Positions 1 to 42,508 of a stretch of 42,508 bases of DNA are shown in pieces. The stretch is taken from the IMG/VR virus record IMGVR_UViG_3300046660_000087, positions 1 through 42,508 of that record; one strand, written 5' to 3'. The position numbers were made by a program, and so were the translations under genes. Position 1 is the first letter of the stretch; each line of letters begins with the position of its first letter. This DNA comes from a virus. The notes under the pieces were generated by a model, which saw nothing but the letters and a program-made list of their open reading frames with translations, was not told the DNA's origin and ran no database searches.

Positions 1-173
1 CTTCCTCCGTAGTTACCCTATGCCAAATCTTTGTGGAAAGTGTTCCACTTACGCATCACTTCCCTGTTATAGTCTTACCGTAGTAACAAACGAAATGTAA
101 GTTCAACGGCTTCCCGCGCATTGACGCAGGAGCCATTTTTATTGTCCGAAGCATTCCACTAGGGAATAACATC
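1..173 (+). promoter_or_regulatory. Leader and candidate host promoter of the RNA polymerase gene
   Basis: No gene is visible here. An extended -10-like element (TG at 65-66, TATAGT at 68-73) and a second weak pair (TTGTCC 142-147, then 17 bases, then AATAAC 165-170) could be used by host sigma70 polymerase. The repeated motif TTCCACT occurs at 43-49 and again at 154-160. The second copy runs into the AGGG that serves as ribosome binding site for the start at 174. If the map is circular, a phage-type promoter at 42374-42392 also reads into this leader. The assignments rest on sequence similarity alone. Confidence 0.4.
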
Positions 174-2609
174 ATGACCCAGAACACTATCCAGAACGAT
201 GACCTCAACGCTCTCCAACTGGAGCTCGAAGAGGAAGCTATTGGCCTCGGGATGAAGCGCTATGAGGAAGCACGAGCCAACGGGGAAGACACCCTGCCCC
301 CTGGCCTGAGGCTCATCAAGGCAGCCGTAGAGCCCACTGCAGCGGCCATTGAGCAGTTCATTACTGAAGGGTTGAAAGGTAAGGCCAGCCGCTCTGTGGG
401 TGTGGTGCGCTACCTGGACCAGTTCGAAGACCGCAAGGTGGTGGCATTTGTCACTGCCAAGGTCATCTTCAACCACATCACCAAGATGTCCACGGTGGGC
501 GCTGTGGCTGGCGATATTGCCTCCCGCCTGGAGGACTGCCTGAACTTCAATGACCTGAAGGCTCAGGAGCCTAAGCTGTACAAGCAGCTCCTGAAGAAGC
601 TGGAGACCTCCCGCGATGAGCGCCACCGCCACATCGTTCTGCGCATCCAGCAGCGCTACGCCAAGGTGGTCCCCATCAAATGGGGCTACACAGAGAAGGT
701 GCGCCTGGGCATGGCCCTCATTGGTCTCTTCGAGCAGGCCACCGGGCTGGTCAAGGTGGAGAAGTTCGTCCGTGGAGCGAATGACACCCCGCACATCGTA
801 GTCCCCACCGAGGAAACCGCTAAGTGGCTCGCTGATGGCCACGCTCGGTGTGCTCTGATGTCCCCTATGGCCATGCCGATGGTGGTCAAGCCGCTGCCCT
901 GGAAGAGCCCCTTTGGTGGCGGCTACCTGACCAAGCAAATGCGCTTCCCGCTCATCAAGACCGCCAACCGGAACTACCTGGAGGACCTCAAGCAGGTTGA
1001 CATGCCGATGGTCTACAAGGCCGTTAATGCCCTCCAGGAAACCCCGTGGTCCATCAATAAGGCCATCCTGCATGTGATGAAGGAGGTCTGGGATGGCGGC
1101 GGCCGCCTCGGCAAGCTCCCGCACCGTGACCCGCTGCCCCTGCCCCCGAAGACCTTTGACCAAGAGAACCCGGACCCGGAAGAGCTCAAGGCGTGGAAGA
1201 AGCAGGCTGCCAAGGTGTATGAAGAGAACATCCGCGCTGCATCCAAGCGTGCTGGCATGAGCTCCAAGTTGTGGATGGCTGAGAAGTACGAGAACATTGA
1301 TGCCTTCTACTACGTTCACAATCTGGACTGGCGTGGCCGTGCGTACCCCGTGGCCACCTTCCTGAACCCGCAGGGAACCGACAGTGACAAGGCGCTCCTG
1401 CTGTTCGCGGAAGGGAAAGCACTGGGGGAGAACGGGGCGCGCTGGCTGGCCATCCACGGAGCGAACACTTTTGGCATCGATAAGGTGACCTTCGATGAGC
1501 GCGTTCAGTGGGTCATTGACCATCAGGGCCAAATCCTGGAGGCCGCTATGAATCCCCTGGACGGTTCCCGCTGGTGGGCAGAGGCTGACAGCCCGTACAT
1601 GTTCTTGGCCTTCTGCTATGAGTGGCTGGCCCTGACGATGCATACGGACCTCGGGAATGACCAGGAGGACTTCATCAGCCACCTCCCGTGCTCCTGGGAT
1701 GGTGCCTGCAATGGCCTGCAGAACTTCTCCGCGCTGCTTCGTGATGAGGTGGGCGGCGCTGCCGTGGGCCTGGTCCCCAGCGATAAACCGAGTGACATCT
1801 ATAGTGAAGTCGCCAAGGCAGCCAACACGCTCATGCAGGCCGATGCCGATGAAGGTAGCTCGCTGGGTGCCAAGTGGGCTGGGAAGATGACCCGCAAGCT
1901 CTCCAAGCCCAACACCATGACCACGCCTTACGGAGCCACCAAGCGGGGCATGTGCCAGCAGATTGAAGGCGTGTTCCAGAAGATGCGCGGTGAGGGCCTT
2001 GAGGTGCAGGCTGACCTGAAGGACTGCCAGTACCTCGCTGACACCAACTATCGCGCCATCGGTAAGGTGGTGGTGGCCGCTCACTTGGCTATGGACTGGC
2101 TCAAGGAAGCTGCACGCGTGGCTGCTTCGAATGGTCTCCCGGTTTCCTGGACCACCCCCAGCGGCCTCCTCGTGCTGCAGTCTTACCGCGAGCAAGTAGG
2201 CAAACGCTTGGACTTCGATGTGGCAGGCAGGCGTGTGCAGCTCATGCTGAAGAACGAGGGGGACAAGCTGGATGGCCGCAAGCAGGCTGCTGGCATCTCC
2301 CCGAACTTCATCCACTCGCTGGATGCAGCCCACATGATGCGTACTGTGGCCTACTGTGTAGATACAGGGCTCACGGACTTCGCAATGATCCATGACAGCT
2401 ATGGTAGTCATGCAGGGGCCGCTGAAACTCTCCGGGACCTCCTCCGTAGGGCATTCGTGGATCAGTACAGCGGTGAGGTGCTGGAAGACTTCAAGGCTCA
2501 ACTGGCCGCGCAGCTTCCCGAAGCGCTGGCTGCGGAGCTCCCTGAGCTGCCCCCGAGTGGCTCCCTGGATTTGGAGGGTGTGATGCACTCGGAATACTTT
2601 TTCGCCTGA
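174..2609 (+). CDS. DNA-directed RNA polymerase, single-subunit T7 type
   Basis: This 811-residue protein is the phage transcriptase that takes over middle and late transcription from its own promoters. The T7 catalytic residues can be placed one for one: D509 in WDGACNGLQ (T7 D537), K578 and Y586 in KPNTMTTPYG (T7 K631 and Y639, same spacing) and D741 in IHDSYG (T7 D812). LDWRGRAYP and the final aromatic FFA are also family hallmarks. It is about 70 residues shorter than T7 polymerase (883), with the loss in the N-terminal domain. The start at 174 has AGGG about nine bases upstream. It lies just behind the integrase if the map is circular, an order also known in integrase-bearing cyanophages such as P-SSP7. 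The long open frame on the opposite strand is a codon-usage shadow. Confidence 0.98.
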   Translation: MTQNTIQNDDLNALQLELEEEAIGLGMKRYEEARANGEDTLPPGLRLIKAAVEPTAAAIEQFITEGLKGKASRSVGVVRYLDQFEDRKVVAFVTAKVIFNHITKMSTVGAVAGDIASRLEDCLNFNDLKAQEPKLYKQLLKKLETSRDERHRHIVLRIQQRYAKVVPIKWGYTEKVRLGMALIGLFEQATGLVKVEKFVRGANDTPHIVVPTEETAKWLADGHARCALMSPMAMPMVVKPLPWKSPFGGGYLTKQMRFPLIKTANRNYLEDLKQVDMPMVYKAVNALQETPWSINKAILHVMKEVWDGGGRLGKLPHRDPLPLPPKTFDQENPDPEELKAWKKQAAKVYEENIRAASKRAGMSSKLWMAEKYENIDAFYYVHNLDWRGRAYPVATFLNPQGTDSDKALLLFAEGKALGENGARWLAIHGANTFGIDKVTFDERVQWVIDHQGQILEAAMNPLDGSRWWAEADSPYMFLAFCYEWLALTMHTDLGNDQEDFISHLPCSWDGACNGLQNFSALLRDEVGGAAVGLVPSDKPSDIYSEVAKAANTLMQADADEGSSLGAKWAGKMTRKLSKPNTMTTPYGATKRGMCQQIEGVFQKMRGEGLEVQADLKDCQYLADTNYRAIGKVVVAAHLAMDWLKEAARVAASNGLPVSWTTPSGLLVLQSYREQVGKRLDFDVAGRRVQLMLKNEGDKLDGRKQAAGISPNFIHSLDAAHMMRTVAYCVDTGLTDFAMIHDSYGSHAGAAETLRDLLRRAFVDQYSGEVLEDFKAQLAAQLPEALAAELPELPPSGSLDLEGVMHSEYFFA

Positions 2610-2651
2610 GCGTTCCACTAGCACATGTCTTCCTGAATCAAGAGCGTGGCC

Positions 2652-2670
2652 TAAAACCTCACTCTCGCAG
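2652..2670 (+). promoter_or_regulatory. Phage RNA polymerase promoter motif, copy 1
   Basis: The 19-bp sequence TAAAACCTCACTCTCGCAG is a perfect copy of the motif found six times on the + strand, mostly in gene gaps. It resembles the T7 class promoter (TAATACGACTCACTATAG), sharing the TAA start and CTCACT core. It lies between the RNA polymerase gene and a terminator, so it would be the first promoter of the middle block. Confidence 0.75.
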
Positions 2671-2680
2671 AACAAACCGA

Positions 2681-2709
2681 CCCTCAGCGATGGCTGGGGG
2701 TTTTTCTTT
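2681..2709 (+). terminator. Rho-independent terminator behind RNA polymerase gene
   Basis: An 8-bp stem, CCCTCAGC paired with GCTGGGGG (one G-U pair) with a GATG loop, is followed by TTTTTCTTT. Its position matches the early terminator of T7 that stops host polymerase. It begins only ten bases after promoter copy 1, so phage transcripts starting there would have to pass it at once. Confidence 0.75.
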
Positions 2710-2719
2710 GGAGAACCAC

Positions 2720-2959
2720 ATGAGCTGGAAAGACACCCTTCTGCTGGCTGGCAGTTCCGAAACGTTCACCAGCCCGGTGAACACAGAAGTCACCAACAGA
2801 GCCATCAACGGCGAGGAGCGGCTACTGATTACTCAGACATCAGAGCGGCATGTGATGGATGGCTCGCTCGAAGACGATGAGCAAGTCATCCTCGACCGGG
2901 CAAACCAGTACGCCCTCTATCTGATTCTGAAGAATCGCTTCGAAGAACACCGCACTTAA
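2720..2959 (+). CDS. Small hypothetical protein, 79 aa
   Basis: Not recognised. The ATG at 2720 is preferred over the in-frame ATG at 2690 because 2690 lies in the terminator hairpin while 2720 has GGAG eight bases upstream. The protein is acidic in its second half and ends in a helix-like stretch (residues about 55-75). In T7 the host RNA polymerase inhibitor gp2 sits in the corresponding region between polymerase and ssDNA-binding protein; nothing in this sequence proves that role. Confidence 0.7.
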   Translation: MSWKDTLLLAGSSETFTSPVNTEVTNRAINGEERLLITQTSERHVMDGSLEDDEQVILDRANQYALYLILKNRFEEHRT

Positions 2960-2975
2960 AACCTCACTCTCGCAG
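2957..2975 (+). promoter_or_regulatory. Phage RNA polymerase promoter motif, copy 2
   Basis: A perfect 19-bp copy of TAAAACCTCACTCTCGCAG. Its first bases overlap the TAA stop of the preceding gene. It would drive the genes from 3005 onward, including ssDNA-binding protein and endonuclease I. Confidence 0.75.
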
Positions 2976-3004
2976 TTCCAAATTCCACTTCACAGGCTCA
3001 ACAC

Positions 3005-3184
3005 ATGACCCTCGCATTCCAACCCGCAGCAGTAGTCCGCTCCCTGAACACCGTTGGTGGCAAGCGTAGCGGCATCAAGCACACCCGCAAGCTGAACCGC
3101 TTTGCTCGCAAGCACGGCTTCATCACGTTCGCGGCTATGAAGGCTGACTTCAAGCTCCGCACGCAAGGGCTAGTGGACGCATGA
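3005..3184 (+). CDS. Small basic hypothetical protein, 59 aa
   Basis: Not recognised. The product is rich in Lys and Arg (GGKRSGIKHTRKLNRFARKHG in its middle), suggesting nucleic-acid contact, but this is inference. The start codon lies 30 bases after promoter copy 2, and the stop overlaps the next start as ATGA at 3181-3184, the coupling seen throughout this operon. Confidence 0.65.
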   Translation: MTLAFQPAAVVRSLNTVGGKRSGIKHTRKLNRFARKHGFITFAAMKADFKLRTQGLVDA

Positions 3185-3441
3185 ACACCGACAAGCTCAA
3201 CTCAATCATCTCGTTCCACGCCGTTGACGGAGCCTACGCAGCCTTATCGGCCATCCAAGGATTCGAGAAGCACAAGCAAGTGGCTGGCGCAGCAGTCCTC
3301 TTCACGGTCATCTGCGAAGAGCTCGGGCTGAACCCAAGCGAACTCATTAACAAGGCACAGCGGATGGCTGCGGATGCCGATACGTTTTACGCAGTGGAGG
3401 CTAAGGCTCTCCGTGCGTATGTCAAAGGGGAACTGAAGTGA
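3181..3441 (+). CDS. Hypothetical protein, 86 aa
   Basis: Not recognised. It appears mostly helical, with a hydrophobic patch (GAAVLFTVI, about residues 36-44) too short and mixed to call a membrane segment. Translationally coupled to its neighbours: ATGA overlap at its start and GTGA overlap at its end. Confidence 0.7.
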   Translation: MNTDKLNSIISFHAVDGAYAALSAIQGFEKHKQVAGAAVLFTVICEELGLNPSELINKAQRMAADADTFYAVEAKALRAYVKGELK

Positions 3442-3590
3442 CCTACCGCAACTACCTCATTCGCCAGGCCGAAGGGCACTGGCAGGCGGGCCAGCAGGTC
3501 CCCAGCAAGTTGCTCCAGGTGATGCTCAACGAAGGCATCAACGTGGACCAAGAGCATCACCAATTCAACCTCACCAATCAAGGCATCTAA
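3438..3590 (+). CDS. Small hypothetical protein, 50 aa (GTG start)
   Basis: Not recognised. It starts with GTG overlapping the previous stop (GTGA), with GGGG about nine bases upstream in the preceding gene. The predicted product is polar and Gln/Asn-rich. It directly precedes the ssDNA-binding protein gene. Supported by its fit into the overlap pattern and by leaving no gap. Confidence 0.6.
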
Positions 3591-3591
3591 A

Positions 3592-4302
3592 GTGGCAGAC
3601 GATAAGAAATTCAAGACCCTCAAGGGCACCACCCCCCGTGGCGTCTTCGTGTTCCCCGCATTGACCGCGCCGGATTACGGTAACGACAACTTCCCGAAGC
3701 CGGATGGGGAATACAAGGTCAACCTCCGCATGACCGAGGAAGACGCTGAGCCGCTCATTAAGAAGCTCCAGCCGATGTACGAAGAAGCTGAGGCCAATGG
3801 TCAAGCTGAATTCGACAAGCTCCCGGTACAGAGCCGCAAGAAGCTGAAGAACGGCTTCCAGCTCAATGACCTCTACGAAACGGAGTATGACAAGGAAACC
3901 GAAGAGCCCACGGGCTATGTCATCTTCAAGTTCAAGATGAAGGCTTCGGGCACCAGCAAGAAGGACAAGAAGAAGTGGACCCGCAAACCGGGCATCTTCA
4001 ATGCCAAGGGTGTTGCACTGAAGAACCCGCCGCAAATCTGGGGTGGCACTGAGGGCAAGGTTTCGTATGAAGCCAGCCCATACTTCGTGCCTGCTACGGG
4101 TGCCGCTGGTCTCTCGCTTCGCTTGGCTGCTGTGCAGATTCTTGAACTGGTCTCGGCTGGTTCCAAGAGTGCATCTTCGTATGGCTTCGGTGAAGAGGAA
4201 GGCTACGATGAAGCTGATGAGTTCCCGGCTGATGGCGCTGAGGGTGGCTCTGAAGGCACCGCTGGTGGTGACTCCTCGGATAAAGGTGAAGACGAGTTCT
4301 AA
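3592..4302 (+). CDS. Single-stranded DNA-binding protein (T7 gp2.5 type)
   Basis: This 236-residue protein should coat ssDNA and contact the phage polymerase and primase-helicase during replication. The assignment rests on position directly before endonuclease I, the expected size (T7 gp2.5 is 232), an OB-fold-like N-terminal domain and a long acidic C-terminal tail (from about residue 198, rich in Glu, Asp and Gly) ending in EDEF. The acidic tail with terminal Phe is the known protein-interaction element of this family. GTG start; the stop overlaps the next start as TAATG. Confidence 0.9.
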
Positions 4303-4709
4303 TGGCTCGTGCAGGTTACGGTGCGCGGCACGTTGAAGCCGCGTATCGCTCTGGTCTGGAAGAGGCTGTTGCTGAACAGCTTCGCCAGGCTGGAGTGGTT
4401 GCCGCATATGAGGAAGAGAAGATTCCCTATGTGACCCCTGCTACACCCCATAAGTACACCCCGGACTTCAAGCTCCCGAACGGCATCTACATTGAAACCA
4501 AGGGCCGCTTCGAGACTGCAGACCGTAAGAAGCATCTCCTCATCAAGGAGCAGCACCCGGAGCTCGATATTCGCTTCGTGTTCACTCGCTCCAAATCAAC
4601 CATCTCCAAGACCTCGAAGACCACCTATGCGGACTGGTGCCTGAAGAATGGCTTCCAGTATGCGGACAAGTGGATTCCTGAGGCTTGGCTAAAGGAACTC
4701 AAGAAATGA
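4302..4709 (+). CDS. Endonuclease I, Holliday junction resolvase (T7 gp3 type)
   Basis: A 135-residue nuclease that cuts branched DNA and helps degrade host DNA. The alignment to T7 gp3 is nearly gap-free: E20 in RSGLEE, D55 in YTPDF, E65 and K67 in IETKG fall at the same residue numbers as the T7 catalytic residues, and the stretch DRKKHLLIKEQHPELDIR is almost identical. The position of T7 E35 is Ala here, although E37 and E38 follow. It is coupled to ssDNA-binding protein by a TAATG overlap. Confidence 0.96.
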   Translation: MARAGYGARHVEAAYRSGLEEAVAEQLRQAGVVAAYEEEKIPYVTPATPHKYTPDFKLPNGIYIETKGRFETADRKKHLLIKEQHPELDIRFVFTRSKSTISKTSKTTYADWCLKNGFQYADKWIPEAWLKELKK

Positions 4710-4786
4710 AATTCAGCATCTCGCTCGACATCATCCTCTGTGTGCTGTTGGTCATCAACACTGCAGTCACTTTCTGGAAGGCTTAA
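4706..4786 (+). CDS. Tiny membrane peptide, 26 aa
   Basis: Not recognised. The peptide is a single predicted transmembrane helix (roughly residues 7-23, IILCVLLVINTAVTFW) with a Lys near each end. It overlaps the endonuclease stop as ATGA and has AAAGGA upstream. Small membrane peptides are common in phage early regions, but the function is unknown. Confidence 0.55.
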   Translation: MKFSISLDIILCVLLVINTAVTFWKA

Positions 4787-4788
4787 GC

Positions 4789-4980
4789 ATGAAAGTCAAA
4801 CACACCAAGAACGGCAACGTGAAGCTCACCCTCTCGATGGATGAAGCTGAGAAGCTCAGAAGCATTCTGATGGAAGGTGATGGCCTGGCCAGCCGCTCTT
4901 ATGTCACGGAAGAGACTGGCGGATTTGGCACGATGGCCGCTGATGCTCTCTACGAAGCTGGCGTTGGCTACCAGTTCTGA
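4789..4980 (+). CDS. Small hypothetical protein, 63 aa
   Basis: Not recognised. It is a soluble, acidic protein with alternating charged and hydrophobic residues at the start (KVKHTKNGNVKLTLSMDEAE). It starts two bases after the previous stop and ends in a TGATG overlap with the amidase gene, so it is part of the same operon. Confidence 0.7.
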   Translation: MKVKHTKNGNVKLTLSMDEAEKLRSILMEGDGLASRSYVTEETGGFGTMAADALYEAGVGYQF

Positions 4981-5438
4981 TGCCCACCCTGACCGCTGAC
5001 TCAGTGGTCTACATCGTAGTCCATTCGAGCAACACCAAGCCCCGCCAGCGGGTCAACAAAGCGTTCATGGAGAGAGTCCACCGCTTGAAGGGCCGCTTGT
5101 GGGTTGGTTACCACTTCATCATCGACCGCAAAGGGAACATCGAGACTGGCCGCAGCTTGGACCAGCCTGGTGCTCACGCTCCGGGATTCGATAGTCAATC
5201 CATCGGCATCTGCCTGGCTGGTGGCATGGACCAGGAAGGGAACCCTGCTGACAACTTCACGAAGGACCAGCAAGAGAACCTATTGGAACTCATCGCGTAC
5301 CTCCACACGCTGTTCCCTAAGGCAATCGTGGCTGGACACAGGGACCTCCCTAACGCCAACACCAGTTGCCCTCAGTTCGATGTCCAGCAGTTCCTCAAGG
5401 AGCAAGGCTATGTTCAGCCGCTTCAAAGCATGGCTTGA
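4980..5438 (+). CDS. N-acetylmuramoyl-L-alanine amidase (T7 lysozyme type)
   Basis: A 152-residue zinc amidase that cuts the amide bond between muramic acid and the peptide in peptidoglycan; in T7 it also binds and damps the phage RNA polymerase. The zinc ligands are visible as H15 (VVHSS), H120 (AGHRD) and C130 (SCPQFD), with the catalytic Tyr at Y44 in VGYHFII. T7 K128 is replaced by T128. There is no signal peptide, as in T7. TGATG coupling to the gene before. Since a separate GH24 endolysin exists, this one may mainly regulate transcription (inference). Confidence 0.95.
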   Translation: MPTLTADSVVYIVVHSSNTKPRQRVNKAFMERVHRLKGRLWVGYHFIIDRKGNIETGRSLDQPGAHAPGFDSQSIGICLAGGMDQEGNPADNFTKDQQENLLELIAYLHTLFPKAIVAGHRDLPNANTSCPQFDVQQFLKEQGYVQPLQSMA

Positions 5439-5502
5439 TGAGCAGCTCCGAAAGCTGCTCGATCAGCCGTACATCAGTTACAGCAGCTCTTTCGCTTATT
5501 AA
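5410..5502 (+). CDS. Possible tiny protein, 30 aa
   Basis: An open frame overlapping the end of the amidase gene by 29 bases. It has a good ribosome binding site (AGGAG, seven bases before the ATG), which is the main reason for listing it. The product is amphipathic (FKAWLDEQLRKLLDQ). It may be spurious. Confidence 0.35.
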   Translation: MFSRFKAWLDEQLRKLLDQPYISYSSSFAY

Positions 5503-5575
5503 CCCCTAAGTCCTATCTAGGCGGCCCCGCTATGCCCTCCACTGGGTAGGGGTACACACATCTAAAGGTATCCAC

Positions 5576-6211
5576 ATGAGCAAGTCAATGAGCAACAACG
5601 TGTTCAAGAAGAAGTCGGGCATTCAGAACATCCAGGAGTATCTGGAGAGTGGCCGCAGCCTCACCGCACTGGAAGCCCTGAGCAACTTCGGCATCTTCCG
5701 CTTGGCTTCGGCTATCGAAGTCCTCCGCAAGCGCGGTATGAGCATCGAAACGGAGATGAAGGAAGACCCGAATGGGAAGACCTATGCGCGGTACACCTTG
5801 GTGGTCCCGGTGGAAGCTGAAGTTGAACCTCAAGCGGCAGCAATCCCGCAGGGCTTCAAGGTAGGTGACCGCGTGGTATTCCACAGCCACATGTCAGGGG
5901 CGCGCATTGGCGAAGGCACGGTGACTAACATCAAAGAGGGCCTTTCGTATCCGATTGACGTGGAAGTGGATGGCGAAGGTTATTGGCCCTGCCTCGCTTC
6001 GGAGCTCACCCTGATCCCCGCAGAGACCCCGAAGAAGGAACTGAAGGTGGGCGCTCGGGTTCGCTCGCTGCACCCGCTGGAAGATGGCCTCCTGGGAACG
6101 GTACTCAGCACGGACCGCGATACTACGTTCTCCCAACACTTCCCCATCCTGGTGCTTCAGGATTGCGGCGCAGAAGGCATCTACGCTATTGACGAGCTGG
6201 AGGTTCTGTAA
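5576..6211 (+). CDS. Helix-turn-helix protein with C-terminal SH3-like domains
   Basis: A 211-residue protein of unknown role. Residues about 20-60 (SLTALEALSNFGIFRLASAI) match the winged helix-turn-helix type common in phages (HTH_39-like). From about residue 90 two small beta domains follow, each opening with a VGDRV or VGARV motif typical of SH3-like barrels. It is a likely nucleic-acid-binding protein, perhaps a middle-gene regulator (inference). It has its own ribosome binding site (AAAGG) after a 73-base gap, so it may start a new translation unit. Coupled to the next gene by TAATG. Confidence 0.7.
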   Translation: MSKSMSNNVFKKKSGIQNIQEYLESGRSLTALEALSNFGIFRLASAIEVLRKRGMSIETEMKEDPNGKTYARYTLVVPVEAEVEPQAAAIPQGFKVGDRVVFHSHMSGARIGEGTVTNIKEGLSYPIDVEVDGEGYWPCLASELTLIPAETPKKELKVGARVRSLHPLEDGLLGTVLSTDRDTTFSQHFPILVLQDCGAEGIYAIDELEVL

Positions 6212-6393
6212 TGACCGTTATGCACACCGCATTCGCAAATGCCCGCTTCTTCAACCGTGGCCTCCTAACGAAGGTAGGTAACGCGCTTGGCCGGTACAAG
6301 CCAAAGCTCTCCCGTGATGCTCAACGTGGTTGGTCCACGAACATCTCCTTCCGCACCTACAACGCCCTCAAGAACCAAGGAGTACTCGAATGA
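6211..6393 (+). CDS. Small basic hypothetical protein, 60 aa
   Basis: Not recognised. Rich in Arg, Lys and Asn, with features of a compact nucleic-acid-binding protein, but no named motif. TAATG overlap at the start and ATGA overlap at the end tie it to its neighbours. Confidence 0.65.
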   Translation: MTVMHTAFANARFFNRGLLTKVGNALGRYKPKLSRDAQRGWSTNISFRTYNALKNQGVLE

Positions 6394-6527
6394 GCGCATC
6401 AATGATTCAAGAGCTACACGACCGCATTGCGGAACTGGAAGCGGAGAACGACCAACTCCGCTGGGACCTCAGCATGGCAGAGGACACCGTCATGGACCTC
6501 GAAAGTGAACTTGCGGAGTTCCTGTGA
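6390..6527 (+). CDS. Small coiled-coil protein, 45 aa
   Basis: Residues 5-45 form a continuous acidic heptad pattern (IQELHDRIAELEAENDQL and onward), so a coiled-coil dimer is likely. Function unknown. The ATG at 6390 overlaps the previous stop. Upstream in-frame starts lie inside the preceding gene and are less likely. Confidence 0.65.
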   Translation: MSASMIQELHDRIAELEAENDQLRWDLSMAEDTVMDLESELAEFL

Positions 6528-6745
6528 TGGACTCCCTGCTCAAGCGCATCGAGTACCTCGAAGACTGCATCGTTGAGGTTGAGTGGGAAGCAGAGGACCT
6601 CAAGGCAGCCATTCGGGAAACTGAAGAGGAAGGCGGGGACATCTGGATTCACCGGCAGCTTCTGGACCACGCGGAAGAGAAGCTCGGGGAGTTGAAGGAT
6701 GAACTCGTATTCTGCGAATACCGCTACACCTTCGAAAGCATCTGA
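6527..6745 (+). CDS. Small acidic coiled-coil protein, 72 aa
   Basis: A Glu-rich helical protein with heptad-like spacing along its whole length. Not recognised. The ATG at 6527 overlaps the previous stop; a GTG three bases earlier is an equally possible start. It ends in TGATG with the primase-helicase start. Two consecutive small coiled-coil genes here could form a hetero-dimer (inference). Confidence 0.65.
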   Translation: MDSLLKRIEYLEDCIVEVEWEAEDLKAAIRETEEEGGDIWIHRQLLDHAEEKLGELKDELVFCEYRYTFESI

Positions 6746-8409
6746 TGACAGAAAGCGAGTTCCTTCACAAGGAGCCGTGCCCTAAGTGTGGCAGCCGGGA
6801 CAACCTGGCTCGCTACACCGATGGTCACGCCCACTGTTTCACTCAAGGGTGCAAGCACCGGGAGCCGCCCACAGACGGAACAGTGCAAGAGTACACCCCT
6901 CAGACCACAGGGAGAAAAGTGGCCAAGGATTTGATTTTGGATGGTGAGGTCCGCGCACTGCCTAAGCGCAAGCTCACAGAAGAAACCTGCAGGAAATTCG
7001 GGTACACCGTTGGGACCAGCAGCAGGGGCAACACGGTTCAACTCGCTCCGTACTTCGATGGGAACACCCTAGTTGCCCAGAAGATGCGTGATGCGGAGAA
7101 GAACTTCGTCACCCTCGGGGACTTCAAGAACGCTGGCCTCTTCGGTCAACAGCTCTGGAGAGATGGCGGGAAGAAGGTAGTCATCACGGAAGGCGAGATT
7201 GACTGCATGACCGTGAGCCAGCTTCAGGGTAACAAGTGGCCTGTAGTCTCGGTCCCTAACGGGGCTCAGGGCGCAGCCAAGGCCCTGAAGAAGCACCTCG
7301 AATGGCTGGAGCAGTTTGAGGAAGTCGTTCTGATGTTCGATATGGACGACCCAGGCAAGGAGGCGATGGCTGAATGTGCTTCCCTGTTCACTCCAGGTAA
7401 GTGCAAGCTAGCCTCACTGCCCCTGAAGGACCCCAATGAGATGCTGCTGGCTGGCCGTGGCGCTGAAGTCATTGACGCCATCTGGGGTGCCAAGAGCTAT
7501 AAGCCTGATGGCATTGTGTCCATCGCTGACCTTCGCCCTAAGCTCTCCAAGCCTATCGAGTGGGGCCTTAGCTGGCCCTGGGAGGCGCTGACTGATGCCA
7601 CTTACGGTATCCGAGAGGATGAGATGTATGCCCTCGGGGCTGGCACTGGGATGGGCAAGAGCGAGATTTGGAAGGAGGTCATGGTCCACCTGGTGGAGAA
7701 GCACGGCCAGAAGGTGGGGGGCATCTTCCTCGAAGAGACTCCTGAGCACACCGTTCGCTGCCTCGCAGGTAAGGCTCAGTCCAAGCGGTTCCACGTCCCC
7801 GATGCTGGATGGACTGAAGAGGAGTTTGAGAAGGCAGTAGATGAGCTCGATGCTTCACAGTCGGTGTTCCTCTACGACCACTTCGGGCACACGGACTATG
7901 ACACCGTGAAGGCCCGTATCCGGTTCATGGTGGTCTCGCTGGGCTGCAAGCATATCTTCCTCGACCACGTTACTGCGCTCGCTTCTGGGGCCCGTGAGAT
8001 GGACGAGAGGAAGGAGCTTGAGTACATCATGACTGACCTCGCCTCGATGCTCCGCGAGCTTCACTTCACGCTCTACTTCATCTCCCACCTGAACACCCCC
8101 GAAGGCAAGCCCCACGAGGAAGGCGGTCGGGTAATGATCCGCCACTTCAAGGGGTCCCGTGCGATTGGCCAGTGGTCCAGCTTCATGTTCGGCCTTGAGC
8201 GCAATCAGCAGGAGGAAGACGAGAAGCTCCGCCATGTGTCACTGCTGCGAATCCTGAAGGACCGCTATACGGGCCAAGGGACTGGCACCGTGATTCCGCT
8301 GGGGTATGACACGGAGACCGGAAGGCTGAAGCAGTTGGATAGCAACCCGTTTGACGATGAGACCCCAGAGGGCAAGCAGCCTCAGTGGGATGAAGACTCA
8401 CCTTTCTAA
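6745..8409 (+). CDS. DNA primase-helicase (T7 gp4 type)
   Basis: A 554-residue bifunctional protein, close to T7 gp4A (566). The N-terminal zinc-binding domain has C12, C15, C31 and C36 (CPKC and HCFTQGC), the TOPRIM primase core shows ITEGEID and MFDMDDPG, and the RecA-like helicase has a Walker A loop GAGTGMGKS with K305. It forms a hexamer that unwinds DNA and makes primers at the fork, working with the polymerase at 9320 and the ssDNA-binding protein. The zinc domain present in full suggests a 4A-type protein. Confidence 0.97.
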   Translation: MTESEFLHKEPCPKCGSRDNLARYTDGHAHCFTQGCKHREPPTDGTVQEYTPQTTGRKVAKDLILDGEVRALPKRKLTEETCRKFGYTVGTSSRGNTVQLAPYFDGNTLVAQKMRDAEKNFVTLGDFKNAGLFGQQLWRDGGKKVVITEGEIDCMTVSQLQGNKWPVVSVPNGAQGAAKALKKHLEWLEQFEEVVLMFDMDDPGKEAMAECASLFTPGKCKLASLPLKDPNEMLLAGRGAEVIDAIWGAKSYKPDGIVSIADLRPKLSKPIEWGLSWPWEALTDATYGIREDEMYALGAGTGMGKSEIWKEVMVHLVEKHGQKVGGIFLEETPEHTVRCLAGKAQSKRFHVPDAGWTEEEFEKAVDELDASQSVFLYDHFGHTDYDTVKARIRFMVVSLGCKHIFLDHVTALASGAREMDERKELEYIMTDLASMLRELHFTLYFISHLNTPEGKPHEEGGRVMIRHFKGSRAIGQWSSFMFGLERNQQEEDEKLRHVSLLRILKDRYTGQGTGTVIPLGYDTETGRLKQLDSNPFDDETPEGKQPQWDEDSPF

Positions 8410-8415
8410 GGATCA

Positions 8416-8850
8416 ATGCAGCGCATCTACAGCAGAACCGGCCTAGAACTCACGAAGCAATTTGAGGGTGTCAGGCTGACTGCCTACCAAGACTCGGTAG
8501 GCGTATGGACCATCGGCTATGGCCACACTGGTCCTGATGTAGCCCCAGGTAAGACCATCTCTCAAGCGCAAGCTGACACCATCCTGATGAAGGACATCGC
8601 GCGCTTCGAGGATGGAGTCAACAAGCTCGTTAAAACCTCACTCACGCAGAACCAGTTCGATGCCTTAGTGGACTTCTCCTTCAACCTTGGGCTAGGCAAT
8701 CTGGGTAGCTCCACGCTGCTCAAGAAGCTCAACGCTGGGGACTACAAAGAGGCAGCAGAAGAGTTCCTGAGGTGGGACAAGGCTGGCGGGAAGGCTCTCG
8801 CTGGGCTGACTAAGCGAAGGGCCGCAGAGCGTGCTCTGTTCCTGAGCTAA
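8416..8850 (+). CDS. Endolysin, GH24 muramidase
   Basis: A 144-residue lysozyme that cuts the glycan strands of peptidoglycan. The GH24 triad with its normal spacing is E17 (QFEGVRL), D26 (YQDSVG) and T32 (WTIGYGHT). The C-terminal part (LTQNQFDALVDFSFNLG, RRAAERALF) is typical. There is no clear signal-anchor, so it needs a holin. AAGGA lies just before the ATG. It stands between helicase and polymerase rather than with the holin at 34475. Its codons for VKTSLTQ form a near-perfect phage promoter motif. Confidence 0.95.
   Translation: MQRIYSRTGLELTKQFEGVRLTAYQDSVGVWTIGYGHTGPDVAPGKTISQAQADTILMKDIARFEDGVNKLVKTSLTQNQFDALVDFSFNLGLGNLGSSTLLKKLNAGDYKEAAEEFLRWDKAGGKALAGLTKRRAAERALFLS
8631..8649 (+). 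promoter_or_regulatory. Phage RNA polymerase promoter motif, copy 3 (inside endolysin gene)
   Basis: Reads TAAAACCTCACTCACGCAG, one mismatch in 19 to the consensus, although it lies fully inside the endolysin coding region. It would feed the genes from 8931 onward, with a terminator at 8872 in between. Confidence 0.6.
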
Positions 8851-8871
8851 GCAACACACAAGCAAGTACAC

Positions 8872-8904
8872 AAGGGCTGCCTTCGGGTGGCCCTTTTCAT
8901 TTTC
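8872..8904 (+). terminator. Rho-independent terminator after endolysin
   Basis: A 10-bp stem (AAGGGCTGCC with GGTGGCCCTT, two G-U pairs) closed by a UUCG tetraloop and followed by TTCATTTTC. It separates the helicase/endolysin unit from the polymerase unit. Confidence 0.75.
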
Positions 8905-8930
8905 TAAAGCTACTCGATAGGGAGAGCGCG

Positions 8931-9323
8931 ATGCACCAACACAACACGAATCCTCTTGAAGTTTCACCGCGTGAAGCGTGGCTAGAAATTCAATGCCAGA
9001 AGTTGAAGGCTGAGAACGACTATCTCAAGCAGGCACAAGGTCACCGCTATTCCATGATGGAGCCTCCCGAGACCCTCTACGTGGAGCGGTACGTCAACGT
9101 ACTCCAGCTTGCTGCTGAGGTTCGCATGACCAACCAGAACTTCAATACCCCTGGCCTGCATGTGATGGCGCGCATGTACAGCGAAGACCCTGGAACGGCA
9201 AGCCTCCGCTACTACGTGTCTGACCTGGAAATGCTCACCACCCGTGACCGCTCGGCCATCGTGGTGGAAATGCACCGCAAGCTGGTCATGGATATTGGCC
9301 GCCACCTTTGGGATGGCAAATGA
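8931..9323 (+). CDS. Hypothetical protein, 130 aa, upstream of DNA polymerase
   Basis: Not recognised. It has a good ribosome binding site (GGGAG) and a short helical N-terminus (LEIQCQKLKAENDYLKQ, coiled-coil-like), followed by a mixed domain. The stop overlaps the polymerase start as ATGA, so the two are translated together, and a replication-related role is possible by context only. Confidence 0.75.
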   Translation: MHQHNTNPLEVSPREAWLEIQCQKLKAENDYLKQAQGHRYSMMEPPETLYVERYVNVLQLAAEVRMTNQNFNTPGLHVMARMYSEDPGTASLRYYVSDLEMLTTRDRSAIVVEMHRKLVMDIGRHLWDGK

Positions 9324-11212
9324 GGCTAGTTAGCGACATCGAATCCGATGGCCTCCTAGATGACATCACCAAGATTCACATGATTGTCCATCGGGACATC
9401 GACACTGGGCAGGTCCATATCTTCAACTCAGTGGACCCCATGCGGACCATCGAGATGGGTCTAGCGATGGCTGAGGCTGCGGACCTCACGGTATGGCACA
9501 ACGGAATCTCCTACGACATCCCTGCCATCCAGAAGCTCTACCCTCAGTTCAAGCTCAGCCCCGCCAAGGTTATCGATACGCTGGTCTATGCGCGCCTCGT
9601 GTACCCGGAGCTCTGGGACATTGACACCAAGCTCTACGAGAAGGGCAAGCTCCCCGGCAACCTCCGCAAGAGGCAGTCACTGGAAGCCTGGGGATACCGC
9701 TTAGGGGACTACAAGGGTGACTATGAAGGTGACCCTGAGATTGCAGACCTGACCGAGCGTAAGCGCCGCAGGTGGGAACGCTGGAACCAAGCGATGCAGG
9801 ACTATTGCGTTCAGGACACTGGCGTGACCCTGAAGCTGTTCCAGAAGCTGGAGAGTAAGGAGTACGCGCAGGAAGCTATCGACATCGAGCATGGTGTCGC
9901 TTGGGTCCTCTCACGGCAAGAGCGCTATGGGTTTGCTTTCGATAAGGAAGCTGCAGCCCGTCTATTGGCCATGCTGGTAAAGGAGAAGTTGAGACTCGAA
10001 GAGGAGCTCACGACAGTCTTCAAGCCAATCTGGATGCGCGATGGGAAGGTCTTCACCCCCAAGCGGGCAGACAAGAAGCGAGGGTATGAGGCTGGCGTTC
10101 CGTTCCAGAAGATCAAGCTCACTGAGTTCAATCCTGGGTCCCGTGACCACATCGCACTGTGGCTCAAGCGGATGTACGGCTGGAAGCCTGAAGAGTTCGG
10201 CAAGGACGGCAAGCCCACGGTGGATGAAACCATCCTGAACGGCCTCCCGTATCCCGAAGCGAAGCTCCTCCAGAAGTACCTGATGGTGGGCAAGCGTCTT
10301 GGCCAGTTGGCTGAGGGGAAGGAAGCGTGGCTTAAGAACGAGAAGAACGGGCGAATGCACGGCTCGGTCAACTCAAATGGCGCAGTGACCAGGCGGATGA
10401 CCCACAGCCGCCCCAACATGGCTCAGGTGCCTGCCAGCTACTCACCCTATGGGCATGAGTGCAGAGCGCTGTTCGTGGCCACTAAGGGCAAGGTCCTCGT
10501 GGGTGCTGATGCTGCAGCTCTTGAGCTTAGAGACCTCGCTGGATACATGGCTGCCTATGACGGTGGCGAGTATGTGAAGGTGGTTCTCGAAGGGGACAAG
10601 AGCAAAGGCACTGACATCCACTCGGTCAACGCTAGGGCTCTCGGACTGGACCCAAAGGGGACCTACTTCGATGGCGAGAGTGGCCGTGATATTGCGAAGA
10701 CCTGGTTCTACGCATTTATCTACGGAGCGGGTGACGAGAAGCTCGGATTCATTACCACGAGGACCAAAGGTGCCAAGGCAAGAGCAGCGGGCAAGAAGAG
10801 CCGCGCTGACTTCATGCGCAACCTCCCAGCACTAGGCAAGCTCGTTGAGCGAGTCAAGAAGGCGGTCAAGGAGCGTGGCTATCTGAAAGGCCTGGATGGC
10901 TGCATCCTTCACATCCGCTCGCAGCACTCAGCACTCAACACCCTACTGCAGTCCGCTGGAGCAATCCAAATGAAAAAGGCCCTGTGCATTCTCGATGCTG
11001 ACATTCAAGCATTGGGTCTCGTTCCGGGAATCCACTATGAGTTCGTGGCAAATGTTCACGATGAATGGCAAATCGAATGCGATGAAGAACACGGTGAAAC
11101 GATTGGGAAGCTGGCTGTCCAAGCTATCCGTAAAGCAGGCGAGTACTTCAAGTTCAAGTGCCCCCTCGATGGGGAATACGGAATCGGAAGGAACTGGTCA
11201 GAGACTCACTGA
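9320..11212 (+). CDS. DNA polymerase, family A (T7 gp5 type)
   Basis: A 630-residue replicative polymerase with 3'-5' proofreading. Exonuclease motif I is at the very start (VSDIESDG, D6 and E8). Polymerase motif A is GADAAALELRDLAGYMA, motif B is RDIAKTWFYAFIYGAGDEKLG, and motif C is HDE at residues 580-582. The ATG at 9320 gives the same N-terminus as T7 gp5 (MIVSDIEA); a TTG at 9308 is less likely. The protein is about 74 residues shorter than T7 gp5 (704). The thumb segment that binds thioredoxin in T7 is shortened here (between LEEELTTVF and NPGSRDHI). Confidence 0.97.
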   Translation: MRLVSDIESDGLLDDITKIHMIVHRDIDTGQVHIFNSVDPMRTIEMGLAMAEAADLTVWHNGISYDIPAIQKLYPQFKLSPAKVIDTLVYARLVYPELWDIDTKLYEKGKLPGNLRKRQSLEAWGYRLGDYKGDYEGDPEIADLTERKRRRWERWNQAMQDYCVQDTGVTLKLFQKLESKEYAQEAIDIEHGVAWVLSRQERYGFAFDKEAAARLLAMLVKEKLRLEEELTTVFKPIWMRDGKVFTPKRADKKRGYEAGVPFQKIKLTEFNPGSRDHIALWLKRMYGWKPEEFGKDGKPTVDETILNGLPYPEAKLLQKYLMVGKRLGQLAEGKEAWLKNEKNGRMHGSVNSNGAVTRRMTHSRPNMAQVPASYSPYGHECRALFVATKGKVLVGADAAALELRDLAGYMAAYDGGEYVKVVLEGDKSKGTDIHSVNARALGLDPKGTYFDGESGRDIAKTWFYAFIYGAGDEKLGFITTRTKGAKARAAGKKSRADFMRNLPALGKLVERVKKAVKERGYLKGLDGCILHIRSQHSALNTLLQSAGAIQMKKALCILDADIQALGLVPGIHYEFVANVHDEWQIECDEEHGETIGKLAVQAIRKAGEYFKFKCPLDGEYGIGRNWSETH

Positions 11213-11399
11213 GGTCATCCAGCGGGCTCACAACGGGGGCTTCAGTCTCCAGAACGACTATGCCCGCACGAACGCACAGGTGGTGGCTATGGCTGCCTCC
11301 TGCGGGTACATCACTACGGAGGCCAAGCGGGGTTCGTTTGGTCGCAAATGGTTAGCCACCCGGAAGGGCAAAGCGTATCTGGAGGTGAACGATGTTTGA
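11169..11399 (+). CDS. Small hypothetical protein, 76 aa
   Basis: Not recognised. It overlaps the last 44 bases of the polymerase gene. The ATG at 11169 is the best candidate, but no clear ribosome binding site is seen, so the true start may lie further in. The C-terminal half (KRGSFGRKWLATRKGKAYL) looks like the wing of a small DNA-binding fold, an impression only. It overlaps the next start. Confidence 0.6.
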   Translation: MGNTESEGTGQRLTEVIQRAHNGGFSLQNDYARTNAQVVAMAASCGYITTEAKRGSFGRKWLATRKGKAYLEVNDV

Positions 11400-11727
11400 C
11401 GAGTGGGAACACCCGGTCCTGTACTGGCTGCAGTGGCCCGTAATCATTGCTCTGTGCATCTTCGGGATGGTGAAGTGTACTCAGTGGGATGATGCACGGC
11501 CATCCACGATTGCAGCGCGCGCGGCTGAAGCTGCTCAAGAGAAGGCCGATGCAACACCCCATGTCATCCGTGAGGCCGATGGCTGCAAGGTGTACGCCTT
11601 CAAAGCGGAAGGTCGCTACCACTACTTCACGCGCTGCCCCGACTCGAAGACTTCCACGGAATCCTCTTGGACAGAGCGGCATGGGAAGTCCACCGTGACC
11701 AAAACCGAAACCATTGAGGGGAAGTGA
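11392..11727 (+). CDS. Membrane-anchored hypothetical protein, 111 aa
   Basis: One transmembrane helix near the N-terminus (about residues 10-27, YWLQWPVIIALCIFGMV), then an Ala-rich linker and a soluble domain with two Cys (DGCKVYAF, YFTRC). It has a strong ribosome binding site (GGAGG). Placed directly before the spanin genes, it may take part in lysis, for example as a second holin-like or regulatory protein, but it lacks a recognised holin pattern. Confidence 0.7.
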   Translation: MFDEWEHPVLYWLQWPVIIALCIFGMVKCTQWDDARPSTIAARAAEAAQEKADATPHVIREADGCKVYAFKAEGRYHYFTRCPDSKTSTESSWTERHGKSTVTKTETIEGK

Positions 11728-12200
11728 TGTTCGGAATCTCCACATCCATCGCAAAGTACATCGGCATTGCCCTCGTGGTCATCTTCCTGGGCTTCCTTTC
11801 GTACTTCGCTATCCACACCTTCACCTCCACAGTGAAACAGAACGGCCAACTGCAGGCAACCAACGTGACCCTGCACGCTGACGCAGCGAAGGCTTCGAGT
11901 GCTACTGAAGTGGCCGTGAAGAAGCTGGACCAACTGGACAACATCATTCAACAGAAGGCGAAAGATGAACAAGCGATTCACAAAGACAACCGCGCATTTA
12001 CCACGCAACGGCAAGCCCTTGAGAAGCAGGACTCTGGACTTGCTGCTTGGTCTAGTGTTCCTGTGCCTCCTGCTGTCATTAGCAGCCTGTGTCAGCGCAC
12101 CGCAGTCCGAAGCCCCGATTGTCACCGAGACCAAGACACTGCAAATCCCCAAAGCTCTGACAGCTCGGACTCAGGCAGCGATGTGCAAGCTGGGAACTAA
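11727..12200 (+). CDS. Rz: i-spanin (Rz-like inner membrane subunit)
   Basis: A protein of 157 residues with an N-terminal signal-anchor helix (about residues 9-30, IGIALVVIFLGFLSYFAI) followed by a long periplasmic alpha-helical/coiled-coil region (about 40-110). This is the Rz plan. With Rz1 it joins inner and outer membranes and fuses them in the last step of lysis. Recognition rests on the topology and on the lipoprotein gene embedded in the +1 frame. ATG at 11727 overlaps the previous stop (GTGATG); a GTG three bases earlier is possible. Confidence 0.8.
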   Translation: MFGISTSIAKYIGIALVVIFLGFLSYFAIHTFTSTVKQNGQLQATNVTLHADAAKASSATEVAVKKLDQLDNIIQQKAKDEQAIHKDNRAFTTQRQALEKQDSGLAAWSSVPVPPAVISSLCQRTAVRSPDCHRDQDTANPQSSDSSDSGSDVQAGN

Positions 12201-12297
12201 CGGGAGCCTGGTGGACTGCATCAAGGCGTATGACAACCAACTCAATTCCTGCAATGCCGATAAGGCCAGGATTGAGGAGTATCAAGTTGAACACTGA
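11965..12297 (+). CDS. Rz1: o-spanin (Rz1-like outer membrane lipoprotein)
   Basis: Begins inside the Rz gene in another frame, overlaps it by 236 bases and runs 97 bases past its end. The 110-residue precursor has a hydrophobic signal (about residues 24-41) ending in the lipobox L39-A40-A41-C42, so the mature lipoprotein starts at C42. The embedded or overlapping lipoprotein frame is the hallmark of Rz/Rz1 pairs. Mature length (69) is longer than the lambda Rz1 (40). An AAGGCGAAAG stretch serves as ribosome binding site. Confidence 0.8.
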   Translation: MNKRFTKTTAHLPRNGKPLRSRTLDLLLGLVFLCLLLSLAACVSAPQSEAPIVTETKTLQIPKALTARTQAAMCKLGTNGSLVDCIKAYDNQLNSCNADKARIEEYQVEH

Positions 12298-12484
12298 ACA
12301 AGTCCTCGCATTCCACACCCAAGAGCTCCTCGAAGCTCACCGTCAGCTCACCATCGCTGGCGTCATCACTCACCTGAACGGACAGCCGCTCACCATCAGC
12401 CAACGCTGTGCAATCGCACGGGAAGCGCTGGTGGCCTGGGGATGCGCTAAGTCTGTTCTCACGAAGGCTATGCAAAAACAATGA
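12287..12484 (+). CDS. Small hypothetical protein, 65 aa (TTG start)
   Basis: Not recognised. The TTG at 12287 is preferred because GAGGAG lies seven bases upstream; the in-frame ATG at 12230 would overlap Rz1 more deeply. The product seems helical. It ends in an ATGA overlap with the next gene. Confidence 0.55.
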   Translation: MNTEQVLAFHTQELLEAHRQLTIAGVITHLNGQPLTISQRCAIAREALVAWGCAKSVLTKAMQKQ

Positions 12485-12606
12485 AAAACATGTTCATCAA
12501 GTTCCGTGAAAGCCTGGCCTATGACGCCTTCGCGGGTATCGGGATTGGCTACTGGACCCATGAGGTCTTCTCCTATCTGCTTGGTCTTGTCGGAGTTTCC
12601 TTCTAA
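12481..12606 (+). CDS. Tiny hypothetical protein, 41 aa
   Basis: Not recognised. The second half is hydrophobic and Gly-rich (GIGIGYWTHEVFSYLLGLVGV), possibly one membrane-spanning stretch interrupted by His and Glu. ATGA overlap with the gene before and TAATG overlap with the gene after support it as real. Confidence 0.55.
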   Translation: MKNMFIKFRESLAYDAFAGIGIGYWTHEVFSYLLGLVGVSF

Positions 12607-13199
12607 TGAACCTCTTCCAACAATTCGAAGAAATCCTCAGCAAGCTAAAGGCCGCAGGAGTTACGGGAGCCCTTATCGCGGGAGGTGCCTGCCGTGACCA
12701 CATCCTGGGCAAGCCAGTGAAGGACATTGATGTGTTCGTGCCCGACCAGGAGAACATCGAGATGAAACTGGGGGCAGCCTTTGGGCACCTCCATGTGAAT
12801 CCAATCATCGCTGCTGAGTACGCTGGTGCTGGCGGTGAGGTTGACCATGTGTACGAGATTGGCTTCGGGGATGACCCCTTTGGGGAAGCTCACATCCCCG
12901 TGCAGGTCATCGTGCTGGCACAGGGGCTGGACCCGATTGAGCGCGCACGGCACCATGACTTCGGCATCTGCCAGGCGTGGTTCGAGCCTGCAACCACTGT
13001 GGGATTCACGGGCTGCATTTACGCGACCGAAGCGTTCCACTCGGACATGACAAACAAGGAATTCACGCTGGTCCATGTAGAGGATGAGCAGCAGTTCCAC
13101 CGCTCGATGCGGCGCTGGGCCCGCTTCAAGGAACGCTTCCAAGGCTTCGAGCTTCGGCTTCCTGAGAAGTACCAACTCTTTCACTACATCTACGCCTAA
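12606..13199 (+). CDS. Nucleotidyltransferase, polymerase-beta superfamily
   Basis: A 197-residue protein whose N-terminal part shows the nucleotidyltransferase signature: G26-G27, then CRD, then D40-x-D42 (KDIDVFV), which in this superfamily bind the metal and the incoming nucleotide. The GGxCRD...DxD arrangement is closest to tRNA-CCA/poly(A) polymerase-like enzymes. A third acidic residue is not obvious (the expected strand reads VQVIVL). It is followed after nine bases by an RNA-ligase-like gene, suggesting joint action on RNA ends (inference). Substrate unknown. Confidence 0.75.
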   Translation: MNLFQQFEEILSKLKAAGVTGALIAGGACRDHILGKPVKDIDVFVPDQENIEMKLGAAFGHLHVNPIIAAEYAGAGGEVDHVYEIGFGDDPFGEAHIPVQVIVLAQGLDPIERARHHDFGICQAWFEPATTVGFTGCIYATEAFHSDMTNKEFTLVHVEDEQQFHRSMRRWARFKERFQGFELRLPEKYQLFHYIYA

Positions 13200-13208
13200 G
13201 GAGGCCAC

Positions 13209-13823
13209 ATGGAATTCACTCCGTATCCGAAGACCCCGCGCCTTAAGCGGGACATCGTCATCACCGAGAAGCTGGACGGCACGAACGCCCAAGTGGTTAT
13301 CTCTTTCGAGCCCCTGGACTCCCGCTTTGGGGTCGATATGACGGATGTCATCGCGGTGAGGGAGTCCTCGCTCCCGCGTCACTCGTACTTCATGCGAGCA
13401 GGTTCCCGCACCCGCTGGATTACCCCAGGGAAGACCACGGACAACTACGGCTTCGCCCAGTGGTGCAAGGACAACGCCGACGAACTCTTCAAGCTAGGCG
13501 AAGGTCAGCACTTTGGCGAGTGGTACGGCCAAGGAATCCAACGCGGCTACGGTCTCGACCATCGGCGCTTTGCCCTGTTCAACACAGCCCGCTGGGGCGA
13601 GCACAACCCGAACACCCCGAAGTGCTGCGAAGTGGTCCCCGTTCTGGCAACGTGCGGAATGGAACACGTCAGCAACGTTATGGGGGCTTTCGGCGAGAAG
13701 GGGAGTATTGCTGTCCCTGGGTTCATGAAGCCCGAGGGCATCATCGTCTACCACACGGCCTCGAAGCAGAACTTCAAGGTGCTGTTCGAAAACGACCACC
13801 TGCCGAAGGGTGAGGCCTCTTGA
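13209..13823 (+). CDS. RNA ligase-like nucleotidyltransferase (minimal ATP-dependent ligase)
   Basis: A 204-residue protein with the motifs of the covalent nucleotidyltransferases: motif I EKLDGTN with nucleophile K21, a motif III-like FGEWYGQGI (about 101-110), motif IV PEGIIVY (175-181) and motif V FKVLF (189-193). Only the nucleotidyl-transfer domain is present, with no OB-fold or C-terminal RNA-binding domain, so it is smaller than T7 DNA ligase (359) and T4 Rnl2 (334). This favours an RNA ligase of the Rnl2-like minimal kind. A strong AGGAGG lies upstream. Its stop overlaps the TTG start of the exonuclease. Confidence 0.78.
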   Translation: MEFTPYPKTPRLKRDIVITEKLDGTNAQVVISFEPLDSRFGVDMTDVIAVRESSLPRHSYFMRAGSRTRWITPGKTTDNYGFAQWCKDNADELFKLGEGQHFGEWYGQGIQRGYGLDHRRFALFNTARWGEHNPNTPKCCEVVPVLATCGMEHVSNVMGAFGEKGSIAVPGFMKPEGIIVYHTASKQNFKVLFENDHLPKGEAS

Positions 13824-14611
13824 AGACCACGCTACTGATTGACGCCGACATCGTAGCCTTCAAGATTGCATCCATTTCCCAGAAGACCCATAAGTTCCAA
13901 GACGATGAAACCGGTGAGGTCATCGAGTGTACTGATGTGGACGACTGGGAGGAAGTCTACCCCCGTGTGGATGAACTCCTCGCTGAGTACCTGCAGAAGA
14001 CCAAGGCCGATGAGCTAATCATCTGCCTCTCCTGCCCCACTGAGGAAGGCTGGCGTAAAGCAATCTACCCAGAGTACAAGGCCAATCGGGACTACTCCAA
14101 GCGCCCGGTCTACCTCTCTGCGGTGAAGGACTACATGGCTGAGAAGTACCGCAGCTACCGCAAGCCCACGATGGAAGCAGACGACATCATGGGGATTCTC
14201 TCTACGCACCCCTCGTTGGTCCCAGGCCGGAAGATCACGGTATCAGAAGACAAGGACCTCGGGACTATCAACGGGTGGCTGTGGAACCCAGCGAAGGATT
14301 ACAAGCCGCGCTTCATCACCCCTGACATGGCGAACTACTTCCACATGTATCAGACCCTAGTGGGCGACACTACGGACAACTACAAAGGCTGCCCGGGGAT
14401 TGGGGATAAAAAGGCTACGGCCCTCCTTAACGCGTACATGAGTGAGGATGCACAGTTCGATTATCCCGGAGCCTGGAACGCAATCGTGGCCGCCTTTGTT
14501 AAGAAGGAACTGACCGAAGAGGATGCACTACTGCAGGCCCGAGTGGCCCGCATCTGCCGTGCTGATGACTACAACTTTAAGACTCAGGAAGTGATTCTGT
14601 GGAACCCGTAA
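13820..14611 (+). CDS. 5'-3' exonuclease (T7 gp6 type, FEN family)
   Basis: A 263-residue nuclease that removes RNA primers and degrades host DNA for nucleotides. Acidic metal-binding clusters of the FEN family are visible: LIDADIVAF (D8, D10), MEADDIMG, SEDKDLG and GDTTDNYKGCPGIGDKKA, the last being the H3TH DNA-binding region. T7 gp6 is 300 residues, so this is a compact version. It starts with TTG at 13820, overlapping the ligase stop, with GAAGGGTGAGG upstream. Confidence 0.93.
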   Translation: MKTTLLIDADIVAFKIASISQKTHKFQDDETGEVIECTDVDDWEEVYPRVDELLAEYLQKTKADELIICLSCPTEEGWRKAIYPEYKANRDYSKRPVYLSAVKDYMAEKYRSYRKPTMEADDIMGILSTHPSLVPGRKITVSEDKDLGTINGWLWNPAKDYKPRFITPDMANYFHMYQTLVGDTTDNYKGCPGIGDKKATALLNAYMSEDAQFDYPGAWNAIVAAFVKKELTEEDALLQARVARICRADDYNFKTQEVILWNP

Positions 14612-14754
14612 GTAAAGACCGTAAGACGTGCCTGGATTGCCTGCATGGCTTCATTGATGGGGATGGCGAGGTTCGCTGTTTCCTGCATGACCGTGAAGTG
14701 GTGCAGTGGTTCTCCACCCCAAAACAGTGCCTCGACTATAAGGACCAAGCCTGA
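14599..14754 (+). CDS. Small Cys-rich protein, 51 aa (GTG start)
   Basis: Not recognised. CLDC at residues 11-14 plus Cys at about 32 and 44 could bind one zinc ion. The GTG at 14599 has AGGAAG seven bases upstream, overlaps the end of the exonuclease gene, and the stop overlaps the next start as TGATG. The next protein begins with a similar Cys-rich segment, so the two may be related. Confidence 0.6.
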   Translation: MEPVSKDRKTCLDCLHGFIDGDGEVRCFLHDREVVQWFSTPKQCLDYKDQA

Positions 14755-15158
14755 TGACAGAACGCGACTGCAACACCTGTGCGCATCACGTTCAGGGAGG
14801 GACCCTCGATGATGTTCCTCTGCAGTGTTGGTCCTGCACCAGTTCGGAAACAAGAGGGGGCCAGGTGTTGCCCCAGTGGAAGCCGATTGGCCTCATCGTG
14901 ACTGAGGCGCGAGCAGCCGACAGCAATGCTCTAACCGCCCTCCAATCGCAAGTAGGAGGCTCGCACTACAAGGGCCTGAAGATTCAGCCGATGGAATACT
15001 CGATTGCCAACGGGCTCAACGCATGTGCCCACACAGCCATCAAGTACATCACCCGCAAGAAGGGAGACAAGGCCAAGCGGCTGGAGGACTTGGACAAGGC
15101 CATCCACTCCATCGAGCTGTACAAGCAGTTCATTCAGGACGGACTTCTGGAAGACTGA
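14754..15158 (+). CDS. DUF3310 protein with N-terminal Cys-rich domain (T7 gp1.7-like)
   Basis: The C-terminal 70 residues (HYKGLKIQPMEYSIANGL, then IKYITRKKGDKAKRLEDLDKAIHSIELY) match the DUF3310 domain. T7 gp1.7, which carries this domain, is a nucleotide kinase. The N-terminal 30 residues hold CNTC and CWSC pairs, probably a zinc ribbon absent from T7 gp1.7. A role in nucleotide supply is inferred from the family. Last gene of the replication block, just before a strong terminator. Confidence 0.8.
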   Translation: MTERDCNTCAHHVQGGTLDDVPLQCWSCTSSETRGGQVLPQWKPIGLIVTEARAADSNALTALQSQVGGSHYKGLKIQPMEYSIANGLNACAHTAIKYITRKKGDKAKRLEDLDKAIHSIELYKQFIQDGLLED

Positions 15159-15164
15159 GCAACT

Positions 15165-15203
15165 CCCCGGAAAGGCTTACTGGTTAACCTTCTCCGGGGT
15201 TTT
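15165..15203 (+). terminator. Rho-independent terminator closing the replication block
   Basis: CCCCGGA and TCCGGGG, extended by AGG and CCT across a single-base bulge or mismatch, form a stem with a loop of about a dozen bases, followed by TTTTA. It is immediately followed by phage promoter copy 4, a clean boundary between replication and virion genes. Confidence 0.8.
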
Positions 15204-15211
15204 AGCTGTTC

Positions 15212-15230
15212 TAAAAACTCACTCTCGCAG
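15212..15230 (+). promoter_or_regulatory. Phage RNA polymerase promoter motif, copy 4
   Basis: TAAAAACTCACTCTCGCAG, one mismatch to the consensus. It lies just after the terminator and ahead of the virion genes, the position of class III promoters in T7. Confidence 0.75.
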
Positions 15231-15273
15231 TTCCGCCGATCAACCTACTAATGATTCACTTAGGTATAGGCGC

Positions 15274-15459
15274 ATGACTCTCTCCGAAAGAATCGGACAG
15301 CTCCTCACTCCCGAGCTCCTCGGGCTCCTTGATGAGCTCCTCCCTCTTAGCCTCCCCGACCCTAAAGACCCGCCAGAAGTAATGTGGCACAAGGTTGGGC
15401 AGCGCTTCCTTATCGAAACCCTGCACGCTAAATATGCAGAGGTGAACGACCCCTCCTGA
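15274..15459 (+). CDS. Small hypothetical protein, 61 aa
   Basis: Not recognised. The N-terminal half is Leu-rich and probably helical (LTPELLGLLDELLPLSL). First gene of the virion operon. AGG is seen about nine bases upstream of the ATG. A virion or assembly function is possible by position. Confidence 0.6.
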   Translation: MTLSERIGQLLTPELLGLLDELLPLSLPDPKDPPEVMWHKVGQRFLIETLHAKYAEVNDPS

Positions 15460-15474
15460 GGTACTCCCCCGCAC

Positions 15475-15672
15475 ATGTGCACTAACCCTTCCGCACCGAA
15501 GCAGCAAGCTGTTGCTCCTGCTCAGACCCCCGCTCCGCTGGCTAACCCTGAGAACACCGCAAACAGCAACACTGCTGGTGGTCAACGGGCTGCCTCTACG
15601 GGCCGCAATGCCCTCCGCATTGACCTCAACACTCCCGCCAGCTCCGCTTCTGGCCTCGCCATCCCGCAGTAA
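15475..15672 (+). CDS. Virion/tail assembly protein, T7 gp7.3-like
   Basis: A 65-residue low-complexity protein (Ala, Pro, Asn, Gln) that begins MCTNPSAPKQQ and ends with a conserved-looking segment GRNALRIDLN...GLAIPQ. Position directly before the connector and this two-part plan fit T7 gp6.7/gp7.3, small virion proteins needed for tail assembly or adsorption. Sequence similarity is weak, so the call is mainly positional. TAATG overlap with the connector. Confidence 0.6.
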   Translation: MCTNPSAPKQQAVAPAQTPAPLANPENTANSNTAGGQRAASTGRNALRIDLNTPASSASGLAIPQ

Positions 15673-17234
15673 TGGATGCTGAGAAGGGCAGTCTCAAGGC
15701 ACGGTATGACAAGCTCAGCGGTGACCGCCTCACGTTCTTAGAGCGTAGCCGGGACTGCGCTAAGCTCACCATCCCCACCTTACTTCCGCCTGAAGGTTCC
15801 ACCAGCGCCACCAAGTTTCCTACCCCGTACCAATCCTTTGGTGCCCGTGCGGTGAACAACCTGGCCGCTAAGCTCCTTCTGGCTTTGCTCCCCCCGAACT
15901 CCCCGTTCTTCCGCTTGGTGGTCGATGATGCGACCATGCAGAAACTCACTGGCCGTCAGGATATGCGCGCCCAGATTGAGGATGCACTGAGTGGGATGGA
16001 GCGCTCGGTGATGAGCACGATTGAAACAAGCACCATCCGCACTTCTGCATTCGAAGGTATCAAGCTGCTCCTCGTGACTGGCAACGTGCTCTTCTTCTTG
16101 GCTCCCGGTGGGGGCATGAAGACATTCCGCCTGGACCGCTACGTGGTCAAGCGGGACCCGATGGGCAACGTGCTGGAACACGTCACGAAAGAGTGTGTCT
16201 CCCCGATGGAACTCCCGGACAACATCCGCGCTCAGGTCTTGGCCAATAAGTCAGCCAATGACAATGAGGATGTGGTTGACATCTACACCAGTGTCAAGCG
16301 GACCCCTTCCAACTGGGAGGTCTTCCAAGAGGCTAACGGGGTAGAGATTCCCGGAAGCCGTGGCACCTATCCGCTGGGAAAGTCCCCGTGGATTCCCCTC
16401 CGCTTCATCGCGGTGGATGGCGAAGACTATGGCCGCAGCTTTGTTGAGGAGTATCTGGGTGACATCAAATCCCTCAACGCTCTCCGCAAGGCCATCGTTC
16501 AGGGCTCCGCTGCTGCAGCTAAGGTCCTCTTCTTGGTCAAGCCGAATTCAACCACGAAGCTCCGCGTTCTTACTGAGAGCGAATCAGGAGCGGTGAAGGA
16601 GGGCAACGCCGAAGATGTGACCGTTCTTCAGATGCAGAAGCAGGCTGACTTCGCTATTGCCAAGCAGACGTGCGACACGATTACCCAAGAGCTTAGCTTT
16701 GCCTTCCTCCTGAACACCGCCATCCAGCGTAATGGTGAGCGTGTGACAGCAGAGGAAATCCGATACATGGCTAACGAGCTGGAGAGCTCTCTCGGTGGGG
16801 TCTACTCGACCCTGAGCCAGGAGTTCCAGCTACCTCTCGTACAGCGAGTGATGTTCCAGATGGAGCGCCAAGGGAAACTCCCGGTGCTGCCTGAAGGAAC
16901 CGTTAAGCCTGCCATCACCACTGGCATTGAAGCTATCGGACGTGGCAATGACCTCACGAAGCTGCAGCAGTTCATGACCTCTCTTGAGCAACTTGGTCCG
17001 CAAGTGGCACCCACTTACGTCAACATGGGTGACCTCATCAAGCGTACCGGTGCGTCACTGGGGATTGACATGAACGGCCTTATCAAGACCGATGAGCAGA
17101 TTGCGGCAGCAGAGCAGCAAGCTCAGATGCAGAACATGCTTCAGACCTTAGGCCCCAACGCTGTCAATCAGCTTGGTGGCATGGCTAAACAACACATGCA
17201 GGGCCAGCAACAAGCAGCCCCACAAGGACAGTAA
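15672..17234 (+). CDS. Head-tail connector (portal) protein, T7 gp8 type
   Basis: A 520-residue protein forming the ring at the capsid vertex through which DNA is packaged and ejected. T7 gp8 has 536 residues. Typical portions are the N-terminal LTFLERSRDCAKLTIPTLLPP, the central YGRSFVEEYLGDIKSLNALRKAI and the Gln-rich C-terminus. It is followed by scaffold and capsid genes in the normal order. Confidence 0.95.
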   Translation: MDAEKGSLKARYDKLSGDRLTFLERSRDCAKLTIPTLLPPEGSTSATKFPTPYQSFGARAVNNLAAKLLLALLPPNSPFFRLVVDDATMQKLTGRQDMRAQIEDALSGMERSVMSTIETSTIRTSAFEGIKLLLVTGNVLFFLAPGGGMKTFRLDRYVVKRDPMGNVLEHVTKECVSPMELPDNIRAQVLANKSANDNEDVVDIYTSVKRTPSNWEVFQEANGVEIPGSRGTYPLGKSPWIPLRFIAVDGEDYGRSFVEEYLGDIKSLNALRKAIVQGSAAAAKVLFLVKPNSTTKLRVLTESESGAVKEGNAEDVTVLQMQKQADFAIAKQTCDTITQELSFAFLLNTAIQRNGERVTAEEIRYMANELESSLGGVYSTLSQEFQLPLVQRVMFQMERQGKLPVLPEGTVKPAITTGIEAIGRGNDLTKLQQFMTSLEQLGPQVAPTYVNMGDLIKRTGASLGIDMNGLIKTDEQIAAAEQQAQMQNMLQTLGPNAVNQLGGMAKQHMQGQQQAAPQGQ

Positions 17235-17235
17235 T

Positions 17236-17406
17236 ATGGCAGATGCAATCCCGCTGGGTACTGAACCCACGGCTCCCGTAGACGTAGCCCCCGTAGTGGC
17301 CCCGAAGAAGGCCAAGAGTCCCGCTAAGGTTCTCGAAGATGGCTTCTCGATTCCTGAAGGCGCAGTGCAGCTTGACTCGCATGAAGCGTATCGGGTGGAC
17401 AATTAA
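17236..17406 (+). CDS. Small hypothetical protein between connector and scaffold, 56 aa
   Basis: Not recognised. Pro/Ala/Val-rich first half, then a short folded-looking segment (ISI-like FSIPEGAVQLDSHEAYRVDN). Starts one base after the connector stop and overlaps the scaffold start as TAATG, so it is produced with the head proteins. A head-associated role is likely by position only. Confidence 0.65.
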   Translation: MADAIPLGTEPTAPVDVAPVVAPKKAKSPAKVLEDGFSIPEGAVQLDSHEAYRVDN

Positions 17407-18233
17407 TGAGCCAAGAGAACGCAGCGGCAACACAAGCCACAGAAGGTCAACCGGCTCCGGGAACTCCTGAGTACGATGCAGCGATGGCAGCTAAGTATGA
17501 TGCTGCCACCGGCAATGCCCCGCAAGCTGAGGCTCCGGTTCGCCCCGCTCATGTTCCTGAGAAGTTCTGGAATGCTGAGACTGGCGCTATCGACACCGAA
17601 GCGTGGGCCAAGAGTTACACCGAGCTGGAGCAGAAGCAGTCTCAAGCGAAACCTGCTGATAGCCAGCAGGCTAGTTCGGAAAATGCAGAAGGTCAAGGCG
17701 AAGGTGCTAATGACGCTGCATCGAAGGCTCTTGAGTCGAAAGGTCTCAACCTCTCGGACTTCAGCAATGAGTTCGCTCAGGCTGGTGCCCTCTCGGAAGC
17801 CTCCTATCAGAAGCTCGAAGCTGCAGGCATTCCTAAGCCGATGGTTGATGCGTATATCGCAGGCCAGCAGGCTTTGGCGAATCAAGTCCGCGCTCAAGGC
17901 CTCGAAGCTGCAGGCGGTGAAGAGCAGTTCAACGCTATGGCAGCATGGGCCCGCAATGGTCTCACTCCTGGTGAGCTCGCTGCCTACAATCAGGCTGTCA
18001 CTACGGGAACGGTAGACCAGGCTAAGCTGGCCATCACTGGCCTCCGGGCTCGCTACGAAGCTGCCAATGGCCGTGAGCCCAACCTTCTCGGTGGCAACGC
18101 TGCAGCAGGCGGCCAAGCTGGCTACGGCTCGCGTGCAGAGATGGTCAAGGCAATGTCGGACCCGCGCTACCAGAAGGATGAAGCCTACCGTAAATCGGTG
18201 GAGAACAAACTGGCAGTCACCACGGCTTTCTAA
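17406..18233 (+). CDS. Capsid assembly scaffolding protein, T7 gp9 type
   Basis: A 275-residue acidic, Ala/Gln/Glu-rich, largely helical protein; scaffolds of this family guide prohead assembly and leave before packaging. The motif RPAHVPEKFWN followed by WAKSYTELEQKQ is seen in many T7-type scaffolds. T7 gp9 has 307 residues. Located between connector and capsid as usual. Confidence 0.92.
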   Translation: MSQENAAATQATEGQPAPGTPEYDAAMAAKYDAATGNAPQAEAPVRPAHVPEKFWNAETGAIDTEAWAKSYTELEQKQSQAKPADSQQASSENAEGQGEGANDAASKALESKGLNLSDFSNEFAQAGALSEASYQKLEAAGIPKPMVDAYIAGQQALANQVRAQGLEAAGGEEQFNAMAAWARNGLTPGELAAYNQAVTTGTVDQAKLAITGLRARYEAANGREPNLLGGNAAAGGQAGYGSRAEMVKAMSDPRYQKDEAYRKSVENKLAVTTAF

Positions 18234-18236
18234 TCA

Positions 18237-18485
18237 ATGCCTCAATCCGCAGTTAAAGGTGTCGCAGTGAACGCATCAGGCACGAAGGTGGCAACCGCTG
18301 CTGCCTTCGGCTCTGGCAAGCTGGACACCACGAAACCCGCTCTCGACCACAGCACGTTGGTCTCTCATGGGAGCCAGAAGATTACAGTGAAGTCAGCCAT
18401 CAACATGGGTCTACTTGCAAGAGATTCAAGTGATGCGCTGGTGGAACTGAACGCTGCTACGGCAGCAACGAAAGTAACGAAGTAA
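18237..18485 (+). CDS. Hypothetical head-region protein, 82 aa
   Basis: Not recognised. Ala/Thr/Ser-rich. Lies three bases after the scaffold stop and before the capsid leader. It could be a minor head protein or a small decoration protein, but no motif supports this. Confidence 0.65.
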   Translation: MPQSAVKGVAVNASGTKVATAAAFGSGKLDTTKPALDHSTLVSHGSQKITVKSAINMGLLARDSSDALVELNAATAATKVTK

Positions 18486-18642
18486 TACGGCATCACCCAT
18501 CTCTAAGCATTCCACGCAAGGAACACTTGGCCTCCCTGAGGGGAGACAACCATGCACACGTCCACGCCTAAGTCTGCTCTGAAGTGAACCCTCCAAGGCC
18601 ACCCTCTGGCCGCTCTTTCATTTCACATTGGATTTACCTCAA
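18486..18642 (+). other. Capsid leader without a gene; small hairpins
   Basis: No convincing gene. It contains a short hairpin (TCCC/GGGA around 18533-18542) and GGCCA/TGGCC around 18596-18611 followed by GCTCTTTC. These may be RNA processing or stability elements ahead of the strongly expressed capsid gene. No copy of the 19-bp promoter motif is present. Confidence 0.35.
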
Positions 18643-18798
18643 ATGGCAAACGCAACAGTCCTGGCCGGTGGTCAGATTAATGGTTCGGGCGCAACTGACG
18701 CTCTGTTCCTGAAGGTTTATGGCGGTGAAGTTCTCACGGCATTCGACCAAAACAACGTGGTCATGCCGCTGCATACCGTCCGCACTATCTCGTCTGGT
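18643..18798 (+). CDS. Major capsid protein, exon 1 (T7 gp10 type)
   Basis: The first 52 codons of the capsid gene, MANATVLAGG through TVRTISSG. The segment DALFLKVYGGEVLTAF matches the T7 gp10 N-terminus (KLALFLKVFGGEVLTAF). After codon 52 the frame meets a stop two codons into the intron, so without splicing only a 53-residue fragment is made. The exon ends with CGTCTGGT (18791-18798), which pairs with GCCTGACG in the intron to form P1. Spliced to 19435. Confidence 0.92.
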
Positions 18799-19434
18799 GA
18801 ATAAGCAGTTCACTCTTGCCTGACGTTAAACACCGCGTTAATTGCTGGGACACCCCTCAGGGGCAATCAGCAGCCAAGCCTGACCTAACGGCAGGAAGGT
18901 TCAACGACTATCCCGAAAGGGAGTAGGGAGAATGCTCTCCCCAAATGCGCGGCACTATCTTAAAAGGAAATAGCAATAGCAAAATGACGACGAAGGTCTG
19001 TCGTATTTGCCGGACTGAAAAGCCGCTTGGTGATTTTTATGAACGAAGGGACTCCGGCGTCCACCGTAATGAATGTAAAGAGTGCACAAAGGAATTGCAC
19101 CAATACAAGAAGTACGGGGTTTGTAACACCAAGTATGATGAAATGCTGACCGCCCAACATGGGAAATGCGCAATCTGCTCGTGCACGCTTAACAGCTCAC
19201 GATACACAAAACTCGCAATTGACCATGACCACAAGACCAATGAGGTCCGTGGACTTCTCTGTACCAATTGCAATACTGGCATTGGCCTGTTCAAAGACAG
19301 CCCGATTCGCCTATCCAGCGCTATTGAGTACCTGAAGCGGTTTGATAGTAAAGATATAGTCTGAGCTGTATGGCAACATACAGGTGGGTTAATTCCCCGG
19401 TAGGGCTTCGCAAGCCTTATTGAACATCGCACTG
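18799..19434 (+). ncRNA. Group I self-splicing intron in the capsid gene
   Basis: A 636-nt intron. P1: exon end CGUCUGGU pairs with GCCUGACG (18818-18825) through 7 of 8 positions, ending in the required U-G pair. P10: CACUCUU (18811-18817), directly upstream, pairs perfectly with the first seven bases of exon 2 (AAGAGUG). P4: UGCUG 18843-18847 with CAGCA 18868-18872. P5: CCCC/GGGG 18853-18863. P7: GACUA 18906-18910 with UAGUC 19357-19361. A P9-type hairpin at 19366-19383 has a 7-bp stem and GCAA loop. The last base is G. Joining 18798 to 19435 restores TVRTISSG-KSAQFP, as in T7 gp10 (ISSGKSAQFP). Confidence 0.95.
18984..19364 (+). CDS. Intron-encoded HNH homing endonuclease
   Basis: A 126-residue nuclease of the HNH / recombination endonuclease VII-like group. 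N-terminal CRIC and CKEC pairs (zinc), then CAIC, the catalytic core IDHDHKTNEVRGLLCTNCNTGIG. Such enzymes cut intron-less alleles and spread the intron. The ATG at 18984 has AAAGGAAA upstream; an in-frame ATG at 18945 is less likely. The gene fills the loop between the two P7 strands (P8 region), and its stop codon directly follows the 3' P7 strand. It looks more AT-rich than neighbouring genes, as expected for a mobile element. Confidence 0.92.
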   Translation: MTTKVCRICRTEKPLGDFYERRDSGVHRNECKECTKELHQYKKYGVCNTKYDEMLTAQHGKCAICSCTLNSSRYTKLAIDHDHKTNEVRGLLCTNCNTGIGLFKDSPIRLSSAIEYLKRFDSKDIV

Positions 19435-20220
19435 AAGAGTGCACAATTCCCTGCAACGTGGCGCGTCACTGGTGGTTACCACACTCCGGGCCAGGAAATC
19501 GTTGGTCAGACTTCCAACCTGAATGAACGCAATATCACGATTGATGACCTCCTGGTTTCGAGCGTGTTCATTGCTGACATTGATGAAGCGAAGTCGCACT
19601 TCGACTACCGCAGCATCTACTCGCAGGAAACGGGCCGCTTCTTGGCAGCGAACTGGGACAAGAACGTGATGCAGGTTATGGCTCTCGCAGCCCGTGCTTC
19701 GGCTACGGTTACGGGTGCTGTTGGCGGCACGGTTCTCACCTCGGCTACCACGCTGTACAAGACCTCGGCAACGGACCTCGCTGCTGGCATCTACGCTGCA
19801 GTCCAAGCGTTCGATGAGAAGGACATCCCGCAGACCAGCGAGAAGAGCGCTATGGTTCGCCCGGCTCAGTACTACCTGCTGGCCCAGAGCACGGCCCTCG
19901 TGAACCGAGATTGGGCTGATGGCAACGGCAATTACGGTACGGGCAAGATTCTCCGTATCGGTGGTGCCAACATCGTGAAGACGAATCACGTGCCCAGCAC
20001 GAACGTCACCACGGGCCCGACCGCTTACCAAGGCGACTTCACGAAGACGGCTGCAATCGTCACCACGAAGGAAGCTGTGGGTACGGTGAAGCTGCTGGAC
20101 CTGTCGATGCGCATGAGCTATGACGAGCGCCGCCTTGGCACGCTCATCGTGAGCAAATACGCAGTTGGCCATGGGATCCTTAGGCCGGAATGCGCAGTGG
20201 AACTGGTTACGACCTCGTAA
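19435..20220 (+). CDS. Major capsid protein, exon 2 (T7 gp10 type)
   Basis: Supplies the remaining 261 residues of a 313-residue capsid protein (T7 gp10A has 345). It starts KSAQFPATWRVTGGYHTPG and includes NITIDDLLVSSVFIADIDEAKSHFD (T7: VITIDGLLTADVLIYDIEDAMNHYD) and the C-terminal AVGTVKLLDLSM and YAVGHGILRPE, all diagnostic of HK97-fold T7 capsids. An ATG at 19420 in the intron is in frame but is not the biological start. The TAA stop at 20218-20220 directly abuts an in-frame HNH gene. Confidence 0.95.
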   Translation, partial: KSAQFPATWRVTGGYHTPGQEIVGQTSNLNERNITIDDLLVSSVFIADIDEAKSHFDYRSIYSQETGRFLAANWDKNVMQVMALAARASATVTGAVGGTVLTSATTLYKTSATDLAAGIYAAVQAFDEKDIPQTSEKSAMVRPAQYYLLAQSTALVNRDWADGNGNYGTGKILRIGGANIVKTNHVPSTNVTTGPTAYQGDFTKTAAIVTTKEAVGTVKLLDLSMRMSYDERRLGTLIVSKYAVGHGILRPECAVELVTTS

Positions 20221-20589
20221 TTGGAATCGAAGTGCTGCAGGAAATGCCGGGAGGTTAAACCCCTCTCGGACTTTGAATGGCGTAATGATAACAAGAAGTA
20301 TCGGACTGAATGTAGGCTCTGCCGCGCCGATTCCGTATGCGCTGCCCGCTACGGACTAACGGTTGACGAGCTTCACATAGTCTACGATCAGTTCGGACAT
20401 CAGTGCGCTATCTGTGGTGCTTCGGAGAGCAACAACACCTCTCACTACCGGCTGTCGATTGATCATTGTCACTCGACTGGTAGGGTCCGTGGTCTTCTAT
20501 GTTCCAGATGTAACACGGCTATAGGGCAGCTCCAGGATTCCCCTGTGCTGGCTCTGAAAGCCGCAGCCTATCTCGAAGCAAACTCGTAG
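20221..20589 (+). CDS. Second HNH endonuclease, directly after the capsid gene (TTG start)
   Basis: A 122-residue paralogue of the intron-encoded nuclease, with the same layout: CRKC and CRLC pairs, CAIC and the core IDHCHSTGRVRGLLCSRCNTAIG. It begins at the codon following the capsid TAA and is in the same frame. TTG is the only usual start that keeps the first Cys pair, and no ribosome binding site is visible, so expression would need termination-reinitiation or stop read-through. It lies before the capsid terminator and has no intron signals around it, so it looks like a free-standing mobile gene. Confidence 0.85.
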   Translation: MESKCCRKCREVKPLSDFEWRNDNKKYRTECRLCRADSVCAARYGLTVDELHIVYDQFGHQCAICGASESNNTSHYRLSIDHCHSTGRVRGLLCSRCNTAIGQLQDSPVLALKAAAYLEANS

Positions 20590-20596
20590 TACCCAT

Positions 20597-20638
20597 AAGG
20601 GGGATTCTCTGTTCATTCAGGGAGTCCCCCTTTTTTTC
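20597..20638 (+). terminator. Strong rho-independent terminator after capsid/HNH
   Basis: A 15-bp stem (AAGGGGGATTCTCTG with CAGGGAGTCCCCCTT, two G-U pairs, 6-base loop) followed by seven T. It matches the position of the T7 late terminator behind gene 10, which lowers expression of tail genes relative to capsid. Confidence 0.9.
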
Positions 20639-20662
20639 GTCTTTTTCACAGGTGATTCCCCA

Positions 20663-21265
20663 ATGGCATCCGCTTTGATGACCGAACTCGAAGCAGTGAA
20701 TATGTGTCTCGCTGCTATCGGAGAGTCTCCGGTCAACACCCTACAGAACACTGGCCTGGCAGACGTTGCATCCGCGCGCGCCAAGCTGCTTGAATTCAGC
20801 CGCACCGTTCAGTCCACAGGCTGGGCATTCAACACGGAAGAGATGTTCCCACTGCTGCGGAGCTCCGATGGCACCATCACGGCCCCCGCGAATTCCCTCA
20901 AGGTCTCCGTAGACCGCACAGTATCAAGCGCTCAGGTCTCCCTCCGTGGCCTCCGGTGTTACGACAAGGCCAACCACTCATACACCTTCACGCAGGACCT
21001 GAAGGCCACCGTGGTGTTCTTCCTGGACTGGGAAGAGCTCCCTCAGACTGCACGCCAGTACATTGCAGTGTGCGCTGCTCGCTCTTACCAAGGCACCAAC
21101 CTGAGCTCCGACACGTTGGACAAGCTCTCAGAGGATGACGAGGTAAAGGCGCTCATCGCACTTAAGGATGCTGAAGGTGATGATGGTGACTACAACATGT
21201 TTTATGACAGCTTCAGTGTGGCCGATGCGTGGCTGCGCCCAGAGGCAGCGGTGACCACGCGTTAA
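20663..21265 (+). CDS. Tail tubular protein A (T7 gp11 type)
   Basis: A 200-residue protein forming the ring between connector and tail nozzle. T7 gp11 has 196 residues. Typical opening LEAVNMCLAAIGESPVNTL and the WAFNTEE and YDKANHSYTF segments fit the family. Overlaps the nozzle gene start as TAATG. Confidence 0.93.
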   Translation: MASALMTELEAVNMCLAAIGESPVNTLQNTGLADVASARAKLLEFSRTVQSTGWAFNTEEMFPLLRSSDGTITAPANSLKVSVDRTVSSAQVSLRGLRCYDKANHSYTFTQDLKATVVFFLDWEELPQTARQYIAVCAARSYQGTNLSSDTLDKLSEDDEVKALIALKDAEGDDGDYNMFYDSFSVADAWLRPEAAVTTR

Positions 21266-23574
21266 TGGCGCTCATCAACAAGAGCATCCCCAGCCTGTTC
21301 AACGGTGTCAGTCAGCAGCCCCCCACGCTCCGTCACGACACCCAGGCTGAACTCAGTGAGAACGCCTACCCCAGCATCGCTAAGGGACTCCGCAAGCGGC
21401 CCCCGCTGACTTACCTAGCGCTACTCACACGCAACACTATCACAGGCGCTGCGGTCCACATCATCAATCGGGACACGACTGAGCGATATGCAGTGTTCGT
21501 GACCAATGGGAACATCCAGGTCTTCAGCCTCCTCGATGGCACCCCACGCACCGTCAACTTCCCCAGCGGGAACGCCTACCTGGCATCGGCTAGTCCATCC
21601 GCGGACTTCGCTATGGTCACCGTTGCGGATTACACGTTTGTCCTGAACCGCTCAGTCACGGTCACCCAAGGAGCAGCAAGCGGGACCAACCCGGTGAACA
21701 AGGCGTACCTCGCTGTTGTGCTTCAGGCCACCAACATGGTCTACACGCTGACTGTGGATGGTCACTCCGTCTCCGTGACTCCCGATGAAACTCAGGACAC
21801 CAAGGACATCTCCTCGCTGCTGGTGAGCCAGATGGTCACTGCGCTGGGTGCGGGCTACGCGGTCAATGTCCTGCCCGACACTTCCATCATTGAGGTGGTG
21901 AAGACAGCAGGGACTGCGGTGGCCGCAAGTATCTCCGATGGGTACGCCAACACGGCAACTCTGGACCTCACCAAGGCAGTCTCCAGTTTCTCCAAGCTTC
22001 CCTCTACGGGACCCACTGGCTGGACTGTGCATATCTCCGGTGACCCCTCAGGCGGCACGAGTGATTACTACGTGCAGTGGAACGGGTCAGCGTGGGCTGA
22101 AACAACCAAGCCGGGAGTGGTCAATACTTTCAATGGCTCTACCATGCCGTGGAAGCTGGTCAGGCAGGCTGATGGCACCTTCACGTTCGATGCGGTGGGC
22201 TGGGCATCTCGCCTTGTTGGAGATGACACTAGCAACCCTGCACCCTCGTTCGTGGGCCGCACCATCGCTGACATCTTCTACTTCCGTAGCCGCCTCGGGT
22301 TCCTGACTGACGAGAACGTGTGTATGTCTCGCTCCGGTGAGTACTACAACTTCTGGGCAAAGAGTGCCACAGCAGTCCTCGATACGGACCCCATCGATAC
22401 CAACGTAGGGACCAACAAGGTCTCCCTGCTGAAGTTCGCAGTTCCCTTCGATAAGAGCCTGCTGCTGTTCTCGGACCAGACCCAGTTCCAGCTCACAGGC
22501 GGTGATGCCCTTACTCCCAAGACTGTCCGTGCGGACGTGGCTACGGAGTTCGATAGTGGCACCGCAGCTCGGCCTGTGGGGATTGGCCAATCGGTGTACT
22601 TCGGGGTCACTGCAGGGCAGCATACTGGCGTCAGAGAGTATTTCGTGGATGCCACAACGCTGACCAATGACGCTACCGATGTCACAGCGCATGTTCCCAC
22701 GTATGTCCCTGCAGGGCTCTACCAAATGGCCGCGAGTTCCTCTGAGGATGTCATCTTTGCTCTCTGCCGTAATGAGCCGTCTGCGGCCTACGTCTACAAG
22801 TTCTTCTGGTCTGGGAACAGCAAGGCGCAGTCCGCATGGTTCAAGCTCACGTTCGCCAGTGATACGCAGATCATTGGTGCGGAGTTCATCAACAACAAGT
22901 GCTACTTCATCGTCAATCGCGGTGATGGGACGTATCTAGAAGTGATGGACCTGCAGCCTGACCTGTCAGCTGACGGCATCGGCTTCGATGTCCTTCTCGA
23001 CCACCGCATTGAAATCGCTGGGACATACGACTCAGCCAGTAACACCACCTCGTTCACTCTCCCCTACGTGGCTCAAGCTACGGGCCACTCGCTGGTCCTG
23101 GGCCCTGCATTCGTTGGCAAGGTGGGCAAGGTGTACCCGTACACAGTCACAGGTGCCTACACCATCGCGGTGGCTGGGAACATCCCCGGCGGTGGGGTGT
23201 TCTTCGGGCAGAACTACACGATGCGCTACCGGTTCTCTGAGCAGTATGCAAAGGACCAGAATCAGGTGGCCATCACGAACGGCAAGCTCAAGCTCCGTAG
23301 GTTCTTCTTGGATTACACGGACAGTGGCTACTTCTATGTGGAGGTCCAGCCTAAGGCACGGGACACGTACACCTACAAGTTCACTGGGAAGTCTCTCGGG
23401 ACCTCCTCAGCCACCTTGGGGGTTCCCTCCATCGAATCCGGTACGTTCACCTTCCCGGTGCTCACAGCGAACCTGGGGGTGCGTATCGACCTCATCAACG
23501 ATAGCTACCTCCCATGCAGCTTCCAGTCCGCTGGGTGGGATGGTGAGTTCGTCACCTTCGGGAGGCGCATGTGA
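21265..23574 (+). CDS. Tail tubular protein B / nozzle (T7 gp12 type)
   Basis: A 769-residue beta-rich protein forming the tail nozzle; T7 gp12 has 794. The N-terminus LINKSIPSLFNGVSQQPPTLRHDTQAE is diagnostic. The ATG at 21265 overlaps the previous stop; an in-frame upstream start at 21229 lies within gp11 and is less likely. The end overlaps the next gene as GTGA. Confidence 0.95.
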   Translation: MALINKSIPSLFNGVSQQPPTLRHDTQAELSENAYPSIAKGLRKRPPLTYLALLTRNTITGAAVHIINRDTTERYAVFVTNGNIQVFSLLDGTPRTVNFPSGNAYLASASPSADFAMVTVADYTFVLNRSVTVTQGAASGTNPVNKAYLAVVLQATNMVYTLTVDGHSVSVTPDETQDTKDISSLLVSQMVTALGAGYAVNVLPDTSIIEVVKTAGTAVAASISDGYANTATLDLTKAVSSFSKLPSTGPTGWTVHISGDPSGGTSDYYVQWNGSAWAETTKPGVVNTFNGSTMPWKLVRQADGTFTFDAVGWASRLVGDDTSNPAPSFVGRTIADIFYFRSRLGFLTDENVCMSRSGEYYNFWAKSATAVLDTDPIDTNVGTNKVSLLKFAVPFDKSLLLFSDQTQFQLTGGDALTPKTVRADVATEFDSGTAARPVGIGQSVYFGVTAGQHTGVREYFVDATTLTNDATDVTAHVPTYVPAGLYQMAASSSEDVIFALCRNEPSAAYVYKFFWSGNSKAQSAWFKLTFASDTQIIGAEFINNKCYFIVNRGDGTYLEVMDLQPDLSADGIGFDVLLDHRIEIAGTYDSASNTTSFTLPYVAQATGHSLVLGPAFVGKVGKVYPYTVTGAYTIAVAGNIPGGGVFFGQNYTMRYRFSEQYAKDQNQVAITNGKLKLRRFFLDYTDSGYFYVEVQPKARDTYTYKFTGKSLGTSSATLGVPSIESGTFTFPVLTANLGVRIDLINDSYLPCSFQSAGWDGEFVTFGRRM

Positions 23575-24032
23575 TTGTCCGACAGGCAACAGTAGCGGAC
23601 TGCTATGCGCTCTTCCCGCTTCTCCGTGAGCAGGACCGAAAGGAGATTGCACTGGCCACTGGGGACCACACCGCGAAGGTCCTCCTCGATTCCCTGAAGG
23701 CCTCTGAGGAGGCATGGGTAGCAGAGGAGACCGATGGGACTCTCCTGGGCATCTACGGGGTGGCAAGGGTGGAGGGCATGGGTGGCGTGTGGATGCTCGC
23801 TACCCCAGCGGTCTACCGCCACTCCAAGGCGCTCGTGAAGGATGGCCGTGCGTGGATTCTGCGGGTGATGGAGCGATACCCGATGCTGTTCAATTTCGTC
23901 CATGCGGAGAACACCCGCTCCATCGCTTGGCTCCGCAAGCTGGGCTTCACGATTGGCGAGCTGGTCCCCTTCGGAGCTGCACAGGCTCCCTTCCACTTCT
24001 TCTACCAGAACTCCCCATGTGTGAACCAGTAA
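23571..24032 (+). CDS. GNAT-like acetyltransferase in the gp13 position
   Basis: A 153-residue protein with a GNAT-like fold: an N-terminal IVRQATVADCYALFPLL strand-helix and a C-terminal NTRSIAWLRKLGFTIGE segment typical of acetyltransferases. T7 gp13, also GNAT-like, occupies this place and is needed for virion assembly without known enzyme activity. GTG start with GGGAGG upstream. The acetyl-CoA loop (Q/R-x-x-G-x-G/A) is not clear, so it may be catalytically inactive. Confidence 0.8.
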   Translation: MIVRQATVADCYALFPLLREQDRKEIALATGDHTAKVLLDSLKASEEAWVAEETDGTLLGIYGVARVEGMGGVWMLATPAVYRHSKALVKDGRAWILRVMERYPMLFNFVHAENTRSIAWLRKLGFTIGELVPFGAAQAPFHFFYQNSPCVNQ

Positions 24033-24574
24033 CTATCTCAGCGACAACGCTGGCTATCACATCGGCAGCGACCTCTGCGGTTGGTAGCGCTGCTGCTTAC
24101 TACGCCCAGTCGCAAGCAGCTAGCAGGCAGACCGATGCAGCGCAGAAGGCTTACGACTCTCAGATTACTCAGATCAAGAATCAGCAGACTGAGGAGAGCC
24201 AAGCCGCTTCCGCGCAGATGTCCGAACGAGCACGGCAGGCGCTCATTGAGACCGGACACCTTCAGGCATTGGCCAATGAGTCAGGCACGAATGGTGGGGG
24301 CTCGAATGACCGAGTGACCAACGAAGCAAACTTTAATGCTGGGACTGACATCGCCACTCTGGAAGCCAACGCTCAGAGTCAGCAGCGGCAACTTGCTATG
24401 CAGGCTACTGGAGCTTACTCCACCGCAGCCAGCCGCATGGCCAGCATTCAGCAACCTAGCCTAATCGGTACTGGTCTCCAGATTGCAGGAGCAGGCCTCA
24501 GTTCCGCAACAGGCATCAAGCGCGCCAACGATATTGCCTCAGGGCGTATCCCCGCGTATCAAGGCGCAACTTAA
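24017..24574 (+). CDS. Internal virion protein (T7 gp14 type)
   Basis: A 185-residue protein starting MCEPVTISATTLAITSAA, like T7 gp14 (MCWAAAIPIAISG), with a hydrophobic Ala-rich N-terminus followed by a Gln/Ala-rich helical part. gp14 is ejected and forms the outer-membrane pore for DNA entry. The ATG at 24017 overlaps the previous gene by 16 bases. Position before gp15 and gp16 homologues supports the call. Confidence 0.87.
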   Translation: MCEPVTISATTLAITSAATSAVGSAAAYYAQSQAASRQTDAAQKAYDSQITQIKNQQTEESQAASAQMSERARQALIETGHLQALANESGTNGGGSNDRVTNEANFNAGTDIATLEANAQSQQRQLAMQATGAYSTAASRMASIQQPSLIGTGLQIAGAGLSSATGIKRANDIASGRIPAYQGAT

Positions 24575-24598
24575 CCCATACACTATCCGAGGATAGGA

Positions 24599-27535
24599 AT
24601 GCCACCGAACGACACTCAGCAAATCACCCAGCGGGGCCAGGCGTCCCCCGGTCAAATCACTGCGAACTTCCAACCGCAAGAGCGACCGGTTGATACCTTC
24701 GTCCAAGCAGGTCAACCTGACGCCACCCTCATGGGCTTGGTCGATGGCCTCAAGTCTTTCAATCCTGCCCTCGCCCAGTATTCCCAGCTCAAGAATCAAG
24801 AGGCTGCTTCCGCTGCCTTCAAGGCTGGCACCGCTCAGGGTGAGACTGCTGATGCAGGGATGGTTGACGCACAGACCGGTGGCATCAAACTCCCGCCTCC
24901 TGCTGACAGCTACAAGGTTGACCCTGCATTCTCCGAAGCCTTCTCCGCTGGCTACCGCAACTCGGTGGGCATGAAGATTGGCAATCAGGTGCAGACGGAC
25001 ATCCTCTCGGCCTACGCTGAGAACAAGCAGAAGGATGGCTTTGACCCAGAGCAGTTCCTGCATGAGCAGGTAGCGCGGCATACGGCTGGTCTCACAGACC
25101 CCGCTATCATCGAGCAGGTATCCAAGAGTGTTGCCGGGACAGCAGAGAGTGTTCGTAAGGACTTCGCTCAGGTCCAGCTCACGCGGCTGCAGGAGACCGC
25201 CAAGGGTAACCTGTCGGCAGCTCTAGATACCTTCATGAAGCCTGATGCTACCCCGCAGCAGATTCACGATGGGCTGATCAATTCCGTGGAGCCGCTCCGT
25301 GGGCAGATGGGGCTGATGACTCGCCCTGAGCTCGCTGACATGCTGCTGGACAAAATCAACAACCTCTCCCACGCTCAGCAGGGCCGTCCCGACCTGTTCG
25401 ATGTATTCACCCAGTACAAGGACCCGAAGACTGGCCTGACGCTGCAGCAGATGAATCCCAAGCTCCAGTCCGAAGTTACGCGCGCGCAGCAGCAGGCCCG
25501 TGAGGAGCAGGACAAGCGCATCGATGCAGGGATGCAGACGGACTACTTCAAGCGCACTGTCTCTGATGAGGCCAGCGCTTCTCAAGGTAACTCCCCTGAC
25601 ATGGCTGACTTCGCTGGCCGCATTGGCGAGCATGGTCAGTTTAGGACTGCATCCGCTGCGATGAGTGAGTATCGACGCCTCTCGGACCTCGCTGACCAAG
25701 CTAAGGGAGCCGCTCAGGCTGTCCAGATGGTTGGCAGCGGCACGGCATGGGCACTCGACAAGAAGACCGCTCAGGGTGCCCTGGACACCGCACAGCAGGC
25801 TGACGTGGGGACTCTCATGCAGGTCGCCACCAGTCAACAGGCTGGGGACCCTTCGCAGCTCCCTCAGGTCCAGCAGGCTATCAAGTCCATCACGGATATT
25901 ACCGGGCGGTCTGGGCGTAGTGACCTCGCTAACACCAGCCTCAAGGCTCTCATTGATGGAACCGTAAATGCAGTCCCCCCGAAAGATGGTCAACCTTCAA
26001 GTCAATTTAAGCTGGCGGCAGCGCTTTATGGTGGCCTTCCTGACCAGCTCCGCTCGCTTTACTTTGATGAGAAGGCGTCATCACTCTTTAGCTCCTACCA
26101 GAAAGACCGCTCGGCAGGCGTAGACGACAACACGGCCTATGCCACGGCGTACAAGTCAGCGTCCCCTGAGGCCAAGAAGTTCGCAGCAGAGCTCACTAGT
26201 AACCCCGACTGGAAGAAGAAGGTGGCCGGTGAAGTCTCCGGATTGACCACTGACTGGTATCAGCGAATCCCTGTGATTGGCCGCGCATTCGGTGGCTCCC
26301 CACAGAACGAGAACGCTACCACCACGTGGGCACAGATGCAGCTCCGTGACTACTACACCCGCAACCCCACGGCCTCCGATAGTGATGCCAAGGCGTGGGT
26401 GCAGAACCAGGTGCAGACCAACTTCGTCTATGACCCGGTGAACAAGGTTGACGTGCAGGTTCCCCCGAACCAAGCCAGCGAGCAAACTGCAGATGCCATG
26501 AAGGCGTACCTGGAGAAGGCTCGGGACAAGTACGGCGAGGATGCCAACCCGATGCTCATCTACGGTAAGGATGGCCGCTACACGCTGTCTGCGGTGGTCA
26601 ATGGCGCCCCTATCCATAAGCTGGAGGATGTTACCTTCGATCAAATCTTGCAGCAGAATGCCTCCACCAAGATGCTCACGCCCGATGACCGCTCTGGAAT
26701 GGCAGCCCTGCAGGACAAGCTCAACAAGGGCACCGCCACTTCGCAGGACCTCATCGACAATGCGGACCTCCTAGCCAAGGCACGGAACCTGAAGCAAATC
26801 AGCGATACCACCCAAGGTCGAATCTCGAAGCTCCGGGATACCGCGTTCCAAGGTGCGCTGGATAACGTCTTCAATTTCCCAATGGCTCCTGGCAGCTACT
26901 CAGGTCTATCCGGCTCTCGCCTCACAGGGCAGGGCTCGAAGATGCAGCAGACCGCAGCAGCCACGTTCTTGGGCCAGATGAATTACTCGGCGGCCCTCAC
27001 CTCGATGGGTGAAGGTTTGGTGCTGAAGGCTACGCCTGATCCGAACCCGAAGGCTGGAAACAACATCGGCTATGGCTACAACCTGAACGCCAACTCCGGA
27101 ACCATCGCAGAAGACTTCAGGCGGGCAGGTATCCCCGCTACGTCCATCGAAGGTATCAAGGCGGGCACCACCCAGATCACCCCTGACCAAGCTGCACGGC
27201 TCCTGCAGGTCTCCCTTCCCCGCTACGAGGACCGCGCTAAGCAAGCCATTGAGGCTGCTCATCCGGGACTCTGGACGATGATTAACGACCGCCAGAAGGC
27301 TGCCCTCACGGATGTGGCTTATCAGGTTGGCGATGTCAGTCAGTTCCATAAGGCGGTTGGGGCTCTAGCACGTCAGGACTCTCAGGGGTTCCAAGATGCA
27401 CTGAAGGTGACCTATGCCGGTAAGGACGGGAACCGCATCGAAGACACCCGCCGAAACAACCTCCGCTCTCTCATGATTAGCGGTCCCATCGCGTTCCTCC
27501 AAGGCATCAAGGAGGCTGCGCGGACATCCAATTAA
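24599..27535 (+). CDS. Internal virion protein with C-terminal lysozyme domain (gp15 position)
   Basis: A 978-residue protein, longer than T7 gp15 (747). Residues 1 to about 780 are Gln/Ala-rich and helical, as expected for an ejected inner-core protein. From about 795 there is a GH24-like lysozyme domain: MGEGLVLKATPD with E805 and D814, then NIGYGYN (the usual Thr is Asn822), and RQKAALTDVAYQVG. A similar arrangement is known in phiKMV gp36, where the C-terminal domain degrades peptidoglycan during DNA entry. T7 instead carries its transglycosylase on gp16. Confidence 0.9.
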   Translation: MPPNDTQQITQRGQASPGQITANFQPQERPVDTFVQAGQPDATLMGLVDGLKSFNPALAQYSQLKNQEAASAAFKAGTAQGETADAGMVDAQTGGIKLPPPADSYKVDPAFSEAFSAGYRNSVGMKIGNQVQTDILSAYAENKQKDGFDPEQFLHEQVARHTAGLTDPAIIEQVSKSVAGTAESVRKDFAQVQLTRLQETAKGNLSAALDTFMKPDATPQQIHDGLINSVEPLRGQMGLMTRPELADMLLDKINNLSHAQQGRPDLFDVFTQYKDPKTGLTLQQMNPKLQSEVTRAQQQAREEQDKRIDAGMQTDYFKRTVSDEASASQGNSPDMADFAGRIGEHGQFRTASAAMSEYRRLSDLADQAKGAAQAVQMVGSGTAWALDKKTAQGALDTAQQADVGTLMQVATSQQAGDPSQLPQVQQAIKSITDITGRSGRSDLANTSLKALIDGTVNAVPPKDGQPSSQFKLAAALYGGLPDQLRSLYFDEKASSLFSSYQKDRSAGVDDNTAYATAYKSASPEAKKFAAELTSNPDWKKKVAGEVSGLTTDWYQRIPVIGRAFGGSPQNENATTTWAQMQLRDYYTRNPTASDSDAKAWVQNQVQTNFVYDPVNKVDVQVPPNQASEQTADAMKAYLEKARDKYGEDANPMLIYGKDGRYTLSAVVNGAPIHKLEDVTFDQILQQNASTKMLTPDDRSGMAALQDKLNKGTATSQDLIDNADLLAKARNLKQISDTTQGRISKLRDTAFQGALDNVFNFPMAPGSYSGLSGSRLTGQGSKMQQTAAATFLGQMNYSAALTSMGEGLVLKATPDPNPKAGNNIGYGYNLNANSGTIAEDFRRAGIPATSIEGIKAGTTQITPDQAARLLQVSLPRYEDRAKQAIEAAHPGLWTMINDRQKAALTDVAYQVGDVSQFHKAVGALARQDSQGFQDALKVTYAGKDGNRIEDTRRNNLRSLMISGPIAFLQGIKEAARTSN

Positions 27536-27545
27536 TCTCGCGCAC

Positions 27546-30500
27546 ATGGCCGATACTCAGCAGACACCTCTTGACAGTGCAGTAGCAGCAGTACGGGCGG
27601 ACCAGCAGGCGAGCCCAAGTCCAGCACCAGTTACCCAGCAGACCCCCTACCCGGTTGACCAGTACTCCCAGCTTGAGGCCAAGCAGGCTCGCCAGGCGGG
27701 GATGTCCAAGCTGGACTATCTGGGAGCCATGTGGAGGCAGGACTCGTGGATTCCAGGGGCCATCGACCACTGGGCAGGTAGTCAGCTCCAGCCTGATCCG
27801 ACCTACAACCCCTACGATGAGGAGACCAACAAGGCCCTCACAGAGGGTGTGTGGCCTGAGTTCCAGGGCCAGTTCGCCCAGGCTACCTCAGCTGGTCAAG
27901 CCGCATGGATGAAGCAGAACATCATCCAGAAGCAGCAGGACCTGCAGAACCTTGGGGACCTCTCCGGGGCAGGTAATGCGGGACGCTTCGCTGCAGGTAT
28001 GGCCTTCGGCATTATCGACCCCATCAACCTGGCAGCAATGGCGGCCACTGGCGGTGCATCGCTCGCTGTCCGTGGGCTGGTTCAGGCTGGCCGCGTGGCT
28101 GAGGGTGTTGGCGTCGCAGCACGGGCAGCAGAAGGAGCCGCTCAGGTTTCCCGATTGCGCCCCATCGCTGCAGGCATCGGCACTGCTGGTGGCCTCGGCT
28201 CGTACACTGAGAAGCTCCGTCAGCAATACAACTTCGAAGATGACAGCGCTGGGGTCCTGAAGGCTGGCCTGATGTCGATGGCTTTCGCTGCCCCGTTCGT
28301 TGGTCTCCATGCCCACGAACAGCTCCGCCTCCAGAAGGCTGCGGGCATAGAGAATCAGGCATTCGATGCGATGGCCAAGATGCAGGCTGGTGAGGAGCTC
28401 TCGCCGCAGGAACATGCGAATCTGAACCAGTACAGTGAGAAGGTTCAGGAGGCAGCAAAGGTGGACGCTGGGGAAGCTGACCAGTCACCTCCTGAATCCT
28501 CCACAGCCCCCAAGTTCGATGACGCTCAGCGCAAGAAGTATGAGGATGCGTTTTCTCAACACGATGCGGAGCAGGCATCCCTGAAGAGCAAGCAACTTGG
28601 GGACTTGGCGGTGGATAGCCACATCGCCAAGGCAAATGAGGACCAGCGTGTGGCAGATGTCCTGTCCCGCGTTAATGGCCCCGATGAGGCCCCTACAGCG
28701 ATGCAGGCGGCCTTCGCTAAGGCACTGGGCAAGAAGCCTGAGGAAGTCACAGCGAAGCCTGCTGAGGGCGTCTCTGAGGGTGGCAGTATTGATGCCCCAT
28801 GGGCTGGCGAGCGCGGCCCTCAAGAGGAACTCCCGACTCTCCACCATGAGCACGTCTGGTGGGACGAGGGCACGGGGATGAACGAAGGCCGCGTGGTCGA
28901 TGAGAATCCCAAGACAGGGGACCTTACGGTGGAGCATCCGGAAACCGGAGAGACCACCACAGTGAACCGTGCGGACCTCCACGAGCTCTCCCCCGGAAAG
29001 ACTGAGCCGAAGCCTGCTGAGGGCTTCCTCGGTGGCTCCATTGGCGCAGCTCAGGTTGGCGAAGCTCCGGGCCTCTGGGAGCAGACCACAGCGATGGCGA
29101 AGTGGAAGAAGGTGCCCACTCGCTGGGACTTCTTCACCCACCTCAACCAGTCGGAGAACCCTCACCTCCAATTCCTCGGATTCAAGCTGGTCAAGGATGC
29201 CATCGGCATTGACCCGCACGAGGCTCAGGGATGGTCCGCATCGGAGCTCAAGAGCCAATACCGGCGTGAGCTTGGTGGTCTTTTCCACGTAGAAGCCCGC
29301 CGCGCATATGACGATGCCCTCAAGGCTCGCAAGATGCCGCTGCAGCAGGCCATTCAGTTCCACCGCCAGTTCTATGCGGATGTCTCTCGTGTGGCGCGTG
29401 GGGACACTGATGTGCTGAAGGCGAACCCAGACATCGCTCCGCATCTCCAACGGGCTGCCAAGGCGCAGACGGACTTCTATGCTGACATGAAGACCCGGCT
29501 GGAGAAGGCTGGAGTCAAGGGCGCTGACAATCTCCCCGATAACCCCCAGTACGTGAATCGACAGTGGAGGCAGGATCACATCCGCGAAGCCTTCAAGAAG
29601 TATGGGGATGACCTGTACAAGGCTGTGGGTAATGCCATCCAGGTGGAAGGACTCACTGGCGATGCTGCCAAGGCGAAGGGATTCCTGGATGCTGTGATGA
29701 AGCTGGAGTTCAGTCACGCCATGCAGGACATCAACCTATACTCCAAGGACCTCGTGACACTCCGTGAGGAGCTCACCCATGCTGGCCTGAACGACCACGA
29801 GATTAACTCGCTGGTTGATCTGATGTTTGACCGTAGGGATGGGAAGGCTGCTGATGCTGGCCAAGCTCCAGCCCTCAAGTACCGCTTCGCCCTCAATGAG
29901 AACCACATGGAGCGGATGGCTGATGGGTCCACGTTCAAGCTCTCGGACCTCTTCGAGAATGACTCCCGGATTCTGGTGGACCGCTACCTGAACTCGATGG
30001 GTGGCCATCTGGCACTCGCTGAGGTTGGCATCAGGTCCCGTGCGGAGTTCATGCAGCACATGCGGGCAGCAGAGAAGTGGCACGCGGAGAACGCTGCGAT
30101 GACCACTAGCGCTGAGAAGTTCAACCGCAACAAGCAGTTCGCTCAGGACCTCTACGACCACGTAACTGGCCGCCCAATGTCCACCCAGAGCTTCAACCGT
30201 GCTGACCGCTTCCTGTCCGCTTCTCGGGCTGTGACGCGCTCCACGATGCTCGGCCAGCTTGGTCTAATGGCGGCGCTGGAGATGAAGAACGCAATTGCAC
30301 TGTCCTCAGTCCGTGCCATGCGGCTGCATATGCCTACCTTCATGGGCATCCTCCGGAGCTTCCGTGGCGGCCACGAGCCAACACTGGGGCTCGCAAAGGA
30401 CATCGAGATGATTACCGGCTTCGGTCGGGAGCACGTGGCAGGCTACTCACGGCAGCATGAGATTACGGACTACACCTATGACCGTGGACTGAGCCGCTAT

Positions 30501-31448
30501 GAGAACGCAGGAAACACGCTATCGCACATCGTAGACCACTTCTCGGGGAACTCGCACGTCACCGCAGCCTCCCGCAACCTCACCGCCCGGATGATGGTCC
30601 AGAAGCACTTGGACTTCGCCACGGAGCGCGCGAAGATGTCGGAGAAGCAGCGGGAGCGTATGACGCACCAGGGGGTCTCCTACGATGACCAGCCTGATGT
30701 ACACGCGGCGCTCAAGAAGTACACCGAGATGGACCCGAAGAACGGCGCAGCGCAGGCCGTGAACTGGGAGGACTGGAGCCGCAACGCCCCAGAGACCTAC
30801 AGCAAGTTCCAACTGCTGCTCTCGCGTGAGGTACGTGATGCCATTCAGGACCATGACATCGGGGAGTCCATCCCGTTCATGCACACCACCGTGGGTAAAA
30901 TCTTCACGGAGTTGAAGACCTTCGTGCTGGCTGGTCATGCCAAGCAGTTCCTCAAGAGTCTCCACTATCGGGACTCCACTACGTTTGTCCAGTGGGCGTT
31001 CTCGTTCGTTGGCGCTGCCTTGGAGTACTCGCTGCAGCAGTCCATCAACTACGCTCACGACCCAGACAAGCTGAAGGAGAAGCTATCCCCGGCTGCAATC
31101 GCTTGGGGTGCTATTCCCCGGATGCCTGTGCTGGGCCTCATGCCTAACCTGATGGAAACCGTCTACAACCCCATCAGTGGTGGCCAGACGCTGTTCACCA
31201 ACGGCACCGCTAACACGGACAATCGGAATCTCTTCATCACCCCCACGATGACTGAAGCCATGCGGCTGATGTCTGCGGGTCAGGTGGCGGGCACGGTGTT
31301 GAACCCTTTCAGCACCAACACGATTACCCAGAAGGATATGCGTGATGCCCTCTACTCGATTCCCGGAGGAAACATGTTCGGGATGAGAAACGTCAACGAC
31401 ATGATTAGCAGCAACTTCCCGAAGTTCAAACCGCGTCCCGCTAACTAA
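27546..31448 (+). CDS. Internal virion protein (T7 gp16 type)
   Basis: The largest protein here, 1300 residues (T7 gp16 has 1318). Helical and Ala/Gln/Glu-rich with a Gly/Ala-rich hydrophobic stretch near residues 140-175 (FAAGMAFGIIDPINLAAMAATGGASLAV). No lytic transglycosylase motif is seen at the N-terminus, unlike T7 gp16. It should be ejected with gp14 and gp15 and help pull DNA into the cell. Confidence 0.9.
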   Translation: MADTQQTPLDSAVAAVRADQQASPSPAPVTQQTPYPVDQYSQLEAKQARQAGMSKLDYLGAMWRQDSWIPGAIDHWAGSQLQPDPTYNPYDEETNKALTEGVWPEFQGQFAQATSAGQAAWMKQNIIQKQQDLQNLGDLSGAGNAGRFAAGMAFGIIDPINLAAMAATGGASLAVRGLVQAGRVAEGVGVAARAAEGAAQVSRLRPIAAGIGTAGGLGSYTEKLRQQYNFEDDSAGVLKAGLMSMAFAAPFVGLHAHEQLRLQKAAGIENQAFDAMAKMQAGEELSPQEHANLNQYSEKVQEAAKVDAGEADQSPPESSTAPKFDDAQRKKYEDAFSQHDAEQASLKSKQLGDLAVDSHIAKANEDQRVADVLSRVNGPDEAPTAMQAAFAKALGKKPEEVTAKPAEGVSEGGSIDAPWAGERGPQEELPTLHHEHVWWDEGTGMNEGRVVDENPKTGDLTVEHPETGETTTVNRADLHELSPGKTEPKPAEGFLGGSIGAAQVGEAPGLWEQTTAMAKWKKVPTRWDFFTHLNQSENPHLQFLGFKLVKDAIGIDPHEAQGWSASELKSQYRRELGGLFHVEARRAYDDALKARKMPLQQAIQFHRQFYADVSRVARGDTDVLKANPDIAPHLQRAAKAQTDFYADMKTRLEKAGVKGADNLPDNPQYVNRQWRQDHIREAFKKYGDDLYKAVGNAIQVEGLTGDAAKAKGFLDAVMKLEFSHAMQDINLYSKDLVTLREELTHAGLNDHEINSLVDLMFDRRDGKAADAGQAPALKYRFALNENHMERMADGSTFKLSDLFENDSRILVDRYLNSMGGHLALAEVGIRSRAEFMQHMRAAEKWHAENAAMTTSAEKFNRNKQFAQDLYDHVTGRPMSTQSFNRADRFLSASRAVTRSTMLGQLGLMAALEMKNAIALSSVRAMRLHMPTFMGILRSFRGGHEPTLGLAKDIEMITGFGREHVAGYSRQHEITDYTYDRGLSRYENAGNTLSHIVDHFSGNSHVTAASRNLTARMMVQKHLDFATERAKMSEKQRERMTHQGVSYDDQPDVHAALKKYTEMDPKNGAAQAVNWEDWSRNAPETYSKFQLLLSREVRDAIQDHDIGESIPFMHTTVGKIFTELKTFVLAGHAKQFLKSLHYRDSTTFVQWAFSFVGAALEYSLQQSINYAHDPDKLKEKLSPAAIAWGAIPRMPVLGLMPNLMETVYNPISGGQTLFTNGTANTDNRNLFITPTMTEAMRLMSAGQVAGTVLNPFSTNTITQKDMRDALYSIPGGNMFGMRNVNDMISSNFPKFKPRPAN

Positions 31449-31461
31449 GGATCATTTCTAC

Positions 31462-32121
31462 ATGCCTCTTCTGGCAACCTACGGGGATGGCGTAACCACC
31501 CGCTTCCCCCTCCCTGTGCATGACCAGCTGGCTACCGCTACCGTTGGCGGCAGTGCAGCCACGCTGTCATCGCAGGACCCTTTCGGCGTCACCTTCGCTA
31601 GTGCTCCAGCATTGAACGCTGCTGTGGTTATTAGCTACAACCCTCAGTACCAATCGGGAGGCAGCAAGCATCCCATCGTTCTCGGTCAGTCAGCCGTCCA
31701 GTCCTCGGTGACTGGCACTGCTGCGGAGACCGTACTAGCCAGCATCGTAATCCCTGGCGGTTCAATGGGGCCTTATGGCGTGGTCCGAGTTCACTCCCTG
31801 TGGTCAGTCACCAACAGCGCCAACACCAAGACCCTCCGGGTTCGCTTCGGTGGGCTGACTGGTGCTCAGTACATGGCGGTGGCCCTCGGAGCGGCTCTCA
31901 CGGCTCAGGAGCTAACTCTCATCCGCAATCGAGGCTCGCAGGCTTCACAGGTGGGATTCGCTAATACCCCCGCAGCCAGCCTCGGCTCATCCTCAACGGC
32001 ACTCGTGACGAGCTCAGTGGACACCTCAGCTGATGTGCAGCTTGTCATTACTGGCCAGCTGGCTACCACCACTGAGTCCATAGTTCTCGAAAGTTTCTCC
32101 GTAGAACTCCTTAAGCCGTAG
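31462..32121 (+). CDS. Hypothetical virion protein, 219 aa
   Basis: Not recognised. Thr/Ser/Val/Ala-rich, almost free of Cys and with alternating beta-strand patterns from residue 60 on, so probably a beta-sandwich surface protein. The N-terminus LATYGDGVTTRFPLPVHD resembles attachment segments of some phage tail proteins. AAGGA lies upstream. Placed between gp16 and the spike gene, it may be a tail appendage or head fibre. Confidence 0.7.
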   Translation: MPLLATYGDGVTTRFPLPVHDQLATATVGGSAATLSSQDPFGVTFASAPALNAAVVISYNPQYQSGGSKHPIVLGQSAVQSSVTGTAAETVLASIVIPGGSMGPYGVVRVHSLWSVTNSANTKTLRVRFGGLTGAQYMAVALGAALTAQELTLIRNRGSQASQVGFANTPAASLGSSSTALVTSSVDTSADVQLVITGQLATTTESIVLESFSVELLKP

Positions 32122-32125
32122 GCCT

Positions 32126-32455
32126 GTGTCAGCCAAGAAGGAAGCACGACCCCAGAGTGTCAGCATTCTGGGGAAACCCCACTCCATCTCATATAAGCCC
32201 GCAGAGGATATGGAGGACAGCTTCGGGCTGTGCTTCAACGGGCTCCAGCGCATCGACATCATGGACGGCCTCCCTTCCGGGGAGGAAGTTGACGTGGTGC
32301 TCCATGAGGTCCTCCACGCGGTCATCTTCCAGATGGGCGTTAGGTTGTCACACAAGGCTGAGGAGAAGTTCGTTCTCGCTGCTGCAACCGGGCTTCACGC
32401 TGTCCTCAAGGACAACCCGCAGTTCACCAAGTGGCTTCTTCAGCAGGCCACTTAA
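32126..32455 (+). CDS. Small HExxH metallopeptidase-like protein
   Basis: A 109-residue protein with H60-E61-V-L-H64, the zinc-binding HExxH motif, and a following helix with E79/E80 (KAEEKFVLAAATGL) that could supply the third ligand. This is the minimal plan of small zincin-like phage proteins. Target unknown; prohead proteolysis is not expected in T7-like phages, so a role in infection or in interfering with the host is possible. GTG start shortly after the previous stop. Confidence 0.7.
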   Translation: MSAKKEARPQSVSILGKPHSISYKPAEDMEDSFGLCFNGLQRIDIMDGLPSGEEVDVVLHEVLHAVIFQMGVRLSHKAEEKFVLAAATGLHAVLKDNPQFTKWLLQQAT

Positions 32456-32507
32456 GTCAATTCAATAACGGCCACGTTTGCTGGCCAGCCCACTCTCTAG
32501 GGGTTCT

Positions 32508-34412
32508 ATGTATTCTCGCGTTTCCTATGCAGGCACGGGCGGCCAGTCCCCCTTCTCCGTGCCGTTCCCGTACATCTCGCAGGACCACGTGGAGGTCCGC
32601 GTAAATGACGTACTCACATCGAGCTTCCAGTGGATCAGTGCTGGTGCTATCAGCCTCACTGCCGCGTCAGGCACCACGGTAGAAATCCGTCGAAATACCC
32701 CGAAGACCCCCGCAAGCGTCGCATTTCAAGACGGCTCCACGCTGACTGAGACTGACCTGAACCTGGAGACCACGCAGCTCCTGTTCACGATGCAGGAGGC
32801 TCTGGACGAGGCAGGCACCAAACTGGGCTACCTATTCCCCGGCACGTATAACGCGCTCGGTAACCGAATCGTCAACCTCGGTGCCCCCATCAATCCCGCT
32901 GATGCCGCCACGAAGAACTACGTGGACCAGGTATCTTCCAACAACTCAACTGCCGATAGGGCCTATGCGGACGCTGGGGACGTTGCGGAGCGAGCCTATG
33001 CCACCGCTGGCGATGCGTCGGAACGGGCCTTCACGGTTGCGGCCGCAGCGAACGCTGTGGACACCGCTCGACATCAAGCAGAGCAGCTCCTGGCTGGCGT
33101 CGCTGGCGGTGTGGGCTCTTTCATCGCTGATGGTCCCGGCGCTGTCTTGCGTACCTTCCAAGACAAGATGCGGGATTACACCAACGTTCGGGACTACGGT
33201 GCGAAGGGTGATGGGGTTACGGATGACACTGCTGCGATTCAGCTCGCTCTTGACGCCATCCATCTGAAGGACATCACTGGGTCCCTCGGTGGGGTCCTGT
33301 ACTTCCCCGCTGGCAACTTCCTGTTCACCTCCCTGAACACCTATCGGGCCATCAAGTTCGTGGGTGCGGGTAAGCGGGTGACGGAGCTCAAGAGCACTCT
33401 GACCTCTGGGACTGCCGTAGTCCTGTCCGATGCGATGGAGTTTGAGGGCCTTCAGTTCATGCATGGAGCCAGCGTGGGTGGAGCAATGTTCAGCTTGCAG
33501 GCTGGCTACGAGACCAGCTTCCGGGACTGCTGGGTGCAGGACTATTACAAGTGGCTGGTCAGTTCGGGAACCACGAAGCTGGACAACGTGAATGCTTTCA
33601 ATGGGGCCTTCAATGCTGTCCGAATCGATTCCGGCTGCCGTCTTGTCGATGTCCAAGCTGGGAAGCTGCTGGCGCATAACGTCCGCTCCAACCAGTCCAG
33701 CGCTTTCACGGGCAAGCTCCCCTACCCAGCCATCTCGGTCAAGGCTGCCACGGAGGTCAAGTTCACGGGCAACTGTCTACTGACCAACTGCCTGAGCGGT
33801 CTCCTGCTCGCACCGCAATCCGGAGATACCATCTTCGACTGTGAGACTGATGGCCTGCTCCTGTCTGCCAACTCCTCGGATGGCCTCTCGGTTGTTACCG
33901 CTTCGGGCGGGACCATCCGCAAGATTACCCTCGTGGGTGGCAGCTTTGACACCAATCTGGGTAACGGCCTGAGCATCACAGGCGCTGGTACGGTACGTAG
34001 CCTGATCCTCTCTGGCGTTCGCGTCAATGGCAACACGCTGTACGGTGCTGTCCTCGCTGGAGCAATTCAGCAAGTGGACATCAATGCGAACTTCGAAGCG
34101 AACATTGCGGGTGCTCTCTCGGATACCTGCACGTCCAGCAACAAGTCCATCCTCTCGATTGGCACCCCGCTGGTCCGAACGGTCGGCAGCGTGACCAAGT
34201 TCGCGGTGGATGACAACGGCATGGGCACCCTGCCCGGTGGCGTGTTCATCAACAGCCGCTTGAAGATTGATGGTACGTGGCAGACCGGCGGGACCACCAC
34301 TGCAGCTCTCGGCAGTAACAAGCCCGGCACCAACAACCAAGGTCAGCCCTCGAAGTGGTTCCTTCTGAGCCACGATGGCATTAACTACTGGGTCCCTGCT
34401 TGGGCTGAGTAG
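32508..34412 (+). CDS. Tail spike with pectate-lyase-type beta-helix
   Basis: A 634-residue receptor-binding protein. The N-terminal about 150 residues (SYAGTGGQSPFSVPFPYISQDHVEV, and the LGAPINPADAATKNYVD segment) match the tail-attachment domain of T7-type fibres. From residue 226 the NVRDYGAKGDGVTDDTAAIQ signature opens a right-handed beta-helix of the pectate lyase superfamily, common in capsule- or LPS-degrading spikes. The ATG at 32508 has AGGGG upstream. Enzyme activity is inferred; the substrate is unknown. Confidence 0.9.
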   Translation: MYSRVSYAGTGGQSPFSVPFPYISQDHVEVRVNDVLTSSFQWISAGAISLTAASGTTVEIRRNTPKTPASVAFQDGSTLTETDLNLETTQLLFTMQEALDEAGTKLGYLFPGTYNALGNRIVNLGAPINPADAATKNYVDQVSSNNSTADRAYADAGDVAERAYATAGDASERAFTVAAAANAVDTARHQAEQLLAGVAGGVGSFIADGPGAVLRTFQDKMRDYTNVRDYGAKGDGVTDDTAAIQLALDAIHLKDITGSLGGVLYFPAGNFLFTSLNTYRAIKFVGAGKRVTELKSTLTSGTAVVLSDAMEFEGLQFMHGASVGGAMFSLQAGYETSFRDCWVQDYYKWLVSSGTTKLDNVNAFNGAFNAVRIDSGCRLVDVQAGKLLAHNVRSNQSSAFTGKLPYPAISVKAATEVKFTGNCLLTNCLSGLLLAPQSGDTIFDCETDGLLLSANSSDGLSVVTASGGTIRKITLVGGSFDTNLGNGLSITGAGTVRSLILSGVRVNGNTLYGAVLAGAIQQVDINANFEANIAGALSDTCTSSNKSILSIGTPLVRTVGSVTKFAVDDNGMGTLPGGVFINSRLKIDGTWQTGGTTTAALGSNKPGTNNQGQPSKWFLLSHDGINYWVPAWAE

Positions 34413-34421
34413 TCCCTCAGC

Positions 34422-34446
34422 GCCCCGGTAGTTTCTCTATCGGGGC
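34422..34446 (+). terminator. Hairpin after spike gene
   Basis: A 10-bp stem GCCCCGGTAG/CTATCGGGGC (one G-U pair) with TTTCT loop, followed by pyrimidine-rich CATCCCCTCTTCC rather than a clean T run. It could be a weak terminator or an RNA processing site. Confidence 0.45.
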
Positions 34447-34474
34447 CATCCCCTCTTCCTCCGCGCGCATCTCT

Positions 34475-34768
34475 ATGCAACTTGCAGAACACACCAAAAC
34501 CCTCCTAACCCTCGCTGGCATCGGAGCAGCCATCACCCTTGGCAAGCTCCTCTCTGAAGGCGAGCCTATGAACATGAAGCGCGTGGCTGGCCGTGTAGTG
34601 GTTGGCTCAGGCCTCAGCATGGTGGCGTCCGCTGCCGTGGCTGTGTTCCCGAATCTCCCCACGGAAGCCGTCTGTGGAGTCTCCGCAGCGCTGGCCATCT
34701 TCGGCACTCACTTCCTTGAAGACCTCGTGCGCTCCAAGCTCGGCATGGCCTCGGAGTCGCAGCAATGA
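34475..34768 (+). CDS. Holin
   Basis: A 97-residue membrane protein with two to three hydrophobic segments (about 8-25 LLTLAGIGAAITLGKLLS, 40-58 VVVGSGLSMVASAAVAVF and 65-82 VCGVSAALAIFGTHFLEDL). The pattern LAGIGAA..LGKLLSEGEP..MKRVAGR resembles the HP1/P2-type phage holins. It should open the inner membrane for the endolysin. Located between spike and small terminase, the place of T7 gp17.5. Overlaps the terminase start as ATGA. Confidence 0.85.
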   Translation: MQLAEHTKTLLTLAGIGAAITLGKLLSEGEPMNMKRVAGRVVVGSGLSMVASAAVAVFPNLPTEAVCGVSAALAIFGTHFLEDLVRSKLGMASESQQ

Positions 34769-35046
34769 GCCAAGCCTCCAAGGACACACTCAACTCCCTT
34801 CACGGCCTCATTGCGGAAACCCTCGCTGACGCCATCAAGGCCTACAAGGGAAAGACTGATCCAGAGGATTTGAAGGGCCTTGCTGCCATCGCAAACGTGG
34901 CCAAGGGCTTCCTAAAGGACAACGGCATCGAAGCCCTTCCTGAGGCCTCTAAGCCCCTCCAGAACCTTGCCTCTGTTCTCCCGTTCCCTGGCCACGTTGG
35001 TGGTGAGGGAGAGGACGATGAGTACCAGCAACAGGCCACTGGCTAA
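34765..35046 (+). CDS. Terminase small subunit (T7 gp18 type)
   Basis: A 93-residue protein, close to T7 gp18 (89), directly between holin and large terminase. Helical N-terminal part and an acidic, polar tail (GGEGEDDEYQQQ). It should recognise the packaging site and hand concatemer DNA to the large subunit. Assignment by position and size; sequence signals are weak. Confidence 0.8.
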   Translation: MSQASKDTLNSLHGLIAETLADAIKAYKGKTDPEDLKGLAAIANVAKGFLKDNGIEALPEASKPLQNLASVLPFPGHVGGEGEDDEYQQQATG

Positions 35047-35152
35047 GACCGCATTACAGCCCCTCTACGGGGCTCCAATCCCTTACCCATACGCATCCCT
35101 TAGTGGAACCATACGAAGGGTGTATGTGGCCTCCTGACGCTTTCTGGAGTCA
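35047..35152 (+). other. Gap between terminase genes with hairpin and repeated motif
   Basis: Contains a 6-bp hairpin AGCCCC/GGGGCT (35053-35069) and a reverse-strand copy of the TTCCACTA motif at 35101-35108 (TAGTGGAA). CCATACG is present twice flanking the motif (from about 35087 and 35110). No gene seen. Confidence 0.4.
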
Positions 35153-36853
35153 ATGACAGAACAAGCCGTAGACCCCCTGAAGCAAGACTTCAGAAACTTC
35201 CTCTTCATGGTGTGGCAGCACCTTAACTTGCCCACCCCTACCCCAGTCCAATACGACATCGCTAGGTTCCTCCAGCAGGGACCCAAGCGGCGCATCGTGG
35301 AGGCCTTCCGGGGCATAGGCAAGTCGTGGATCACAGCCGCCTATGTCCTCTGGCTCCTTTACTGTAACCCCGAAGAACGCATCCTGGTGGTCTCTGCATC
35401 CAAGGTGCGGGCTGATGCGTTCTCCGTGTTCGTCAAGCGGCTCATCGCTGAGATGCCGCTGCTGCACTACCTGAAGCCTAGAGAGGGTCAGCGGGACTCA
35501 AACATCGCCTTCGATGTGGGACCAAGCTCAGCTCACCAGGCACCCTCAGTTCGCTCCGTGGGCATCACTGGCCAGCTCACTGGCGGCCGCGCTACGCACA
35601 TCATTGCTGATGACGTTGAGGTTCCGGGCAACTCCCTGACCCAGACCATGCGAGACAAGCTCTCGGAGGCAGTGAAGGAGTTCGATGCAGTGCTGGTCCC
35701 TGGCGGGGTCATCACCTATCTGGGCACCCCTCAGACCGAGATGAGCCTCTACAACGAGCTCCCGAAGCGGGGCTACGTGATGCGAGTGTGGCCTGCTCGG
35801 TTCCCTAGTGCTGCCCTTCAGGCTCGCTACGGTGACCGGCTGGCTCCCTTCATCACCAAGGCACTGGCCAAGAATCCCGCTCTGGCTACCGCCTGCAGTA
35901 ACCGTGGGGCACCAGTGGAGCCCAATCGGTTCCATGACCTCGACCTGTTCGAACGGGAAGCATCCTATGGCCGCTCTGGCTTTGCGATGCAGTTCATGCT
36001 GGATACGAGCTTCTCCGACATGGACAAGTACCCCCTCAAGATTGCAGACCTCATGGTGCTGAATCTGAGTGTGGACATTGCTCCGGTCAAGCTCGCTTGG
36101 GCCTCGGGACCTGAGCAGCTCGTGAAGGACCTCCACTCGGTGGGCATGGCTGGAGACCAGTGGTATCGGCCCCTCTTCATGGCCAAGGAGTTCACCGACT
36201 ACCAAGGCTGCGTGATGGCCATTGACCCCTCAGGGCGTGGCTCTGATGAGACCGGATATGCTGTGGTGGCGATGCTCAACGGTTACCTCTATGTCCTCGC
36301 TGCTGGGGGCTTCAAGGGCGGCTATGAGGATGACACGCTGCAGGCTCTCGCTGACCTCGCTAAGAAGTTCAAGGTCAAGCAGGTCATCATTGAGTCCAAC
36401 TTCGGTGACGGCATGTTCACCAAGCTCCTTACTCCATTCCTGGTCCGCACCTACCCAGTGACAACTGAAGAGGTCCGCAGCAACCAGCAGAAGGAGAAGC
36501 GCATCATTGACGTGATGGAACCGGTGATGAACCAGCACCGCTTGGTCATCGATGAGGCAGTAATCCAGCGTGACCTCCAGAACTACAATGAGTACGCTGA
36601 TGAGAAGAAGCACCTGTACCAGCTCTTCTACCAGCTCTCCCGAGTTACCCGTGAGCGTGGCGCTCTGGCCAAGGATGACCGCCTTGATGCTCTCGCTATG
36701 GCCGTGGCGTACTGGGTGGAGCAGATGGACAAGGACACCCAGAAGGTCCTCGATGACCACCGGGCTGAGATGCTCAGGCTGGAGCTCCAGAAGTTCTCAG
36801 ATCATGTCTTGGGGATGTCCCCAGCGGATGACAATTGGGGTGATTCTTGGTAG
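35153..36853 (+). CDS. Terminase large subunit (T7 gp19 type)
   Basis: A 566-residue packaging motor and nuclease (T7 gp19 has 586). The ATPase domain has a Walker A-like VEAFRGIGKSW with K57 and an acidic Walker B-like stretch HIIADDVE; the RNase H-like nuclease domain shows MAIDPSGRGSDETGYAV. It packages DNA through the connector at 15672 and cuts concatemers. Last gene of the late block. Confidence 0.95.
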   Translation: MTEQAVDPLKQDFRNFLFMVWQHLNLPTPTPVQYDIARFLQQGPKRRIVEAFRGIGKSWITAAYVLWLLYCNPEERILVVSASKVRADAFSVFVKRLIAEMPLLHYLKPREGQRDSNIAFDVGPSSAHQAPSVRSVGITGQLTGGRATHIIADDVEVPGNSLTQTMRDKLSEAVKEFDAVLVPGGVITYLGTPQTEMSLYNELPKRGYVMRVWPARFPSAALQARYGDRLAPFITKALAKNPALATACSNRGAPVEPNRFHDLDLFEREASYGRSGFAMQFMLDTSFSDMDKYPLKIADLMVLNLSVDIAPVKLAWASGPEQLVKDLHSVGMAGDQWYRPLFMAKEFTDYQGCVMAIDPSGRGSDETGYAVVAMLNGYLYVLAAGGFKGGYEDDTLQALADLAKKFKVKQVIIESNFGDGMFTKLLTPFLVRTYPVTTEEVRSNQQKEKRIIDVMEPVMNQHRLVIDEAVIQRDLQNYNEYADEKKHLYQLFYQLSRVTRERGALAKDDRLDALAMAVAYWVEQMDKDTQKVLDDHRAEMLRLELQKFSDHVLGMSPADDNWGDSW

Positions 36854-36898
36854 CCTGTGAGGGCCGTGGGGACTGGCTGAGAGGCCAGTTTCCCAATC

Positions 36899-36917
36899 TA
36901 TAACCTCACTCTCGCAG
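36899..36917 (+). promoter_or_regulatory. Phage RNA polymerase promoter motif, copy 5
   Basis: TATAACCTCACTCTCGCAG, one mismatch to the consensus, just after the large terminase. By analogy with the T7 phiOR promoter at the right genome end it may serve replication or packaging rather than gene expression. It is directly followed by the hairpin GAGGAT-gata-ATCCTC (36917-36932). Confidence 0.65.
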
Positions 36918-36981
36918 AGGATGATAATCCTCCTCCTAATGATTAACTATAGATATACCTTAGGGTAGTCTATAGATGCCC

Positions 36982-37428
36982 TTATGATGGCCTCCCGATT
37001 GGCTTAGGCCTCTTCCTAGTCTTGTACACGTACACAGCACACAGAAGAGAAATACCCAGTCCTAGATAGAAGTAGGTACCATCATTGGTCACACTCGCCA
37101 TTCTCATCCCTGAGAGGGTGGCAGAAGGCATCAGAAGGAAAGCTAGTAGGCGCACGGTAGGGTCTCCCATTGGGTGACTGAAGTGTACCTTGAAATGTTC
37201 TGAGGAAAAATCTGAGAGGGTATCTGATAAAGTCAGCGGGCCAAAATCCCCCCGTGCACCCCTCCGAATCCTGGCAACCTCATGGCCTCTAGCTGGCCCT
37301 CCTCCAGGCACCGCATGGCACCCATCAGGCATCATGAGGCCAGCATTGGGCACACTGATGGGCACAGCACGAGCTAAGTCATTGATTCCATTGGGTTGAC
37401 TGAGGATTGGTAATCCTTTGTCAGTCAC
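36982..37428 (-). CDS. Doubtful minus-strand membrane protein, 148 aa
   Basis: An open frame opposite to all other genes, starting GTG at 37428. It has two hydrophobic segments, RLLAFLLMP and a likely C-terminal transmembrane helix YFYLGLGISLLCAVYVY followed by KTRKRPK. For it: the stretch is otherwise empty and the membrane pattern is sensible. Against it: no clear ribosome binding site, unusual strand, and an unconvincing N-terminal half (Pro/Gly/Arg-rich). No family recognised. Confidence 0.3.
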   Translation of the reverse strand: MTDKGLPILSQPNGINDLARAVPISVPNAGLMMPDGCHAVPGGGPARGHEVARIRRGARGDFGPLTLSDTLSDFSSEHFKVHFSHPMGDPTVRLLAFLLMPSATLSGMRMASVTNDGTYFYLGLGISLLCAVYVYKTRKRPKPIGRPS

Positions 37429-37454
37429 AGCAGCGCCGCATCACCACATTCCAT

Positions 37455-37499
37455 AAGGGATAGTCAGTCCAAGTCATCGGGCTAGCTATCCCTTTTTTT
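37455..37499 (+). terminator. Rho-independent terminator ahead of the early region
   Basis: A 9-bp perfect stem AAGGGATAG/CTATCCCTT with a 22-base loop, followed by a T run to 37499. It would stop late transcripts coming from the terminase genes before the early promoter. Confidence 0.7.
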
Positions 37500-37503
37500 C
37501 GTT

Positions 37504-37527
37504 ACATATGAATGACTGTTCATATGT
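37504..37527. promoter_or_regulatory. Perfect 9-bp inverted repeat, operator-like
   Basis: ACATATGAA and TTCATATGT separated by six bases. The AT-rich palindrome with short spacer is typical of a site bound by a dimeric repressor. It lies about 190 bases upstream of the early promoter. The MarR-like protein at 40567 is one candidate ligand (inference). Confidence 0.5.
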
Positions 37528-37719
37528 TCGTGTACGTGTGTGAGCACACCTGTTTGTTTTGCCCTCAGTCACCCTTCAGTCCATCCACTGATGCCACTAG
37601 GACCGCATAGGAAGCCCTAGGAGCCGCTGTTAGACCATCCTGGCTACTTACCCATTGACCAACATAAGGAAGGCTTGTCGTGGCTCATCTGTTCGTTTCG
37701 CTTTTTCATGCGAAAGGTG

Positions 37720-37748
37720 TTGACATCCGCTAGTGGAACACTTACAGT
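37720..37748 (+). promoter_or_regulatory. Sigma70-like early promoter
   Basis: TTGACA (37720-37725), 17-base spacer, TACAGT (37743-37748). The consensus -35 box and ideal spacing make this the best host-type promoter in the window; it precedes the early genes from 37798. The spacer contains the motif CTAGTGGAA (37730-37738), the reverse of TTCCACTAG, so a protein bound there would block the promoter. Confidence 0.7.
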
Positions 37749-37797
37749 CCATCCCATCGCAGCACCGATCACGCTGCACTGACCTAAGGAGCTCAGC

Positions 37798-37899
37798 ATG
37801 TACACGGAACTGGCACTCGCTCTTATCGCACTGCCCCTCATCGCTTCGCCTGTCTTCATTGGCCTGGGCTTCCTGGTTCTCAAGATCAAAGGCGAATAA
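37798..37899 (+). CDS. Small membrane peptide, 33 aa, first early gene
   Basis: A single hydrophobic helix (about residues 5-28, LALALIALPLIASPVFIGLGFLVL) with KIKGE at the end. AAGGAG lies upstream of the ATG. Fifty bases behind the early promoter. Function unknown; such early membrane peptides can alter host physiology or exclude other phages (inference). Confidence 0.6.
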   Translation: MYTELALALIALPLIASPVFIGLGFLVLKIKGE

Positions 37900-37902
37900 G
37901 AG

Positions 37903-38061
37903 ATGAACCGCTATCGAGTCACCCTCAAGATTGATGGCCGCCAGATGACAGTAGTTACCCACGCGGACACCGCTAGTCACGCTCAGGAGCTCACGCTGGG
38001 CTACTTTGAGTACCAAGGTGTTCCACATGGGGAAGTTATCCGCATTGTGAGGGATGTCTAA
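37903..38061 (+). CDS. Small hypothetical protein, 52 aa
   Basis: Not recognised. A compact alpha/beta-looking sequence (YRVTLKIDGRQMTVVTHADTASHAQELTL). Starts three bases after the previous stop with AAGAG upstream, so it is in the early operon. Confidence 0.6.
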   Translation: MNRYRVTLKIDGRQMTVVTHADTASHAQELTLGYFEYQGVPHGEVIRIVRDV

Positions 38062-38062
38062 C

Positions 38063-38116
38063 ATGGGCCTCCCGTACCGTAAGAGAACCAAAAGGATAAT
38101 AGCTGCTGGCAGGTAG
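38063..38116 (+). CDS. Possible basic peptide, 17 aa
   Basis: A very short frame, MGLPYRKRTKRIIAAGR, strongly basic, two bases after the previous stop. It may be a leader peptide or chance. Confidence 0.25.
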   Translation: MGLPYRKRTKRIIAAGR

Positions 38117-38161
38117 TGACCCAGTAGCTTGACTATAGTAATCCACTAGAGGAACAGAATC

Positions 38162-38302
38162 ATGAAAGTAATAGGTATTGACATGGATGGCTATCTCATC
38201 ATCGAAGATGATACCGGGGAGGTATACAACTGTGGACAGACGTTGGACGAGTTTGGAATTAGTAACCTCACGCCTGATGAACTGACCGCCTTGGGGCTTT
38301 GA
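38162..38302 (+). CDS. Small acidic protein, 46 aa
   Basis: Not recognised. Acidic (IIEDDTGEVYNCGQTLDEFG). A good ribosome binding site (GAGGAAC) overlaps the repeated motif TCCACTAG at 38142-38149. A small early effector is possible. Confidence 0.55.
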   Translation: MKVIGIDMDGYLIIEDDTGEVYNCGQTLDEFGISNLTPDELTALGL

Positions 38303-38304
38303 CC

Positions 38305-38430
38305 ATGTACACCCTAATCCACCGTCTGTCTCACAAGATAATAGCCCGCTTCGATACCCTCGAAGACGCCATCAGGGCCCTGCAGGATGCTGCTGTGCCT
38401 GAACTGTTTGAAGTTACCAACAATCGCTAA
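38305..38430 (+). CDS. Small hypothetical protein, 41 aa
   Basis: Not recognised. Starts two bases after the previous stop; helical sequence LEDAIRALQDAAVPELF. No clear own ribosome binding site except GGGG within the previous gene. Confidence 0.5.
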   Translation: MYTLIHRLSHKIIARFDTLEDAIRALQDAAVPELFEVTNNR

Positions 38431-38448
38431 TCAGAGGAGTATCGAACC

Positions 38449-39072
38449 ATGAACAATGCAATCGACCAAAACGCAGACGTACTGGATTCACGCGACATCA
38501 TCGCCCGTATTGAAGAGCTCGAAGGTCAGGTAACGGAGCGCTGGGTGGCAGGCTGCAATATGCCTGGATACATGCCCGATAGCGACCCCGCAGAGTTTGA
38601 GAGCGCAGAGGAAGCCAAGAACTACATCATCTCCATGGTCAAGTTTGAGGAAGACTCAGCTGAGACTGAAGAGCAGGCCGAAGAGCTCGCTGCGTTTGCT
38701 GAGGATGTCAACCTGCAGTCTGGAGAGTTTTCCGCACAGCATGGTAACTGGGTCTACTGGGTAACCCTGGGCGGGACGATGGGCCTGGACAGCCTGGAGC
38801 AGGAAGAACTAGCAGAGCTCAAGACCTTGGCGGAAGAGTGCGAAGGCTATGCAGACTGGGAGCATGGAGAGACCCTCATCGCGGATGATTACTTCGTGAC
38901 CTACATTGAGGAGCTCATCAACGACTGCTATGAGATGCCCGAAGGGCTCAAGGGTGGTCAATGGCCCTTCCGCCACATGAAGATGGACTATGAAGCAGCA
39001 GCAGAGGAAGCCAAGCAGGATTACACCGAGGTGACGCTCTTCGGCCACGTCTTCTGGATTCGTTGCGTCTAA
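38449..39072 (+). CDS. Acidic early protein, 207 aa; candidate DNA mimic
   Basis: Not firmly recognised. It has roughly fifty Asp/Glu against about a dozen Lys/Arg, spread over the whole length. The C-terminal half (EGYADWEHGETLIADDYFVTYIEELINDC and the final DYTEVTLFGHVFWIR) resembles a domain seen in many phage hypothetical proteins. Strong acidity plus early position recall T7 Ocr (gp0.3), a DNA mimic that blocks restriction enzymes, but there is no clear sequence match. GAGG precedes the ATG. Confidence 0.75.
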   Translation: MNNAIDQNADVLDSRDIIARIEELEGQVTERWVAGCNMPGYMPDSDPAEFESAEEAKNYIISMVKFEEDSAETEEQAEELAAFAEDVNLQSGEFSAQHGNWVYWVTLGGTMGLDSLEQEELAELKTLAEECEGYADWEHGETLIADDYFVTYIEELINDCYEMPEGLKGGQWPFRHMKMDYEAAAEEAKQDYTEVTLFGHVFWIRCV

Positions 39073-39186
39073 GCCATCCACTAGCGCATCCCATGCACAC
39101 ATGCAGGGGAGCGTTAGCTAAGCCCTATAGGACTGCCTGTAGGTCTCAGCTAGCGATTCGGCTAGTAACCCTTTGGAGATAACGCC

Positions 39187-39411
39187 ATGACGATTTACAC
39201 CGTAGCGGGCCCGTTTGCCACGAAAGCGGAAGCGGAAGAGACGGCGCGTGTTCTGGGTAACCAATACAGCGCCTTTGGAAAGCATCGCGTGGACGAGGAG
39301 GGGTACACGCTTGACGAGTGCGACTGGTTTGTGGAGCAGGACACTTCGATTGTCTCCAATCGCATCTTTGGATATGGCGCTGCCGAATTCATGGCGAAGC
39401 AGTATCGCTGA
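39187..39411 (+). CDS. Small hypothetical protein, 74 aa
   Basis: Not recognised. Begins like a small SPOR/sporulation-repeat-like alpha/beta fold (YTVAGPFATKAEAEETARVL), a resemblance only. TGGAGA is the ribosome binding site. Stop overlaps the next start as TGATG. Confidence 0.65.
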   Translation: MTIYTVAGPFATKAEAEETARVLGNQYSAFGKHRVDEEGYTLDECDWFVEQDTSIVSNRIFGYGAAEFMAKQYR

Positions 39412-39620
39412 TGAGACCCAGCGCACTCCCAATGCTCTCCTCTGCGCGCGCCTATGCCCTCGCTGGGGTGCCTACTGCCCCGCTCATCCAATCGATGGTC
39501 TCGGACATGGCGCAGGAGCTCGCTAACACGATGGGCGGCCCTGTCTCGGTCTCCCTTCCTGGCAACTATCGCATCACCAGGGAGCCAACAACGCGCGCAG
39601 GGGTAACGCGCTATGCCTGA
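39411..39620 (+). CDS. Small hypothetical protein, 69 aa
   Basis: Not recognised. Ala/Pro/Met-rich first half, Thr/Arg-rich end. The ATG at 39411 overlaps the previous stop, favoured over upstream in-frame starts that lie inside the previous gene. Confidence 0.55.
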   Translation: MRPSALPMLSSARAYALAGVPTAPLIQSMVSDMAQELANTMGGPVSVSLPGNYRITREPTTRAGVTRYA

Positions 39621-39652
39621 GATAAGCCCGCCATCCTCCATAAAACGGATGA

Positions 39653-39697
39653 AGCCGCTAGTACCCATATAGAAGCCCAGGAGCGGCTCCTTTTGTT
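39653..39697 (+). terminator. Probable terminator in the early region
   Basis: AGCCGCT (39653-39659) can pair with AGCGGCT (39682-39688); alternatively AGGAG pairs with CTCCT at the same place. Either stem is followed by TTTTGTTT. Confidence 0.5.
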
Positions 39698-39771
39698 TGC
39701 CTGTAGTGTTCCACTAGGGGAAGTCTTCCGAGGGCGCTACGGGCCTCCAATCGATTCCTAGAGGGGTTCAT

Positions 39772-39993
39772 ATGCCGTACCTGATAGAAGCTCATCCCGT
39801 GAGGGGCTACAAGTGTCAAGCGCGGTTCCGGTTGAAGCGTGATGCTTTTGAAGCTGCCCGGATGGCTGCCTGCCTACTCGGATTCACGGAAGCTGAGAAG
39901 GCCCAGCTAGCCACGGGTCAGTTAGGCCCAGGGGAGCTCAGTGTGCGAGTGATTACGGCCCAAGGTTCAGTAACAATTACTCGCACAAGTTAA
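39772..39993 (+). CDS. Small hypothetical protein, 73 aa
   Basis: Not recognised. Basic N-terminal half (YKCQARFRLKRDAFEAARMAA), then a hydrophilic helix and a beta-like end. It has a strong ribosome binding site (GAGGGG), and the TTCCACTAG motif lies 60 bases upstream (39709-39717). Confidence 0.65.
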   Translation: MPYLIEAHPVRGYKCQARFRLKRDAFEAARMAACLLGFTEAEKAQLATGQLGPGELSVRVITAQGSVTITRTS

Positions 39994-40025
39994 GGCCCAG
40001 TAATAAAACTCGGTAGGAAAGTTGT

Positions 40026-40091
40026 ATGAAAGAGACGCGGGGTGTCTGGATGAACCCCGACAATAGTCTTAAGAAAGCCCTCAGTGCCTGA
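40026..40091 (+). CDS. Possible peptide, 21 aa
   Basis: A short frame (MKETRGVWMNPDNSLKKALSA) with AGGAAAG upstream. No other support. Confidence 0.25.
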   Translation: MKETRGVWMNPDNSLKKALSA

Positions 40092-40381
40092 GGATTTTCG
40101 TAAGGCTTTTGCACTAAGTACTGTAATGGAAACACTAGGTTGGAATACATGACGGAATTCTGCATCTTTTTAAGTGGAATCCGCCAATCCTAAGCTGGGC
40201 AAGGCCAGGGCCCATTTGTCTAACACATGTCAACGCTATGACAATGGAGGAAGTCATAGGGACAATTCATAACGGAGTGTGACCAGCGCACCCTTATGAT
40301 GCAGGCAAGACTTGTTGCAACTTTTAACAAATACGAGCAAGTCATCCACTTTCGCATTACTCCCCAACGAGGAACTGTTGT
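40092..40381. other. Non-coding stretch before the regulator genes
   Basis: No gene supported. Contains a small inverted repeat TGTCA/TGACA (about 40228-40243) and a variant of the repeated motif, TCCACTTTCGCATTAC (40345-40360). It could be the control region for the MarR-like gene and integrase. Confidence 0.4.
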
Positions 40382-40552
40382 ATGCTGTTGTCACTTGCAG
40401 GTTACGGGGTCCATTTCTGCCGCGACTACATAGAGCGGAATGGCCGTGCAATACCCTGGTTTGAATACCTCAATGATGAGTTCACCGGAGGCATTCAGAT
40501 TCTTATTTTCCGGCGCTGGCTGATTATGGCGGGGCCGTTAGAACATAACTAA
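40382..40552 (+). CDS. Small hypothetical protein, 56 aa
   Basis: Not recognised. GAGGAAC is a good ribosome binding site. The sequence looks protein-like (FCRDYIERNGRAIPWFEYLNDEFTGGIQILIFRRWLIM), with an aromatic-rich hydrophobic C-terminal part. Ends 14 bases before the MarR-like gene. Confidence 0.5.
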   Translation: MLLSLAGYGVHFCRDYIERNGRAIPWFEYLNDEFTGGIQILIFRRWLIMAGPLEHN

Positions 40553-40566
40553 ATGAGGAAGGAAAG

Positions 40567-40950
40567 ATGAGCAGCACTACGGCTCTACACGTGGCAGCGG
40601 AAGTCTTGCAGATGTTTCGACAGTTGTATGCCGAAAAGATGGACAAGCAGGATGTACCGCCCAACACAGTGCTCATCTTCGCTGAAGTTGCGGCTAACCC
40701 TGGGAGGTCCCTTAAGGAGCTCCAGGAGGCCACCGGATTGGGTCAGGCTGTGGTCTCCCGCAGTGTGGCAGCGTTAGGCCGTGGTAACGCCTCTATGGGC
40801 CCAGGGCTGGGCCTCTTGCAGACTGAAGAGGACCCAGCGAACTACAGCAGGAAGATTGTGAGCCTTACAGACGATGGACAACAGTTCCTATCGCGTGTGG
40901 ATGAGCAGCTCGGTAGGTTCGTAAGACAGAGGGCCGCAAAAGCAGCCTGA
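40567..40950 (+). CDS. MarR-like winged-helix regulator
   Basis: A 127-residue protein with a winged helix: helix-turn-helix RSLKELQEATGLGQAVVSRSVAAL (about residues 47-71), wing region GLLQTEEDPANYSRKIVSLTDDG and a C-terminal dimerisation helix. The KIVSLTDDGQQFL segment is typical of MarR-type proteins. With the integrase next to it, it is the best candidate for a lysogeny switch or repressor, which is inference. Strong AGGAAGGAA ribosome binding site. Confidence 0.8.
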   Translation: MSSTTALHVAAEVLQMFRQLYAEKMDKQDVPPNTVLIFAEVAANPGRSLKELQEATGLGQAVVSRSVAALGRGNASMGPGLGLLQTEEDPANYSRKIVSLTDDGQQFLSRVDEQLGRFVRQRAAKAA

Positions 40951-40967
40951 GAGATTCAGTAAGTGAT

Positions 40968-40991
40968 GGGCCCCGAAAGGGGCTCTTTTTC
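40968..40991 (+). terminator. Rho-independent terminator after MarR-like gene
   Basis: Stem GCCCC/GGGGC with GAAA loop followed by TCTTTTTCG. It separates the regulator from the integrase gene. Confidence 0.8.
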
Positions 40992-41014
40992 GTTTACCCA
41001 GTGGGAGACCAATC

Positions 41015-42121
41015 ATGTCTGAAGTTTATCAACGGGAAGGTAGTCCGTTCTGGTACTTCACAGTCACCGAGAATGGCAAGCGAGTCCGCAAGTCCACCAA
41101 GACCAAGATTAAGAAGGAAGCCCAGCTGGTCATGGCCAAGCATTTGGCGGGCATCAGGCAGGAGCAGGAGGCTAAACAAGACCCAGCCTCTTACGGCCCA
41201 TCCCTGCACGAGGCTTATACTCGCGCGCTGCGAGAATACAAACCGTGGCGGGACAGCCCAGATATGCGGACCATCGAGAAGAACCAGCGAGCTCTGTATG
41301 AGCACTTTGGGCAGACTCGAAAGCTGGCCACCATCGACCAAGTAGCCATCGCTGAATACATGCAGAAGCTGGCGAGTGAGGGGAAGGCAGGGAGCACCAT
41401 CAATCAGCGCGTGTCCCCGCTCTTGGTCCTCTATAGCGAAGCCATCGACCACTGGGGATTCGACAAGCTGGTGAAGCCCCGCATCGTGCGCCACAAGGTC
41501 TACGAGGGCCGCCAGCGTAGGTTCACAGGTGAGGAAGTTCAGGAAGCCATCAGACGCCTTGAGAAGGGCCCGCTGGAGGTCTACAAGGACGTAGCGGACC
41601 TCATCCGTGTACTCTCGGACACCGGGATGCGCCTCAACGAGGCCCTCAGCCTGACCCGTGCGGGGTTTGACCTGGAGGAGCGTCAAATCATCCTGTGGGT
41701 CACCAAGAACAAGCAGCCCAGGGCTGTCCCGATGACTCCGTTGGTCCACCAGGTCCTCACCAAGCGGGCCCACCTCTCGAAGCCCTTCGGTATGGTCAGT
41801 ACCACCCAAGCATCCCGAGCGTGGCGCTGGGTGAGAGCTGAGATGGGGTTCGCTGAGGATAAGGAGTTCGTGATGCACACCCTGAGGCACACGGTAGGCT
41901 CCAGGCTGGCTGACGCCAACGTGAGTGCCCCGCTGATTCAACACATGCTCGGTCACAAGAACATGAAGACTACCCAGAAGTACATCCACGTGAGCGCTGC
42001 TGGTCTCCGTGGTGTGGCTGATATTCTTGCAAAAGATTGTGCCCTCAGTGTGCCCGAATGGGACTCAAAAGAGGCATCAAATGAACCGGATGGTACAGAA
42101 ATTAAGGCTGTATCTAGTTGA
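41015..42121 (+). CDS. int: Tyrosine recombinase / integrase
   Basis: A 368-residue phage integrase. The N-terminal 60 residues are an arm-binding-like segment (REGSPFWYFTVTENGKRVRKSTKTK), then a core-binding SAM-like domain and the catalytic domain with R206 (TGMRLNE), H288-x-x-R291 (HTLRHTVG), H314 (LGHKN) and Y323 (TTQKYIHV). All catalytic positions are intact, so it should recombine attP with a host attB. It is on the same strand as the RNA polymerase and ends 387 bases from the end of the window. Own ribosome binding site GGGAG. Confidence 0.95.
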   Translation: MSEVYQREGSPFWYFTVTENGKRVRKSTKTKIKKEAQLVMAKHLAGIRQEQEAKQDPASYGPSLHEAYTRALREYKPWRDSPDMRTIEKNQRALYEHFGQTRKLATIDQVAIAEYMQKLASEGKAGSTINQRVSPLLVLYSEAIDHWGFDKLVKPRIVRHKVYEGRQRRFTGEEVQEAIRRLEKGPLEVYKDVADLIRVLSDTGMRLNEALSLTRAGFDLEERQIILWVTKNKQPRAVPMTPLVHQVLTKRAHLSKPFGMVSTTQASRAWRWVRAEMGFAEDKEFVMHTLRHTVGSRLADANVSAPLIQHMLGHKNMKTTQKYIHVSAAGLRGVADILAKDCALSVPEWDSKEASNEPDGTEIKAVSS

Positions 42122-42508
42122 TTTTTAAGGGTTTCTCAAAGAGTAACTAAGACGCCCCGAGGATGGGGTCGTCCTCGCGCGGCCAACAGGAGCATCACAT
42201 GACCGACATGAGATACCCTTTGTAAATCAATAGTTTCCTCCTTCGGGGCACATTCATTAGCGCATCACTGTGTCTAAGAGTGTGCCCAAATCTCTCCCTG
42301 CTGTGCCCGTGGTGTGTCCGCGCCATTTCCCCGCTGTGCCTCCTCTCGATTCCTCTCGCTGCCCTTCGCTGTCTAAAACCTCACTCTCGCTCTTCCCTCG
42401 CTGACATCCTGTTGGTCGTTATCCTAGTACTCTTACTACTAGGCTAAGACCATCTTTCGAGGAATCAATCACTTATAGAAATTAACCATCAGTTTGATGT
42501 CTCTATAG
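42122..42508. other. Non-coding region behind integrase, candidate attP region
   Basis: No gene. Contains a CGAGGA/TCCTCG hairpin (about 42157-42177), a GCCCCGA element (from about 42154) mirrored by TCGGGGC (to about 42249), a GCGCATCACT element shared in part with position 51-59, promoter copy 6 and a perfect 7-bp inverted repeat CCTAGTA/TACTAGG (42423-42443). attP normally lies next to int, so this is where it should be sought; no core site can be defined from this sequence alone. Confidence 0.45.
42374..42392 (+). promoter_or_regulatory. Phage RNA polymerase promoter motif, copy 6
   Basis: TAAAACCTCACTCTCGCTC, identical to the consensus except the last two bases. If the map is circular it reads into the RNA polymerase gene about 290 bases downstream, giving positive feedback. 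Confidence 0.6.

Follow-up and report, generated by a model that had tools for sequence, protein, structure and literature searches.

A predicted free-standing homing endonuclease gene that begins directly after the stop codon of a T7-like major capsid gene

Homing nucleases adjoin or flank essential genes and lie at boundaries of exchange, where neighbours can in principle co-operate (Barth et al. 2023, PMC10448857). How the expression of most free-standing homing nucleases is controlled was termed an unaddressed question in a review of T4, in which mobE overlaps nrdA through the sequence UAAUGA and coupling was proposed as a way to limit endonuclease synthesis (PMC2988022). In the RNA phage GA, the coat and lysis genes meet at UAAUG, and the SD-less lysis gene is reached by reinitiation and read only by ribosomes that have finished the coat gene (PMC9955659). 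Termination–reinitiation operates over a range of about -8 to +10 nt, needs very short distances and falls off steeply with distance (PMC10666635).

Here we describe a stop–start junction in the window, by which we mean the whole 42,508-nt stretch of viral DNA that was analysed (IMG/VR record IMGVR_UViG_3300046660_000087). Directly after the stop codon of its major capsid gene lies an endonuclease VII/HNH gene, probably a free-standing homing endonuclease gene made at a low level by termination–reinitiation on the capsid mRNA. Like T4 mobE, it is a free-standing HNH gene that lacks any discernible initiation region and whose start codon is joined to the stop codon of the essential gene before it (PMC2988022). 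Unlike mobE, it follows a T7-like major capsid gene and encodes a nuclease of the endonuclease VII type, and whereas the free-standing endonucleases of T4 start with AUG (mobA with GUG), every allele found here starts with UUG, abutting the UAA or lying 1–4 nt after it. As in phage GA, an SD-less gene stands downstream of a coat gene, but the phage and the gene product are unrelated to those of GA, in which the AUG overlaps the stop. A nearer match than GA is phage fr, whose lysis gene depends on UUG. Stop–start coupling of free-standing homing nucleases has already been proposed, for mobE; what is new here is the use of UUG rather than AUG, the major capsid gene as the upstream partner and the occurrence in several T7-like lineages.

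The nuclease gene and its junction with the capsid gene

The locus comprises the following features, all on the plus strand.

18643..18798, +: exon 1 of the major capsid gene (gp10A-like), reading MANATVLAGG...RTISSG and joined to exon 2 as ISSGKSAQFP
18799..19434, +: group I intron in the capsid gene (RF00028, 84.1 bits at 18777-19383), with 87-89% identical introns in L051 and L052
18984..19364, +: intron-encoded endonuclease VII/HNH protein, with an alternative start at 18945 (PF02945, 1.2e-23)
19435..20220, +: exon 2 of the major capsid gene, ending ...GHGILRPECAVELVTTS TAA (PF21703 Gp10A-like, 5.7e-78); 89-94% identical relatives end at the same codon
20218..20223, +: stop–start junction TAA/TTG (capsid stop and HNH start codon) with no SD upstream; TTG also stands at 0, +1, +2 or +4 nt in six other alleles
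20221..20589, +: free-standing endonuclease VII/HNH gene, 122 aa (PF02945, 1.1e-21; Hpy99I 3fc3, 1e-6; T4 endonuclease VII 1e7d, 4e-4), missing in 9 close relatives
20587..20589, +: HNH stop codon TAG, matching the TAG of the empty-site flank TACACAG/TAG/TACCCATA in the junction comparison
20599..20637, +: hairpin and T run resembling an intrinsic terminator after the capsid–HNH unit, judged from sequence, in the position of the T7 T-phi terminator and directly after the capsid stop in empty relatives
20663..21265, +: gp11-like tail tubular protein A, an ORF in the gp10–gp11 gene order of annotated relatives

The ORF table agrees with the original prediction that a TTG at 20221 abuts the capsid TAA (20218-20220) and opens a 122-aa frame in the capsid frame. 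On profile and alignment evidence, 20221-20589 is a genuine gene of the endonuclease VII/HNH family: its product scores 76.9 bits (E 1.1e-21) against Pfam PF02945 Endonuclease_7, where the cut-off is 23.6, and falls in PHROG 2633, endonuclease VII (8.8e-31). Residues 3-119 align to 3fc3 (Hpy99I) and residues 49-105 to 1e7d (T4 endonuclease VII), in keeping with a zinc-bound HNH-type core, and C62, C65, D81, H82, H84, C94, C97 and N98, which make up two CxxC zinc pairs and the DHxH...N motif, are invariant among the aligned HNH proteins. Unlike Hpy99I, a restriction enzyme, and T4 endonuclease VII, a Holliday-junction resolvase, the post-capsid protein is a predicted homing nuclease.

The TTG is the only apparent way into this frame, in which no ATG, GTG or further TTG precedes the zinc and catalytic motifs of the HNH core. 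The reported lack of a ribosome binding site held up: the best anti-SD pairing upstream of the TTG reaches -2.2 kcal/mol, weaker than the window background median of -3.1, and values of +0.4 to -2.8 kcal/mol against the same median in the five alleles of the window clade reveal no SD in any of them.

In the window and L048, TAATTG lies within the stem of a hairpin, which was set aside as a control element; L054 and L043 do not preserve the hairpin, and it is formed by capsid codons that empty alleles also carry.

Occupied and empty sites and the history of the nucleases

Searches with the capsid brought in 69 loci, among which we define close relatives as those whose exon-2 protein is 89-94% identical to that of the window. 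Comparison with such phages lacking the insert had been proposed as a check, and nine close relatives do have an empty site: these contigs (L044-L047, L049-L052 and L067) run from capsid stop to terminator, typically as TAA/TACACAG/TAGTACCCATAGGGGG... into the terminator. The site is occupied in the window, L043, L048 and L053-L059, which carry five distinct HNH alleles (one each in the window, L043 and L048, one gene shared by L053-L056 and L058, and one shared by L057 and L059). The other four alleles of this clade are 34-48% identical to the window HNH protein, and all begin with TTG directly after TAA except that of L043, where it lies one base later. The site is also empty in relatives whose capsids are 64-77% identical, L060-L065 and L094 among them. 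Two distant T7-like phages, found through related nucleases, share the layout, with TAA-CA-TTG in L210 and TAA-CAAG-TTG in L318 and the HNH gene between capsid stop and terminator, followed by gp11. L043, L048, L210 and L318 are represented by one contig each.

Because the HNH stop codon coincides with the TAG of the empty flank, the insert amounts to roughly the coding frame alone. The nuclease ORF is free-standing in that it lies outside any intron or intein and is itself the insert. No Rfam intron was found at the capsid end in the window, L043, L048, L054, L057 or L210; a hidden second intron at this place was rejected, there being no Rfam match and no insert beyond the ORF.

Two further features vary among these alleles. 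The capsid C-terminus reads GILRSEC in L053-L059 and LRPEC in other close relatives, possibly through co-conversion or an altered nuclease target. An extra Cys-rich N-terminal stretch of about 44 residues (PCxHCGxTxxY...CVN...GHREM), with no Pfam match above cut-off, is present in L043 (3788-3919), L048 (3787-3918) and L057 (1371-1502).

The presence or absence of the gene at one exact site among close relatives is what a homing gene would produce, and the alleles bear further signs of exchange. L054 and L057 have capsid exons 2 that are 97.4% identical, HNH proteins that are only 45% identical in amino acids and downstream flanks that are 75.8% identical, whereas downstream of the nuclease L057 shares 96.3% identity with the empty L044, a pattern that has been described for nuclease genes at exchange boundaries (PMC10448857). 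L057 (1-4367) and L059, two separate contigs, are mosaics with an L054-like capsid, a downstream region 96% identical to the empty L044 and the HNH gene at the boundary. No clear co-conversion signal appeared in 60-nt bins near the insertion. Related post-capsid alleles are under purifying selection, with NG86 dN/dS values over the alignable parts of 0.10 (L048/L057) and 0.15 (L043/L057). Together, family membership, polymorphism, purifying selection and mosaic flanks point to a homing gene. Presumably such a nuclease would nick or cut alleles with an empty site, close to or at the 3' end of the capsid gene, and the HNH gene would thereby be copied into them during co-infection.

These observations also bear on whether the post-capsid ORF could be a homing endonuclease relic that is no longer expressed, its expression signals having been lost on insertion. 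Homing endonuclease genes commonly degenerate after homing, and this ORF has no ribosome binding site of its own. We nevertheless regard a relic as very unlikely: the frame is intact, the catalytic His, Asp and Asn and the zinc cysteines are conserved, dN/dS is low among related alleles, and seven distinct alleles retain an intact frame with its start at the stop.

The capsid gene of the window also houses the group I intron with a nuclease of its own. The intron boundaries were inferred from the open joined frame and the U/G splice rule (splice 18798/19435). The two nucleases are related, as originally described, with 42% identity along their length and aligned Cys pairs, and they do bracket the capsid; the bracketing, though, is a coincidence of two separate elements. 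Among close relatives, the window, L051 and L052 carry the intron, the latter two with an empty post-capsid site, and every other relative with a post-capsid HNH gene and a covered capsid is without the intron, so that only the window genome has both. The dN/dS of the intron nuclease is 0.05-0.18 among the three intron copies. Nuclease genes beside essential genes at exchange boundaries recall the HEG islands and collaborative homing described elsewhere (Barth et al. 2023, PMC10448857; Bonocora and Shub 2009). Unlike in collaborative homing, there is no sign that the intron and post-capsid nucleases travel together.

From a set of 119 taxa, trees were built with FastTree and as reduced trees. 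In the reduced tree, the post-capsid nucleases form one group with those of L125, of L156 and L214 (from the capsid neighbourhood) and of L032/L036, with SH-aLRT 98.2 and a weak UFBoot of 38, and the intron nucleases of the window, L051, L052 and L242 stand apart from it (92.7/99). The post-capsid and intron nucleases thus fall in different clades, which argues against the former as a duplicate of the latter, and their places on different family branches indicate that they are independent elements. The post-capsid group itself would reflect either one ancestral insertion with later swapping or several insertions, which are indistinguishable at UFBoot 38.

At its 3' end, the capsid gene of the T7-like L125 (1397-2993; also L126 and L211-L213) is interrupted by a group I intron (...MAVG/HGVIRPEC) that contains an endonuclease VII ORF; this site differs from that of the window intron. 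The L125 insertion point, AVG/HG, corresponds on the window capsid to a spot 51 nt before the end of the stop codon. Since the related L125 nuclease comes from a capsid-3'-end intron and groups with the post-capsid nucleases, a target in the conserved capsid 3' end is a reasonable inference.

Proposed translation of the nuclease from the capsid message

Lying between the capsid stop and the terminator, the HNH gene would ride on the abundant late capsid mRNA. A small fraction of the ribosomes that end at the capsid UAA may then start again at the UUG that lies 0 to 4 nt further on, giving an HNH output that would track capsid synthesis and would be low because the start codon is weak and no SD is present. 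The starts of the seven distinct post-capsid alleles, all TTG and placed 0, 0, 0, 0, +1, +2 and +4 nt after the capsid TAA, lie within the reinitiation range of about -8 to +10 nt. Relatives in which the gene has a normal start and ribosome binding site would have contradicted the original prediction, and there are none among the seven alleles, which all begin with TTG and have no visible SD (judged by eye in L210 and L318). Starts placed -8 to +6 nt from the preceding stop are seen in 13 of the 41 successive plus-strand ORF pairs of the window, so close coupling seems to be common practice in this genome. TAATG or ATGA overlaps provide the starts of many window genes (15672, 21265, 6211, 3181 and 34765). 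Counting against reinitiation, UUG is an inefficient start.

The original prediction held that the gene can only be made by reinitiation or by read-through of the capsid TAA. Reinitiation stands as the likely route, the read-through fusion is unsupported, and "can only be" is too strong, as independent SD-less initiation at the TTG is a further, less likely route. Read-through would give a minor capsid–HNH fusion comparable to T7 10B, and its stated size of about 436 residues is correct because the spliced capsid has 313 aa. In the window, L048, L054 and L057 the HNH frame does continue the capsid frame without a further stop between them, but in-frame placement is a trivial outcome of abutment. 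In L043, L210 and L318 the HNH gene is out of frame, and an extended capsid would end after IG, H and QVAD (2, 1 and 4 codons), respectively. The stop is TAA, rather than a typically leaky UGA or UAG, in each of the seven occupied alleles and of the nine close relatives with an empty site, and the TTG falls opposite the ATG of the intron homologue in the alignment. With three alleles out of frame and TAA throughout, the shared mechanism must be initiation at the TTG; the in-frame extension is not conserved, which rules out a fusion as the shared product, and we consider read-through an extremely unlikely account of the gene. A frameshift product of the T7 10B type does not apply either, since the HNH gene is already in the capsid frame and no shift is needed. 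That trace read-through in the four in-frame alleles might also yield a fusion built into virions as a minor side product lies at the very edge of plausibility; if true, such a fusion would carry a homing nuclease into the next cell.

Initiation at the TTG might instead be the work of free ribosomes, independent of an SD and uncoupled from capsid termination. Several window genes have weak predicted SDs, so SD-less initiation may be usual in the host. However, all seven starts are UUG and lie 0-4 nt from the capsid stop, unlike those of endonuclease VII genes elsewhere. Drawn from 229 distinct endonuclease VII places and limited to genes with one possible start, the count elsewhere is 63 ATG, 7 GTG and 4 TTG (n=74). 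The contrast between 7 of 7 and 4 of 74 gives a Fisher p of 9.5e-8 when genes are counted as independent despite their relatedness; the seven nucleases are related and therefore not seven independent samples. Moreover, the SD-less downstream gene of phage GA is read only by ribosomes arriving from upstream (PMC9955659). Uncoupled initiation thus seems rather unlikely to us, and termination–reinitiation is the reading that we prefer.

In Klebsiella and related T7-like phages, the HNH genes that lie between gp11 and gp12 start with ATG and carry AAGGAGG, so an SD-less TTG belongs to the post-capsid position and not to T7-like HNH genes in general. One of them, an endonuclease VII gene with a strong AAGGAGG in Klebsiella phage kpssk3 (L206, 1762-2169), is unannotated in its GenBank record. 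Among the matches inspected from a chimeric capsid-plus-HNH query of GenBank phages, the nuclease lay between gp11 and gp12 or upstream of the capsid.

Implications for T7-like phages

As a selfish gene the post-capsid nuclease is of an ordinary kind, but its arrangement is unusually regular and informative. That distinct alleles, and distant T7-like phages, share the start codon and its position suggests selection for weak, coupled expression. The locus offers a testable case of a selfish nuclease that would use the stop codon of a major structural gene as its ribosome loading site, so that the nuclease dose would follow capsid synthesis without a ribosome binding site of its own. The 3' end of the capsid gene also stands out as a place where nuclease genes are swapped and recombination boundaries arise in these phages.
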